Part shown: positions 1 to 50,062 of the stretch, piece by piece
How the letters are laid out: each line of letters begins with the position of its first letter
How positions within the stretch are numbered: position 1 is the stretch's first letter
Assembly (NCBI GenBank): GCA_944350345.1
Contig: CALVOP010000006.1
Coordinates: 1-50,062 of the forward strand
DNA: 50,062 nt
Reading direction: 5' to 3'
Source of the DNA: an uncultured Bacilli bacterium
Lineage (GTDB): Bacteria; Bacillota_I; Bacilli_A; RF39; UBA660
The notes under the pieces: generated by a model
The model's database searches: none
Seen by the model: only the letters and a program-made list of their open reading frames with translations
Told to the model about the DNA's origin: nothing
Position numbers and translations under genes: made by a program

Positions 1-21
1 AAAGTTTAATATTTATATAAA

Positions 22-56
22 ATAAAAACTTACGAACTTTTTACAGTCCGTAAGTT
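22..56 (-). terminator. Rho-independent terminator of tRNA-Gly(UCC)
   Basis: On the minus strand a 12-bp stem (arms 45-56 and 27-38, one G-U pair) is followed by a T run at 24-28. It lies just downstream of the tRNA and would end its transcript. Confidence 0.75.
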
Positions 57-65
57 GTATTCAAA

Positions 66-139
66 TGGAGCAGGTGAGGAGAATCGAACTCCCGTTAGCA
101 GCTTGGAAGGCTGAAGTTCTGCCATTAAACTACACCTGC
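66..139 (-). tRNA. tRNA-Gly (anticodon UCC)
   Basis: Read on the minus strand this folds as a complete cloverleaf: acceptor arms GCAGGTG/CACCTGC, anticodon loop CTTCCAA with anticodon TCC, T-loop GTTCGATTC, and an encoded 3' T-CCA (66-69). A second glycine tRNA with anticodon GCC is at 19242-19316. Confidence 0.96.
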
Positions 140-164
140 ATACAGGCACATTTACAATTTTACA

Positions 165-1028
165 TTATTTTGGTAAATTGTCAAGCAAAATATGCTCTTT
201 TATATTTCTATTATAATGAAACATATATTGAATACATAAACCAATGTTTTCACTAAACTTGTTTTCTAAAAACTCTTTTATTTGAATTGAATTACCATCA
301 AAACCATAAAAATTCTTAACAAACTTTATTACCCAAGTATCTATAGGAAATGTATCAAATCTCGCAAATCCAAAAAGCAAAATACAAGATGCCACCTTCA
401 TTCCTACTCCTTTTATTTGCGTTAAATAATTTAAAGCATCAAAAGTAGACATATTATTAGTTACGATAACAAAATCTTTATTACGCTCTAAAAATTCTAT
501 AGCACTTAAAATATACTTATCTCTAAAACCTATTTTTAACACTTGCAAATCTTCTAATTTTAGATTAATAATTCTATCATAAGTTGGAAACAAATAATAT
601 TCTTTATCTCTAAAGTTAACCACATTCCCATATAGTTTGCAAAATAACTCAATAGATCCCATAATCCTTTTAACATTATTATTTTGACTAATAATATAAC
701 TAAAAAGCATTTCTAAAGGATCTTGTCTTAAAATTCTATAAGAACTGCACTTATCCAATACATCAGAAAAATCAAGATTATTCATTTTTAAATTATTAAT
801 AATCTCACTATAATTTCTATTCAAATCAAAATAATTTATTACCACGTTTTCCAAATCATCATAATTATTTGAATTTACAAATAAATAACTACCCCTTTGA
901 AAAACATTAATTACCCTATCGGAAAGAATTACGTCAAAACTACCATCTTCTAGTTCACAAATTCTAAAACATTGCCCACTCAACAACGTTTCAGATAAGT
1001 TCATATCACCACAAAATACTTTAATCAT
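165..1028 (-). CDS. ogg: 8-oxoguanine DNA glycosylase/AP lyase, OGG1 type
   Basis: This 287-residue protein should excise 8-oxoguanine from DNA and cut the abasic strand. An N-terminal OGG_N-like region contains LLSGQCFR. SQNNN at about 114-118 matches the conserved Asn loop of OGG1. The helix-hairpin-helix KGVGMKVASC (about 206-215) contains the expected catalytic Lys211, and FPIDTWV supplies Asp230. It overlaps the upstream LTA-synthase-like gene by 4 bases (ATGA), so the two are translationally coupled. The length is slightly short for eukaryotic OGG1 but normal for bacterial members. The motifs separate it from AlkA, which lacks the lysine. Confidence 0.9.
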   Translation of the reverse strand: MIKVFCGDMNLSETLLSGQCFRICELEDGSFDVILSDRVINVFQRGSYLFVNSNNYDDLENVVINYFDLNRNYSEIINNLKMNNLDFSDVLDKCSSYRILRQDPLEMLFSYIISQNNNVKRIMGSIELFCKLYGNVVNFRDKEYYLFPTYDRIINLKLEDLQVLKIGFRDKYILSAIEFLERNKDFVIVTNNMSTFDALNYLTQIKGVGMKVASCILLFGFARFDTFPIDTWVIKFVKNFYGFDGNSIQIKEFLENKFSENIGLCIQYMFHYNRNIKEHILLDNLPK

Positions 1029-2968
1029 AGTCCCAATCTTCCATAATAATTAATATATTTACCATTTTTAGAAGTTAAAATCAAAGAAGACATAGTAAAC
1101 TTCTGATAGACATCACTATTAACTTTATCAACATAATTATCTGGAATATCTTCAACAAAAGGAGTGAAAGTTTCAGAAATAGCATCATATTTACCCTTAT
1201 TTGTAATCCAACTTCTATCAGAATAAATAACTAAGCCATCACCTTCAGCAAAAACATCCCTTCCCATTAAAAGACGAGAATCATACGGAATTCCAAACAA
1301 ATTATAAACTGTAGGAAGAACATCAATACTACTAACATACTTATCAACATAAACTGGTTCCTCCATTGCAGAATTATAAATAATCAAAGTAGTTTTATAC
1401 AAATCAAACTTATCATCCCTATTAAAAGTACTAACCTCATTAATTTCACTTTCTTTTAATCCATAAGGATAATGATCAGGTGATATAACAATTACCGTAT
1501 CATCTAACTTACCAGCTTCTTCCAAATAGCCCAAAAGTTTTTCCATAGCGCGATCAAATTCAATATTTGCAGCAATATAAGCCTTTACATTACTACTATA
1601 AGGCAAATCAGCGACTAAAGCTCTATTCTTATAACTCATAGAATTTCCCGTAAAAGTATAATTTAAGTGACCACTTACAGTCATATAATAAGTCAAAAAT
1701 TTCTCTTCATTAATAAAACTTGAGTAAGTAACATCAACCATTTCAATATCACTTTCTGGCCAAATTTTACAATTCATCAACTTTTCCAAACCATTTCCAC
1801 AACCAACATAATTAAAACCTAAATTCGGATGCGACAAATTCCTATCATAATAAGCATAAGAATGATCATGCCAAGCATTAGCCACATATCCTTGATTTTT
1901 AAACATATTTCCTAAAGCAAAAGGCATATCAATAAAACTACTTCTATACATACTCCAAACACCTTCTTTAGGTATTAAAGAATTCATAAACATATATTCC
2001 CCATCAGATGTAGACACAGTAAAAAGTGGCTGATAATAATTATTAAAGACAAAGCCATTAGTGCTCATTTTATATAAAGTAGGAGTTAGTTCCTTGCTAA
2101 TAGCAATAGTATCAAGACCCTCCGCAGTTATATAAATCAAATTCTTATCTTTAAACATACCAGTATAATCATTTTGTTCCGTAGGTTGAACACTAGAAAA
2201 ATACTCATGCATAGATTTTACAGTTTCATCAGTTTCATTAATTAACAAAGAAGCAAAATCTATATCGAGCATATTATATTTAACTTCCTCTTCAATAACC
2301 ACTTCTTCCTTATCTGAATCATCAATCCACAACTTTTCCTCAAATCCAAAAATAAACCTTTTCAAATCAAGACGTTCCATTGTTAATAACCCCATTTTAT
2401 TAACAGTTAAAATAGGCGCATGTGTTTCACTATAAAGTCTTTTATAAGAATACATACCTTTATCATTAAAATAAATAATCATACCAGTTGCAACAAATAA
2501 CAAAACCATTAAAAATAAGTTAAATATCAACCAGAATTTATTAAATCTTTTAAAACCAAAAATCTTATGTCCAAAAATAGCATATAACAAAGTTGGTATA
2601 AACATTAAAACAAGAGGAATCCAATTTCTCACCATCATATCCAAAATTGCACTAAAAAAGCCTAAAACTTGCCCAGTGCCAGTAGTTAAAGAAAATATAG
2701 AAAAAATAGAATCATAGAAAGCATAATAAACCAACTGAGCCATAAATAAAATAGTTATAAAAAAACTTAATATAATGCTCAAAACATGATTTACCTTTTC
2801 AGAATAAATATTTGAAACAAAGTATAAAAGCATAGCAATTGGAATACTAAAAAATACTATCACCAAAGTATCCAATGAAAACAAATTATTAAAAACAAAA
2901 AATTTATAAACCAGTTCCAAATATATAATTAAAAATAAAAACCAAAACAAACTTTTTAACTTTTTCAT
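1025..2968 (-). CDS. LTA synthase-family phosphoglycerol transferase (sulfatase fold)
   Basis: A membrane enzyme of 647 residues. About five transmembrane segments fill residues 8-165, followed by an acidic linker (about 215-235) and an extracellular alkaline-phosphatase/sulfatase domain. In LtaS-type enzymes this domain moves glycerol phosphate from phosphatidylglycerol to teichoic acid chains. The nucleophile motif STSDGEYMFMNSL places the catalytic Thr at about 320, metal-binding Glu is in TAEGLD (about 283), and SPDHYPYG carries the Asp-His pair. The match to LtaS is at motif level, so the true acceptor (LTA or another polymer) is uncertain. An extended -10 lies at 2988-2996. Confidence 0.85.
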   Translation of the reverse strand: MKKLKSLFWFLFLIIYLELVYKFFVFNNLFSLDTLVIVFFSIPIAMLLYFVSNIYSEKVNHVLSIILSFFITILFMAQLVYYAFYDSIFSIFSLTTGTGQVLGFFSAILDMMVRNWIPLVLMFIPTLLYAIFGHKIFGFKRFNKFWLIFNLFLMVLLFVATGMIIYFNDKGMYSYKRLYSETHAPILTVNKMGLLTMERLDLKRFIFGFEEKLWIDDSDKEEVVIEEEVKYNMLDIDFASLLINETDETVKSMHEYFSSVQPTEQNDYTGMFKDKNLIYITAEGLDTIAISKELTPTLYKMSTNGFVFNNYYQPLFTVSTSDGEYMFMNSLIPKEGVWSMYRSSFIDMPFALGNMFKNQGYVANAWHDHSYAYYDRNLSHPNLGFNYVGCGNGLEKLMNCKIWPESDIEMVDVTYSSFINEEKFLTYYMTVSGHLNYTFTGNSMSYKNRALVADLPYSSNVKAYIAANIEFDRAMEKLLGYLEEAGKLDDTVIVISPDHYPYGLKESEINEVSTFNRDDKFDLYKTTLIIYNSAMEEPVYVDKYVSSIDVLPTVYNLFGIPYDSRLLMGRDVFAEGDGLVIYSDRSWITNKGKYDAISETFTPFVEDIPDNYVDKVNSDVYQKFTMSSLILTSKNGKYINYYGRLGL

Positions 2969-2987
2969 AATGCACTTCCTAATTTAT

Positions 2988-2996
2988 ATTATATCA
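2988..2996 (-). promoter_or_regulatory. extended -10 element upstream of the LTA-synthase-like gene
   Basis: The minus strand reads TGATATAAT (TGn extension plus consensus -10). It sits 20 bases upstream of the start codon, with GGAAG as the SD between them. The same 9-mer recurs before other genes in the window. Confidence 0.55.
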
Positions 2997-3016
2997 CGAT
3001 TAAACAATTTAAAAAC

Positions 3017-3050
3017 AAAAAATAACGCTTAATTAAAGAATAAAGTGTTA
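3017..3050 (-). terminator. probable terminator downstream of the TM2 gene
   Basis: An imperfect 8-bp stem (3023-3030 with 3043-3050, one mismatch) is flanked by A-rich sequence on the left and a T run on the right, so it could act in both directions. Confidence 0.5.
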
Positions 3051-3107
3051 CTTTTTTTTATAAAAACAATGTAATACAAATATAATTTCTAATTAAATTA
3101 GATAATT

Positions 3108-3566
3108 TTATACTAAAATATTACCATTAGCATCTGCCTTTTTGCACAATGCTATAATAAATTCAATGAAAGCTATAAATCCAGGAATAAACGTCCAGCA
3201 AAATAAAATATATAAAATCCCTGTACCAATTTTACCAGCATAAAATTTATGAATACCGATACCACCTAAAAAGAATGCCAACAAGCAATAAACAACTTTA
3301 TTTACCGCTTTAGTATTATTAACTACATAGTATGGCTGAGCATTTCCCTGATTATTACTAACATTAATATTTATACCAGAACTCATATCCTTTTCTTTTT
3401 TATCCTCTTTTTTAGTAACAATTAAATTATTTTCAGTTTCATAAATTTCAACTTCATCACCCACACTAGGCGTAAAATTAATATCATCTTTGCGTACTTC
3501 TTTTATTCCGCCTTCATTAGTACCAATAGATACTATCTCATCACTAATTTTAATAATTTTTGACAC
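3108..3566 (-). CDS. TM2-domain membrane protein
   Basis: A TM2 domain occupies the C-terminal half: a helix with FFLGGIGIHKFYAGK, a turn, and a second helix, the DxF/HKFY pattern typical of the family. The N-terminal ~65 residues form a soluble beta-rich region ending in a lysine/glutamate-rich linker. I place the start at a GTG (3566), because AAAGGAG lies 8 bases before it; the longer frame to 3590 would start inside that SD. Function of TM2 proteins is not settled. The gene stands alone between terminator-like sequence and glmS. Confidence 0.8.
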   Translation of the reverse strand: MSKIIKISDEIVSIGTNEGGIKEVRKDDINFTPSVGDEVEIYETENNLIVTKKEDKKEKDMSSGININVSNNQGNAQPYYVVNNTKAVNKVVYCLLAFFLGGIGIHKFYAGKIGTGILYILFCWTFIPGFIAFIEFIIALCKKADANGNILV

Positions 3567-3645
3567 AAAAATAACTCCTTTCAAAATCATTATATCACAA
3601 AATTTTCACAAATAAAGAAAACATTACAAATTTTACACAATTACA

Positions 3646-5445
3646 TTATTCCACAGTAACGCTCTTAGCCAAATTCTTCGGTTTATCAACATCACAACCT
3701 TTCAATTTAGCAACCTCATAAGCAATAAACTGAAAAGGAATAATATTTAGTAAAGGCTGATAAAACTCTGAAATTCTAGGAACTCTAATTATTTCATCAA
3801 TTTTCAAATTATCAGTGTCAACATTTTCTGATGCCAAAAGATATAAACTAGCACCCCTACTTTGAGCCTCAATAGCATTTGACAAAGATTTTTCCTTAAT
3901 TTCATCATTAGTTATTATAGAAATCACCGGAGTATCATTATCAATTAAAGCTATTGGTCCATGTTTTAATTCACCAGCTTGATAAACATCACTATGAATA
4001 TAACTTATTTCCTTAAGTTTTAAACTAGCTTCAAGACCAACAATATAATCAATACCCCTACCAATAAAATATATATGCTCTTTAAACCAAAGTTTACTAG
4101 CAATCGTAGAATAATCGATTTCAAATAAAGGAATCAAATAACTCTTCAAATTTTCAAACGTTTCAATTAATAATTTCTTTTCTTCCTTAGATATTGTTCC
4201 TTTAATATATCCTAACTTTTGGGCAATCAAACTTAATTCCAAAACTTGTGAAAAATAACCCTTTGTAGTTGCAACAGCGATTTCTGGTCCAGCTAGCATA
4301 GGCATAACCAATTTAGCTTCCTTTGCAATAGTTGAAGAAGGAACATTAACAATAGCTAAAGTATCTACATTTAAACTATTAGCCATTCTTAAACAAGCTA
4401 AAGTATCAGCAGTTTCACCACTTTGACTAACGACAATAACTAAAGACTTATCCCCATAAAAATGCTTTTTATATCGGTACTCACTTGCAACATCAACATT
4501 AACACGAACACTTCTATCACAAACATAAGTATCAATTAAATATTTTCCAACAGTCGCAGCATAAAAAGCACTACCGCAAGCTACTATATCAATATCATTA
4601 TAACTTGAAATATCTGGAATATCATCAGAATAATTCCCATCTTCAATAAACTTATTATAAAGCTTAACACACAAATCCTTTTCTTCATTCATTTCCTTCA
4701 ACATAAAGTGTTCATAGCCGCCCTTTTGAGCATCTTCTATAGACCACAAAGCAGTTTTTATTTTTTTATCCACCAAGCCATTTTCACTATAAACTAAAAC
4801 TTCACTTTTAGTAATTTTAACTACTTCGCCCTCTTCAATATCCACATACTTTTTAGTATAAGGAAGGATAACAGAAATATCAGACGCAACAAAATTTTCG
4901 TTTTCCCCAATACCAACTATCAAAGGACTATCTTTTCTCATTGCATATAAAGTATTTGCTTCATCATCAAACATAATAACCAAAGCATAACTTCCCTTCA
5001 TTTTCATCTGAGCATAAACTAAAGCATCACACTTATTGCCCTTATAACTATCAATTAATGCAGCTATTATTTCAGAATCAGTATCAGTAAGAAAAGAGTA
5101 ACCAACCAATTCCAATTCTCTCTTTAATTCCCTATAATTTTCAATTATACCATTATGAACTAAAACGACATTATTCACAGAATGAGGGTGGCAATTAACT
5201 TCATTTACCTCTCCATGAGTGGCCCATCTAGTGTGACCAATACCAATAGTAGATTTATCATTAAAACCTTGTAATTTTTCTTCAAGATTAGCTATCTTTC
5301 CAACACTTTTAATCACTTTAATATTTTTGTCACATCGAACTGCAACCCCAGCAGAATCATACCCCCTATACTCTAAACTTTTTAAACCTTGCATTAAAAC
5401 ATCAGTAACATTTCTATTACCAACATAACCTACAATTCCACACAT
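3646..5445 (-). CDS. glmS: glutamine--fructose-6-phosphate aminotransferase (isomerizing)
   Basis: Makes glucosamine-6-phosphate from fructose-6-phosphate and glutamine, the first step towards UDP-GlcNAc for cell wall. At 599 residues it is the normal length. The N-terminal glutaminase begins MCGIVGYVG with catalytic Cys2 and contains the GHTRWATHG and HNGIIEN motifs. Two SIS sugar-binding domains follow (about 280-410 and 450-585) and the C-terminus ends in the conserved AKSVTVE. The start follows GGAGGAAAAATTAA. Its mRNA leader carries a glmS ribozyme (see 5475-5610), so expression is expected to be shut down by its own product. Confidence 0.98.
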   Translation of the reverse strand: MCGIVGYVGNRNVTDVLMQGLKSLEYRGYDSAGVAVRCDKNIKVIKSVGKIANLEEKLQGFNDKSTIGIGHTRWATHGEVNEVNCHPHSVNNVVLVHNGIIENYRELKRELELVGYSFLTDTDSEIIAALIDSYKGNKCDALVYAQMKMKGSYALVIMFDDEANTLYAMRKDSPLIVGIGENENFVASDISVILPYTKKYVDIEEGEVVKITKSEVLVYSENGLVDKKIKTALWSIEDAQKGGYEHFMLKEMNEEKDLCVKLYNKFIEDGNYSDDIPDISSYNDIDIVACGSAFYAATVGKYLIDTYVCDRSVRVNVDVASEYRYKKHFYGDKSLVIVVSQSGETADTLACLRMANSLNVDTLAIVNVPSSTIAKEAKLVMPMLAGPEIAVATTKGYFSQVLELSLIAQKLGYIKGTISKEEKKLLIETFENLKSYLIPLFEIDYSTIASKLWFKEHIYFIGRGIDYIVGLEASLKLKEISYIHSDVYQAGELKHGPIALIDNDTPVISIITNDEIKEKSLSNAIEAQSRGASLYLLASENVDTDNLKIDEIIRVPRISEFYQPLLNIIPFQFIAYEVAKLKGCDVDKPKNLAKSVTVE

Positions 5446-5474
5446 TTAATTTTTCCTCCACGTAAAATAATATA

Positions 5475-5610
5475 AGCACAATACACCTTTTGTAATAATA
5501 AAAGATTTTATTTTTTGTAGTGTATTTAACGATTACCTAACCGCAGTAGTACCCGCCGAAAATTTCGATTACCTACTGACCTCGTCAACTATAAAAAGTT
5601 CTGGCGCTCA
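5475..5610 (-). ncRNA. glmS self-cleaving ribozyme / riboswitch
   Basis: In the minus-strand leader of glmS the conserved core is directly readable: GAGCGCCAGAACT, then AGTTGACGAGGT, then a TCGAAATTTTCGGCGGG pseudoknot segment, then the TACTACTGCGGTTAG region. These are the core blocks of the glmS ribozyme class, which cleaves itself when glucosamine-6-phosphate binds. By analogy the scissile bond lies between A at 5608 and G at 5607. The distal P3/P4 arm (to about 5475) is AT-rich, so that boundary is approximate. Confidence 0.95.
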
Positions 5611-5656
5611 TCAAATATTTACTCTCTACCCTCCTTATAAATACTTAACTAATATA

Positions 5657-5665
5657 ATTATATCA
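5657..5665 (-). promoter_or_regulatory. extended -10 promoter of glmS
   Basis: The minus strand reads TGATATAAT about 50 bases upstream of the ribozyme cleavage site; no good -35 is seen, as expected for an extended -10. A perfect palindrome TTTACATGTAAA at 5686-5697 sits just upstream and could be an operator. Confidence 0.6.
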
Positions 5666-5698
5666 TAATTAGAAATATATTATACTTTACATGTAAAC

Positions 5699-5739
5699 AA
5701 AAAAGACAAATTAATGTATATTTACATTTTTAATTTGCC
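5699..5739 (-). terminator. terminator at the end of ddl
   Basis: On the minus strand a long stem (5726-5739 with 5705-5718, with a small bulge) is followed by a T run at 5699-5704. It overlaps the ddl stop codon and separates the murF-ddl operon from glmS. Confidence 0.7.
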
Positions 5740-6912
5740 TTTAAATCCTTTACCACCTTTTAAACCATTTATATTTTCTAAAATATTACTTTCAAAAGAA
5801 TAAATTTTTTTCTTCTTTTTCTTATAATTTTTAATAGCTAAAGTAAGTAAATCATCTAACAAAGTCTTATAATCTTTTCCACTTTCCTTCCACAAATAAA
5901 ATGACAAAGATCCAGGAATTATATTTGGTTCATTTACATAGACTTTACCATTTTTATTGTCAACCAAATAATCAATTCTAACCACACCAGACAAATCCAA
6001 TAATCTAAAAACCTTTAACGACAATTCATTTATTTTACTAGTTAGATTATCACTTATACGTGCAGGAATAACCCTATTCGTACTAGCCATGCCCTTACTT
6101 TTTGTACCCTTTTTACCTCCAATATATTTATCCTTATAACTTAAAAACTCATCTACTCCCATAACTTCTTCTAACTCACTTACTTCAGCATATTCATTGT
6201 TTCCAAGTACACTTGCATTCACTTCAATTAAATCACTAATCACTTTTTCAACAACTATTTTTTCATCATATTTTACTGCCTCGACAATCGATTGCTTTAA
6301 CTCATCAACATTATGCGCAACAGAAATACCAACACTACTACCCAATCTAGCAGGCTTAACAATAACTGGAAAATTTAATTTTGAAATATTATTAATTATT
6401 TTTTCTTCATCATTAACATACTCATAATCATAAAACCAAACATAATCAACTATTGGCAATCCTTCACTTTTCATTAACTGTTTCATCACGACTTTATCTT
6501 GTCCTATAGCAGAACCCAAAATTCCACTACCAACGTAAGGAATCCCTATACTTTCCAAATATCCAACAATTGACCCATCTTCAACATTAGCACCATGGAC
6601 TATTGGAAAAGCAATATCAATTTTATCTTCAACACGCTTAAAAAGTCCCTTTTCCCTTAATAGCCAAAACTCATCTTTAAATTTACACAACGTAATAGGA
6701 ATAATATTTTTAAATAAAAAATCACTATTCTTATAATTATCAATATTTAAAAGTTCCATACCAGTATACCAATTCCTATTCTTATCAATATAAATAGGAA
6801 CAACCTCATACTTATCCTCATTAATATTTTTTATTGCCTGCAAAGCACTTATAATACTCACTTCATGTTCAACAGTTTCACCACCAAAAATAACACCAAC
6901 TTTTATTTTCAT
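5722..6912 (-). CDS. ddl: D-alanine--D-alanine ligase
   Basis: An ATP-grasp ligase joining two D-alanines for the peptidoglycan stem peptide. VGVIFGGETVEHEVSIISA is the N-terminal signature, HGANVEDGSIVGYLE the first substrate loop, VIVKPARLGSSVGIS the ATP-grasp strand, and NEPNIIPGS the metal site. The omega-loop FLSYKDKY resembles the YxxKY form of D-Ala-D-Ala ligases rather than the His form of VanA-type D-lactate ligases. At 396 residues it is longer than usual because of a lysine/glycine-rich tail of about 33 residues after the ATP-grasp fold. It is the last gene after murF, 2 bases away, with SD AAAGGAG. Confidence 0.95.
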   Translation of the reverse strand: MKIKVGVIFGGETVEHEVSIISALQAIKNINEDKYEVVPIYIDKNRNWYTGMELLNIDNYKNSDFLFKNIIPITLCKFKDEFWLLREKGLFKRVEDKIDIAFPIVHGANVEDGSIVGYLESIGIPYVGSGILGSAIGQDKVVMKQLMKSEGLPIVDYVWFYDYEYVNDEEKIINNISKLNFPVIVKPARLGSSVGISVAHNVDELKQSIVEAVKYDEKIVVEKVISDLIEVNASVLGNNEYAEVSELEEVMGVDEFLSYKDKYIGGKKGTKSKGMASTNRVIPARISDNLTSKINELSLKVFRLLDLSGVVRIDYLVDNKNGKVYVNEPNIIPGSLSFYLWKESGKDYKTLLDDLLTLAIKNYKKKKKKIYSFESNILENINGLKGGKGFKGKLKM

Positions 6913-6914
6913 AA

Positions 6915-8504
6915 CTAACTCCTTTCACTAAATAAATCAGGTAAATCATTTTCCAAAAGCACATAAGTACTATTTTCTCTTAACTTTTTTATTAGCACAA
7001 ATGCATCTTTAACATCATTTAAAACGAAAACATGTTGCATATTAAACCCAGACTCTTTAAGACCATCATAAATATATTGTGTCGCCTTTTTTCCAATTAA
7101 TATAACCTCATCTGTTTTTCCTATCATATACTGTCCAAATTCTTTATTTAATCTATTTTGTTCAGAGCCTAATTCAATCATCCCAGGAGTAACAACAATT
7201 CTTTTACCATTCATCATAGACAAAACGTCAAGTGCCATTTTAGACCCAACTGGATTAGAATTATAAGCATCGTCAATAATATAAATACCATTCACAGATT
7301 TAAGTTCCAATCTATGTTCAACCGGTTCAACTTTTTTAACTGCATATATTAATTGATCAATACTTATGCCCAGTTCCTTTCCAAGTGTAATGCCAGAAAG
7401 AATATTATAAACATTTGCTTTTCCTAATAACTTAGTTTGAAACTTATACTTATTACTATCACCCTTAAAAACGCAAGTAAAAGTTGTTCCCTTATTAGTT
7501 AAATGAATATCTTCAGCATAAACATCAACATTTTTATTATCAATACCAATCCACAATATTTTAACATTATTTTTCAAATTATAATTTAACTGTAACTCAT
7601 CATCACCATTTAAAATAGCAACACCATCAGAAGGCAAACTCTCAATAAGTTCAAATTTCGTTTTTTGAATATTTTCTTGAGACAAAAATGTTTCCAAATG
7701 AGCAGTACCTATTTTAGTCAAAACACCATACGTAGGATGAACTAAATCACACAATTCTTTAATTTCACCAACCCTACATGCACCCATTTCGGCAATAAAA
7801 TAATCATTAAATTTATCCAAATAATTATTAATTGTAAGCATCAATCCATTAGGCGTATTATAATTTTTAGGCGTTGGAAACGAGTTAAATTTGACATTCA
7901 AAATATCATTTATAATATTTTTACTACTTGTCTTACCATAACTACCAGTTATACCAATTACTTTCATATTTTTCATATTATCAAGTTTATTAACCGCTTT
8001 ATTTCTATAATATAAAAACACACACTTTTCAATAGGCTTATTAATCAAATTTACGAGCATAATTATCACGTATAATAAATAAACAAAAAAACCTAACAAC
8101 AAATAATAAATATTAATAAAGTAAAAATCAAAAACTAAAAATATAACAAGCAACAAAACAAATAATAACAAGTATAAAGTAAAAAACATTCTTTTAACCC
8201 TTGAAGTAAAAACTAACGGCTTTTTACTTTCCTTATTAAAACCCAATTTATAACCAAAATATAATATCAAATATATAGCCAAAAATATTATTGTTGATAA
8301 CTTATAATTTATAAACATAAACAAAGTAAAAAACAAAAATATCAAATCCCATGTCAAAAAAGTACTAAAAAAATTATTTTTAAGCCAATTAGAATAAGAA
8401 TCAAAGTGATACCTATTTTGTTGATACATATGCATAACACGTTTACTTTTTATATTAAAATACATCAAATATGGAATCAAAGAAACAACAAAATACCAAA
8501 TCAT
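6915..8504 (-). CDS. murF: MurF-type Mur ligase with an N-terminal membrane domain
   Basis: Adds D-Ala-D-Ala to UDP-MurNAc-tripeptide. The ATP-binding loop GITGSYGKTSSKN lies at about 184-196, followed by NTPNGLMLTINN, AEMGACRVGEI, and DDAYNSNPVG, all typical of MurF. It is 529 residues because about 165 residues with some five hydrophobic segments precede the catalytic domains in place of the usual soluble N-terminal domain. This tethers the last cytoplasmic precursor step to the membrane. It overlaps the upstream hydrolase by 4 bases and is followed by ddl, which makes its substrate. The end is ENDLPDLFSERS. Confidence 0.88.
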   Translation of the reverse strand: MIWYFVVSLIPYLMYFNIKSKRVMHMYQQNRYHFDSYSNWLKNNFFSTFLTWDLIFLFFTLFMFINYKLSTIIFLAIYLILYFGYKLGFNKESKKPLVFTSRVKRMFFTLYLLLFVLLLVIFLVFDFYFINIYYLLLGFFVYLLYVIIMLVNLINKPIEKCVFLYYRNKAVNKLDNMKNMKVIGITGSYGKTSSKNIINDILNVKFNSFPTPKNYNTPNGLMLTINNYLDKFNDYFIAEMGACRVGEIKELCDLVHPTYGVLTKIGTAHLETFLSQENIQKTKFELIESLPSDGVAILNGDDELQLNYNLKNNVKILWIGIDNKNVDVYAEDIHLTNKGTTFTCVFKGDSNKYKFQTKLLGKANVYNILSGITLGKELGISIDQLIYAVKKVEPVEHRLELKSVNGIYIIDDAYNSNPVGSKMALDVLSMMNGKRIVVTPGMIELGSEQNRLNKEFGQYMIGKTDEVILIGKKATQYIYDGLKESGFNMQHVFVLNDVKDAFVLIKKLRENSTYVLLENDLPDLFSERS

Positions 8505-9241
8505 TTATTACCTCCAAAAAAAGACTTTAAAATTTTCACACACTCATCTAAATGCTCTAAATAAGCATAATGACTAGCCCCTTCAAATTTAATTACAGCT
8601 GAATCTTTAATTAGTTTTTCTAGTTCATAAGCTTTTTCTATACTAACAGCAGAATCATTAGTTCCCCAAATAATTAATGTAGGACAATTTATTAATTTAA
8701 CATCTTTACATATATCAGTATTAACAGTATTAACCAAAACTTTTCGCATCATATCACTTGCATTTTTATAATCAGTAGATCCAATATACTTTTTCATAGC
8801 ATTTCCAACTTGCTTTAAACCTGGAACTTTCATCATAAACTTCAAAGTTTTAGTTTTTAACGAAAGCTCTTCAATTTCTTTTTTAAAAGGACTCGCCAAC
8901 ACAACTAATTTATTTACTTTATACTTACTCGCATAGACAAGAGAAACTTTACCGCCAAAAGAATGTCCAATTAAAGAAATATTTTTCAATTTCAAATGCT
9001 TTACCAATTCATTTAAAGCGTCAGCGTAATCATAAACACTCCATGAATAAGTTGGCTCACTACTTAATCCAAAACCAGGTAAATCAACAATTAGGACATT
9101 ATAATCATTCTTAAAATTATCAGCGAGACACTTCATCATCTCAATATTTTGTCCCCATCCATGTAAAAAAATAAGTACATCACCATTAGAATTTCCATAT
9201 AAAACATAATTAATATTCACATCATTAACTTTAAAAGTCAT
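8501..9241 (-). CDS. alpha/beta-hydrolase fold protein
   Basis: A cytoplasmic esterase-like protein of about 246 residues. FLHGWGQN forms the oxyanion region, GHSFGG the nucleophile elbow with catalytic Ser, and ASHYAYLEH the catalytic His; IIWGTND supplies the acid. The substrate is unknown. I choose ATG at 9241 because GGGTGG sits just upstream, rather than the TTG at 9253 that overlaps this SD. It is the first gene of the murF-ddl operon, so a role in envelope precursor or lipid metabolism is possible but only inferred. Confidence 0.85.
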   Translation of the reverse strand: MTFKVNDVNINYVLYGNSNGDVLIFLHGWGQNIEMMKCLADNFKNDYNVLIVDLPGFGLSSEPTYSWSVYDYADALNELVKHLKLKNISLIGHSFGGKVSLVYASKYKVNKLVVLASPFKKEIEELSLKTKTLKFMMKVPGLKQVGNAMKKYIGSTDYKNASDMMRKVLVNTVNTDICKDVKLINCPTLIIWGTNDSAVSIEKAYELEKLIKDSAVIKFEGASHYAYLEHLDECVKILKSFFGGNK

Positions 9242-9279
9242 CAAACCACCCAATATATTTTATTTAATATCATAACCTA

Positions 9280-9288
9280 ATTATAACA
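9280..9288 (-). promoter_or_regulatory. promoter of the hydrolase-murF-ddl operon
   Basis: The minus strand reads TGTTATAAT (extended -10) with TGTCAA 18 bases further upstream. It is divergent from the promoter of the 9357 gene. Confidence 0.55.
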
Positions 9289-9303
9289 TATTTTTTTTTA
9301 AAA

Positions 9304-9335
9304 TTGACAGTTTAAATACAATTTGATAATATAAT
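9304..9335 (+). promoter_or_regulatory. promoter of the kinase-fold gene
   Basis: A consensus -35 TTGACA (9304-9309) is followed by overlapping -10 candidates TAATAT (9327, spacer 17) and TATAAT (9330, spacer 20). AAGGGGGC at 9344-9351 is the SD. Confidence 0.55.
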
Positions 9336-9356
9336 AACTCAAATAAGGGGGCATTT

Positions 9357-10142
9357 ATGAGAGAAATTATTCTTACAAATGAATTAAAAGAAAGAATACT
9401 AACGCCGGATAACTTTTTAGGAAAAGGCAATGAAGGAAGAGTATTTAAATACTCAGATAGTGAAACTATAAAAATATATTATGGTATTTTTAGTGATTAC
9501 ATTTTTCATTCAGACAGAAAACCAAATGACATTGAATTAGATGCAAGCGAAACATATCATAATCGTATTTTAGATTTAGAATTAAGACAAAATCTAATTG
9601 GAAGAACAAGTTTACCTAAAGGAAGGGTTACATTAAATGGATTAACGATTGGATGTATATTAAAATACCATGATGATCATTTTCCACTAGTAATGCATTA
9701 TTTTGAAGATGATGAAACTGTTTTAAAGACCTTTAGAGAAGTATGTAAATCAGTAAATGAATTGACTACATACTGTATTTATCCGACCGATGTACATGAA
9801 CAAAATATACTTATCGAAAAAAAGACAAATATGCCAGAATTAATAGACGTCGATGGTGAATACATACACATAACTGACTTACCAAATCAAAGTGATGAAG
9901 ACGAAACTTATTACAAAACAATGTTACTAATTATTAACTACATTAGACTTAAAAAAAGCAACAATCCTGCAATGAGCGATGAAGAGGTTTTTGAAAGCAT
10001 AAATATCTCTCCAGAGTTTATACAACTACTACTACGATTTAATCCAAGTTATGAAGAAATCATGGAATTAATAAATTATCTATCAAAGGACAAAATTCTA
10101 GAAAAAGCACCAACATATAGATTAACAAAAAGACCATTTTAA
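9357..10142 (+). CDS. protein-kinase-fold protein of unknown target
   Basis: A 261-residue soluble protein that keeps a reduced set of kinase motifs: a glycine loop LGKGNEGRV (about 21-29), a possible ATP lysine in TIKIYY (about 39), a catalytic-loop-like TDVHEQNILI (Asp145, Asn150) and LIDVDGEY (Asp164/Asp166) in the position of the DFG segment. The HRD histidine-arginine is missing. The C-terminal ~80 residues are helical. It could be a Ser/Thr kinase or a small-molecule (aminoglycoside-type) kinase. No partner or regulator is adjacent; cysS follows 50 bases later with its own promoter. Confidence 0.6.
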   Translation: MREIILTNELKERILTPDNFLGKGNEGRVFKYSDSETIKIYYGIFSDYIFHSDRKPNDIELDASETYHNRILDLELRQNLIGRTSLPKGRVTLNGLTIGCILKYHDDHFPLVMHYFEDDETVLKTFREVCKSVNELTTYCIYPTDVHEQNILIEKKTNMPELIDVDGEYIHITDLPNQSDEDETYYKTMLLIINYIRLKKSNNPAMSDEEVFESINISPEFIQLLLRFNPSYEEIMELINYLSKDKILEKAPTYRLTKRPF

Positions 10143-10163
10143 TATTCACAAAGTAACATTAAA

Positions 10164-10172
10164 TGATATAAT
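10164..10172 (+). promoter_or_regulatory. extended -10 promoter of cysS
   Basis: TGATATAAT lies 20 bases before the cysS start, followed by the SD AGGAGG at 10182-10187. No T-box leader fits in this short gap. Confidence 0.55.
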
Positions 10173-10192
10173 ATTAAATATAGGAGGAAAAG

Positions 10193-11602
10193 ATGTTAAA
10201 GATATATAATACACTTACAAGAAACAAAGATGAATTTAAAAGTATCAATGAAAAGAAAGTTGGATTATATGTCTGTGGTCCAACCGTATACGGCTATCCA
10301 CATTTAGGTCATGCAAAAAGTTATATAACATTTGACGTTATACATAGATATTTAAAATATTTAGGTTATGATGTAAAATACGTTCAAAATATAACTGACG
10401 TAGGACATTTAGTTGGAGATGTAGATGAAGGCGAAGACAAAATTGAAAAACAAGCAAAGATCGAGCAAACAGATCCAGTTGCCATAGCATATAATTATGA
10501 GAATATATATTTTGATTGTATGGACAAATTAAATATAGAAAGGCCAACAATCAGTTGCCGTGCGACAGGACACATAATTGAGATAATTGAAGCCGTAAAA
10601 ACTTTAATAGAAAAAGGATATGCATACGTAACTGACGAAGGAAACGTTTACTATCGAGTAAAAAAATTTAAAGGTTACGGAAAACTATCAGGAAGAAACA
10701 TAGAAGAAAATTTAAGTGGCGAGCGAATTGAAGTTAAAAATGACAAAGAAAGTCCAGAAGACTTTGCTTTATGGAAACATGCAGAAAAAGGACACATAAT
10801 GAAATGGCCAAGTCCATGGGGAGAGGGATATCCTGGATGGCATATTGAATGTTCAATAATGTCAAAAAAATATCTAGGAGAAACATTTGATATACATGGT
10901 GGTGGAATGGACAATATTTTCCCACATCACGAATGTGAAATTGCGCAATCAGAAGCATTAAATGACAAACCATTTGTTAACTACTTTATACATAACAATT
11001 TAGTAACAGTTAATGGTCAAAAAATGGGAAAATCACTAGGAAATTTCATTACATTACCAGATTTATTCAAAGAATATGAACCTAAAATAATAAGATTTTA
11101 TGTGTTATTAACACAATATAGAAGACCAACAGATTTTGAAAAAGAAAAAATTGAAGAATCCATTAAAAATTATGAAAAAATAGAAAAAACATATTTTAAA
11201 ATAAAAAAAGAAACAAAAAATTTAGAATCAATTGAAAAAGATGAAGAAATAGAAAACATAAAAATAGATTTTTTAAATGCAATGGATGATGATTTCAATA
11301 CATCCCTAGCAATAAGTCACATATATGAACTAATTAAAATAGCTAACTCAGAACTAAACAAAAATGACAAAGACTTAAACAAATTAAAAAATATTGAAAA
11401 TGTTTTAGATGAATGTGCAGTAAACATTTTAGGCTTAAAATTTGAAGAAAAAGAAGAAAACAAAACAGACGAAAAATTACTAGAATACATTTTAAATTTG
11501 AGAAGTCAATTAAGACAAAACAAAAATTTTGAACTTAGCGATCAAATAAGAGATGATTTAACAAAACTAGGATATGAAGTAAATGATAAAAAATCGAACT
11601 AA
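10193..11602 (+). CDS. cysS: cysteinyl-tRNA synthetase
   Basis: Charges tRNA-Cys. The class I signature is YVCGPTVYGYPHLGH with zinc ligand Cys28 and the HIGH-type motif HLGH at 37-40. Further zinc ligands are in WHIECSIMS and FPHHECE, and the KMSKS loop appears as KMGKS (about 277-281). The 469 residues are normal. The C-terminal half is very lysine/asparagine/glutamate-rich, reflecting A-rich codons on this strand. The cognate tRNA-Cys is also in the window at 26870. Confidence 0.98.
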   Translation: MLKIYNTLTRNKDEFKSINEKKVGLYVCGPTVYGYPHLGHAKSYITFDVIHRYLKYLGYDVKYVQNITDVGHLVGDVDEGEDKIEKQAKIEQTDPVAIAYNYENIYFDCMDKLNIERPTISCRATGHIIEIIEAVKTLIEKGYAYVTDEGNVYYRVKKFKGYGKLSGRNIEENLSGERIEVKNDKESPEDFALWKHAEKGHIMKWPSPWGEGYPGWHIECSIMSKKYLGETFDIHGGGMDNIFPHHECEIAQSEALNDKPFVNYFIHNNLVTVNGQKMGKSLGNFITLPDLFKEYEPKIIRFYVLLTQYRRPTDFEKEKIEESIKNYEKIEKTYFKIKKETKNLESIEKDEEIENIKIDFLNAMDDDFNTSLAISHIYELIKIANSELNKNDKDLNKLKNIENVLDECAVNILGLKFEEKEENKTDEKLLEYILNLRSQLRQNKNFELSDQIRDDLTKLGYEVNDKKSN

Positions 11603-11619
11603 AAAGTCCGATTTTTTTT
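11588..11619 (+). terminator. bidirectional terminator between cysS and the DsbD-like gene
   Basis: A stem formed by AAAAATCGAACT and AGTCCGATTTTT (one mismatch, loop AAAA) is followed by T's on the plus strand and, read backwards, by T's on the minus strand. It ends two converging transcripts. Confidence 0.8.
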
Positions 11620-12853
11620 AAAAATTAAACATTAACCATTCTGGCTTAAATAACATTAACAAGCCAATAATAATCATAATAACTCCACCAATTAAATGTG
11701 AATATTTAGTATATTTATTAGAAATACCTTTTATTTGTAAAGTCTTCATAGCTACAAAAAATATAACAATATCATCTAGCATAAAGAATAAAATATAAAT
11801 TAAAATATAAATAGAATACTCTAAAACACTTAAATTATTTAAAGCAAGTACTTGTGTAAAAATAACAGGTAAACCTAAAGAACAAAGTAATTCTAGCACA
11901 TTAACTGAAACTGCTAATAAAATAATTCCAATTAAAGAAAACACAAAATATTTCTGAGCCAAAATAACTTTAATTTTTTCCATTATTTTTTTTCTGCTCT
12001 TATCATTAGTAACAGTACAACCAACATCAGAATTTTTATTTTTAAAGAAATTATAAATATTATAAACACCAAAAATAGTTGCAAAAGCAGCAATCATAAT
12101 TCTTATAGCATCAACACTAGAAACAAACACGGCCAAATTGAGCCAAGAAACCATAAATAGCAAATAAACTAGTCCACTTGTTATCAAAAAAGTTAAACCA
12201 AGTATCCACATTTTTTTCCTATCGTTCATACCAAACAACATAGAAATCAAGAAAATTAAAATCCACAACGCACAAGGATTAAAGCCATCAACAAATCCCA
12301 TCACAACAGCTAACAAAGGCAAAGAAACAGATTTAGCATTTATCTCACCTAAAATTGGAACTTCATAATTATCCAAATCAGTATCTTCCTGTACCTCCGC
12401 ATTTAATACTTCATCATCAGTTGTAGCGTCTTTATCTGGTACAGTTTCCAAATTACTTTCATGAACGCTAACACCTAAATACTTACCAATTTCATCTTCA
12501 TAATCATTAGCCCAATAATAATTTATCAACGTTTCAATTCTCGAAGAAAGCGAATCACTAAAACCAATTACAACATCATTACCAACAACTAAAAAAGGAA
12601 CACCATTTGAATCATAATTTAAAATATTTTGAACTTCATAATACCTAGTCCTATTTTCACTATCACTTATCTCATAATCATATAATCTAACATTAGAATG
12701 ATTTTCCAAATACTCATCAAACCAAGCAAGTTCTTGTTTACAATGAGGACAAGTATTACTATGAAATAAATAAACATTAATATATTTATCTTCCGCATTA
12801 ACAAACGGAACAAATAAAAACAAACTTACTAAAAATACTACAATTCTTTTCAT
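11618..12853 (-). CDS. exported thioredoxin-like domain fused to a DsbD/CcdA-type transporter
   Basis: Probably carries electrons across the membrane for thiol-disulfide exchange. A signal peptide ends near VNA (residue 20). A thioredoxin/glutaredoxin-like domain follows with active site CPHC (35-38) and cis-proline in GVPFLVVG (about 86). After an acidic linker come about six membrane segments (180-405) including FNPCAL (Cys194), the hallmark of CcdA/DsbD. The order is the reverse of classical DsbD, which has its thioredoxin domain at the C-terminus. It overlaps the upstream thioredoxin-like gene by 4 bases, so the two likely form one relay. Confidence 0.82.
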   Translation of the reverse strand: MKRIVVFLVSLFLFVPFVNAEDKYINVYLFHSNTCPHCKQELAWFDEYLENHSNVRLYDYEISDSENRTRYYEVQNILNYDSNGVPFLVVGNDVVIGFSDSLSSRIETLINYYWANDYEDEIGKYLGVSVHESNLETVPDKDATTDDEVLNAEVQEDTDLDNYEVPILGEINAKSVSLPLLAVVMGFVDGFNPCALWILIFLISMLFGMNDRKKMWILGLTFLITSGLVYLLFMVSWLNLAVFVSSVDAIRIMIAAFATIFGVYNIYNFFKNKNSDVGCTVTNDKSRKKIMEKIKVILAQKYFVFSLIGIILLAVSVNVLELLCSLGLPVIFTQVLALNNLSVLEYSIYILIYILFFMLDDIVIFFVAMKTLQIKGISNKYTKYSHLIGGVIMIIIGLLMLFKPEWLMFNF

Positions 12854-13122
12854 TTTAATTCTACTCCCAAATCCACTAAAATATCTTCAATTTCCTTTGT
12901 ACTATGTTCCCCATTAATTTTAACTAAAACTCTATTGTTATCATCTACAAATTCAATAATAGGCAATTTTTCATTTTCATCAAAGCCAATAAACTTATCC
13001 CTATCATTATCATAATCATAAGAAACATAATCAAAATTATATAAGTCCTGTAGTTTATTCAAAACATTATCCATAACTATACAACTCATACACCACGCTG
13101 CACTATATTTTATAACTTTAAT
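12850..13122 (-). CDS. small thioredoxin-like protein (probable ATT start)
   Basis: A cytoplasmic thioredoxin fold: active site AAWCMSC (Cys11, Cys14 from the proposed start), cis-proline in KLPIIEF, and a C-terminal helix. It probably reduces the DsbD-like protein encoded next, with which it overlaps by 4 bases. The only ATG in frame (13167) lies inside the spacer of a clear promoter (TTTACA-17-TATACT), so it cannot be in the mRNA. GAGGTG at 13129-13134 then points to the in-frame ATT at 13120-13122 as start. The GTG inside the SD is a less likely alternative. Confidence 0.75.
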   Translation of the reverse strand: MKVIKYSAAWCMSCIVMDNVLNKLQDLYNFDYVSYDYDNDRDKFIGFDENEKLPIIEFVDDNNRVLVKINGEHSTKEIEDILVDLGVELK

Positions 13123-13148
13123 AATAATCACCTCATTAACTATAATTA

Positions 13149-13177
13149 AGTATACAAATTTTTTCATTTTTTGTAAA
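13149..13177 (-). promoter_or_regulatory. promoter of the thioredoxin/DsbD-like operon
   Basis: On the minus strand, -35 TTTACA (13172-13177) and -10 TATACT (13149-13154) are separated by exactly 17 bases. This places transcription start around 13142 and excludes the ATG at 13167 as start codon. Confidence 0.75.
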
Positions 13178-13206
13178 CTTTTAAGTATTAAAATTAAAAA
13201 ATTAAG

Positions 13207-13212
13207 TATAAT
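13207..13212 (+). promoter_or_regulatory. -10 element of tspO, leaderless arrangement
   Basis: TATAAT ends 6 bases before the tspO ATG (13219) and no SD is present, so transcription should begin at or next to the start codon. Confidence 0.55.
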
Positions 13213-13218
13213 TAAAAT

Positions 13219-13668
13219 ATGAAGAAAATTATTAATTTTTTTAGATTATTTTTACCAATCATTATAGGCGGAATAGTTGGAATCATAATAAAAAACTATA
13301 TTGATTACAGTTTAATAGAAAAGACACCACTTAGTCCACCAAAATTAGCTTTTCCAATTGCATGGAGCATTTTATATTTATTAATTGGAATATCATATTA
13401 TTTATATAGAAAAAAAGATTATAACAAACAAACAATTAAACTATATTATACTGGACTACTTTTTAATGCTCTTTGGTCAATTATATTTTTTGTACTAAAG
13501 TTAAGACTAATTTCCATAATTTGGATTATTGCCTTAGTTATTTTAACCATATTGTTATTTATAAGCTATAAGAAACAAAACAGAATATCAGCATATTTAC
13601 TCATTCCATATTTAATATGGTTAATATATGCTACTTACATAAATATTGGAGTATATATACTTAACTAA
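13219..13668 (+). CDS. tspO: TspO/MBR-family membrane protein
   Basis: A five-helix tryptophan-rich membrane protein that binds tetrapyrroles in characterised members. PPKLAFPIAWSILYLLIGIS, FNALWSIIFF, and PYLIWLIYATYIN match the conserved family blocks. At 149 residues it is close to the usual ~155. It is divergent from the thioredoxin-like gene and appears to be translated from a leaderless mRNA. The ligand in this organism is unknown. Confidence 0.9.
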   Translation: MKKIINFFRLFLPIIIGGIVGIIIKNYIDYSLIEKTPLSPPKLAFPIAWSILYLLIGISYYLYRKKDYNKQTIKLYYTGLLFNALWSIIFFVLKLRLISIIWIIALVILTILLFISYKKQNRISAYLLIPYLIWLIYATYINIGVYILN

Positions 13669-13863
13669 CTATTTAAAAACGTCATTCATTAACTTTTTGA
13701 AACTAGCTTTTTTATCACTAGTATCTTTTTTTAATTGTTTTATGTTTATTACATCGCCTTCTTTTGCTTCTGGCAATATATTTAAAGACATTTTACCAAT
13801 ACTACCATTTGGTAGTTCAATTACAAAAAAACCTTTTTCAATTCTATCAATTATAACTTTCAT
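13669..13863 (-). CDS. DUF3006-type small protein
   Basis: A 64-residue protein with the pattern IIDRIEKGFFVIELPNG and a C-terminal charged helix, which I recognise as DUF3006. Such proteins are commonly encoded next to ComEC-like MBL-fold hydrolases, as here: it overlaps the end of the upstream MBL gene by 17 bases and should be translationally coupled. Its stop codon abuts the end of the convergent tspO. The biochemical role is unknown. Confidence 0.8.
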   Translation of the reverse strand: MKVIIDRIEKGFFVIELPNGSIGKMSLNILPEAKEGDVINIKQLKKDTSDKKASFKKLMNDVFK

Positions 13864-14722
13864 GTTCCACCTCCACCGTTATATTTCTACCATCTGAAGT
13901 TATAATAACATTTCCATTTTCACTTGTATTATATACCTCTGCTCCGTTACTTTTCCACCTGTCAACTATAGCTTTATCTGGTAAATCATATTGGTTATCA
14001 AAACCTGACATTATAACAGCATATTTAGCATTTACGCTTTTAACAAACTCTTCGCTTGAAGATGTATCACTACCATGATGTCCAACTTTAACCACATCTG
14101 CATTAACTTCATCTAAAATTTCATCTTCAACAACAGTTTCAGCATCTCCCATAAAAAGAAAACTTGTGTTACCAAAAACAATTTTAATTACAACTGAATA
14201 ATTATTGAGTTCACTATAATTAGAATTTTTAGGAGATAAAATTTTTACTTCAAGTCCTTTTTCATTGATAATTTCCATACCAGAAATAGCGCTATTCACT
14301 TTGTATCCTAATTCATTAATAGTCGTAAGCAAATTTTCATATGTTTTGCTAGTATGTACCACTTTTGGAAGATATATTTCACCTATTTCATATCTTCTAA
14401 TAATGCTTTCTAACCCCCCTATATGATCAGTATGTGGATGCGTTCCAACAACATAATCTAAACTAAAATAACCTTTAGAATTAATAAAACTTTGAACAGT
14501 TTCACTTTCGTAATTTTCCCCTGCATCTATTAACATATTTTTTCCATTAGGAAACTCCAAAAAAATACTATCTCCTTGCCCTACATCAATAAAACTTGCT
14601 ATAAACTTACCATTGACTTCTACATCACTAGAAAAACTATAATCCCCATAATACTTTACTACTAATGCAATAAAAATAATAAAGAGTAAAATTAAAAACT
14701 TTTTAAAATAATTCATATACAT
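13847..14722 (-). CDS. membrane-anchored MBL-fold hydrolase, ComEC/Rec2 nuclease-domain type
   Basis: A single N-terminal hydrophobic helix (about 8-24) anchors an extracytoplasmic metallo-beta-lactamase domain. FIDVGQGDSIFL, THPHTDHIGG (94-103, metal-binding) and VGHHGSDTS are the diagnostic blocks of the ComEC-associated subfamily, which can degrade DNA. No ComEC channel is encoded nearby, so this is a stand-alone version. No SD precedes the start. A strong promoter (TTGCAC-17-TATAAT) lies only about 14 bases upstream, giving a very short leader. Confidence 0.85.
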   Translation of the reverse strand: MYMNYFKKFLILLFIIFIALVVKYYGDYSFSSDVEVNGKFIASFIDVGQGDSIFLEFPNGKNMLIDAGENYESETVQSFINSKGYFSLDYVVGTHPHTDHIGGLESIIRRYEIGEIYLPKVVHTSKTYENLLTTINELGYKVNSAISGMEIINEKGLEVKILSPKNSNYSELNNYSVVIKIVFGNTSFLFMGDAETVVEDEILDEVNADVVKVGHHGSDTSSSEEFVKSVNAKYAVIMSGFDNQYDLPDKAIVDRWKSNGAEVYNTSENGNVIITSDGRNITVEVEHESYN

Positions 14723-14735
14723 TCACTATACTAAA

Positions 14736-14764
14736 TTATATCAAAAACTAACCTTATGTGCAAA
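14736..14764 (-). promoter_or_regulatory. promoter of the MBL-fold gene
   Basis: The minus strand reads TTGCAC, 17 bases, TATAAT, the latter within the extended form TGATATAAT (14736-14744). Confidence 0.65.
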
Positions 14765-14793
14765 AATATGATATCATTAATATAGGTGATAAA

Positions 14794-15879
14794 ATGGACA
14801 GTTTAATTAAATATATTAACATATACGGAAATTATAGTTTTAATGAAATAAAATTTAATGAAGTAGACAATATACTATTTTCACTTCTTATATATTTAGA
14901 TTATGAAGGATTATTTAAAAACAAAATAACTTTAGAAGAAATATCAAAACTTTATTTTAGAAAATTTAACCAAAATAAAATAAATAGTTTTAGCTCATTT
15001 CATAGGCGAATAACAAAATTGCTAAAAGAAATGTCTACAAAAACAAGATTTAAAACAATTCAAATATATAACTATAAAAAAAGTAAAGAAAATACACAGT
15101 TTGGTGCAATGTGTTTTAGATTTAATAAAAATGAAATTTATGTTTCCTATGAAGGTACTGATAAATCATTAATTGGGTGGAAAGAAGACTTTGAAATATC
15201 TTACAAATTTCCAGTAAAAGCACAAGAAGAAGCAATAAAATATATAAATGAAGCAATAAAGAAAAAAGACAAAATAATATATATAGGCGGGCACTCAAAA
15301 GGCGGGAATTTAGCTATGTGCGCTAGTATGTATGCAAAGTTAGATATAAAAAAAAGAATTAATGTAATTTATAATAATGATGGCCCTGGATTTAATATTG
15401 AACAGTTTAATAGTAAAGAATGGAATAACATACAAAATAAATTGATCACTTTATCTCCTGAAGATGGTATAATAGCTTATCTCTTAAACCATCAAGGTAA
15501 TATAAAAATTGTTAAAAGTAATACTAAAAGCTTTATGCAACACGATCCAACATCGTGGCAATGTTTTGGGCTATTTTTTGAAACAGGAATAAGAACAGAA
15601 ACATCCGTTCAATTAGAAAATAAAATCACAAAATGGGTAAATAATTATGACTACACAAAAAGAAAAAAATTTATCACGACTATTTTCAATTTAATTGAAA
15701 CAAGCTATTCAAAAGTAAAAACAACTTCTAAAACTTCTCAAATAAGCACTTTTATATCTATAATTAGAGAAACAAAAAAATTGAATAAAAAAGAAAAAGA
15801 ATTTATTATTGATGTTATAAAAACTTTATTTATAAATAAAATAGAAAATGAGAACAATGAAAATCAACAAAATTTATAA
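14794..15879 (+). CDS. DUF2974 lipase-like protein
   Basis: A serine-hydrolase-like protein of 361 residues. YVSYEGTDKSLIGWKEDF and IGGHSKGGNLA (nucleophile Ser168) match the DUF2974/Mbeg1-like family, and MQHDPTSWQCF is the other conserved block. No signal peptide is seen. I start at ATG 14794, which has ATAGGTGAT upstream, rather than at 14758, which would lie in the promoter region. The C-terminal 70 residues are lysine-rich and variable. Its natural substrate is unknown. Confidence 0.82.
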   Translation: MDSLIKYINIYGNYSFNEIKFNEVDNILFSLLIYLDYEGLFKNKITLEEISKLYFRKFNQNKINSFSSFHRRITKLLKEMSTKTRFKTIQIYNYKKSKENTQFGAMCFRFNKNEIYVSYEGTDKSLIGWKEDFEISYKFPVKAQEEAIKYINEAIKKKDKIIYIGGHSKGGNLAMCASMYAKLDIKKRINVIYNNDGPGFNIEQFNSKEWNNIQNKLITLSPEDGIIAYLLNHQGNIKIVKSNTKSFMQHDPTSWQCFGLFFETGIRTETSVQLENKITKWVNNYDYTKRKKFITTIFNLIETSYSKVKTTSKTSQISTFISIIRETKKLNKKEKEFIIDVIKTLFINKIENENNENQQNL

Positions 15880-16129
15880 AAATTTTAAAAGTATATATAA
15901 TGAGTGCAAATTTTAAAAAAGGCCATTAAATTATTTTATATCTAAAATTGATAAAAACAACTATCTAGAAATAAAACAAAAATAATAATTAATAAGGGCT
16001 TATTTAACTATAAAATTAGGATTAGTAAAGTAAAAAATTTAATCTGTGATAATGAACTGGTATAATCTACATTACACTAATTGTTTAAATTCAATAAAAT
16101 ATGTATGAACATTCAAAAAATAGGCAAAG
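15880..16129. other. non-coding AT-rich stretch
   Basis: I see no ORF, hairpin terminator or recognisable motif in these 250 bases. A 13-base string GTATAATCTACAT (16060-16072) is repeated at 17328-17340 in the same orientation. Confidence 0.4.
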
Positions 16130-16148
16130 CCAATCCATATATTAAGGA

Positions 16149-16363
16149 AAATACATACTAAATGTTGCAAATGAAGAAAAATTAGAAATTGTTGGTGAAA
16201 TTAAAAAATCCAAAAACATAAATTTAAAATTAATGAAAGTTCAATCACACAAAAAATCAAATAATACCATTAATTAATGAAAATATTTTTTAGTGATTGT
16301 GACCTTAAAATAAAACCCGTAATTTTAAATGAAATGTTAAAATATTATTATAAATATCACTGA
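16149..16363 (+). pseudogene. possible decayed gene fragment
   Basis: Two protein-like stretches remain in shifted frames: one reading KYILNVANEEKLEIVGEIKK onward to a stop at 16275, and another from 16277 reading MKIFFSDCDLKIKPVILNEM to a stop at 16361. They look like coding sequence broken by stops and a frameshift. No family is recognised. The call is weak because AT-rich DNA can mimic such stretches. Confidence 0.3.
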
Positions 16364-16407
16364 GAAATTAAGGTGATAAATATCAATTTTGTTGAGGAGG
16401 AAAAACA

Positions 16408-16596
16408 ATGAATAAAGAAAAAATATTTAGAGTCTTAACACTTATATTTATGATTATAACTTTTATAGGCGCGGGATGTGTATTAATCAATAAGGGGCAA
16501 GTAAATGCAGGATTTGCCGTGATTCCAAGTTTATTTTGTGCCATATTTTCTCAATTAGCAGTTTATGAAAAATTTAAAAAAGAAAAAAACAAATAG
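16408..16596 (+). CDS. small two-helix membrane protein, unknown
   Basis: A 62-residue protein with two hydrophobic helices (about 8-28 and 34-52) and a lysine-rich C-terminal tail. Translation is well supported by GAGGAGG 8 bases before the ATG. No family is recognised. It is followed 24 bases later by another tiny membrane protein with its own SD, so the two probably form an operon in this accessory zone. Confidence 0.6.
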   Translation: MNKEKIFRVLTLIFMIITFIGAGCVLINKGQVNAGFAVIPSLFCAIFSQLAVYEKFKKEKNK

Positions 16597-16620
16597 TATT
16601 TTATAAAGGAGAAAATAAAA

Positions 16621-16827
16621 ATGTTGATTATAGGAATAGTTATAAGTATAATATCAACTCTATTGATAATATTTCCAAAATTATTTTTAAATTTAAAATC
16701 TCCAGATACTGCTTTTTTACAAATGAAAGGGCTTCATAATAATAAAAAAGTAATTTGGGCAGTAAGAGTATGGGGAATTATCTTTCTAATAATTGGAATA
16801 TCTTTAATAATAATATCATATATATAA
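16621..16827 (+). CDS. small membrane protein, unknown
   Basis: A 68-residue protein with helices at about 1-22 and 48-67 and a conserved-looking middle ending in VWAVRVWG-like sequence (WAVRVWGIIFLIIG). The SD AAAGGAG is 9 bases upstream. The RVWG..F...G pattern recalls small Firmicutes membrane proteins of unknown function, but I cannot name a family with confidence. It pairs with the 16408 gene and is followed by a good terminator. Confidence 0.6.
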   Translation: MLIIGIVISIISTLLIIFPKLFLNLKSPDTAFLQMKGLHNNKKVIWAVRVWGIIFLIIGISLIIISYI

Positions 16828-16854
16828 CATACAATTTATGAATTAGATTTCAAT

Positions 16855-16883
16855 GGGCTTATCAAAAATAATAGGCTCTTTTT
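16855..16883 (+). terminator. terminator of the small membrane protein pair
   Basis: An 8-bp stem with two G-U pairs (GGGCTTAT/ATAGGCTC, loop 16863-16870) is followed by TTTTT. Confidence 0.7.
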
Positions 16884-17113
16884 AATAATTGGTATTATTA
16901 GTCAAAATAAGTTTATGAAAATTATGATGGTAGAATTTGTAAGGGATTATAAATTAAATACTGGTTAGACTCACAGACTAGATAAAATAAAAAAAAACTA
17001 TTAAATTATTTTTATATTTTTAACAATTATTTATACAAAAGTAAATTCATTTAATCTAATTTTTTTAGTCGTATTTTTTTTATATTATTCACAAATTTGA
17101 CCATTCTAAATCA

Positions 17114-17428
17114 TTAATTTTTTACTTTTTTCAAATAGTATTTCATATAAATTTTATTATTTTTCATTAATATTTGTAATTTCTCTATATTACTTTTACT
17201 AACTGAAATAAGATGATTAAAAAGTTCCTAGTCATTAATAAAGATGTCATAACTTTATTCAAAAATTAAAAAATCGTTACTTTTGATTGTAATAATATAC
17301 AAAGTTTTATTATTACCATTTTGAATAGTATAATCTACATAAGCAAAGTAAGCAAGTCTACATAATATTTTTATTTTTTTAAGTTTTTTATCTAATTTTA
17401 ATTTTTTAGTTAATATTGTTATAAACAC
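17114..17428 (-). pseudogene. decayed ORF with two in-frame stops, unknown family
   Basis: A single minus-strand frame runs 105 codons from GTG at 17428 to TAA at 17114 but is interrupted by TAA (17255-17257) and TAG (17228-17230). The residues on both sides look like real protein: KILCRLAYFAYVDYTIQNGN before the first stop and ELFNHLISVSKSNIEKLQIL after the second. The upstream AAGAAAGG could be its SD. A row of hairpins with a terminator precedes it. No family is recognised. Confidence 0.55.
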
Positions 17429-17446
17429 ATACCTTTCTTAAATAAC

Positions 17447-17470
17447 AAAAAACTAACTATTTCTAGTTAG
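17447..17470 (-). terminator. strong hairpin terminator upstream of the decayed ORF
   Basis: On the minus strand CTAACTA-GAAA-TAGTTAG, a perfect 7-bp stem with a GNRA tetraloop, is followed by six T's. It lies about 20 bases before the GTG of the pseudogene, an attenuator-like position. Confidence 0.7.
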
Positions 17471-17482
17471 CAATTTATTACT

Positions 17483-17540
17483 CTCGTACTATGTACGAGT
17501 TTCTTATCAATTTGGATCGAGTGTTGTAATTATCTACAAC
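17483..17540. repeat. two further perfect hairpins upstream of the terminator
   Basis: Inverted repeats CTCGTAC-TAT-GTACGAG (17483-17499) and GTTGTA-ATTATC-TACAAC (17523-17540) precede the terminator at 17447 in minus-strand order. Together they look like a structured RNA leader, but no known riboswitch or T-box core is recognisable. Confidence 0.5.
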
Positions 17541-17583
17541 TCTTTCTCTAGTGAATAGAATTTCACAAATTTTAAAAAAATAG

Positions 17584-17592
17584 TGGTATAAT
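17584..17592 (+). promoter_or_regulatory. extended -10 promoter of the HExxH gene
   Basis: TGGTATAAT, with the SD AAGAGGTGAT at 17604-17613 and ATG at 17619. The hairpins at 17453-17540 lie upstream of this promoter and so are not in its mRNA. Confidence 0.55.
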
Positions 17593-17618
17593 TGATATGA
17601 ATTAAGAGGTGATTTTTA

Positions 17619-18527
17619 ATGTACCAAAAAGATGTTTTAAGAGAATACATAAGTAAATCGGAATTGAGGGTTTTTAGTGAAAAAATAAAAGTAAGGTTAT
17701 CAAAAGAACTAGCAGAAAAATATGATAATGGTAGTTATAATAACTATTTATCAAATATGCAAAAATGCCTTGATATGATAGATACATTAAATATTCAATA
17801 TCCTGGTAATGCACATCCTGTTTTATATGTATATATAGTTCCAGATAATAGTTATTCTGAATTATTGAGAATTCCCAAAATTTTTGATAAAGGTGCAGGT
17901 GGCGGAAAACCAGTACCATGCTATGATTTAGATGGTTTTAATTCAGCATATGGACTAAGTCAAAATATTTTGGAAAATAGGCCTGAAGAAGAAACCAAAA
18001 TTTCAAGAATTGAAAATGAGATTCATGAGCTTTCTCATATAGTTCATAGTCAATTTTTTTCAACACATCAAACAATTTGTGAGGGATTTGCAGAAACCTT
18101 ACCACTTTATGCTTTGGATTTTGAAGAGATATTTGATGAACATAGAAATACAATAATAGAATTAGATGAAAGTCAAATTATTAGTGCACAGGAGCTATTG
18201 AATTCTGAAAAAAAAGGTATTTATGGTGCTGGAGCAGTATTACCTAACAGGTCTTGCTCATTTAGATTTTCTTATATTTCTTCTTACTTGCTTGTAAGAG
18301 GATGCGTTGAAACTATTGCTGAGAAAAATAATTTTTCTAAAGCACAAGCAATTCAGAAATTTTTAGAAATTGTCAAACAGAGTAATTGTTCAAATGAATG
18401 GCTTATATATGATATTGCTAATTCTATAGGAATACCACAAGATGAACTATTGAATGGAAAACATTTACAAATGAAAGTATTAACTTCTTTATCAACACAA
18501 GTTCAAAAATCTAAATTTTCTAAATAA
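17619..18527 (+). CDS. HExxH putative zinc metalloprotease, unknown family
   Basis: A 302-residue soluble protein. HELSH at 136-140 matches the zinc-binding HExxH motif, and ICEGFAETLPLYALD about 15-20 residues later offers Glu155 or Glu159 as the third ligand (gluzincin arrangement). The region 61-100 ending in GAGGGKPVPC is probably the substrate edge or a loop. No signal peptide is present. Third codon positions are mixed and not A/C-rich like cysS on the same strand, suggesting a recent arrival. It lies between a decayed gene and an IS200-type element and has its own promoter and terminator. Confidence 0.6.
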   Translation: MYQKDVLREYISKSELRVFSEKIKVRLSKELAEKYDNGSYNNYLSNMQKCLDMIDTLNIQYPGNAHPVLYVYIVPDNSYSELLRIPKIFDKGAGGGKPVPCYDLDGFNSAYGLSQNILENRPEEETKISRIENEIHELSHIVHSQFFSTHQTICEGFAETLPLYALDFEEIFDEHRNTIIELDESQIISAQELLNSEKKGIYGAGAVLPNRSCSFRFSYISSYLLVRGCVETIAEKNNFSKAQAIQKFLEIVKQSNCSNEWLIYDIANSIGIPQDELLNGKHLQMKVLTSLSTQVQKSKFSK

Positions 18528-18531
18528 ATAT

Positions 18532-18555
18532 CCACTAGCATAGCTAGTGGTTTTT
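18532..18555 (+). terminator. terminator of the HExxH gene
   Basis: A perfect 8-bp stem CCACTAGC-ATA-GCTAGTGG is followed by TTTTT, five bases after the stop codon. Confidence 0.85.
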
Positions 18556-18589
18556 CATTTTCGCCTAAAAGTCTTTTTTACTAGTTTCT

Positions 18590-19168
18590 ACTAAAGTAGC
18601 CTTTACGACTACCAAAAGCATCCTTTACTTGCTACTTTTTAAAAGGGTCAAAATCTTCAAAAGTCATTTTATGACTTAATTGGTCTTCTTTCAATTGATT
18701 TGCTATGTATTCTTTTATTTTTTTTTATCCCTTCTAACAGTGTCCACATAATATCCTCTACACCAAAATTCTCTATTTCTGTATTGGTATTGCATATTTG
18801 CCCATTTGCTATATATCATCAAACTGCTCTTTCCTTTCAGGAATCCCATTACACTCGATACACTATATTTGGGCGGTATTTCTATTAACGCATGTATGTG
18901 ATCTGGACATACTTCCGCTTCTATTATCGTTATGCCTTTCCACTCACATAATTGTCTTAATATTTGTCCTATCTCTAATCTTTTACTTTCGTAAAAAACT
19001 TTCCTTCTATACTTTGGTGCAAATACTACATGATGTTTGCAATTCCACTGTGTATGTGATAAACTTTTTATATCATTTATTTTGATTTCTTTCATTATAT
19101 TAGAAGGAGTTTTATTTTTTAACTTATCGCTTAAGCTTTACCGACCCCCAGATAATCTGGGGGTTTTC
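18590..19168 (-). mobile_element. IS200/IS605-family insertion element (approximate ends)
   Basis: One Y1 transposase gene is bracketed by subterminal hairpins, as in IS200-type elements, which lack terminal inverted repeats. The left-end hairpin (5' of the gene) is CCCCCAGA-TAA-TCTGGGGG at 19145-19163. The right-end hairpin is GTAGTC-GTAAA-GGCTAC on the minus strand at 18596-18612. Exact cleavage sites cannot be set from one copy. Confidence 0.7.
18632..19095 (-). pseudogene. tnpA: IS200-type Y1 transposase with a frameshift in an A9 tract
   Basis: TnpA cuts and rejoins single-stranded DNA with a single tyrosine. The HUH motif appears as DHIHALIEIP, with SVMGFLKGKSS and FWCRGYYVDTV following. 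The open frame stops after 126 residues (18715) directly behind nine A's at 18719-18727. In the next frame the expected tail continues as EYIANQLKEDQLSHKMTFED and ends DPFKK at TAG 18632-18634. The span of 464 bases is one short of a whole 155-codon gene. It is therefore either inactivated or rescued by slippage on the A tract. Confidence 0.85.
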
Positions 19169-19174
19169 TTATAC

Positions 19175-19200
19175 AAAAAATCATCTCAATATGAGATGAT
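19175..19200 (-). terminator. terminator of tRNA-Gly(GCC)
   Basis: On the minus strand ATCATCTC-ATATT-GAGATGAT, a perfect 8-bp stem, is followed by T6. It lies about 40 bases past the tRNA end. Confidence 0.8.
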
Positions 19201-19241
19201 ATCTATCGTAAATGTTCGAAAAGTTCGAACAGATTTCCCAA

Positions 19242-19316
19242 TGGAGCAAGCGATGGGAATCGAACCCACGTCTCAGCCTTGGCAAGGCCGCGTACTAGCC
19301 GTTGTACTACGCCTGC
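19242..19316 (-). tRNA. tRNA-Gly (anticodon GCC)
   Basis: A full cloverleaf on the minus strand: acceptor GCAGGCG with an opposing CGCTTGC, anticodon loop TTGCCAA with GCC, T-loop GGTTCGAATCC and encoded T-CCA at 19242-19245. The adjacent accessory zone and IS200-type element end next to this tRNA. Confidence 0.95.
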
Positions 19317-19378
19317 ATGTAAGAATATAATAACATAATTTTAGTAAAAAACAAACTATTTTTCAAAAATTTTTCACA

Positions 19379-20227
19379 CTATTTTTCAAAAAATATGTAT
19401 ACTACAATTGAACTTACAACCATTAATATCAATCCAACAATCATTGTTAATAAAGTAAAATTATAATTAAAAACACTTAAAAACACTTCAATAATAGACG
19501 CAATTACAAAGCCAATAATGACATAATACGTTTTAATAGGATATTTATTCAAACAAAAATCTATCAATTTAGCAATTACTATTGCCCCAATAACAAGACC
19601 AATACCAAAAGGAATCATAACAATTATATTATTATATAAATTAGTAAAAGAAGTAATTTCATTTATTATCCTTAACAAAGGTTCATAGTAACCCATAACC
19701 ATTAACAAAAACGAACCACTTACACCAGGAACAACAATAGTAGCTGAAGCAAGTATTCCAACTCCAAACATTTTGAGCATACTAACAAAACTAGTATCAA
19801 TCACTTGGTTACTAGCCCCACCAGTAGTAATAGACATAAGTACCAATAAACCAATACCAATAAACATCAGTAAAATATTTCCAAAAGAAACATCTTTTTT
19901 TATTTTATTAAATAATTGTGGAACCCCACCTACAATAAGCCCTACAAATATTAAAATAGTAATAACTGGTATTTTATTTAAAGCATATTCAATAACATTA
20001 GTTAAAACCAACACAGAAATAATACCACCAATACCTAAAAAAAACAAAAAATTAAAATACTTTTTAAAATTCGCCCAAGACTCGTAAAAATGACTAACAG
20101 CTTCTATCAATTTATCATATATTCCCATAACAACCGACAAAACGCCGCCACTCACACCTGGCAAAATAAAAGAAATCCCCAAAACTATACCTTTTAAAAT
20201 CAAAGAAATTCTTTCTCTCATAAACAT
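19379..20227 (-). CDS. DUF368 polyprenyl-phosphate transporter
   Basis: An integral membrane protein with about eight helices. The two internally repeated signatures LPGVSGGVLSVVMGIYDKL and VPGVSGSFLLMVMGYYEPLL are diagnostic of DUF368. Members (PopT) recycle undecaprenyl phosphate from the outer to the inner leaflet. The start is ATG 20227 behind AAAGGTGG; ATG 20221 is an alternative. It lies downstream of a PAP2 phosphatase that could produce its substrate at the outer face, which supports the lipid-carrier role. Confidence 0.87.
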   Translation of the reverse strand: MFMRERISLILKGIVLGISFILPGVSGGVLSVVMGIYDKLIEAVSHFYESWANFKKYFNFLFFLGIGGIISVLVLTNVIEYALNKIPVITILIFVGLIVGGVPQLFNKIKKDVSFGNILLMFIGIGLLVLMSITTGGASNQVIDTSFVSMLKMFGVGILASATIVVPGVSGSFLLMVMGYYEPLLRIINEITSFTNLYNNIIVMIPFGIGLVIGAIVIAKLIDFCLNKYPIKTYYVIIGFVIASIIEVFLSVFNYNFTLLTMIVGLILMVVSSIVVYIFFEK

Positions 20228-20290
20228 ACCCACCTTTGTAAAAGTTTAAAATATTATACACAATTACATATAATCAGTCAAATAAACACC

Positions 20291-20914
20291 CTACTTTTCA
20301 CTTTTATTATAAATATTAATAATCATTAACAAACAAATTGACCCTAATATTAAGCCAGCAATAACATCAGTAAAATAATGAACATTTAAATATATTCTAC
20401 TTATACCAATAAATATTACTAACATAGCAAAAATAAATATTATTAACCACTTCAAAAAATAATTTTTTACATTCTTAAGCAACAAATAAACAACAAAACC
20501 ATAAAAAGCTATAGAACACATAGTATGACCACTAGGGAAAGAAAAATCACTAGGTTTTTCTATTAAACTAATTACTGGACGTTCTCTCATAATAACATTT
20601 TTAAAAATAACACTTACAACATAAACCCAAAGTAAATTTACAAACATATAAAAAGAATACGATTTATTTTTAATAAATAAAAAAGTCAATAGAACAATAA
20701 CAATAAAAGGAATAGCACTTCCAAAAAAAGTAATCGCTTTCATAAAAGTTGTATTGCTTTCACTAACCAATTTAATTTGAAAAAAATCACTTATAGATTT
20801 ATCAAATGACAAAATATAATCTGAAAAATATAATTTTACTACTACTGAAATAATAAGCAAAATAATTAATGCAATTAAATAACCAATATTCTCTTTTAAA
20901 ATTTTTTTTAACAT
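20291..20914 (-). CDS. PAP2-family phosphatase, probably undecaprenyl-pyrophosphate phosphatase
   Basis: A six-helix membrane phosphatase of 207 residues. The three catalytic motifs are intact: KNVIMRERP, FPSGHTM, and SRIYLNVHYFTDV, with both catalytic histidines present. BcrC-type members of this family convert undecaprenyl pyrophosphate to the monophosphate at the outer face. ATG 20914 is chosen because TAGGTGAT precedes it. It sits between the DUF368 gene and an unknown membrane protein, directly abutting the latter. Phosphatidylglycerol-phosphate phosphatase activity is a possible alternative. Confidence 0.85.
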   Translation of the reverse strand: MLKKILKENIGYLIALIILLIISVVVKLYFSDYILSFDKSISDFFQIKLVSESNTTFMKAITFFGSAIPFIVIVLLTFLFIKNKSYSFYMFVNLLWVYVVSVIFKNVIMRERPVISLIEKPSDFSFPSGHTMCSIAFYGFVVYLLLKNVKNYFLKWLIIFIFAMLVIFIGISRIYLNVHYFTDVIAGLILGSICLLMIINIYNKSEK

Positions 20915-20923
20915 CAAAATCAC

Positions 20924-21664
20924 CTACAACAAATTAGACAATAACAAGATTATACCACCAACAATTAACCCCAAAGTTTTAGCTGATGAATTCTTATTTT
21001 CCTTAAAATATTCCACATAAATCCTAATAACAAGATAAAATAGCATTCCTATAATTACACCTAAAACAGATCCCATAACAAAACTATTTTTCCACAAAAA
21101 GTTACCATTAAAAGACAATAAATATCCTATTAAGCAAAATACAGAAATAATAAGTAAACCTTTAAAACTCTTAATCAAACCAAAACGATGTTTTTTAAAA
21201 TTAGTGATCAAAACAACACCAAAAATAGAATTATATAAGAAAAATTTAATTAACAAAAGAAATAAATTCAAATAACTATTTTTAGTATTATACACAAAAA
21301 TTCCCTCAATAAATAATAGTAGCACTCCAATAATTGCCAAAATAACATGAGAATAAGATAAATCATTAAGTTCATTTTCTCTTTTAGGCAAAAAATACAT
21401 AACAATTTCTATTATAAGTATTCCTAACAAAATCATCAAAAACAAATAAGAATAACATTGAACTAGATTATAATTATCTTCAAGAAAACCTATACATTCA
21501 GGCAAAACATAAAACACACCTAAAAGAACAAAACCAATCAAGCCCAACGATTCAATAAAAGAATATAATTTTTTATTATCTCCTTTATATTTAAAAATAA
21601 ATAAACCAACTAAAATTGAAATTCCTAGCAAAATAGACACACACGCACCAACAAAACTTTTCAT
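20924..21664 (-). CDS. polytopic membrane protein, unknown (weak ZIP-like look)
   Basis: A 246-residue protein with about eight hydrophobic helices. FYVLPECIGFL and HVILAIIGVLLLFIEGI carry Pro-Glu and His...Glu-Gly patterns that loosely recall ZIP metal transporters, but the metal-site residues are not convincing, so I do not assign a function. It sits between the ATP-grasp gene (9 bases upstream) and the PAP2 gene (abutting), so it is likely co-transcribed with envelope-lipid genes. Confidence 0.6.
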   Translation of the reverse strand: MKSFVGACVSILLGISILVGLFIFKYKGDNKKLYSFIESLGLIGFVLLGVFYVLPECIGFLEDNYNLVQCYSYLFLMILLGILIIEIVMYFLPKRENELNDLSYSHVILAIIGVLLLFIEGIFVYNTKNSYLNLFLLLIKFFLYNSIFGVVLITNFKKHRFGLIKSFKGLLIISVFCLIGYLLSFNGNFLWKNSFVMGSVLGVIIGMLFYLVIRIYVEYFKENKNSSAKTLGLIVGGIILLLSNLL

Positions 21665-21673
21665 AATACACCT

Positions 21674-22672
21674 CTAAATATCCATATATTTTCTATAATT
21701 TGGTAAATCCCCTGTTTTTATACCACTTATACTAGGCTTTACCTGAAAAATACCAGAAAAATTATTTCCTTCAACCACAACTGGTCCATCATCAGTTATT
21801 GCTATATCCCATCCCACATATCGAACTTTAGGAACAACCAACGCAAGTTCTTTTACAAAGTCAACTACTTCTTTATATTTTGGTATCTCAAAGCCAACAA
21901 TTTTCTTTTTAGATATAGGATGAACTTCAAAAACATTCCCTTCTTCATCTATAGCAGGAACGTAAACCTTACCACTTTCATCGACAAAAGTATACATACC
22001 ACCACTACTAAAATTATCTACAGCCCCACCATTTCCTATTTTTAAAATAAATTTTAATATATATACTTTTTTATTTTTATAAAATGTCAAAATACGCAAA
22101 GTATTAACACTTTTATTATACAAAGAACTCATTTGTCTGCACTGACTAATATAATCTTCCACAAGATACTGTTTATTTCTTATTAACGAATTAAAAATTT
22201 TTTCTAAGTCGCTTTTTTTATCAATGGAAATAATTTGAACACCCTTTCCACCACATTCATTTAAAGGCTTAACAACAATTTTCTTTTTATTTTTAACAAA
22301 CTTAACGAAATCATCATACATCAAATGTTCTAAATTTATATAATCTCTTTTCAAAAAACTTTTAAAAGTATCATTAAAAATTGCTTTATCATCAAATATA
22401 TAATTATACTTAGGATCATTATATTTATTAATAATATTATTATTAATATTACTAGTAATATAAGTTGATCTTTCGCTTTTATTAAGTAAATAAAATTCAA
22501 ATTCAAAGTAATCCATATATCCACTACCATAAACTAAAGCGCAATGTATCATATCCAAAAGAACAAAAAACCTAATTTTCCCAGTTTTTTTGCTTACTTT
22601 ACCCGCAACATAAATCATATTTTTATAGTCCAATGTCTTAAGTTTCTTCAAAATATATTTTAATCTTTTCAT
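21674..22672 (-). CDS. sugar-transfer-associated ATP-grasp protein
   Basis: A cytoplasmic ATP-grasp enzyme of 332 residues. VVKPLNECGGKGVQIIS is the ATP-binding strand-loop, QYLVEDYISQ and NTLRILTF follow, and the C-terminal VVVEGNNFSG holds metal ligands. This order fits the ATPgrasp_ST family often found with polysaccharide genes, which probably ligates an amino acid or amine to a sugar or lipid. The ATG is only 7 bases from a TATAAT (22680-22685) with no SD, so the gene seems to have a leaderless mRNA and heads the operon to DUF368. Confidence 0.8.
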   Translation of the reverse strand: MKRLKYILKKLKTLDYKNMIYVAGKVSKKTGKIRFFVLLDMIHCALVYGSGYMDYFEFEFYLLNKSERSTYITSNINNNIINKYNDPKYNYIFDDKAIFNDTFKSFLKRDYINLEHLMYDDFVKFVKNKKKIVVKPLNECGGKGVQIISIDKKSDLEKIFNSLIRNKQYLVEDYISQCRQMSSLYNKSVNTLRILTFYKNKKVYILKFILKIGNGGAVDNFSSGGMYTFVDESGKVYVPAIDEEGNVFEVHPISKKKIVGFEIPKYKEVVDFVKELALVVPKVRYVGWDIAITDDGPVVVEGNNFSGIFQVKPSISGIKTGDLPNYRKYMDI

Positions 22673-22679
22673 ATAAATA

Positions 22680-22688
22680 ATTATATCA
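22680..22688 (-). promoter_or_regulatory. extended -10 promoter giving a leaderless ATP-grasp mRNA
   Basis: The minus strand reads TGATATAAT, and 7 bases later the ATG at 22672. No SD is present in between. Confidence 0.6.
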
Positions 22689-22707
22689 AAATAATAAAAT
22701 TATTGCA

Positions 22708-22735
22708 TCAAAAATCACTCATATAATGAGTGATT
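22708..22735 (-). terminator. terminator of the ABC transporter gene
   Basis: On the minus strand an approximately 10-bp stem AATCACTCAT/ATGAGTGATT is followed by TTTTT. It overlaps the transporter's stop codon and separates it from the ATP-grasp operon. Confidence 0.8.
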
Positions 22736-25268
22736 ACTCAACCCTTAATGCTTCTACAGGATCTTTTTTACTTGCAATTTTAGAAGGTATAAGTCCAGCT
22801 ATTATTGTTAAAGTTGTACTTATAACTATTAAAATCAAAGCACCCCATATAGGCAAAATGGATAAATTAGGAATATCAGTTAAACTCTCTATTATTAGGT
22901 TAATAGGAATATTCAATATAACAGTAACTACAATACCCATAATACCAGCAATTATTCCAACAATAAATGTTTCTGCATTAAACACCCTTGAGATATCTTT
23001 TTTACTAGCACCAATACTTCTTAAAATACCGATTTCTTTAGTTCTCTCAAGAACGGAAATATAAGTAATAATTCCAATCATAATTGAAGATACAACAAGT
23101 GATATACTAACAAAAGCCATTAAAACATAACTAACAACATTAATAATTGTTGAAACACCATTCATCATTACTCCAACAATATCACTATAATTTATAACAT
23201 TTTCCTCATGATTGCTATCACGTTGTTCATCATTATAACTATTAATTATATCAATAATTTCATTTTTAGAATCAAAATCTTTTGGGTAAATATTTATTGC
23301 AGAAGGTTTATCCAAATCAACAACACCTAATTTACTCAACACTTCATCATAAGTGATGCCAACTTGATTTTTAAAATTTTCTATAACTTCTGCCATTTCA
23401 GTAGGCGATAAACTTTGCAAATATGCGAGTTGTTCAGGTGACAAAGAACTCATATCAAATTTATCATTACTAAACTCCTTGCCAGTAAAAATATTTACAT
23501 TTGGATTGTCAATTTGATCTTTAACAATTTCAGAATCATTAATTTTATTAATAACGTATTCCTTTAAATCTTTTAAATAAAGTATTCCACCATAAGTTTG
23601 GTTTACTAAAGAATTATCAGCTGGTTTAACAACACCTGTTACAACAAGTTCTTCAGCACTTTGCAATTTATCTTTTAAAAACTCTTCATTATTACTTTTA
23701 TCAATCCAAATGCCATTTTCTTTAACATAATAATCTGAATTTAATAAAAACTTAAATTTCATACCGACTAAATCATCAATATCATAAGTAGTATTTGAAG
23801 TTTCAAACTCTTCACCATTTAAAATTTTATTATACATATCACTAAGTTCATCACTATCTTTTAAACCCAAAGCATAAAGAGTATAATCAACGATTTGATT
23901 ATTTTCATCAACAAGTAAAACAACTTCATTATACTTTTGAGGCCAACTTCCGGCTACAACTTCATACATTTCACTATTCATTTCTTCATTGTCAAATATT
24001 TCACTAAACACATTAGTAGATATATACATCATGTTCATATTTCCTGCACCAATTTTATCTAAAACATCATTGGGATTAACTTGAACAACATTTTCATCAT
24101 CATCCTTATAAATTTGCAAATCCAAATTATATGAATAACTAATTGCAGAAGAATAATCTAAAATATTTGATTCACCACTTTCAATATAACTCTTAAAAGC
24201 TTCCAAATTATTACTTTGAACTTTAGAAGACATCATACTCATCATATTAGTCATAATATTATTTGAATACACCTTATTAGAGTCATAATCTTCAATATCA
24301 TTATTATTTTGAAAAGATGACATAAAATCAGACAACTCTAAAGATTCTTCTTCAATCGTAATAGGATAACTAGCCAAAGTTTCCTCTTCTACATCATTAA
24401 TATACTCTTGAACTCCATTAGAAAGAGACATAATCAAAGCTATTCCAATAATGCCTATAGATCCAGCAAAAGCCGTTAAAATAGTTCTTCCCTTTTTAGT
24501 CATAAGATTATTCATACTCAAACTCAAGGCAGTTAAAAAAGACATAAAAGTTTTTTGATTGACAACAGTGGAACTAGTTTCATCTTCAAAATCAAATGGA
24601 TTAGAATCATTAGTTACTTTACCATCCAACAAATTAATAACTCTACTTGAATATTTTGCTGCAAGTTCAGAATTATGAGTCACCATAATTATTAGCCTAT
24701 CACCAGAAATTTCCTTTAAAATATCCATTGTCTGCTTACTCGTTTTAGTATCAAGAGCGCCAGTAGGCTCATCAGCGAGCAAAATATCCGGGTCATTAAC
24801 AAGAGCCCTTGCAATAGCAACCCTTTGCATTTGACCACCACTTAATTGATTAGGTTTTTTATAAATATGATCTTTTAATCCAACCCTATTTAGCACTTCA
24901 ATAGCTTTTAACCTTCTAGTTTTTCTATCCACTCCAGACAATGTTAAAGCAAGTTCAACATTAGACAAAATACTTTGATGAGTAATCAAATTATAATTTT
25001 GAAAAACAAAACCAATTCTATGATTTCTGTAAGTATCCCAATCCCTATCTTTATATTTTTTTGTACTCACACCATCTATTAAAAGATCGCCACTTGTATA
25101 CTTATCCAAGCCACCAATTATATTCAACAAAGTTGTTTTACCACTACCACTTGGGCCCAAAATACTAACAAATTCATTTCTTCTAAATTTAATACTTACA
25201 CCATCAAGAGCATTTTGTTTAAAAGCCTCAGTGATATATACTTTACTAATATTTTTTAACTCTAACAT
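22734..25268 (-). CDS. MacB/FtsX-type ABC transporter, ATPase and permease fused
   Basis: An N-terminal ATPase (Walker A GPSGSGKT at 38-45, signature LSGGQMQRVAIARAL, Walker B ILLADEPTGALD) is fused to an FtsX-type permease. The first membrane helix is near 265-290, an extracellular domain of about 400 residues follows, and three helices close the chain with the FtsX blocks VLERTKEIGILRSIGAS and PSKIASKKDPVEALR. Such systems move peptides or lipoproteins, or act as mechanotransmitters, rather than importing solutes. The SD is AAAGGAGG. No dedicated two-component system or periplasmic adaptor is adjacent. Confidence 0.92.
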   Translation of the reverse strand: MLELKNISKVYITEAFKQNALDGVSIKFRRNEFVSILGPSGSGKTTLLNIIGGLDKYTSGDLLIDGVSTKKYKDRDWDTYRNHRIGFVFQNYNLITHQSILSNVELALTLSGVDRKTRRLKAIEVLNRVGLKDHIYKKPNQLSGGQMQRVAIARALVNDPDILLADEPTGALDTKTSKQTMDILKEISGDRLIIMVTHNSELAAKYSSRVINLLDGKVTNDSNPFDFEDETSSTVVNQKTFMSFLTALSLSMNNLMTKKGRTILTAFAGSIGIIGIALIMSLSNGVQEYINDVEEETLASYPITIEEESLELSDFMSSFQNNNDIEDYDSNKVYSNNIMTNMMSMMSSKVQSNNLEAFKSYIESGESNILDYSSAISYSYNLDLQIYKDDDENVVQVNPNDVLDKIGAGNMNMMYISTNVFSEIFDNEEMNSEMYEVVAGSWPQKYNEVVLLVDENNQIVDYTLYALGLKDSDELSDMYNKILNGEEFETSNTTYDIDDLVGMKFKFLLNSDYYVKENGIWIDKSNNEEFLKDKLQSAEELVVTGVVKPADNSLVNQTYGGILYLKDLKEYVINKINDSEIVKDQIDNPNVNIFTGKEFSNDKFDMSSLSPEQLAYLQSLSPTEMAEVIENFKNQVGITYDEVLSKLGVVDLDKPSAINIYPKDFDSKNEIIDIINSYNDEQRDSNHEENVINYSDIVGVMMNGVSTIINVVSYVLMAFVSISLVVSSIMIGIITYISVLERTKEIGILRSIGASKKDISRVFNAETFIVGIIAGIMGIVVTVILNIPINLIIESLTDIPNLSILPIWGALILIVISTTLTIIAGLIPSKIASKKDPVEALRVE

Positions 25269-25301
25269 ATTTCCTCCTTTTAAATATATGATTAAATTAC
25301 A

Positions 25302-26753
25302 TCATTTAACAATAGCAGTATCTTTATTTAATAAATTACTTTTATCAAAATACTTAGTATGCAACAATTTTTTAGATTTATCACTAAAAGGTGTAACCAA
25401 ATATTCACTATAAACTTTTTTAACATCAGGATTTTCAAAACTACTTTTAACATCCAATTTAGCATCATCGTTATAAAGCGATTCAATTCTCTTATCCCTA
25501 ATTTCGTTTAACTTTCCAATTGCTTTAAGAGGCTGGCCACCACCACCAATACATCCACCTGGACAATTCATAACTTCAACAAAATGATATTGTTTAGAAG
25601 AATGTTTCATATTAATCAAAAAATCTTCTAAAGCAGGCATACTATAAACAACTGCCAAATTATATATTTTATTACCTATTTCAATAGACGCTTCCTTAAA
25701 ATTTTCTTGTCCATGTAATTGCTTTAAAATCGTAAGTTTATCACCATCAATTTTTTCGCCAGTTACGAAGAAATTCAAAGTTCTAATAGCAGATTCCATC
25801 ACGCCACCACTATTACCAAAAATAACTCCGCCGCCAGAACCTTTACTCATAAGTTTATCAAATTCACGATCAACTAGCTTATTAAAATCAATATTTTTTT
25901 CTCTAATATAAATAGCTAATTCGCTCGTTGTCAAAACAAAATCAGTGCCTTTTAACTCTTCTCGCAAAGCTTCCATTTTCTTAGCAGTACAAGGCGTTAT
26001 AGCAACAATTACTATATCACTTTCATCAATATTTCTAATTCGTGAAAAATATTTTTTTATTAATGCAGTATGAATAGCAATCGGACTTTTAGTTGTAGAT
26101 AAATTTGATATTAATTCAGGGTGAAAAATCTCCACATATTTTACCCAAGAAGGACAGCAACTAGTAAACATAGGCAATTTACCATTATTATTAACACGAT
26201 CTATTAACTCGCTTACCTCTTCCATTATTGTCATATCAGCACCAAAAGTAACATCAAAAACATAATTAAAGCCTAACTCTTTAAGCGCACTAACCATTTT
26301 TCCTTCAACAAAAGTTCCTGAATCTAAACCAAACTCCTCACCCAAACTAACCCTAACAGCAGGGGCTGTAATCGCAATCACAATTTTTTCATGATTATTT
26401 ATAACTTTATCAACTTCTTTATAATTATATTTTGGAACTAATGCACCGGCAGGACAACCCAAAACACACTGCCCGCAATTTATACATATAACATCTCTTG
26501 CTTTAGCAGAGTCATATTTAATCCCAACCTTATTTTCACAAGTATCTTTGCACTGCCCACAATTTATACATTTTTCATTAATTCTATAAATAGCCGGATT
26601 ATCTTCACTGATTTTTACCCTTTTATCAACCTCATTTTCCACATATATATTAAAATTTGAATAATCAACACCACAAACTGGGCAAACAAAATCTAGAGGT
26701 AATTCCTCGCATTCATAAATATATCCACATAAATTACAACGATATTTTTTCAA
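25302..26753 (-). CDS. [FeFe]-hydrogenase catalytic subunit with rubredoxin-like N-terminus
   Basis: Three parts are visible in 483 residues. Residues 1-35 form a rubredoxin-like iron site (Cys6/Cys9 and Cys24/Cys27, a short 14-residue gap as in rubrerythrins). Residues 60-105 hold two [4Fe-4S] motifs (CINCGQCKDTC and CINCGQCVLGC). The H-cluster domain carries FTSCCPSW (197-201), TPCTAKK (Cys255) and MNCPGGCIGG (Cys397, Cys401). The second motif has Thr instead of the Met usual in classical Group A enzymes. It starts with TTG behind AGGTGAT. No HydEFG maturation gene is in the window. Confidence 0.9.
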   Translation of the reverse strand: MKKYRCNLCGYIYECEELPLDFVCPVCGVDYSNFNIYVENEVDKRVKISEDNPAIYRINEKCINCGQCKDTCENKVGIKYDSAKARDVICINCGQCVLGCPAGALVPKYNYKEVDKVINNHEKIVIAITAPAVRVSLGEEFGLDSGTFVEGKMVSALKELGFNYVFDVTFGADMTIMEEVSELIDRVNNNGKLPMFTSCCPSWVKYVEIFHPELISNLSTTKSPIAIHTALIKKYFSRIRNIDESDIVIVAITPCTAKKMEALREELKGTDFVLTTSELAIYIREKNIDFNKLVDREFDKLMSKGSGGGVIFGNSGGVMESAIRTLNFFVTGEKIDGDKLTILKQLHGQENFKEASIEIGNKIYNLAVVYSMPALEDFLINMKHSSKQYHFVEVMNCPGGCIGGGGQPLKAIGKLNEIRDKRIESLYNDDAKLDVKSSFENPDVKKVYSEYLVTPFSDKSKKLLHTKYFDKSNLLNKDTAIVK

Positions 26754-26830
26754 ATACTATCACCTATTACATTTTAACATAAAAAACAAGTTTATTAAAT
26801 CACCATATTACATATCATATAATATAGAAC

Positions 26831-26859
26831 TTGACAGTTAAAAGCACATATTTTAAAAT
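26831..26859 (+). promoter_or_regulatory. promoter of tRNA-Cys
   Basis: TTGACA and TAAAAT separated by 17 bases, with the tRNA beginning 11 bases after the -10. This is the best-matching plus-strand promoter in the window. Confidence 0.8.
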
Positions 26860-26869
26860 ATATATGCAT

Positions 26870-26944
26870 GGACCCGTAGCCAAGAGGCTAAGGCATGGGA
26901 CTGCAACTCCCCGAGCGCCGGTTCGACTCCGGCCGGGTCCTCCA
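26870..26944 (+). tRNA. tRNA-Cys (anticodon GCA)
   Basis: A complete cloverleaf: acceptor arms GGACCCG/CGGGTCC, D-arm GCC..GGC, anticodon loop CTGCAAC with GCA, T-loop GGTTCGACTCC, and encoded TCCA at 26941-26944. Confidence 0.96.
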
Positions 26945-26953
26945 CAAGAAAAT

Positions 26954-26987
26954 AACATACGATTACTTTAAACATCGTATGTTTTTT
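26954..26987 (+). terminator. terminator of tRNA-Cys
   Basis: A perfect 10-bp stem AACATACGAT/ATCGTATGTT (arms 26954-26963 and 26974-26983) is followed by further T's, ten bases after the tRNA. Confidence 0.85.
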
Positions 26988-26989
26988 AT

Positions 26990-27502
26990 TTATTTTAGAA
27001 ATTTTTCATCATCTTCAATATATTTTAAAAGTTTTTTTTGATTTTTTAATATTTCGTCCATTTGATTATGTAATTCTTCCAAAATCAATTCACTTTTTAA
27101 ATCAGTTAAATAATCATTTTCATTTCTCAAACTATCTTTTTTTGCATGTCTATTTTGACTCATCATAATAAATGGAGCTTGCAAAGCAGATATACAAGAC
27201 AAAAGCAAATTTAATAAAATAAAAGGATATGGATCAACTGGATCCTTAAAAATAATAACAGTATTTAAAACTATCCAAAAAAAGATAAAACAAGCAAAAC
27301 AAATTATAAAAGCCCAACTACCAGCTAAAGCAGTTACCTTATCAGCAATTTTATCACTAAGGGGCAAATTTTCATTTTTTTCCAAATTTACGCTTATAGG
27401 ATTATCAATAAGCATTTCCAACAATTCATCGTGTTCTTCTTCAGTTAAATTAGTACTTATTAAAGCTTTTACTAATTCTTTTCTATTTTTAGGTTTTTCC
27501 AT
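26990..27502 (-). CDS. DUF1003 membrane protein
   Basis: A 170-residue protein with a soluble N-terminus, two central membrane helices and a C-terminal coiled-coil. LAGSWAFIICFACFIFFWI, NTVIIFKDPVDPYPFILLNLLLS and QAPFIMMSQNRHAKKDSLRN are the standard DUF1003 blocks. I place the start at ATG 27502 with SD GAGGTG rather than at the GTG six bases earlier. DUF1003 proteins have no settled function. It is the last gene of a minus-strand run beginning with the 29116 gene. Confidence 0.88.
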   Translation of the reverse strand: MEKPKNRKELVKALISTNLTEEEHDELLEMLIDNPISVNLEKNENLPLSDKIADKVTALAGSWAFIICFACFIFFWIVLNTVIIFKDPVDPYPFILLNLLLSCISALQAPFIMMSQNRHAKKDSLRNENDYLTDLKSELILEELHNQMDEILKNQKKLLKYIEDDEKFLK

Positions 27503-27511
27503 AAACACACC

Positions 27512-29116
27512 TCACTTTAAAGTAATATTAAATACAATATTTCTTACTGTAATATTAAGTATTATACTAGAAGCATTTAAAATTTCCGCAGGAACTTCAG
27601 CGTAAACATCTCTTCCAGTTAAATATTCATAATCAAATGTTTCAATTGAAGTAGTTTTTGTAACATCACCAATTTTATAAATAAGCTTGCCAAACATATT
27701 AATTAAATCTTTATTATTCTTTAAATATTTATTAATATACAAAGCTTTATTATTATCAAAATCCACTTCCAGTTTCATAATAGTTTTTGGAATTTTTCCG
27801 ACAACATCTGGCTTTAGCACTTTTTCGCCAGTATAGCACTTGTCAGAAACACAATAATTATAATTAACAGTATATGAATCTTTAAACTCATACGACATTA
27901 AAGTAGCGCTCATATCAGTCAAAGTAGTAGATTTTAAATCAATTAAACTTCCCAAATTAATATTATATATTTTATCATTTTTATTATAAGATACTGGTTT
28001 AACAATAACATCACGATGATTAGATCTTATTTCACCATTAGAATAACTAACATCGCTCCTCATTCTAAAAATATATGAATTATCTATTTTATATTTAGGA
28101 ATTTCATAGACAAAAATATATTCTTTTTCTTCGCCAGGATATAATGTTTGATTATAATAGCCTTCTCCTAAATCTATAAACTGGTTATTTTTAGAAAAAT
28201 TTATTGAAAACTCTTCACCATCAACGATCAACTTCAAATCTTCTGTTTTTAAATTTTTTCGCTCATCAGTATTATTAGTCATGTTTACCAAAACAATAAT
28301 GTATTCTTTCCCTTCTGTAATATAATCCCCTTTATAATCAACATCACTAGAATAAGATGTCAAAACTTTAAAATTTACACCATCTATAGAAAACAAATCA
28401 GTTTCATTATATTTTTTATTATATACATCATAGTTCAAATAAATTACAAATATAAAAGACAATAACAAAAGTGTACAAATAACACCAAAGAAAAACTTAT
28501 TTTCTAAAGCATAATACTTAAATTCCCTTAAAGATCTTCTTAATCTTCTTTTTAATTTATAATTATCCCCACCAAAACTTATTTCTATCTCTTCATCATC
28601 TGGAGCAGCAATATCAAGTTCTTCCATATCTTTTTTAAAATCAAATTTTTTAATATCAAAACCTACTGCTCTTATAAATGTCATAATTATAAAGAAATAC
28701 TGTGGCAAATTCAAAATAAGAATTATATCTCTATAAGTACGTAACACACGCTCATCAATAACATTATTTTCTATGACAGTTAAAAATCCAAAATATACTA
28801 TATATGCAACAAAAAGAGCAAGATAAAAGCAACACATAAATACATACAAAGTACGTTTTTTATCTTTCCATTTAAGCAAAATATATATAGTTATGCCTAA
28901 CAAGACAATAATAATTATAGCTGCAAAAACATAAAAATTAATTAAAGTCCCAGACAAATTATCAACATATGAATAATACCCATTTTTAACATAACCATTA
29001 AAAAAATTTAATAAAGCAGTTGATTTATATGATACATATAATACACAAGCAAACATAAACAAATGAATCATTCTAAAATGTTTAATTAAAAAAGCATAAG
29101 GTTTTCTTATTATCAC
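27512..29116 (-). CDS. polytopic membrane protein with a DUF4352-like extracellular domain, unknown
   Basis: A protein of 534 residues. Four hydrophobic helices lie in the first ~155 residues, then a cytoplasmic acidic loop (EELDIAAPDDEEIEI) and an Arg-rich segment, and a further helix near 215-235. After it comes an extracytoplasmic domain of about 150 residues with KEYIIVLVNMTNNTDE, the look of a DUF4352-type immunoglobulin-like fold, followed by more beta-rich sequence. GTG at 29116 is chosen because AAAGGAG is 9 bases upstream. I cannot assign a function. Confidence 0.6.
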   Translation of the reverse strand: MIIRKPYAFLIKHFRMIHLFMFACVLYVSYKSTALLNFFNGYVKNGYYSYVDNLSGTLINFYVFAAIIIIVLLGITIYILLKWKDKKRTLYVFMCCFYLALFVAYIVYFGFLTVIENNVIDERVLRTYRDIILILNLPQYFFIIMTFIRAVGFDIKKFDFKKDMEELDIAAPDDEEIEISFGGDNYKLKRRLRRSLREFKYYALENKFFFGVICTLLLLSFIFVIYLNYDVYNKKYNETDLFSIDGVNFKVLTSYSSDVDYKGDYITEGKEYIIVLVNMTNNTDERKNLKTEDLKLIVDGEEFSINFSKNNQFIDLGEGYYNQTLYPGEEKEYIFVYEIPKYKIDNSYIFRMRSDVSYSNGEIRSNHRDVIVKPVSYNKNDKIYNINLGSLIDLKSTTLTDMSATLMSYEFKDSYTVNYNYCVSDKCYTGEKVLKPDVVGKIPKTIMKLEVDFDNNKALYINKYLKNNKDLINMFGKLIYKIGDVTKTTSIETFDYEYLTGRDVYAEVPAEILNASSIILNITVRNIVFNITLK

Positions 29117-29175
29117 ATTTAACAACTCCTTTATTTTACAAATTAATTATAAGATAAAATTAAACATTTTACAAT

Positions 29176-29197
29176 AAAAAAACCTAGTTACTAGGTT
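29176..29197 (-). terminator. terminator of the LysM gene
   Basis: On the minus strand AACCTAG-TAA-CTAGGTT with a following T run (29176-29182). It covers the stop codon of the LysM gene. Confidence 0.8.
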
Positions 29198-29525
29198 CAT
29201 CTTTATAAAATATCATTTGCCCTGGAAGTAAATAAATACTTTTATTTTGTTTTATAATATTCGTTTCACTAACGTTAAAAATTTTACTAACATCTCTCAA
29301 AGTATCATCATCTTTAGTTATATAAAATTGAACACCCTTTTTAGGTATAAGTAACACCTGTTTTGGATAAATATATTCATCTATCTTCAATCCATTTAGC
29401 TCAGCTACTAATTTAGGATTAACGTTAAAATCTTTACTTATTTTATATAATGTATCTCCATTAACAACCACATATACACTATAAAAAGGAGTTTCAACCA
29501 TATCTCTATTATTATTTAATAACAT
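29184..29525 (-). CDS. protein with two LysM domains and no signal peptide
   Basis: A 113-residue protein with two LysM carbohydrate-binding repeats, the first around VNGDTLYKISKDFNVNP...LNG and the second around KDDDTLRDVSKIFNVSE. There is no hydrophobic N-terminus, so Sec export is not expected. LysM proteins without signals occur in the mother cell, for example in spore coat and cortex assembly, which fits the presence of spo0A but remains inference. ATG 29525 follows TTAGGTGA. Confidence 0.8.
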   Translation of the reverse strand: MLLNNNRDMVETPFYSVYVVVNGDTLYKISKDFNVNPKLVAELNGLKIDEYIYPKQVLLIPKKGVQFYITKDDDTLRDVSKIFNVSETNIIKQNKSIYLLPGQMIFYKDEPSN

Positions 29526-29568
29526 AAAAATCACCTAATATAATATATGATTTTTATATTAAAATGAT

Positions 29569-30684
29569 TTATTTATTATAAACAAATATCCTATTAGAAT
29601 CATTAAAATTTAGTTCAAAATAATGTAATATCAACTTATGTCCATAAACCGGATTAAAAATATACAGATTATCATCATCTAAATAATAAATGTCATTTTC
29701 ATATATATTAATAATGCTAAAATTCTCATCATCTTTAAATCTAGTAAGAATATTTTCATTATATGTATAAAAATAATTTAAACCATCAACAGCTATATTA
29801 TTATAGTTAACATCAAAATACATAACATATTCTTCATCATATTCCTTTAAAGAAGCATTTACTTTTTTACCATTTTCATACTTTATATAACCTTTTTCGC
29901 TATCGCCTATACATTCAATTTTACCATTTTTAATATTTATTTCAAATAAATTATCATTCTTTCTATCAAACAAATAAATATATTTTCCATGAGTACCAGA
30001 GATATAAGAATCGTAACTTATTTCAAAATCAGAATTGTAAATTTCATATTTTCCCCCTATAATATCAAACAATATAAATTTAGTGAAAAACAAATCTTCA
30101 TCATAATTAGGTAAAAATATTATATCTTTATACAAATAACTCAAAGTATTACTATACCTATCATTATCAAACATATCAATTGACTTAACACCACTATCAT
30201 CAAGTAAATAAAATCCATCATATTTCCATACTGCAATATGCTGATTACTATCTAAACTATTAGTAAAATAAAATTCATCCTCATAATCAACTTTAGATGT
30301 AGAAATTATACCCAAATCTGACAAATACTCAATAACATCTCTATCGGAAATCAATGAAAAATGAACCAAATTATTGCTTTTATCATAACAAACAGGATAA
30401 TGAGCATAAAAATCCAAGTTCACGTCAAAACAATTATAGTTTTTTCCTTCAAAAACACTAATATCGTTTATTAATTTTTTTGATAATCGCCTTTTATTAT
30501 AAAATAAAATGTTAAAAGCCAAATCATCATTAGAAAGTTCAAAATAGTATTTACCATTTTCATAAATTTCAGTTACATCAAAATCATTTAAATCATACCT
30601 TATTTTATAACTAGATATAAAATATTTTATCAAAAATACAACTAACAATAATACAAATATTATAAAACTAATTTTTTTCTTCAT
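29569..30684 (-). CDS. membrane-anchored extracytoplasmic protein, unknown
   Basis: A 371-residue protein with an N-terminal helix (KKKISFIIFVLLLVVFLIKYF) and an otherwise exported, beta-rich, Asp/Tyr/Asn-rich body. Repeated short blocks such as NYDEDLFF, KYIYLFDRKND and DIYYLDDDNLYIFN suggest a beta-propeller, but no family is recognised. No SD precedes the ATG. A terminator-like hairpin (30692-30719) lies immediately upstream, so how it is expressed is unclear. Confidence 0.6.
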   Translation of the reverse strand: MKKKISFIIFVLLLVVFLIKYFISSYKIRYDLNDFDVTEIYENGKYYFELSNDDLAFNILFYNKRRLSKKLINDISVFEGKNYNCFDVNLDFYAHYPVCYDKSNNLVHFSLISDRDVIEYLSDLGIISTSKVDYEDEFYFTNSLDSNQHIAVWKYDGFYLLDDSGVKSIDMFDNDRYSNTLSYLYKDIIFLPNYDEDLFFTKFILFDIIGGKYEIYNSDFEISYDSYISGTHGKYIYLFDRKNDNLFEINIKNGKIECIGDSEKGYIKYENGKKVNASLKEYDEEYVMYFDVNYNNIAVDGLNYFYTYNENILTRFKDDENFSIINIYENDIYYLDDDNLYIFNPVYGHKLILHYFELNFNDSNRIFVYNK

Positions 30685-30691
30685 AACATAC

Positions 30692-30719
30692 AAAAAAATT
30701 AATGAATATTATTCATTAA
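30692..30719 (-). terminator. terminator of the anchored thioredoxin gene
   Basis: On the minus strand TTAATGAAT-AAT-ATTCATTAA is followed by T7 at 30692-30698. It overlaps the stop codon of the thioredoxin gene and ends eight bases before the next ATG. Confidence 0.75.
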
Positions 30720-31170
30720 TTACTCCATTATCAATTAAGAATTGAACTAAAGTATCTTCATCAACATAACCACTTATGTAATCAATTAACACACCATGAT
30801 ATGTTAACATTGTATAAGGAGTTCCTTTAAAAGTATCAGATATATCATAAGTACCACTTAAAGTAGAATAATCGGCATTTGATAATTTATCAGTATGAAA
30901 CCAATATATATTCAAATCTTCATATTTACTTTGAACACTTTCAACAACAGGCTTATACATTTCACAATACCCGCATTTTGTCTGAGCTATAACAGCAATA
31001 GTATATTTTTCCTCTAAACTATCATTTACCCATTCAGAAACACTTGGCTCTAAAGAACTAGTTTCATTATTTAGATTTTCACCCTCTAATAAAAATGAAA
31101 GTCCAACAAAAGCTGCTAAAAGCACTATTACAATAATTAAAACTTTATATTTATCCCAAAATTTTTTCAT
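30709..31170 (-). CDS. membrane-anchored thioredoxin-like protein
   Basis: An N-terminal anchor helix (about 10-27) is followed by an extracytoplasmic thioredoxin domain with active site KCGYC and cis-proline in GTPYTM. It would handle disulfides of exported proteins. At 153 residues it is compact. It is the third thioredoxin-fold redox protein in the window, after the DsbD-like and small thioredoxin genes at 11.6-13.1 kb, which may keep it reduced. The SD is GAGGTG. Confidence 0.82.
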   Translation of the reverse strand: MKKFWDKYKVLIIVIVLLAAFVGLSFLLEGENLNNETSSLEPSVSEWVNDSLEEKYTIAVIAQTKCGYCEMYKPVVESVQSKYEDLNIYWFHTDKLSNADYSTLSGTYDISDTFKGTPYTMLTYHGVLIDYISGYVDEDTLVQFLIDNGVINE

Positions 31171-31211
31171 AATTCACCTCACTTAAATATTTTAATACAA
31201 TTAACTACAAA

Positions 31212-31634
31212 TTACAAGTTTTTTCTAGGTTTTAACCTGATTTTAATATTAGATTCCATAAATGAAAAAACTATTAAAATTAAATAAATAATCGGTTTAA
31301 AAACTTTGATTGTTAAAAATATTCTATCAATAAAATTACTGCTTTCATCGATATAAGATATTAAATTTGATATAAAGAAGTATAATGCAAAACTTGAAAA
31401 TAAACCAATAGAAGCAATCATAATATTCTTGCTGACTCTTATTTTATAATTAGCAGCATCAAAATTAAAAATTATAATAAACATATTAAAGCAAAGAAAA
31501 TCTGAGAAAATTAAATAAATTAGTCCGAACAAATTTGAATTAAAATAAAAGTAATTATAAATTTCAAAAATTGAAAATACACTAAAAATTATTACAATAA
31601 ACAAATATGCAATTTTAAACATTTTTTTATTCAT
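31212..31634 (-). CDS. four-helix membrane protein, unknown
   Basis: A 140-residue protein with four hydrophobic helices (about 8-28, 33-53, 70-92, 105-128) and a basic C-terminal tail. The SD TAGGTG precedes ATG, and an extended -10 TGATATAAT lies at 31651-31659. No family is recognised. It is divergent from the RNase-like gene. Confidence 0.6.
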   Translation of the reverse strand: MNKKMFKIAYLFIVIIFSVFSIFEIYNYFYFNSNLFGLIYLIFSDFLCFNMFIIIFNFDAANYKIRVSKNIMIASIGLFSSFALYFFISNLISYIDESSNFIDRIFLTIKVFKPIIYLILIVFSFMESNIKIRLKPRKNL

Positions 31635-31650
31635 GCTAACACCTAAAAAT

Positions 31651-31659
31651 ATTATATCA
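31651..31659 (-). promoter_or_regulatory. extended -10 promoter of the four-helix membrane protein
   Basis: TGATATAAT on the minus strand, 17 bases before the start codon. Confidence 0.55.
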
Positions 31660-31741
31660 AAAATTTTTAAAAAAAATCTAAAAATAAGATTGATTCTTAA
31701 AAAAAAATTATGATAAAATGAAAAAAGATTGTAGGTGTAAC

Positions 31742-33598
31742 ATGGCGAAAAAGATATCAGTGATCAAAATTATTGAAATGAATGAAAATTTAGACATAAT
31801 ATTTATAGAATTACAAAAAAAAATAGGATATGACACTGAACTGGATAATCACAAACAACTTATTAGAATGCTATTCAAATTATTGGACACTGAAATTACA
31901 AACTACGTTAAGACAGAAGATGAAGAAAATTTTTCAAATGCTTTAAAAATAAGTTCATTATTAGAAAAAATAACATCTGCGTGTGTATTTAGTGAAAATG
32001 ATGCTCATCTGCACTTATATAAACAGGCACGCTTATTAATCAAAATAACTGGATTAATAGGCGAGTTTTTAAATGAAAACATAGAAGCAAACTTAATTTT
32101 TTTAAAAGAAAAAATTGATAAGATTCAATTTCAAAATGAGAAAAAAATAGAAAGAAAATTTAAAACACAAATTATAGATTTAGAGCAGGCATTAATAATA
32201 AAAAGATTTTTAAAACTAGTAAAAGAAAATGAAACTCAAAAAGCTAAGGAACAATTAGATGAAAACTATAAATTATTTTTAAAAATAATAAATAAATGTT
32301 TGGAAAGCATAGAAAACCAAAATGAAAATATATATTATTATTTATATATACTTCGTATTTTAAAAGAAAAAATCGGCGAGCGCCAAATTTATCCACTATA
32401 TGCAGAAAAAATATCAAAATTAAAAGCTTTACATTTACCACAAAAATATCAAATTATACTAAATGAACTAGAGAATATTTTAAAAAAGAAAAAAAACAAA
32501 AATACCACAACAGACGTGCTTCATAAATATGAAATTAATTTAGAACAAGCCACAAAAATATCAAACTGTCCAGAAAATTTTCAAATATTATCATATAAAG
32601 AAATTGAATCTGTAGCATTAAGTATTGATGGCAGTGGGAAAGATACAATAAAAGATGATGCTTTGTCAGTAAAACGAGAAAAAGATGGATATGTATTAGG
32701 GATTCATATCGCAGATGTCGGAAATTTTATAATACCTAACTCTCCTTTGGATTTAAATGCTAAACAAAGATATAAATCTTTATATTTAGCTGACCAAGTA
32801 ATACATATGATTTCGCCAGCCATTTCAAAGCAATATCTATCTTTAGAAGAAGGAGAAAAACGAAATGTAATTAGTCTATATGTTAAAATAAATAAATCTG
32901 GCGAAATAGAAAGCTATTATTTTAGTGCAGAAACAATAACGGTGAAGCAAAATTTATCTTATTACTATGCAGATAATATTTTAAGACAAGAAATTACTCC
33001 ACCAACTGAATTAGACTATAACTTAAAATTACTTGAACAAGTCACATCATTATTAAGAAACTCACAAAGAAATGAATATCAATTTATGAAAGAGTTAATT
33101 AAAGAAATAGCAACTGAAGAAAATCCGTATTCTGAAAAAATAGTAAGCGAGAGCATGATTTTATATAATAGTCTTTTCCCCAAATATCTTTCAAATTTTA
33201 GTGATATTCCAACCATTTATAGAGTTCATGATAAACCTCAAATTCCTAATCTAAGCGCAATTATTGCGGACACAAATCTATTAAACAAAGATTTATTTAC
33301 AATTTTAAATGAATATTATCCTAGGGCTTTTTATTCATTAAGTAATACTGGCCATTACGGGCTAAAATTAGATACATATTCTCACTCAAGCGCTCCAATA
33401 AGAAAATACACTGACCTATTTATGCAAAGATTGTATTTCTTATCACAACAGCAAATAACTGTAGATCAATTAAAACAATTAGAACAAGAAGCAATTGATT
33501 TTGTAGAATATGCAAATAGGAGAGAAAAAGAATTAAAAATGTTTGAAGAAGAATATGAAAAAGCTTATATAAAAACTTTTAAACCAAGCGAAAAATAA
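31742..33598 (+). CDS. divergent RNase II/R-family (RNB) protein
   Basis: A 618-residue protein. The N-terminal ~280 residues are helical and lysine-rich, with no clear cold-shock domains. The RNB domain follows: ALSIDGSGKDTIKDDALSV, LGIHIADVGNFI, LADQVIHMISPAISK, RVHDKPQIP and TYSHSSAPIRKYTDLFMQRLY. RNB enzymes degrade RNA 3' to 5' with four acidic ligands. Here one of those positions looks replaced (see findings) and no S1 domain follows. The start is ATG 31742 behind TAGGTGTAAC; the ATG at 31718 falls in the promoter -10. A convergent Ca2+-type ATPase gene follows. Confidence 0.8.
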   Translation: MAKKISVIKIIEMNENLDIIFIELQKKIGYDTELDNHKQLIRMLFKLLDTEITNYVKTEDEENFSNALKISSLLEKITSACVFSENDAHLHLYKQARLLIKITGLIGEFLNENIEANLIFLKEKIDKIQFQNEKKIERKFKTQIIDLEQALIIKRFLKLVKENETQKAKEQLDENYKLFLKIINKCLESIENQNENIYYYLYILRILKEKIGERQIYPLYAEKISKLKALHLPQKYQIILNELENILKKKKNKNTTTDVLHKYEINLEQATKISNCPENFQILSYKEIESVALSIDGSGKDTIKDDALSVKREKDGYVLGIHIADVGNFIIPNSPLDLNAKQRYKSLYLADQVIHMISPAISKQYLSLEEGEKRNVISLYVKINKSGEIESYYFSAETITVKQNLSYYYADNILRQEITPPTELDYNLKLLEQVTSLLRNSQRNEYQFMKELIKEIATEENPYSEKIVSESMILYNSLFPKYLSNFSDIPTIYRVHDKPQIPNLSAIIADTNLLNKDLFTILNEYYPRAFYSLSNTGHYGLKLDTYSHSSAPIRKYTDLFMQRLYFLSQQQITVDQLKQLEQEAIDFVEYANRREKELKMFEEEYEKAYIKTFKPSEK

Positions 33599-33599
33599 A

Positions 33600-33643
33600 A
33601 AATTTAATAAGTTAACAACCACTTAATTTATTAAATTTTTTTA
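33600..33643. terminator. bidirectional terminator between the RNB and P-ATPase genes
   Basis: AAATTTAATAAGT and a matching ACTTAATTTATTAAATTT form an interrupted stem flanked by A's and T's, between two converging genes. Confidence 0.55.
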
Positions 33644-36185
33644 ATAGGATTTTTCGTAAAAGATCAAATGGTATAACTAAAAATGCCAAAAGAGCCATAA
33701 TTTGAAACTCTATAAACGTTAAGCCAGTAGTTCTAAAAATATTTCCTCCACAGTATATCAGAATAAGTTGAACAATAACTATTAATCCAATCACACATAG
33801 AAAAACTTTATTCTTAAAAATATTGGCGAAAAGATTTAATCTATGTGTCCTTGCATTAAAAGAATTAAAAATTGCCAAAAAAATAAATAAACCAAAAAAA
33901 GCCGTCATAACATATTTATCATTATTATCTATTCTAAAAAGTTGATGAATAAAAGTTGATTTTAGAAAAAATATACAAATTAAAGTACTAAATAAACCAG
34001 TAACAAAAATCTCATTTAACATATAATGATTCATTATCGGTTCATCTTTTTTCTTAGGTTGTTCCTTCATATAATCTTTTAGTGGTGCTTCATAAGCGAA
34101 TGCAATACCAGCGAGTGTATCCATCACCATATTAACCCATAACATTTGAATAACTGTAACAGGTGTCATAATTCCAATAAATGGACCAATTATAGACAAA
34201 CTAACCGCGCACAAGTTAACAGTTAACTGAAAAATTATAAACTTTCTAATACTTTTAAAAATTGTTCTTCCAAAAAGAATAGTTTTTGTAATACTCAAAA
34301 AATTATCATCTAAAATAACAATATCACTAACTTCCTTAGCAACTTCAGTTCCACTTCCCATCGCAAAACCAACATCTGCTTTCTTCAAAGCAGGAGCATC
34401 ATTAACACCATCTCCAGTCATTCCAACAACAAGTCCAAGTTCCTGTGACAACAAAACAAGTCTCTTCTTATCATTAGGCAAACTTCTTGCAACTACCTTT
34501 AATTTTGGCAGAATAAGTTTAACTTCCTCATCAGACATTTTGTTTAATTCCTCACTAGTAATAACATAATCATTTTCACCATTTACTAGTCCAATTTCCA
34601 CGGCAACATTTTTAGCTGTTTCAAGCGAATCCCCAGTTAGCATAACAGTTTGTATCCCAGCAGTTGTAACCAAATTTATTCCTTCTATACTTTCCTTTCT
34701 AACCTCATCTTTAATCAAAACAATTCCAATAAAAGTATAACTTTTTCCATTTTTACTTACTAAAGTAATAATTCTATAGCCTGATTTAGCATACTTATCA
34801 ACTAATTTATTTAGTTCACTTAAATTAACAATTTTTTTCATACCTTCATTATTACAATAAAAACTAATATTATCCTTAAACATCTCAAAAGCGCCTTTAT
34901 AAAATGTAGTTTCACCATCATAATTAACAGTTACGCTAGAATACTTATTTTTACTATCAAAAGGTTCCTCGTTAACTATTCTATATTTATTTTTTTCATT
35001 GTTACCGACAAACTTAATAATTGCCCGATCAGTAACATTGCCACCCAGTATTTCAGTACCATTTAAAAATGCAGCATTATTATAAATTAAAGATAAATAC
35101 AAAAGTTCCTTTAATTTTTCAGACTTAATTTTATCAAAATTTTTATAAAAAGTTCCATCATACAAACATAATCCAACCACACTAAATTCGCCCTTAGTAA
35201 TCGTACCAGTTTTATCACTAAACAAAATATTAATATTGCCTGCCGTTTCTATACCGACCAACTTTCTAACCAAAACATTATTTTTTAACATTCTTTTCAT
35301 GTTAGAACTCAAAACAAGCGTAATCATCATTGGCAAACCTTCAGGAACGCAGACTACAATTATAGTCACAGCTAAAGTAAGAGAATACAACAAATGTGGG
35401 AATATAATCTTATAATTTTTAATCATCGATAATATCTGTGAAATCTCAAAATTATTTTCAACAACAATAATATTAAACAAATAAGAGAACATTACTAAAA
35501 AAGCACAGAAATAGCCAATTCTACTTATCAGTTGGGCCAATTTTCTAAGCCTCATTTTCAAAGGACTCACAGGGCTTGCTTCTTCAATACTTTTAGCAAT
35601 ATTACCATAAAAAGTATTGAAGCCCACTTCATACACTTTCATAATACCATGCTTATTTGTAATAACACTTCCTCTAAAAACCTTATCATTAACTACTTTC
35701 AACTTTTCTTTTGTTTCCCCAGTTAACATTGACTCGTCAACATAAATTTCACCTTCAACAAGAACCCCATCAGCACAAACTCTATCTCCACTTTCTAGCA
35801 AAACAAAATCTCCAACCACAATTTCATCAATATCAACATTTACAAGTTTTGAATTTCTAAAAACTTTAACATCCACTTTACTATTTTCTTCCGCCAGCTT
35901 TTGAAATGCTTTTTCACTACCATACTCACTTAAACTACTAATTATACTAGCAACCAAAATTGATAAAATAATACCCACCAATTCATAAAAATCACTATCT
36001 TGAAACAAAAATACCACTTTAACACCCAAAGCAATAAGCAATATTTTTATAATAGGATCATTTAAAGACTCAATTACAAGCCTAAAAAAACTATTTTTTT
36101 TACTACTTGTTATTCTATTACTACCATGATTTTGCCTACTAATTGCTACTTCTTTATCCGTAAGCCCTGCTTTATTGTAGTTCAA
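33612..36185 (-). CDS. P-type calcium-transporting ATPase (type II)
   Basis: Pumps a cation, most likely Ca2+, out of the cell. SDKTGTITKGEF carries the phosphorylated Asp (about 324), MLTGET is the actuator TGE, and TGDGVNDAPALKKADVG is the hinge motif. The transport helices carry VCVPEGLPM (M4) and NMVMDTLAG (M6), a calcium-type pattern. The N-terminus shows the cation-ATPase_N pattern GLTDKEV. Ten helices are visible in total. I choose TTG 36185 as start, behind TTGGTGAT, rather than the TTG four codons earlier. Confidence 0.92.
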   Translation of the reverse strand: MNYNKAGLTDKEVAISRQNHGSNRITSSKKNSFFRLVIESLNDPIIKILLIALGVKVVFLFQDSDFYELVGIILSILVASIISSLSEYGSEKAFQKLAEENSKVDVKVFRNSKLVNVDIDEIVVGDFVLLESGDRVCADGVLVEGEIYVDESMLTGETKEKLKVVNDKVFRGSVITNKHGIMKVYEVGFNTFYGNIAKSIEEASPVSPLKMRLRKLAQLISRIGYFCAFLVMFSYLFNIIVVENNFEISQILSMIKNYKIIFPHLLYSLTLAVTIIVVCVPEGLPMMITLVLSSNMKRMLKNNVLVRKLVGIETAGNINILFSDKTGTITKGEFSVVGLCLYDGTFYKNFDKIKSEKLKELLYLSLIYNNAAFLNGTEILGGNVTDRAIIKFVGNNEKNKYRIVNEEPFDSKNKYSSVTVNYDGETTFYKGAFEMFKDNISFYCNNEGMKKIVNLSELNKLVDKYAKSGYRIITLVSKNGKSYTFIGIVLIKDEVRKESIEGINLVTTAGIQTVMLTGDSLETAKNVAVEIGLVNGENDYVITSEELNKMSDEEVKLILPKLKVVARSLPNDKKRLVLLSQELGLVVGMTGDGVNDAPALKKADVGFAMGSGTEVAKEVSDIVILDDNFLSITKTILFGRTIFKSIRKFIIFQLTVNLCAVSLSIIGPFIGIMTPVTVIQMLWVNMVMDTLAGIAFAYEAPLKDYMKEQPKKKDEPIMNHYMLNEIFVTGLFSTLICIFFLKSTFIHQLFRIDNNDKYVMTAFFGLFIFLAIFNSFNARTHRLNLFANIFKNKVFLCVIGLIVIVQLILIYCGGNIFRTTGLTFIEFQIMALLAFLVIPFDLLRKILLKKFNKLSGC

Positions 36186-36234
36186 TAGTATCACCAATAA
36201 ATTATATTAAAAAATCAAAAAAAAAGAATTAAAT

Positions 36235-36729
36235 TTAGTTAACAATCAAATGAGCACTTATAAATCCTTCACTTTCACAAACATCGCTCCATACTTTTAA
36301 AGTATAACTTTTACTTTCATTTATAAAAATTTCTTCGTTTACAATTAAAGATATTTTATTAGAACTATAGATATCAGCCAAATTACCATAAGCTAAAACA
36401 TCACCATTATCATCTAACAACTGATAATAAATATATTTTCCAATTTCTTCAGTTGAAACATTATCAATATACAATATAACATTAAAATAACTAACTTCAT
36501 TTAAATCATTTAAAACAATAAAACTTTTACTTTGACTTGTCTCATCACATTTTTGATTAATCATCGATCCATCTACATAATTCACCGAGATTGCTAAGTC
36601 ATCATCACTAGAATAAAATTTTTCAACTGCACCAGTAGACCAAGCCCAAGTAACACCAAAAAAAGATATACACAAAACACATATCATAATAACCATTAAA
36701 AATAAATTTTTTAACATTACTTTTCTCAT
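36235..36729 (-). CDS. small exported protein with a SipW/TasA-like signal region
   Basis: A 164-residue protein with a long hydrophobic N-terminus ending FFGVTWAWSTGAVE. This resembles the T-x-A-[YFW] signal region of TasA/CalY-type proteins that are processed by SipW. The rest is an Asp/Ser/Asn-rich beta region with two cysteines that could pair (CDETS and VCESEG). TasA proteins form extracellular fibres. No SipW peptidase gene is in the window, so the assignment is tentative. Confidence 0.55.
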   Translation of the reverse strand: MRKVMLKNLFLMVIMICVLCISFFGVTWAWSTGAVEKFYSSDDDLAISVNYVDGSMINQKCDETSQSKSFIVLNDLNEVSYFNVILYIDNVSTEEIGKYIYYQLLDDNGDVLAYGNLADIYSSNKISLIVNEEIFINESKSYTLKVWSDVCESEGFISAHLIVN

Positions 36730-36773
36730 ATGCTCCACTATTTTAATTTTATAATGAAAACAAAAAAAGTCAA

Positions 36774-38111
36774 TTATAAAGTTAACAACTCATGACTTTT
36801 TGCATTTGTATTTAAACTAGCGAATTTATTATTTTTATACAAAACATATGCGGCTGCACCAATCATAGTTCCATTATCAGTGCAATACTTTTTATCTGGA
36901 ACACTAAAATTAATACTATTTTCTTCACACATTTTTCTTATAGATTCTCTAATAAAACTATTACTAGCAACACCGCCAGCCATTATTAAATTTTTAGCAC
37001 CCGTCTTATTTAAAGCAAGTAAAGTTTTAGAAACCAACGATTTAGTAACTGCATTTTGAAAAGAGCAACATAAATCTTCTTCATTAATACTATTTCCCCT
37101 TTGTTTTTCATTGTGAGCCAAATTAACTACATGACTTTTAATTCCACTAAAACTAAAATTAGTACTACCATCACTTAATAAATTAGGCATTGGATAAGTA
37201 TCCTTGCCATTTAATGCTAGTTTTTCAACATTAGGGCCACCCGGATAAGGCAAATTAACAATTCTAGCCACTTTATCAAAACACTCACCAACAGCATCAT
37301 CTAAAGTCTGACCAATATATTCAATACTCGTCTCACTTTCCATATAAATCAAATCAGTATGTCCACCACTCACTATCAAAGCAAGTAACGGATAACTCAT
37401 ATTATTTCCAATATTGTTAGCATAAATGTGCCCCATCATATGATTAACCTTAATAAAAGGCTTATTATAAATCAAACTCAAAGTTTTCGTAGTCTCTAAA
37501 CCAACCAATAGACTACCTAAAAGACCAGGAGCATAAGTACAAGCAAACGCATCCATATCTTCTAGTTTCATATTAGCTTTAGATAAAGTCTCATCAAGAA
37601 CAAAAGTAATATTCTCTAAATGCATTCTAGAAGCTACTTCAGGAACAACACCACCATACTTTTTATGAACATCTATTTGAGAATTAACAGTAGTAGCAAC
37701 ATCTACAGTACCATTTTTTACAATACTTACACTTGTTTCATCACAAGAAGATTCTATAGCCAATATATAAACATCCTTACGCACTTTTGACTCCATAATC
37801 AACGCATCTCCATCCTTATAATATTTTTTTCTTACATGTATAGTAACAAAACCAAATTTTTTATATAAATTAATCGCGCCCAAATTATTTTCATTAACTT
37901 CCAACATAAATTTTTCTGGTTTAACACTATTAAATAAATAATTAAAAAGTTCTGTTGCAATACCCTGTCTTCTATATTTATCATCAACATAGACATCAGT
38001 AACATTTACAATTTCATAAGTAACTTCATATTTTAAATAACCAACTACACTTTCATCAATAAAATAATCAAGTTCAAATTCATATTCTTTAATTTGCTTA
38101 CTTTTTATCAT
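36774..38111 (-). CDS. tsaD: fused RimI-type acetyltransferase and TsaD
   Basis: Residues 1-112 are a GNAT acetyltransferase (VDDKYRRQGIATELFNYL for acetyl-CoA; NENNLGAINLYKKFGF), related to RimI. Residues 113-445 are TsaD, which transfers the threonylcarbamoyl group onto A37 of ANN-decoding tRNAs: LAIESSCDETSVSIV, HKKYGGVVPEVASR, VNHMMGHI (metal histidines) and SGGHTD. The gene overlaps tsaB by 14 bases. Normally rimI and tsaD are separate neighbouring genes. The SD GAGGTT fits the start at 38111. Confidence 0.94.
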   Translation of the reverse strand: MIKSKQIKEYEFELDYFIDESVVGYLKYEVTYEIVNVTDVYVDDKYRRQGIATELFNYLFNSVKPEKFMLEVNENNLGAINLYKKFGFVTIHVRKKYYKDGDALIMESKVRKDVYILAIESSCDETSVSIVKNGTVDVATTVNSQIDVHKKYGGVVPEVASRMHLENITFVLDETLSKANMKLEDMDAFACTYAPGLLGSLLVGLETTKTLSLIYNKPFIKVNHMMGHIYANNIGNNMSYPLLALIVSGGHTDLIYMESETSIEYIGQTLDDAVGECFDKVARIVNLPYPGGPNVEKLALNGKDTYPMPNLLSDGSTNFSFSGIKSHVVNLAHNEKQRGNSINEEDLCCSFQNAVTKSLVSKTLLALNKTGAKNLIMAGGVASNSFIRESIRKMCEENSINFSVPDKKYCTDNGTMIGAAAYVLYKNNKFASLNTNAKSHELLTL

Positions 38112-38664
38112 TCATAACCTCGATTACTTTAACATAATTAGCTTTAACCTTAAAAACATTAACAGGTTCCCCCATCAAAGCATAATCAATAACTTTTTTG
38201 ACATCTAATACTCCATCTACTTTATTATATTTAGACAAATACTCATCAATATTTTCCTGATATCTTTCATCCACAACAGAATTATTATCTTTATCAAAAA
38301 CACTAACATAAAATCCTTTATTATCAGGTATAACAGCCATCTTATAATCAATAGATTCATAACTTACTAACATAGACGCTAAACTAGATATTATATATAT
38401 TGGTTTATTTAACGAATAACATATTGCTTTTGCAACACTAAGACCGATCCTAATTCCAGTAAAACTTCCGGGGCCATTAACAGCGACAACTTCTCTTATA
38501 TCGCTGAAAGAAATATTACTCTTCTCCATCAACTCTTTTAACATTGGAACAACGTAAATAGAATGGCTTTCTATACTTTCTTTTTCACTTTTTATAAGTG
38601 TCTTACCATCATACAAAGCTAAACATATCTTACTACTATGAGTATCAATAAATAATGTATACAT
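38098..38664 (-). CDS. tsaB: TsaB, partner subunit for tRNA threonylcarbamoyladenosine formation
   Basis: A short ASKHA-fold protein (188 residues) beginning MYTLFIDTHSSKICLALYDG, with GPGSFTGIRIGLSVAKAI, the signature shared by TsaB proteins. It forms the TsaBDE complex with the TsaD encoded just downstream. ATG 38664 is chosen because GGAGG lies 7 bases before it, and the ATG at 38670 is too close to that SD. TsaE and TsaC are not in the window. Confidence 0.92.
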   Translation of the reverse strand: MYTLFIDTHSSKICLALYDGKTLIKSEKESIESHSIYVVPMLKELMEKSNISFSDIREVVAVNGPGSFTGIRIGLSVAKAICYSLNKPIYIISSLASMLVSYESIDYKMAVIPDNKGFYVSVFDKDNNSVVDERYQENIDEYLSKYNKVDGVLDVKKVIDYALMGEPVNVFKVKANYVKVIEVMNDKK

Positions 38665-38720
38665 AATCATCCCTCCAAAATATTCTACCAAAAAAAAATG
38701 AAAAGTTCAAAAAAGACTTT

Positions 38721-40415
38721 TCACTCTAATGCTTTAAAATCAACTTTACCAACTTTAGTTTTAGGTAATTCCTTAGTAAATTCATATATTTTAGGAACTG
38801 CATATTTACTAATATTTTCTTTCAAATAATCTTTTATTTCAGTTTTGACTTTTTCTGATTCAATAACATCATCTTTTAAAACAATAACTGCTTTTGCAAC
38901 CTGAGCCCTAGCCTTATCTTTTTGTCCGACCACAATTGATGTTTCGACATAAGGATGTTTATTTAAAACTTCTTCGATATAATTTGGATATATATTAAAA
39001 CCATTAGAAATAATTACACGTTTTTTCCTTGTCTCAAAATATAATACATCGTCATCACCAACATATCCCAAATCACCTGTATGCAACCACAAAATTCCAT
39101 CATCATGAACTTGTAAAGTTTTAAAAGTTTCTTCATCATTCTTATAATAACGACTCATTAAACTAGGTCCAGCCAAACAAATCTCTCCAACTTCATTCTT
39201 ATCACATGGAATATGTGTATCATTTTTTACAACTTTATAACGATTATCAGGTAGCGGAACACCAACACTCTTACTCTTATAATTTGGTTCAATACTAGCA
39301 CAGACAGCAGCCATAGCTTCAGTCAAACCATATCCAACAATTATATTAGCATTTGACCCATGATTCCTAACAAACTTTTCTGCAGATTGTTTCAATTCTA
39401 AACTCAAAAAATCCCCACCGCTAACAATATATCTCAAATTTTTAAATGCATTCTTACTTAAAGTTTTATCTTTAATCATAACATTTAAAAGAGTAGGAAT
39501 CACAGGTAAAAAATTAATCTTCTTATTTTTTAAAATACTATTAATTTTTTTAACATCTATTTTAGGATCCAAAACACATCTCATTCCATAAGTTAAAGGA
39601 GTATGGATAGAAACACATAAACCAAATCCATGAAATACAGGTAAATAACTCAAAATAGAATCACCTGGATGAGCTTCAATGACATGAGAATATTGCAAAG
39701 GTATTGAGTTAAAGCACAAATTACTTAAAACCACACCTTTAGGGCTGCCTGTAGTACCCCCACTATATAAAATCACAGCGTCATCATCATAATTTCTATG
39801 AACAGTTTCACAGGTATCTAAAGAAATTGTCATATAATCATTATATAAAATAAAATTTTCAGGCAAATCATTCAACTTAGGTGCTTTAAACACATTATAT
39901 AAAAGTTTATGAACTGTATCCATTTTATTTGAAAGCGGGCAAACAACAACAGATTTAATTTTCAAATCATTACAAATACTAATCATAGTATCATATAAAA
40001 TATCAGAAACAAAAACCACATTAGAATTAGTATTTTTTATAAAATTTTTAATTTCATTCTCGCTACTTAAAGGATGAATAATATTAGATACCGCACCTAT
40101 TTTATTAACAGCATAAAATGCAACAACTGCTTCAGGAGAATTAGCCATACAAATAGTAACGATATCATTTTCTTTAACTCCATCATCAATTAAACTTAAA
40201 GCAACCCCATCAATTTCATCTAATAAAGTCCTATAATTCATTTTTTTATTAAAAAACTCAATTGCACAATAATTAGGATATTTAACAGCCGTATTTTCCA
40301 TATACTCATACAAACTACCTTCAAAATACTTAAGTCTTTTAGGCATATTTCCATAATATTTAAACCAAGGCAACTCTGTTTTAGACTTAAATAATTGTTT
40401 TAATTTATCAAACAT
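38721..40415 (-). CDS. acyl-CoA synthetase-like AMP-forming ligase
   Basis: A 564-residue adenylate-forming enzyme. LYSGGTTGSPKGVVLSNL is the P-loop signature, VGYGLTEAMA the A5 motif, WLHTGDLGY the hinge region, and PKTKVGKVDFKALE the C-terminal catalytic lysine region. It probably activates a fatty or other carboxylic acid. It has a clear promoter (TTGTAA-17-TATAAT at 40471-40499) with a palindrome just downstream, and a divergent TetR-family gene 158 bases away, the usual arrangement for a controlled lipid-metabolism gene. Confidence 0.88.
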   Translation of the reverse strand: MFDKLKQLFKSKTELPWFKYYGNMPKRLKYFEGSLYEYMENTAVKYPNYCAIEFFNKKMNYRTLLDEIDGVALSLIDDGVKENDIVTICMANSPEAVVAFYAVNKIGAVSNIIHPLSSENEIKNFIKNTNSNVVFVSDILYDTMISICNDLKIKSVVVCPLSNKMDTVHKLLYNVFKAPKLNDLPENFILYNDYMTISLDTCETVHRNYDDDAVILYSGGTTGSPKGVVLSNLCFNSIPLQYSHVIEAHPGDSILSYLPVFHGFGLCVSIHTPLTYGMRCVLDPKIDVKKINSILKNKKINFLPVIPTLLNVMIKDKTLSKNAFKNLRYIVSGGDFLSLELKQSAEKFVRNHGSNANIIVGYGLTEAMAAVCASIEPNYKSKSVGVPLPDNRYKVVKNDTHIPCDKNEVGEICLAGPSLMSRYYKNDEETFKTLQVHDDGILWLHTGDLGYVGDDDVLYFETRKKRVIISNGFNIYPNYIEEVLNKHPYVETSIVVGQKDKARAQVAKAVIVLKDDVIESEKVKTEIKDYLKENISKYAVPKIYEFTKELPKTKVGKVDFKALE

Positions 40416-40438
40416 ATTTCACATTCCTTTCACAATAA

Positions 40439-40453
40439 TCAACAATGTGTTGA
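40439..40453. promoter_or_regulatory. candidate TetR operator in the ligase leader
   Basis: A perfect inverted repeat TCAACA-ATG-TGTTGA lies about 10 bases downstream of the expected transcription start of the AMP-ligase gene, so a bound repressor would block early transcription. Confidence 0.5.
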
Positions 40454-40470
40454 CTAACTTTACATATTAA

Positions 40471-40499
40471 ATTATACTTTTAATATAAGATTTTTACAA
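40471..40499 (-). promoter_or_regulatory. promoter of the AMP-forming ligase gene
   Basis: On the minus strand TTGTAA (40494-40499) and TATAAT (40471-40476) are separated by 17 bases. Confidence 0.7.
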
Positions 40500-40518
40500 T
40501 AATCATTTTATGAATAAA

Positions 40519-40536
40519 TTGTTTAATAATAAACAA
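40519..40536. promoter_or_regulatory. second palindrome upstream of the TetR gene
   Basis: A perfect inverted repeat TTGTTTA-ATAA-TAAACAA lies just upstream of the TATAAA -10 (40552) of the TetR gene and could be an autoregulatory operator. It differs in sequence from the palindrome at 40439. Confidence 0.45.
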
Positions 40537-40572
40537 ATGTTATTGATTTTGTATAAAATATAAGGAGAAAAA

Positions 40573-41127
40573 ATGGAAAAAATGGATCGTAGAACAAAAT
40601 ACACTTTAACAACAATTAAAGATAGTATGTTAAAACTCATGGAGAAAAAAGAAATAAGCAAAATTACTGTTACAGAATTATGCAATTTAGCTGACATCAA
40701 TCGCGCCACATTTTATAAGTACTATGTTGATATATATGACTTAATTGAAAAAATAGAATTAGAGTTATATAACGACATTAAAAAAAGTATGGATTTAATT
40801 GAAAATAACGAAAGCATAAAGCCATTTATAGATAGCATGATAAAAATAATTTACGAAAACCAAAATGCGTGCAAAGTATTATTTGGCCCTTATGGAAACA
40901 AAGAATTTATCAGAAAAATTGTATATTTAGGTTACATAAAAAGTGTCACAGAATGGAAAAACAAATTAACAACATTTTCAACAAATCAAATTGATTACAT
41001 CTTTAATTTTTTTGCTTTTGGTAGCATTGGAATAATAGAAAAATGGATAGATGACAAATTTAAAAATTCTCCAGAAGAAATTTCAAAATTAATTAATGAC
41101 TTATGTGATAATTTATTATCAAATTAA
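40573..41127 (+). CDS. TetR-family transcriptional regulator
   Basis: An N-terminal helix-turn-helix (about 12-60; KITVTELCNLADINRATFYKYY) is the TetR signature. The C-terminal helical domain of about 120 residues should bind a ligand and dimerise. SD AAGGAG precedes the ATG. It is divergent from the acyl-CoA-synthetase-like gene and probably controls it together with itself, but the ligand is unknown. Confidence 0.9.
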   Translation: MEKMDRRTKYTLTTIKDSMLKLMEKKEISKITVTELCNLADINRATFYKYYVDIYDLIEKIELELYNDIKKSMDLIENNESIKPFIDSMIKIIYENQNACKVLFGPYGNKEFIRKIVYLGYIKSVTEWKNKLTTFSTNQIDYIFNFFAFGSIGIIEKWIDDKFKNSPEEISKLINDLCDNLLSN

Positions 41128-41150
41128 AAGATATATTTTAACGATATATC

Positions 41151-42068
41151 TTATTTCATAAAACCTTTAATTATTTCAGCTTCTGCCTCCTCTTTGGTCA
41201 ATCCTAAAGTTTCTAATTTTAAAAGTTGTTCCCCGCTGATTTTTCCAATAGCAGCCTCATGAGTAAGTTCAGCATCTACATTATTAGCAATAATTTTAGG
41301 AGTAGATGAAACTTTCGCATTATCCATTATAATTGCATCACACTCAATATGACCAAACGATTTATTATTTCCAATTAATTCACTAACAAATTCTTGACAA
41401 CTATTATTTTTAGCAATACTTCTTGAAATTAAATTAGCTTTAGTATTTATACCATTCAAATTAATTTTATAAGAAGACAAAACATTATCATTAGAAGCAG
41501 TCATTAATTTTTCAGCAATTTCAAGTGTACTTTCATCTTCCAAAACAGCAATAGTATTTCTAGTAGACTTATCAACACCACTAATTTGAACTGTTTCAAT
41601 AACCAAACTAGAACCCTTACCCAAATTTATTATTGTATCAGTATTAATAATCCTATTAGAATCAATTTGACCACATCCATAATGTTTTTCCACATACTTT
41701 ACCTTTGCATTTTTACCAATATTAAATGTATGAACACCAGAATGCATACTAGTGATTTCACAATCATTATGAATTGCACATCCAGCAACTATAGTAACTT
41801 CAGCATTATCGCTCACATTATAATCATTATAAACCACATCTGTGAATCCCTCAGTAGTTAACAAGACAGGTACTTGAACAACTTGATTTTTAACTGAAGA
41901 CTTCACATAAATCTCTATGCCCTGCTTTTCTTTCTTAGACACAATACTTATTTCATCAGAGTCATGTCGGCTAACAGTTTCACCATTTTTTCTTATATTA
42001 TGGATGCTATCTTCACTAATTTCTTCATTTAAAATATTAAAAAGAATATCATTATCATCTTTATTCAT
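41151..42068 (-). CDS. short SufB/SufD-family Fe-S assembly protein
   Basis: A 305-residue version of the SufBD scaffold. The beta-helix core and the C-terminal block HEAAIGKISGEQLLKLETLGLTKEEAE match SufB/SufD, but the N-terminal domain is much shorter than the ~420-470 residues of canonical SufB. It overlaps the upstream sufC-like gene by 8 bases. With only SufC beside it, this resembles the minimal two-gene SmsCB-like systems of anaerobes. No SufS or SufU gene is near. Confidence 0.85.
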   Translation of the reverse strand: MNKDDNDILFNILNEEISEDSIHNIRKNGETVSRHDSDEISIVSKKEKQGIEIYVKSSVKNQVVQVPVLLTTEGFTDVVYNDYNVSDNAEVTIVAGCAIHNDCEITSMHSGVHTFNIGKNAKVKYVEKHYGCGQIDSNRIINTDTIINLGKGSSLVIETVQISGVDKSTRNTIAVLEDESTLEIAEKLMTASNDNVLSSYKINLNGINTKANLISRSIAKNNSCQEFVSELIGNNKSFGHIECDAIIMDNAKVSSTPKIIANNVDAELTHEAAIGKISGEQLLKLETLGLTKEEAEAEIIKGFMK

Positions 42069-42774
42069 TACAATCCCTCATACATTTTTCACATTTAGTG
42101 TTTTTTAAATATTTACTAATTTTATTTTTACTTCCAATTTCTTTTATAGTTCCATTTTCAATAATAACAATTCTATCAGCCAAATTAAATAATCTTTCTT
42201 GATGGGATATAACTAACAACCCACTTTTTTTAAATTTTTTCATACTTTTAAAAATATTAGTCAAATCCTCAAAACTCCACAAATCTATTCCAGCTTCAGG
42301 TTCATCAAATAAAATATAATTCCCTTGTTTTCCAAGTGCACAGGCAAGTTCTATTCTCTTTAGTTCGCCACCACTTAAACTATTATTTACTTCCCTATCC
42401 AAATATTCCTTCGCACAAAGCCCAACTTTTTTAAGCAATTCTTTACCTATATAATCATCATAATAATAATCTCTACTTATACAAAGTAAATCTCTTACGG
42501 TGATACCTTTGAAAACTACAGGTGTTTGGAAAGTAAAAGTAATACCCATTTTTGCCCTTTCATACACACTTTTATCAGTTATATCATAGCCATTAATTAA
42601 AATAGAACCACTCGTAGGCCTAATTAATCCCATAATAATTTTAACTAATGTACTTTTACCACTCCCATTAGGTCCGGTAATTAAAACGAATTCATGATCT
42701 TTTATTTCCAAATTAATTTCTTTTAAAATATATTTATTATCTACCTTATAATTTATATTTTTTAATTCTAGCAT
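42061..42774 (-). CDS. sufC: SufC-family Fe-S assembly ATPase
   Basis: An ABC-type ATPase that drives Fe-S cluster assembly with SufB. Walker A GPNGSGKS lies at 34-41, GITFTFQTPVVFKG follows, LSGGELKRIELACAL is the signature, and FDEPEAGIDLWSF the Walker B region. The C-terminus ends KCEKCMRDCNE, an unusual CxxCxxxC tail. The start is ATG 42774 with SD TTGGTGA; the upstream TTG codons precede that SD. A near-consensus promoter lies at 42794-42822. Confidence 0.9.
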   Translation of the reverse strand: MLELKNINYKVDNKYILKEINLEIKDHEFVLITGPNGSGKSTLVKIIMGLIRPTSGSILINGYDITDKSVYERAKMGITFTFQTPVVFKGITVRDLLCISRDYYYDDYIGKELLKKVGLCAKEYLDREVNNSLSGGELKRIELACALGKQGNYILFDEPEAGIDLWSFEDLTNIFKSMKKFKKSGLLVISHQERLFNLADRIVIIENGTIKEIGSKNKISKYLKNTKCEKCMRDCNE

Positions 42775-42793
42775 ATAATTCACCAACAAGAAA

Positions 42794-42822
42794 ATTATAT
42801 AATATCTAGCTCATTAAGTCAA
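42794..42822 (-). promoter_or_regulatory. promoter of the sufC-sufB-like operon
   Basis: On the minus strand TTGACT (42817-42822) and TATAAT (42794-42799) have exactly 17 bases between them. Confidence 0.8.
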
Positions 42823-42876
42823 AAAACGCTATTTACAATCATTAAAATAATGTTAACAAGTTTAATCTTTTATAAA

Positions 42877-43569
42877 TTATTCATTGCTCTGTAACTCTTG
42901 TATTAATTCATATACATATTTATATTGTTTTTTGCTGATTTGTTTTACTTCTTCGACTGCATTTGTCATACAGTTCCCTTTATATTCTTGTATCATCTCT
43001 ATATCTTGGAGTCCGTCGCCTATTACTTCAATTTTGTAAGGATTTTCTACCTTTTCTATGTATTTTATAGATTTTGCTTTATTTGTATTTTTATTTATAA
43101 GCTCTACTTTTGGCAATTTACCTAATCTATTTATTAAATAAGCAGTTACTATTTCGGCGTTTTTAATTTTATTGAATGCGTTTATAGCATCATTGACATC
43201 TTTAAAAATTATCATTACTTTATTTATATTTTTGTTAAATTTTTTGCTTCCGCAATAGATTATTTTAAGTATTTTTTCTTTATTGATAAACGATAATATT
43301 TTGTTAATAATTTCTACTTCTATAAAACTTGTGTTAATAACTTCATTTTTATTGTTTATAATTGTGGCCCCGTGATTCGTTATTAAATAGTGAGGAATTA
43401 ATCCTTGCATATCTGTTTTTAATTGTTGCTTTATTGATATGTATGACCTTCCGGTAGCTATTACAAATATATTGTTTTTCATAAATTTTTTGATATATTC
43501 TAAATTTTTTTCTTTTCCTATATTTAATGTGTCGTCATAATCAGACACAAGCATAATTTTGTTATTCAT
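42877..43569 (-). CDS. HAD-superfamily Cof-type hydrolase
   Basis: A phosphatase of 230 residues. Motif I is SDYDDTLN (Asp10, Asp12), motif II lies near VIATGRSY, motif III has a lysine in KVELI..K, and motif IV is IGDGLQDIEM. The cap domain is of the C2B type. Natural substrates are sugar phosphates or flavin-type phosphates, not predictable here. It overlaps gpmI by 8 bases and has only a weak SD, so it is coupled to it. This is the first gene right of the strand-composition switch. Confidence 0.87.
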   Translation of the reverse strand: MNNKIMLVSDYDDTLNIGKEKNLEYIKKFMKNNIFVIATGRSYISIKQQLKTDMQGLIPHYLITNHGATIINNKNEVINTSFIEVEIINKILSFINKEKILKIIYCGSKKFNKNINKVMIIFKDVNDAINAFNKIKNAEIVTAYLINRLGKLPKVELINKNTNKAKSIKYIEKVENPYKIEVIGDGLQDIEMIQEYKGNCMTNAVEEVKQISKKQYKYVYELIQELQSNE

Positions 43570-45067
43570 CTTTTATTATTAAACTTTCTCCAGTCATATA
43601 ATCTGGTTTTTTTATTTCATACATATCTATAATTGTAGGTATTATGTCTTTTAATGTTCCTTCATTTTTTATTTTATAATCTGTGTTGCAAAGTATAAAT
43701 GGAACTTTGTTATTTGTATGGCTTGTAACTATGTTTCCATGTTTATCTATCATTGTTTCTGCATTTCCATGATCTGCTGTTACTATTACATCATAAAAGT
43801 ATTCGTTTGCTTTTTCATATATTTTGCCCAAACAGAAATCACAAATTTCTACCGCGTCGACTGTCGCTTTAAAGTTTCCAGTATGCCCAACCATGTCAGG
43901 ATTTGCAAAATTAACTAATATAAAATCATAATCTTCTTCTAAAACTTTCAATGTAGTTTCTGTGACTTCGCCTAAACTCATTTCTGGTTTTAAATCATAT
44001 GTTTTAACACTTGGTGAAGGTATTAGAAACTTGTCACAATTGGGTGATGCAAAATCTTCTCCGCCGTCAAAGAAATATGTAACATGTGCATATTTTTCTG
44101 TCTCAGCTATTCTGGCTTGTTTGTATTCTAATCCATCTATATATTTTCCAAATGTTATTTCAATTTTTTCTAATTTGTATGCATATGGTATTTTCTTATG
44201 TATTTCAAATATTGATGCCATTTTTACTTCATTTAATGGTTTTGTCTTAAATCCTTTGTAATTTTGAGATATAAGTGCGTCTATAAGTTGTGTCATTCTT
44301 TCAGGTCTGAAGTTAATGAAAATTACACCATCTTTATCTGATATTGTTTGATTTCTATTTATTATACTTGGATTTATAAATTCATCAGTTATATTTCGTT
44401 TATAGTGTTCATTCATACATGTTTCATAGTCTCTAAATTCATTGCCTATTCCATATACCATTGCATCGTATGCTTTTTTAGTTCTTTCTAAATTATTGTC
44501 TCTATCCATAGAAAAGTATCTTCCTGAAATTGTGCTTATAGTTCCTACATTTAATTTTTTTGCCTTTTCCATAAATTCTTTTAAAAAATTTAATCCACTT
44601 GTAGGTAGTGTATCTCTTCCATCTGTTATAAAGTGAAAACAAACATTTTTTACTTTTTGTAATTTTGCTAATGCTAGTGTTGCATAAAAATGATTGGCAC
44701 TTGAATGTACTCCACCATTTGATAATAAACCTACTATGTGAAGTTTTGAATTGTTTTCTTTTACATGATTCATAACTTCTATAAGTGTTTCATTGCTAAA
44801 GAATTCTTTGCTTTTTATTTTTTCATTTATAATTGTTAATGGTTGTTTTATTGCTTTACCACATCCTATTGTCATGTGCCCAACTTCTGAATTTCCCATT
44901 TGATTTTTTGGAAGTCCTACTTCTTCTCCACTTGCTACCAATTCCGCACATGGAAAAGCATTTGTTAATTTGTTAAATACTGGTGTATTGGCACTTTTAA
45001 TTGCGTTCCCTTGTTCAGATGCATTTATTCCAAAACCATCTAAAATTATTAACATTATTTTTTTCAT
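43562..45067 (-). CDS. gpmI: 2,3-bisphosphoglycerate-independent phosphoglycerate mutase
   Basis: Interconverts 3- and 2-phosphoglycerate. The alkaline-phosphatase fold is seen from LIILDGFG and the nucleophile region QMGNSEVGHMTIG (Ser60), with metal-binding FANPDMVGHTG and TADHGNAE. The 501 residues are near the normal ~510. It lies in the same strand block as tpiA, pgk and gapA, but spo0A and a terminator separate it from them. Confidence 0.96.
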   Translation of the reverse strand: MKKIMLIILDGFGINASEQGNAIKSANTPVFNKLTNAFPCAELVASGEEVGLPKNQMGNSEVGHMTIGCGKAIKQPLTIINEKIKSKEFFSNETLIEVMNHVKENNSKLHIVGLLSNGGVHSSANHFYATLALAKLQKVKNVCFHFITDGRDTLPTSGLNFLKEFMEKAKKLNVGTISTISGRYFSMDRDNNLERTKKAYDAMVYGIGNEFRDYETCMNEHYKRNITDEFINPSIINRNQTISDKDGVIFINFRPERMTQLIDALISQNYKGFKTKPLNEVKMASIFEIHKKIPYAYKLEKIEITFGKYIDGLEYKQARIAETEKYAHVTYFFDGGEDFASPNCDKFLIPSPSVKTYDLKPEMSLGEVTETTLKVLEEDYDFILVNFANPDMVGHTGNFKATVDAVEICDFCLGKIYEKANEYFYDVIVTADHGNAETMIDKHGNIVTSHTNNKVPFILCNTDYKIKNEGTLKDIIPTIIDMYEIKKPDYMTGESLIIKDE

Positions 45068-45097
45068 TTATTTCACCATTTTCATTTTAACATATAT

Positions 45098-45123
45098 TAA
45101 AAAAAAGTTCTACTTTGAGAACT
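45098..45123 (-). terminator. terminator of spo0A
   Basis: On the minus strand AGTTCT-CAAAGT-AGAACT is followed by a T8 run. It overlaps the spo0A stop codon and isolates the gene from gpmI. Confidence 0.75.
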
Positions 45124-45886
45124 AACTAATTTTAAGCATTTCTAACCTTAGTTTATCTGCTATCGTTACTATAAATTCCGAATTTGTTGGTTTTGCTTTA
45201 TCTATATCAACACTGTGTCCGAATATGTCTTCCATTAAACTCCAGTCTCCACGATTCCAACTAACTTCTATTGCATGCCTTATTGCTCTTTCTACTCTTG
45301 ATACTGAAGTTTTGTATTTTTGGCCTATTTCTGGATATAATTCTTTTGTAATCCCACCTATTAAACTAGGATTTGTGTATACAAGTGATATTGCTTCTCT
45401 TATGTATTGATATCCTTTTATGTGTGAAGGAATTCCTAGTTGATGTAATATTTTTGTTATTGATATTTGTATGTTATGGTCATGTAGGTCTATTACTTGA
45501 GATTGCATTTTGTTTCCTTCAATTAATTCTAAAATCTTTTTTTCGAATTCTTTAAAATCAAATGGTTTTAGCATAAAGTATCTTACTCCATACTCACTTA
45601 CTCTTCTTATTGTATCTGGTTCGTTATATGAAGTTAATACTATGATATTCTTTTGTTTTTTTGATTTCTTTAGTTCTTCTAGTACGTATAGTCCATCTTT
45701 TTTTGGCATTATTAGGTCTAATATTAGTACATCATATTTATCTTCTTCGTTAAATATTTTGTCTAGTGCTTCTTCTCCATCATATGCTGTTAATGCTACT
45801 TCTATTTTACTGCTTTCACGAAAGTATTCTTTTATTAATTCTACCATCGCTACATTGTCGTCTACTACTAATAACTTTGTTTTCAT
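45122..45886 (-). CDS. spo0A: Spo0A, master regulator of sporulation
   Basis: A response regulator of 254 residues. The receiver has Asp9/Asp10, phospho-acceptor Asp57 ([13 protein letters not shown]), Thr85 and the lysine in FMLKPF. The C-terminal Spo0A DNA-binding domain contains [18 protein letters not shown], the near-invariant recognition helix. No sensor kinase is adjacent. Sites resembling 0A boxes lie 75-110 bases upstream (see 45960-45996). Its presence marks a spore-forming lineage, though no other sporulation gene is in the window. Confidence 0.97.
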
Positions 45887-45959
45887 TTTTCCCTCTCTAT
45901 TCCAAAAATATTATAATATACAAATTATATTTTTTTCCATAAGAGGTTTTATCTAGTTT

Positions 45960-45996
45960 TGTCTGTTTTTGTCGAAATTAAGTTTTATTTGTCGTA
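45960..45996. promoter_or_regulatory. phased 0A-box-like sites upstream of spo0A
   Basis: TGTCTGT (45960), TGTCGAA (45970, a perfect match to the 0A-box core) and TGTCGTA (45990) are spaced 10 and 20 bases apart on one face of the helix. They lie between tpiA and spo0A and suggest autoregulation. Confidence 0.6.
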
Positions 45997-46022
45997 GTGC
46001 ATAATTTTAAATATTTATTGTC

Positions 46023-46733
46023 TTAATTGTTTTGACTAATTTGACTAATTATTTTTTTTAATTCTTCTATATTTGTACTTTTTTTGCCTATTAATACTCC
46101 GTCTGAAACTTTTAGTATTTCTTTTATGTTTGATTCATCAACGCTTCCACCATAATATACTTCTATCTGTATTTCATATTTTTTTTCAAAATATTTCTTT
46201 ATGTTTGTTATTATTTTTTCTATTTCATTTATTTCAGGCGTTTCACCACTTCCTATCGCCCAACTGGGTTCATATGCTATTTTTAATTTGTTTAGTTTTT
46301 CATAATCTATTGATTTAATTAAATAGTTTAATTCTTTGTATATGTATTTTATTGGCTTTTTTATGTATTCTAGTTCTCCAACACATAGTATTGTTTCAAA
46401 TCCAGCATTTATGCTTTTAAATAATTTGTCTTTTATTTGTTCATAGTTGTCTAATTTGTATTTTTTTCTTTCACTATGCCCGATTAATGTGTAGTTAATA
46501 TTCATACTTTTTAAGGATTCTAAATTTATTTCACCTGTGTATGAACCGTAATTGTAACTATAAAAATTTTGGGCACCGATGTTTTTTATGTCTTTGTATA
46601 ACGCGATGAAAGGTACTGATGGATATATAATGATTTCTACATCTTTTTGTTTTATTTTTTTTATTTCTTCTATATATTTTATAGTTTCGTTGTATCCTAA
46701 ATAACTTTTATGATTTAAAATTATTTTTTTCAT
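46023..46733 (-). CDS. tpiA: triosephosphate isomerase
   Basis: Interconverts dihydroxyacetone phosphate and glyceraldehyde-3-phosphate. The catalytic His lies in YTLIGHSERK (His86), Glu in AYEPSWAIGSG, and the phosphate loop in VYYGGSV. At 236 residues it is a little short, and the N-terminal NWK motif is changed to NHK, keeping the Asn and Lys. The SD AGGAGAATAAA overlaps the end of pgk, so translation is coupled. Confidence 0.94.
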   Translation of the reverse strand: MKKIILNHKSYLGYNETIKYIEEIKKIKQKDVEIIIYPSVPFIALYKDIKNIGAQNFYSYNYGSYTGEINLESLKSMNINYTLIGHSERKKYKLDNYEQIKDKLFKSINAGFETILCVGELEYIKKPIKYIYKELNYLIKSIDYEKLNKLKIAYEPSWAIGSGETPEINEIEKIITNIKKYFEKKYEIQIEVYYGGSVDESNIKEILKVSDGVLIGKKSTNIEELKKIISQISQNN

Positions 46734-46734
46734 T

Positions 46735-47874
46735 TTATTCTCCTAAAACTTCTAAGCCAGGTAATTTTTCTCCTGAAAGATATTCTAGTGATGCTCCTCC
46801 ACCAGTTGAAATGTAGTAAAAGTTATATCCAAATTTTTTAACAGCACTCGCTGTATCTCCACCACATACGATTGTCTTGATGTCATTATCATATAGACAC
46901 TTTAATGTATATTTTGTGCCTTTTTCATATTTTTGGTCTTCATATAAACCCATCGTTCCATTTGTTAAAACTAGTTTTGCACTTGATAAATATTCATTAA
47001 ATATTTTTATTGTTTCAGTGCCAATGTCGTATATAGTTTCATCATCGTTTATTTCATTAATAGATTTTTCACCGTTTTCTGTCATTACATCTACAGGTAA
47101 AATTATTTTGTGTTCATAATTGTTGACTAAATCTTTTATGTATTCATCTTTTTCATTATCAACAAATGTTTTTCCTACATTATATCCTTTAATTTTTAAA
47201 AATGTCCCACACATAGCACCGCCAATTATTACGTAATTTGCAGTGTTAATTAAGTTCTTTATAACTCCTATTTTGTCACTTACTTTTGCTCCACCTAATA
47301 GTAGTGTTTTATTTTCATTTTTTATTTCTTTTAATTTGTCAATTTCTTTTATAACTAAAAATCCGGCTGCACTTGGTAAATATTTTGCTATTCCTACTGT
47401 TGATGCATGTGCTCGATGAGCTGATCCAAATGCATCCATAATAAAGATTTCTCCTAGTGTGCTCCAATATTTTGATAAATTTTCATCGCAGTTGCTTTCT
47501 AATTTATCTGGGTAATCCATATGCCTTGTGTTTTCTAATAGTATTATATCTCCACTTTTTAGCATTTTGATTTTTTCTTCTATTTCCACGCCTTTTAGTT
47601 CTTCTGAAAACAGTATTTTTTTATTTAGTAATTTTTCTAAAACTATTTTCACTGGTTTTAAAGTGTTTTTTTCTAAATCTTCTTTTGTTTTAACTTTTCC
47701 TAAATGCGATAGTAATATTATTTTGCATTTCTTTTCTATTAAGTAGTTTATTGTTTCTAAACTTTGCTTTATTCTATTATCATCTGCAACCATTCCTTCT
47801 TTAATAGGTACATTATAGTCTACTCTAACTATTACTGTTTTTCCTTCTAATTTTAAATCTGTTATTTTTCTCAT
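46735..47874 (-). CDS. pgk: phosphoglycerate kinase
   Basis: Makes ATP and 3-phosphoglycerate. VIVRVDYNVPIK is the N-terminal signature, FGSAHRAHAST the substrate region, LLGGAKVSDKI the hinge and GGGASLEYLSG the C-terminal loop. The length is 379 residues. I start at ATG 47874 with SD GTGGTGA; the frame is open ten codons further but that part has no SD. It is followed directly by tpiA and preceded by an Rpn-related fragment. Confidence 0.97.
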   Translation of the reverse strand: MRKITDLKLEGKTVIVRVDYNVPIKEGMVADDNRIKQSLETINYLIEKKCKIILLSHLGKVKTKEDLEKNTLKPVKIVLEKLLNKKILFSEELKGVEIEEKIKMLKSGDIILLENTRHMDYPDKLESNCDENLSKYWSTLGEIFIMDAFGSAHRAHASTVGIAKYLPSAAGFLVIKEIDKLKEIKNENKTLLLGGAKVSDKIGVIKNLINTANYVIIGGAMCGTFLKIKGYNVGKTFVDNEKDEYIKDLVNNYEHKIILPVDVMTENGEKSINEINDDETIYDIGTETIKIFNEYLSSAKLVLTNGTMGLYEDQKYEKGTKYTLKCLYDNDIKTIVCGGDTASAVKKFGYNFYYISTGGGASLEYLSGEKLPGLEVLGE

Positions 47875-47924
47875 ATTTTCACCACTACTATTATTATAAA
47901 TCATTGTTTAACTTTTTTCTATTT

Positions 47925-48107
47925 TTATTCTTGATCGTTTAAGTCATTTTTTATATTTTTTATGTCTTTAGACTTTAAACCAGTTATTTCTTTTACTTCA
48001 TCTACTTTCATTCCTAACTTTAATAGTTTTCTTGCAATCCTAACTTTTTCGTTCATTTCTCCTAATTCAACGCCTTTTTCCAACCCTCTTTCAAATTCAT
48101 CTTTCAT
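47925..48107 (-). CDS. small protein, C-terminal part of an Rpn-family nuclease
   Basis: An intact 60-codon frame begins MKDEFERGLEKGVELGEMNE and continues with IARKLLKLGMKVDEVKEITG, the usual C-terminal tail of Rpn/PD-(D/E)XK transposase-like proteins. A perfect AAGGAGG lies 6 bases before the ATG, so it should be translated by itself. The nuclease domain is absent. Known Rpn genes can express a similar short C-terminal product from an internal start. It sits between gapA and pgk, inside the glycolysis block. Confidence 0.65.
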   Translation of the reverse strand: MKDEFERGLEKGVELGEMNEKVRIARKLLKLGMKVDEVKEITGLKSKDIKNIKNDLNDQE

Positions 48108-48350
48108 TAGAAACCTCCTTAAATTAGTTTTTACTTTTTTTAACATTTTATTATTGTTTCTACTATTATTATTAACTAAATTTTCTATAAACTCTTTTAA
48201 TTATTTACATTTTTTTACACTTCTTTCGTAATTTACGATTTTCTTACTTTTTTGTGCTAAATATTTAGGATTTTTAATTTGTTGTTTTAATTAAATTAAG
48301 ACTTTCTTTGTATTTATAATATGTTTTTTGTTGTTTTGTAAATAAACTGT
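47925..48350 (-). pseudogene. remnant of an Rpn-family recombination-promoting nuclease
   Basis: Upstream of the small intact ORF the same frame continues as protein-like sequence, interrupted by TAA at 48201-48203 and TAA at 48291-48293. Readable fragments include LKEFIENLVNNN, NPKYLAQKSKKIVNYERSVK and, in a shifted frame further upstream, TYYKYKESLNLIKTTN. They fit the middle and linker part of an Rpn protein. The catalytic N-terminal domain is not found before gapA's terminator. Confidence 0.6.
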
Positions 48351-48366
48351 AAAATAGATTTTTAAA

Positions 48367-48394
48367 GAAAAAACTATTGTTAATTCAATAGTTT
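48367..48394 (-). terminator. terminator of gapA
   Basis: On the minus strand AAACTATTG-AATTAA-CAATAGTTT is followed by further T's. It separates gapA from pgk-tpiA, so these are different transcripts or are linked only by readthrough. Confidence 0.78.
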
Positions 48395-48402
48395 GATTTT
48401 GT

Positions 48403-49398
48403 TCAGCAAATCTTAGAAATTGTTCTTATCATTTGTGCTGTGTATCCAACTTCGTTGTCATACCATGCAACAATTTTTGCTAAAACTTTGCCATCTTTTT
48501 CTATTATATTTGTGAGCGCTGCATCTACTATTGCTCCGGCTTCATTTCCAATTATATCACTACTAACTATAGGGGCATTTGTTATTTTTATTGTCTCGTT
48601 TTGATTTTCTTTAAACATTTTATTTATTTCTTCTTTTGTCACTTTTGTTTTTAATTCTACTGTTAAATCTACTAGTGAGCCATCTCCTACAGGAACTCTA
48701 AATGCTATTCCATCGAGTAGTCCATTTAATTCGGGAATGACTTTTCCAATTTGTGAAGCAGCTCCAGTTGAAGTTGGTATTATGTTTAGTGACGCTGCTC
48801 TTCCACGTCGACTTTCTATTCCTTTTTTATGTGGTATGTCTAATGTTTCTTGGTCATTTGTCATTGCGTGTACTGTCGACATAAATCCTTTTTCTACTCC
48901 ATAATTTTTGTGTAATAGATTAACTACTGGTGCTAAACAGTTTGTAGTACATGATGCACAACTTATTATTGTGTCTGTTTCTTCTAATAATTCGTCGTTT
49001 ACGTTATATACTATTGTTTTAGCATCGTCTTTTGCTGGAGCACTTATAATCACTTTTTTTGCTCCGGCATCTATGTGCGCTTGGCATTTTTCTTTTGATG
49101 TAAATACTCCTGTGCATTCTAAAACTATGTCAATTTGTAATTCTTTCCATGGTAAATTAGTTGGGTCACTTTCTTTGTATACTTTTATTTTTTTACCATT
49201 AATTATTATTGAATCGTCTTCATATGATACACTTTCTTCGTTTGTTCTATGTACTGAATCGTATTTATATAGGTAAGCAAGTTGTAGTGGATCTGTTAAA
49301 TCGTTTATTGCTACAACTTCTATGTCATCTTTTTTTGTTAATAGTCTTAATGCTGTTCTTCCTATTCTTCCAAAACCGTTTATCGCTACTCTTTTCAT
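48403..49398 (-). CDS. gapA: glyceraldehyde-3-phosphate dehydrogenase (NAD type)
   Basis: Oxidises glyceraldehyde-3-phosphate with phosphate. INGFGRIGR is the nucleotide-binding start, Asp33 in INDLTD indicates NAD preference, CASCTTNCLAPV contains catalytic Cys150, and NEVGYTAQM ends the protein family pattern. The length of 331 is normal. The SD is AGGAGG. It is the first of the glycolytic enzymes read on this strand, 11 bases after the nucleoside-kinase gene. Confidence 0.98.
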   Translation of the reverse strand: MKRVAINGFGRIGRTALRLLTKKDDIEVVAINDLTDPLQLAYLYKYDSVHRTNEESVSYEDDSIIINGKKIKVYKESDPTNLPWKELQIDIVLECTGVFTSKEKCQAHIDAGAKKVIISAPAKDDAKTIVYNVNDELLEETDTIISCASCTTNCLAPVVNLLHKNYGVEKGFMSTVHAMTNDQETLDIPHKKGIESRRGRAASLNIIPTSTGAASQIGKVIPELNGLLDGIAFRVPVGDGSLVDLTVELKTKVTKEEINKMFKENQNETIKITNAPIVSSDIIGNEAGAIVDAALTNIIEKDGKVLAKIVAWYDNEVGYTAQMIRTISKIC

Positions 49399-49409
49399 TT
49401 ATAATCCTC

Positions 49410-50062
49410 CTATTCAAAGTAACTATTTCCAACAAATTCTCTTAAAACACTGGTATTAGGTAGTATGTCTACTGGTATGTTAAAAAATCCTTTTAAGAAA
49501 TTTATAAGCCTTAGTGCTTCTTCGTAATATTCGCTTTCTACTTTTACTGAATATAGTAAAGGTATTGCATATGTTTTTAGTATTCCTATTTCGTATATTA
49601 GTGCAGTGTTAAATACTATGTCTGCTTCGTTTTGATATGGGAATACGTATTTTTCTTCTGCTCTTCTTACAACTCTCCAATTTTTTAGTGTCGTTTCTGC
49701 ATTATATCCTCTTTTTGAATTATCTCTTACCATTCGTCTTATTAATCGCATGTCGACTGTTGATATGTGGTTGTGTCTATCTAATCCTAATGGTGTGAAT
49801 GGACTAATATATATTTTTAGTTTATTTTCTCTTTTTATACTGTTTGTTAATTTTTCGTTTAATGTGTGCAACCCTTCTATTATTATCATATCTCTATCTT
49901 TTAATGAAACGCTTGGATTTTTGTACTCTTTTTCTCCTGTTACAAAATTGTATGATGGTATCTTTACGCTTTCTCCGTTTAATAATTTTGTTAGATGTTC
50001 GTTAAATAGGTTAATGTCTATTGCTTCTATGATGTCATATTCATAGTTTCCTTCACTGTCTC
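49410..50062 (-). CDS. uridine kinase-like nucleoside kinase, 5' part outside the window
   Basis: The frame stays open to the window edge, so the apparent start at 49889 is internal. The visible part has IPSYNFVTGEKEYK and MIIIEGLHTLNEKL, the pattern of the phosphoribulokinase/uridine kinase family, then STVDMRLIRRMVRDNSKRGY, a lid-like arginine region. Related clostridial proteins have an extra N-terminal TGS domain. The substrate is likely uridine/cytidine, but the P-loop is outside the window. Confidence 0.85.
   Translation of the reverse strand, partial: DSEGNYEYDIIEAIDINLFNEHLTKLLNGESVKIPSYNFVTGEKEYKNPSVSLKDRDMIIIEGLHTLNEKLTNSIKRENKLKIYISPFTPLGLDRHNHISTVDMRLIRRMVRDNSKRGYNAETTLKNWRVVRRAEEKYVFPYQNEADIVFNTALIYEIGILKTYAIPLLYSVKVESEYYEEALRLINFLKGFFNIPVDILPNTSVLREFVGNSYFE

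Follow-up and report, generated by a model that had tools for sequence, protein, structure and literature searches.

The window, the whole 50,062-nucleotide stretch of DNA analysed here (contig 6 of an AT-rich, 898-kb metagenome bin that is 90% complete), contains a 60-codon gene beside pgk whose protein is conserved by purifying selection across its genus. By its profile matches and predicted fold, the product is an RpnS-type C-terminal domain of Rpn nucleases, and no resident toxin was detected. We hold with moderate confidence that it is a genuine, single-copy, stand-alone RpnS-type gene that was taken over by the ancestor of the genus and serves as a small regulator made with the pgk-tpiA cluster. 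The features of the region, in the order of transcription, are as follows.

48403..49398, minus strand: gapA, glyceraldehyde-3-phosphate dehydrogenase, the upstream neighbour (PF02800/PF00044)
48359..48396, minus strand: hairpin AACTATTG..CAATAGTT, then TTTTTT, 3' of gapA, likely the gapA terminator (sequence, alignment and fold; six of six species)
48215..48350, minus strand: fast-evolving spacer of 16% GC, probably non-coding, in which no Rpn signal was found
48130..48205, minus strand: partly conserved leader with the TAATAATAATAGTAG block (40-80% invariant columns), probably the promoter and 5' UTR of the small gene
48108..48129, minus strand: Shine-Dalgarno AAGGAGG and surrounding block ACTAATTTAAGGAGGTTTC, near-identical in six species
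47925..48107, minus strand: small gene, RpnS-type C-terminal domain, 60 codons and TAA, protein MKDEFERGLEKGVELGEMNEKVRIARKLLKLGMKVDEVKEITGLKSKDIKNIKNDLNDQE
46735..47874, minus strand: pgk, phosphoglycerate kinase, the downstream neighbour (PF00162, E 5e-119; start inferred from alignment)

Conservation of the small ORF

The earlier note had described an open frame of 60 codons with AAGGAGG and ATG between gapA and pgk, as well as two TAA triplets upstream in the same frame, and all of these were present in the sequence. AAGGAGG lies directly 5' of the ATG (ORF 48107..47925, minus strand), and gapA and pgk (start at about 47874) flank the ORF. The ORF finder returned a 73-residue version, which was ruled out as the conserved form, since its extra N-terminal codons carry a stop in one species (G002) and conservation of the protein starts at MKDEF.

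The genus was sampled by six metagenome bins with a completeness of 66-95%. In all six species (that of the window and five others) the small ORF was single-copy and stood between gapA and pgk, and its identity among them was 82-100%. The dN/dS ratio was 0.01-0.19 in the species pairs for which both rates could be estimated, comparable to the values of gapA (0.02-0.13) and pgk (0.08-0.16). The dS ranged from about 0.3 up to saturation in most pairs, and the silent sites were saturated in four of them. Between L002 and L004, for example, the ORF has changed at 16 third codon positions but in only one residue. All 15 variable residues of the small protein lie at position 26 or beyond (chance 6e-5), and residues 1-25 are identical in the six species, while 12 of the 24 codons from 1 to 24 vary silently. 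The low dN/dS and the residues that stay invariant despite silent change indicated that the small gene is maintained as a protein, as the earlier note had supposed, and most strictly in residues 1-25. Nor does the ORF decay at the rate of the DNA upstream of it, where 14-35% of sites differ among the six species, with up to 44 gap columns and frame-breaking indels.

Domain identity and the search for Rpn nucleases

Residues 3-52 of the small protein matched positions 224-273 of TIGR01784, the last 50 of its 273 positions, with an E value of 5.2e-8. The score of 33 bits was under the curated cut-off of 52.1 because the C-terminus alone is present. When a profile of the six small proteins and the Rpn tails of relatives was searched against the PDB, the best match was 7TH0 (RpnA-S of E. 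coli, E 8e-7). The most similar outside match was the C-terminus of a 294-aa Rpn on L108 (55%), phage records gave weak matches only (30-39% identity), and no PF14261 match was reported. The structure, predicted as a single chain with a pLDDT of 94.4, is a compact bundle of three helices (2-30, 35-42 and 46-59) with a long first helix. The model aligned with 7TH0 at Z 7.2 and 1.4 Å over 46 of 46 residues, and Foldseek gave a TM of 0.83 by target length but an E value of 1.0. TrpR-like proteins also reached a Z of about 7, but with an rmsd of 5 Å, and a Z near 7 among small helical proteins can reflect a common arrangement, so the HTH likeness is suggestive only; the HTH_19 match was weak (E 0.024, 15 bits, under the cut-off of 30.2). 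The TIGR01784 positions, the 7TH0 profile match and the predicted fold bear out the proposal that the ORF is RpnS-like.

The RpnS antitoxin of E. coli dimerises via helix 1 and binds and blocks RpnL. It acts only on its cognate RpnL, a specificity conferred by this helix, in which recognition is tuned by how many four-residue repeats there are. RpnS also occurs as a stand-alone gene beside rpn, as in the case of ypaA (rpnE-S) (PMC10327210). Like RpnA-S, which is made from an internal start in rpnA, the small protein has a three-helix fold and begins with a long helix bearing G-containing four-residue repeats, and its frame has its own Shine-Dalgarno and ATG. Unlike RpnA-S, it has a gene to itself, the genomes searched yielded no nuclease gene, and the first half of helix 1, hypervariable in RpnA-S, is invariant. 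The ypaA-type genes, some of which are annotated DUF4351 (PF14261), resemble it as a C-terminal domain in a separate small gene, but those named in print are located 3' of their rpn gene, whereas the small gene is an orphan in a glycolytic cluster. The TIGR01784 Rpn nucleases share its C-terminal positions but have the nuclease domain that it lacks. Features of an RpnL-RpnS locus were sought as well: no RpnL accompanied the RpnS in the six genomes (TIGR01784, PF04754), the ORF stands alone rather than at an internal start inside rpn, with no upstream Rpn signal beyond shuffles, and helix 1 showed no variation in repeat number, residues 1-25 being identical in the six species.

Profile searches with TIGR01784 and PF04754 detected no full-length Rpn in the six genomes of the genus. 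PF12784 gave no match in the genus either, but its control was likewise without any match. A second TIGR01784 match in G005 fell in an RpoD-like sigma factor and was ruled out as an extra Rpn copy; the second match in G004 lay at the same model positions. No second homologue of the small protein was found in its own genome, even at E 10. Given the completeness of 66-95%, absence is weak evidence in one bin and strong evidence in six. In other genera of the family, up to 21 TIGR01784/PF04754 matches were counted each, and where Rpn genes were apparently broken by assembly (e.g., in G032), tails remained at contig edges; nothing alike was seen in the genus. The search for full-length paralogues thus gave no support to the earlier suggestion that the small protein protects against other Rpn copies, as far as resident ones are concerned; protection against incoming Rpn is conceivable but less likely.

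Several further Rpn arrangements were observed in other genomes. In G032, several contigs (C8, C20, C27, C47 and C57; L008, L030) break off immediately 5' of an Rpn C-terminal domain, which looks as though a repetitive nuclease half had collapsed in assembly and the tails had stayed distinct. On L100 (G068:C1:1492000-1495000, 690-2421, minus strand), a full-length Rpn of 272 aa is followed by three tandem stand-alone copies of its C-terminal domain (75, 86 and 88 aa), all of which look like a duplicated RpnS plus part of the preceding segment. On L102 (G039:C15:29000-31500, 652-2055, minus strand), a second ORF after a 332-aa Rpn repeats the last ~110 residues of that Rpn, with divergence in the region of the final helix; this is a further case of an RpnL with a separate RpnS-like copy.

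Upstream DNA and gene neighbourhood

The earlier note had read the stretch upstream of the small ORF as a decayed Rpn nuclease with a frameshift, of which we found no trace in any frame. The upstream translations alone gave no Rpn match in NCBIfam. An HMM of 18 full-length Rpn proteins from relatives gave the upstream frames -4.8 to 5.0 bits, so that all six species fell within the range of shuffled DNA (shuffled upstreams reached 4.8 to 7.8). The highest scores, those of G001 and G004, were matched by 2 and 7 of 100 shuffles, respectively, and joining the upstream to the small ORF gave no consistent gain over shuffles. The initial TIGR01784 match had reached back to position 135, but this was gone when the upstream was scanned alone, and since these scans were without Rpn signal, the reach is best explained by A/T-rich sequence that prolonged the C-terminal match. 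A nuclease decayed in situ is unsupported and was set aside, as most species gave no more signal than shuffles did and NCBIfam gave none for the upstream alone. On the sequence, the two upstream TAA triplets are stops in DNA that carries no sign of a former Rpn; a very old, fully eroded nuclease may once have stood there.

The conservation of the upstream DNA increases toward the start of the small ORF. The share of invariant columns in the six-species alignment was 95% in the 20 bases preceding the start, 40-80% in the leader and 5-45% farther upstream. In the leader (48130..48205), no consensus sigma-70 site was scored on the minus strand, its RNA folded no better than shuffles (z 0.53), and no conserved palindromic operator was seen when the alignment was inspected by eye. 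The motif ATAATAATAGTAG has two sites genome-wide, 275 bases apart in the window, one in the pgk leader (47885-47897) and one in the leader of the small gene (48160-48172). Only the window and G003 have an exact pgk copy, and it is inexact in four of the six species, so the sharing is probably a triplet-rich coincidence, and the motif was dropped as a shared leader element.

The hairpin 3' of gapA was not scored by the consensus terminator scan, which requires three G-C pairs. Because it is likely the gapA terminator, transcription of the small gene probably begins at a start of its own. A tblastn search of 29 pgk loci of other genera found no small ORF between gapA and pgk, many of these loci being without gapA. 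In two other genera (L080 and L074), the gapA-pgk gap holds a prepilin-like ORF with the N-terminal AFTMVEMLGVVAILGI or AFTLVELLGVIVILGL. In this 0.9-Mb genome, tpiA and pgm are separated by a gene for a Spo0A-type response regulator (Spo0A_C, E 7e-41), located at 45122-45886 of the window.

Possible origin and role

Among the readings that the earlier note had offered, a domesticated small protein fits best. The nuclease part would have been lost, or would never have arrived with the RpnS-type domain, before the takeover in the genus ancestor. By analogy with RpnA-S, the small protein would form a homodimer through its long helix 1, and the HTH-like helices 2 and 3 might be used on a fixed cellular partner, either DNA or protein. 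Since the gene stands at the head of pgk, with a leader to itself and a probable gapA terminator before it, the protein could most simply act as a small regulator produced together with the pgk-tpiA cluster. We infer this regulatory role as the first choice from the head-of-pgk position, the conserved leader, the probable gapA terminator and the HTH-like fold; the link to glycolysis is one of position alone.

The main and serious rival, which we consider rather unlikely, is an orphan (preventive) antitoxin that would cap a full-length Rpn arriving on mobile DNA by pairing with its C-terminal domain, so that Rpn is tolerated or does not cause addiction. RpnS does inhibit RpnL by binding it in a complex via this domain, and E. 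coli has RpnS genes that stand alone (PMC10327210); the several Rpn copies in many other genera of the family also make incoming Rpn plausible. However, no resident RpnL was detected in the six genomes searched, and the nearest Rpn tails found were only about 45-55% identical to the small protein. The specificity of RpnS for its own RpnL, such that one added four-residue repeat abolishes the effect (PMC10327210), also weighs against it. Moreover, the tracking of changing invaders predicts a variable helix 1, which here is the invariant half. With no RpnL detected and most of helix 1 frozen, one unchanging partner, either the protein itself or a target in the cell, fits better than changing invaders.

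The ORF might instead serve as a translational or transcriptional leader whose translation sets the expression of pgk, the peptide being secondary. Its stop lies only 50 bases from the pgk start and its Shine-Dalgarno is the strongest conserved non-coding block, but most of the 60 codons are under selection at the amino-acid level while silent sites are free, a known fold is predicted for the protein with confidence, and the folding of the leader RNA was unremarkable, which makes this role improbable. Less credible still is the remnant of a dying Rpn gene, open by chance or through recent decay. Such a remnant would agree with the two in-frame stops upstream and with the mobility of Rpn genes, which in relatives are often duplicated and truncated; yet the 60 codons are open in six species at a dS of about 0.3 to saturation with dN/dS below 0.2, and these rates together with the invariant residues already contradict it.

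The domesticated regulator is thus the reading that we carry forward. No description of a nuclease-free, conserved, stand-alone RpnS was found in the open-access literature searched. Orphan antitoxins have often been proposed, but to our knowledge there are few cases in which cross-species selection was measured and no partner was detectable. The present case is compact, with a single copy in a fixed place, purifying selection, a homologue of solved structure and no resident toxin detected, and it makes the domestication of an Rpn antitoxin directly testable. A segment that is hypervariable in defence systems is frozen here after separation from the nuclease. Tentatively, an anti-phage antitoxin domain without its nuclease may have turned into a dimeric regulator that does housekeeping work at the pgk cluster in this reduced-genome genus of Bacilli; if true, half of a toxin-antitoxin pair would have been recruited into central metabolism.
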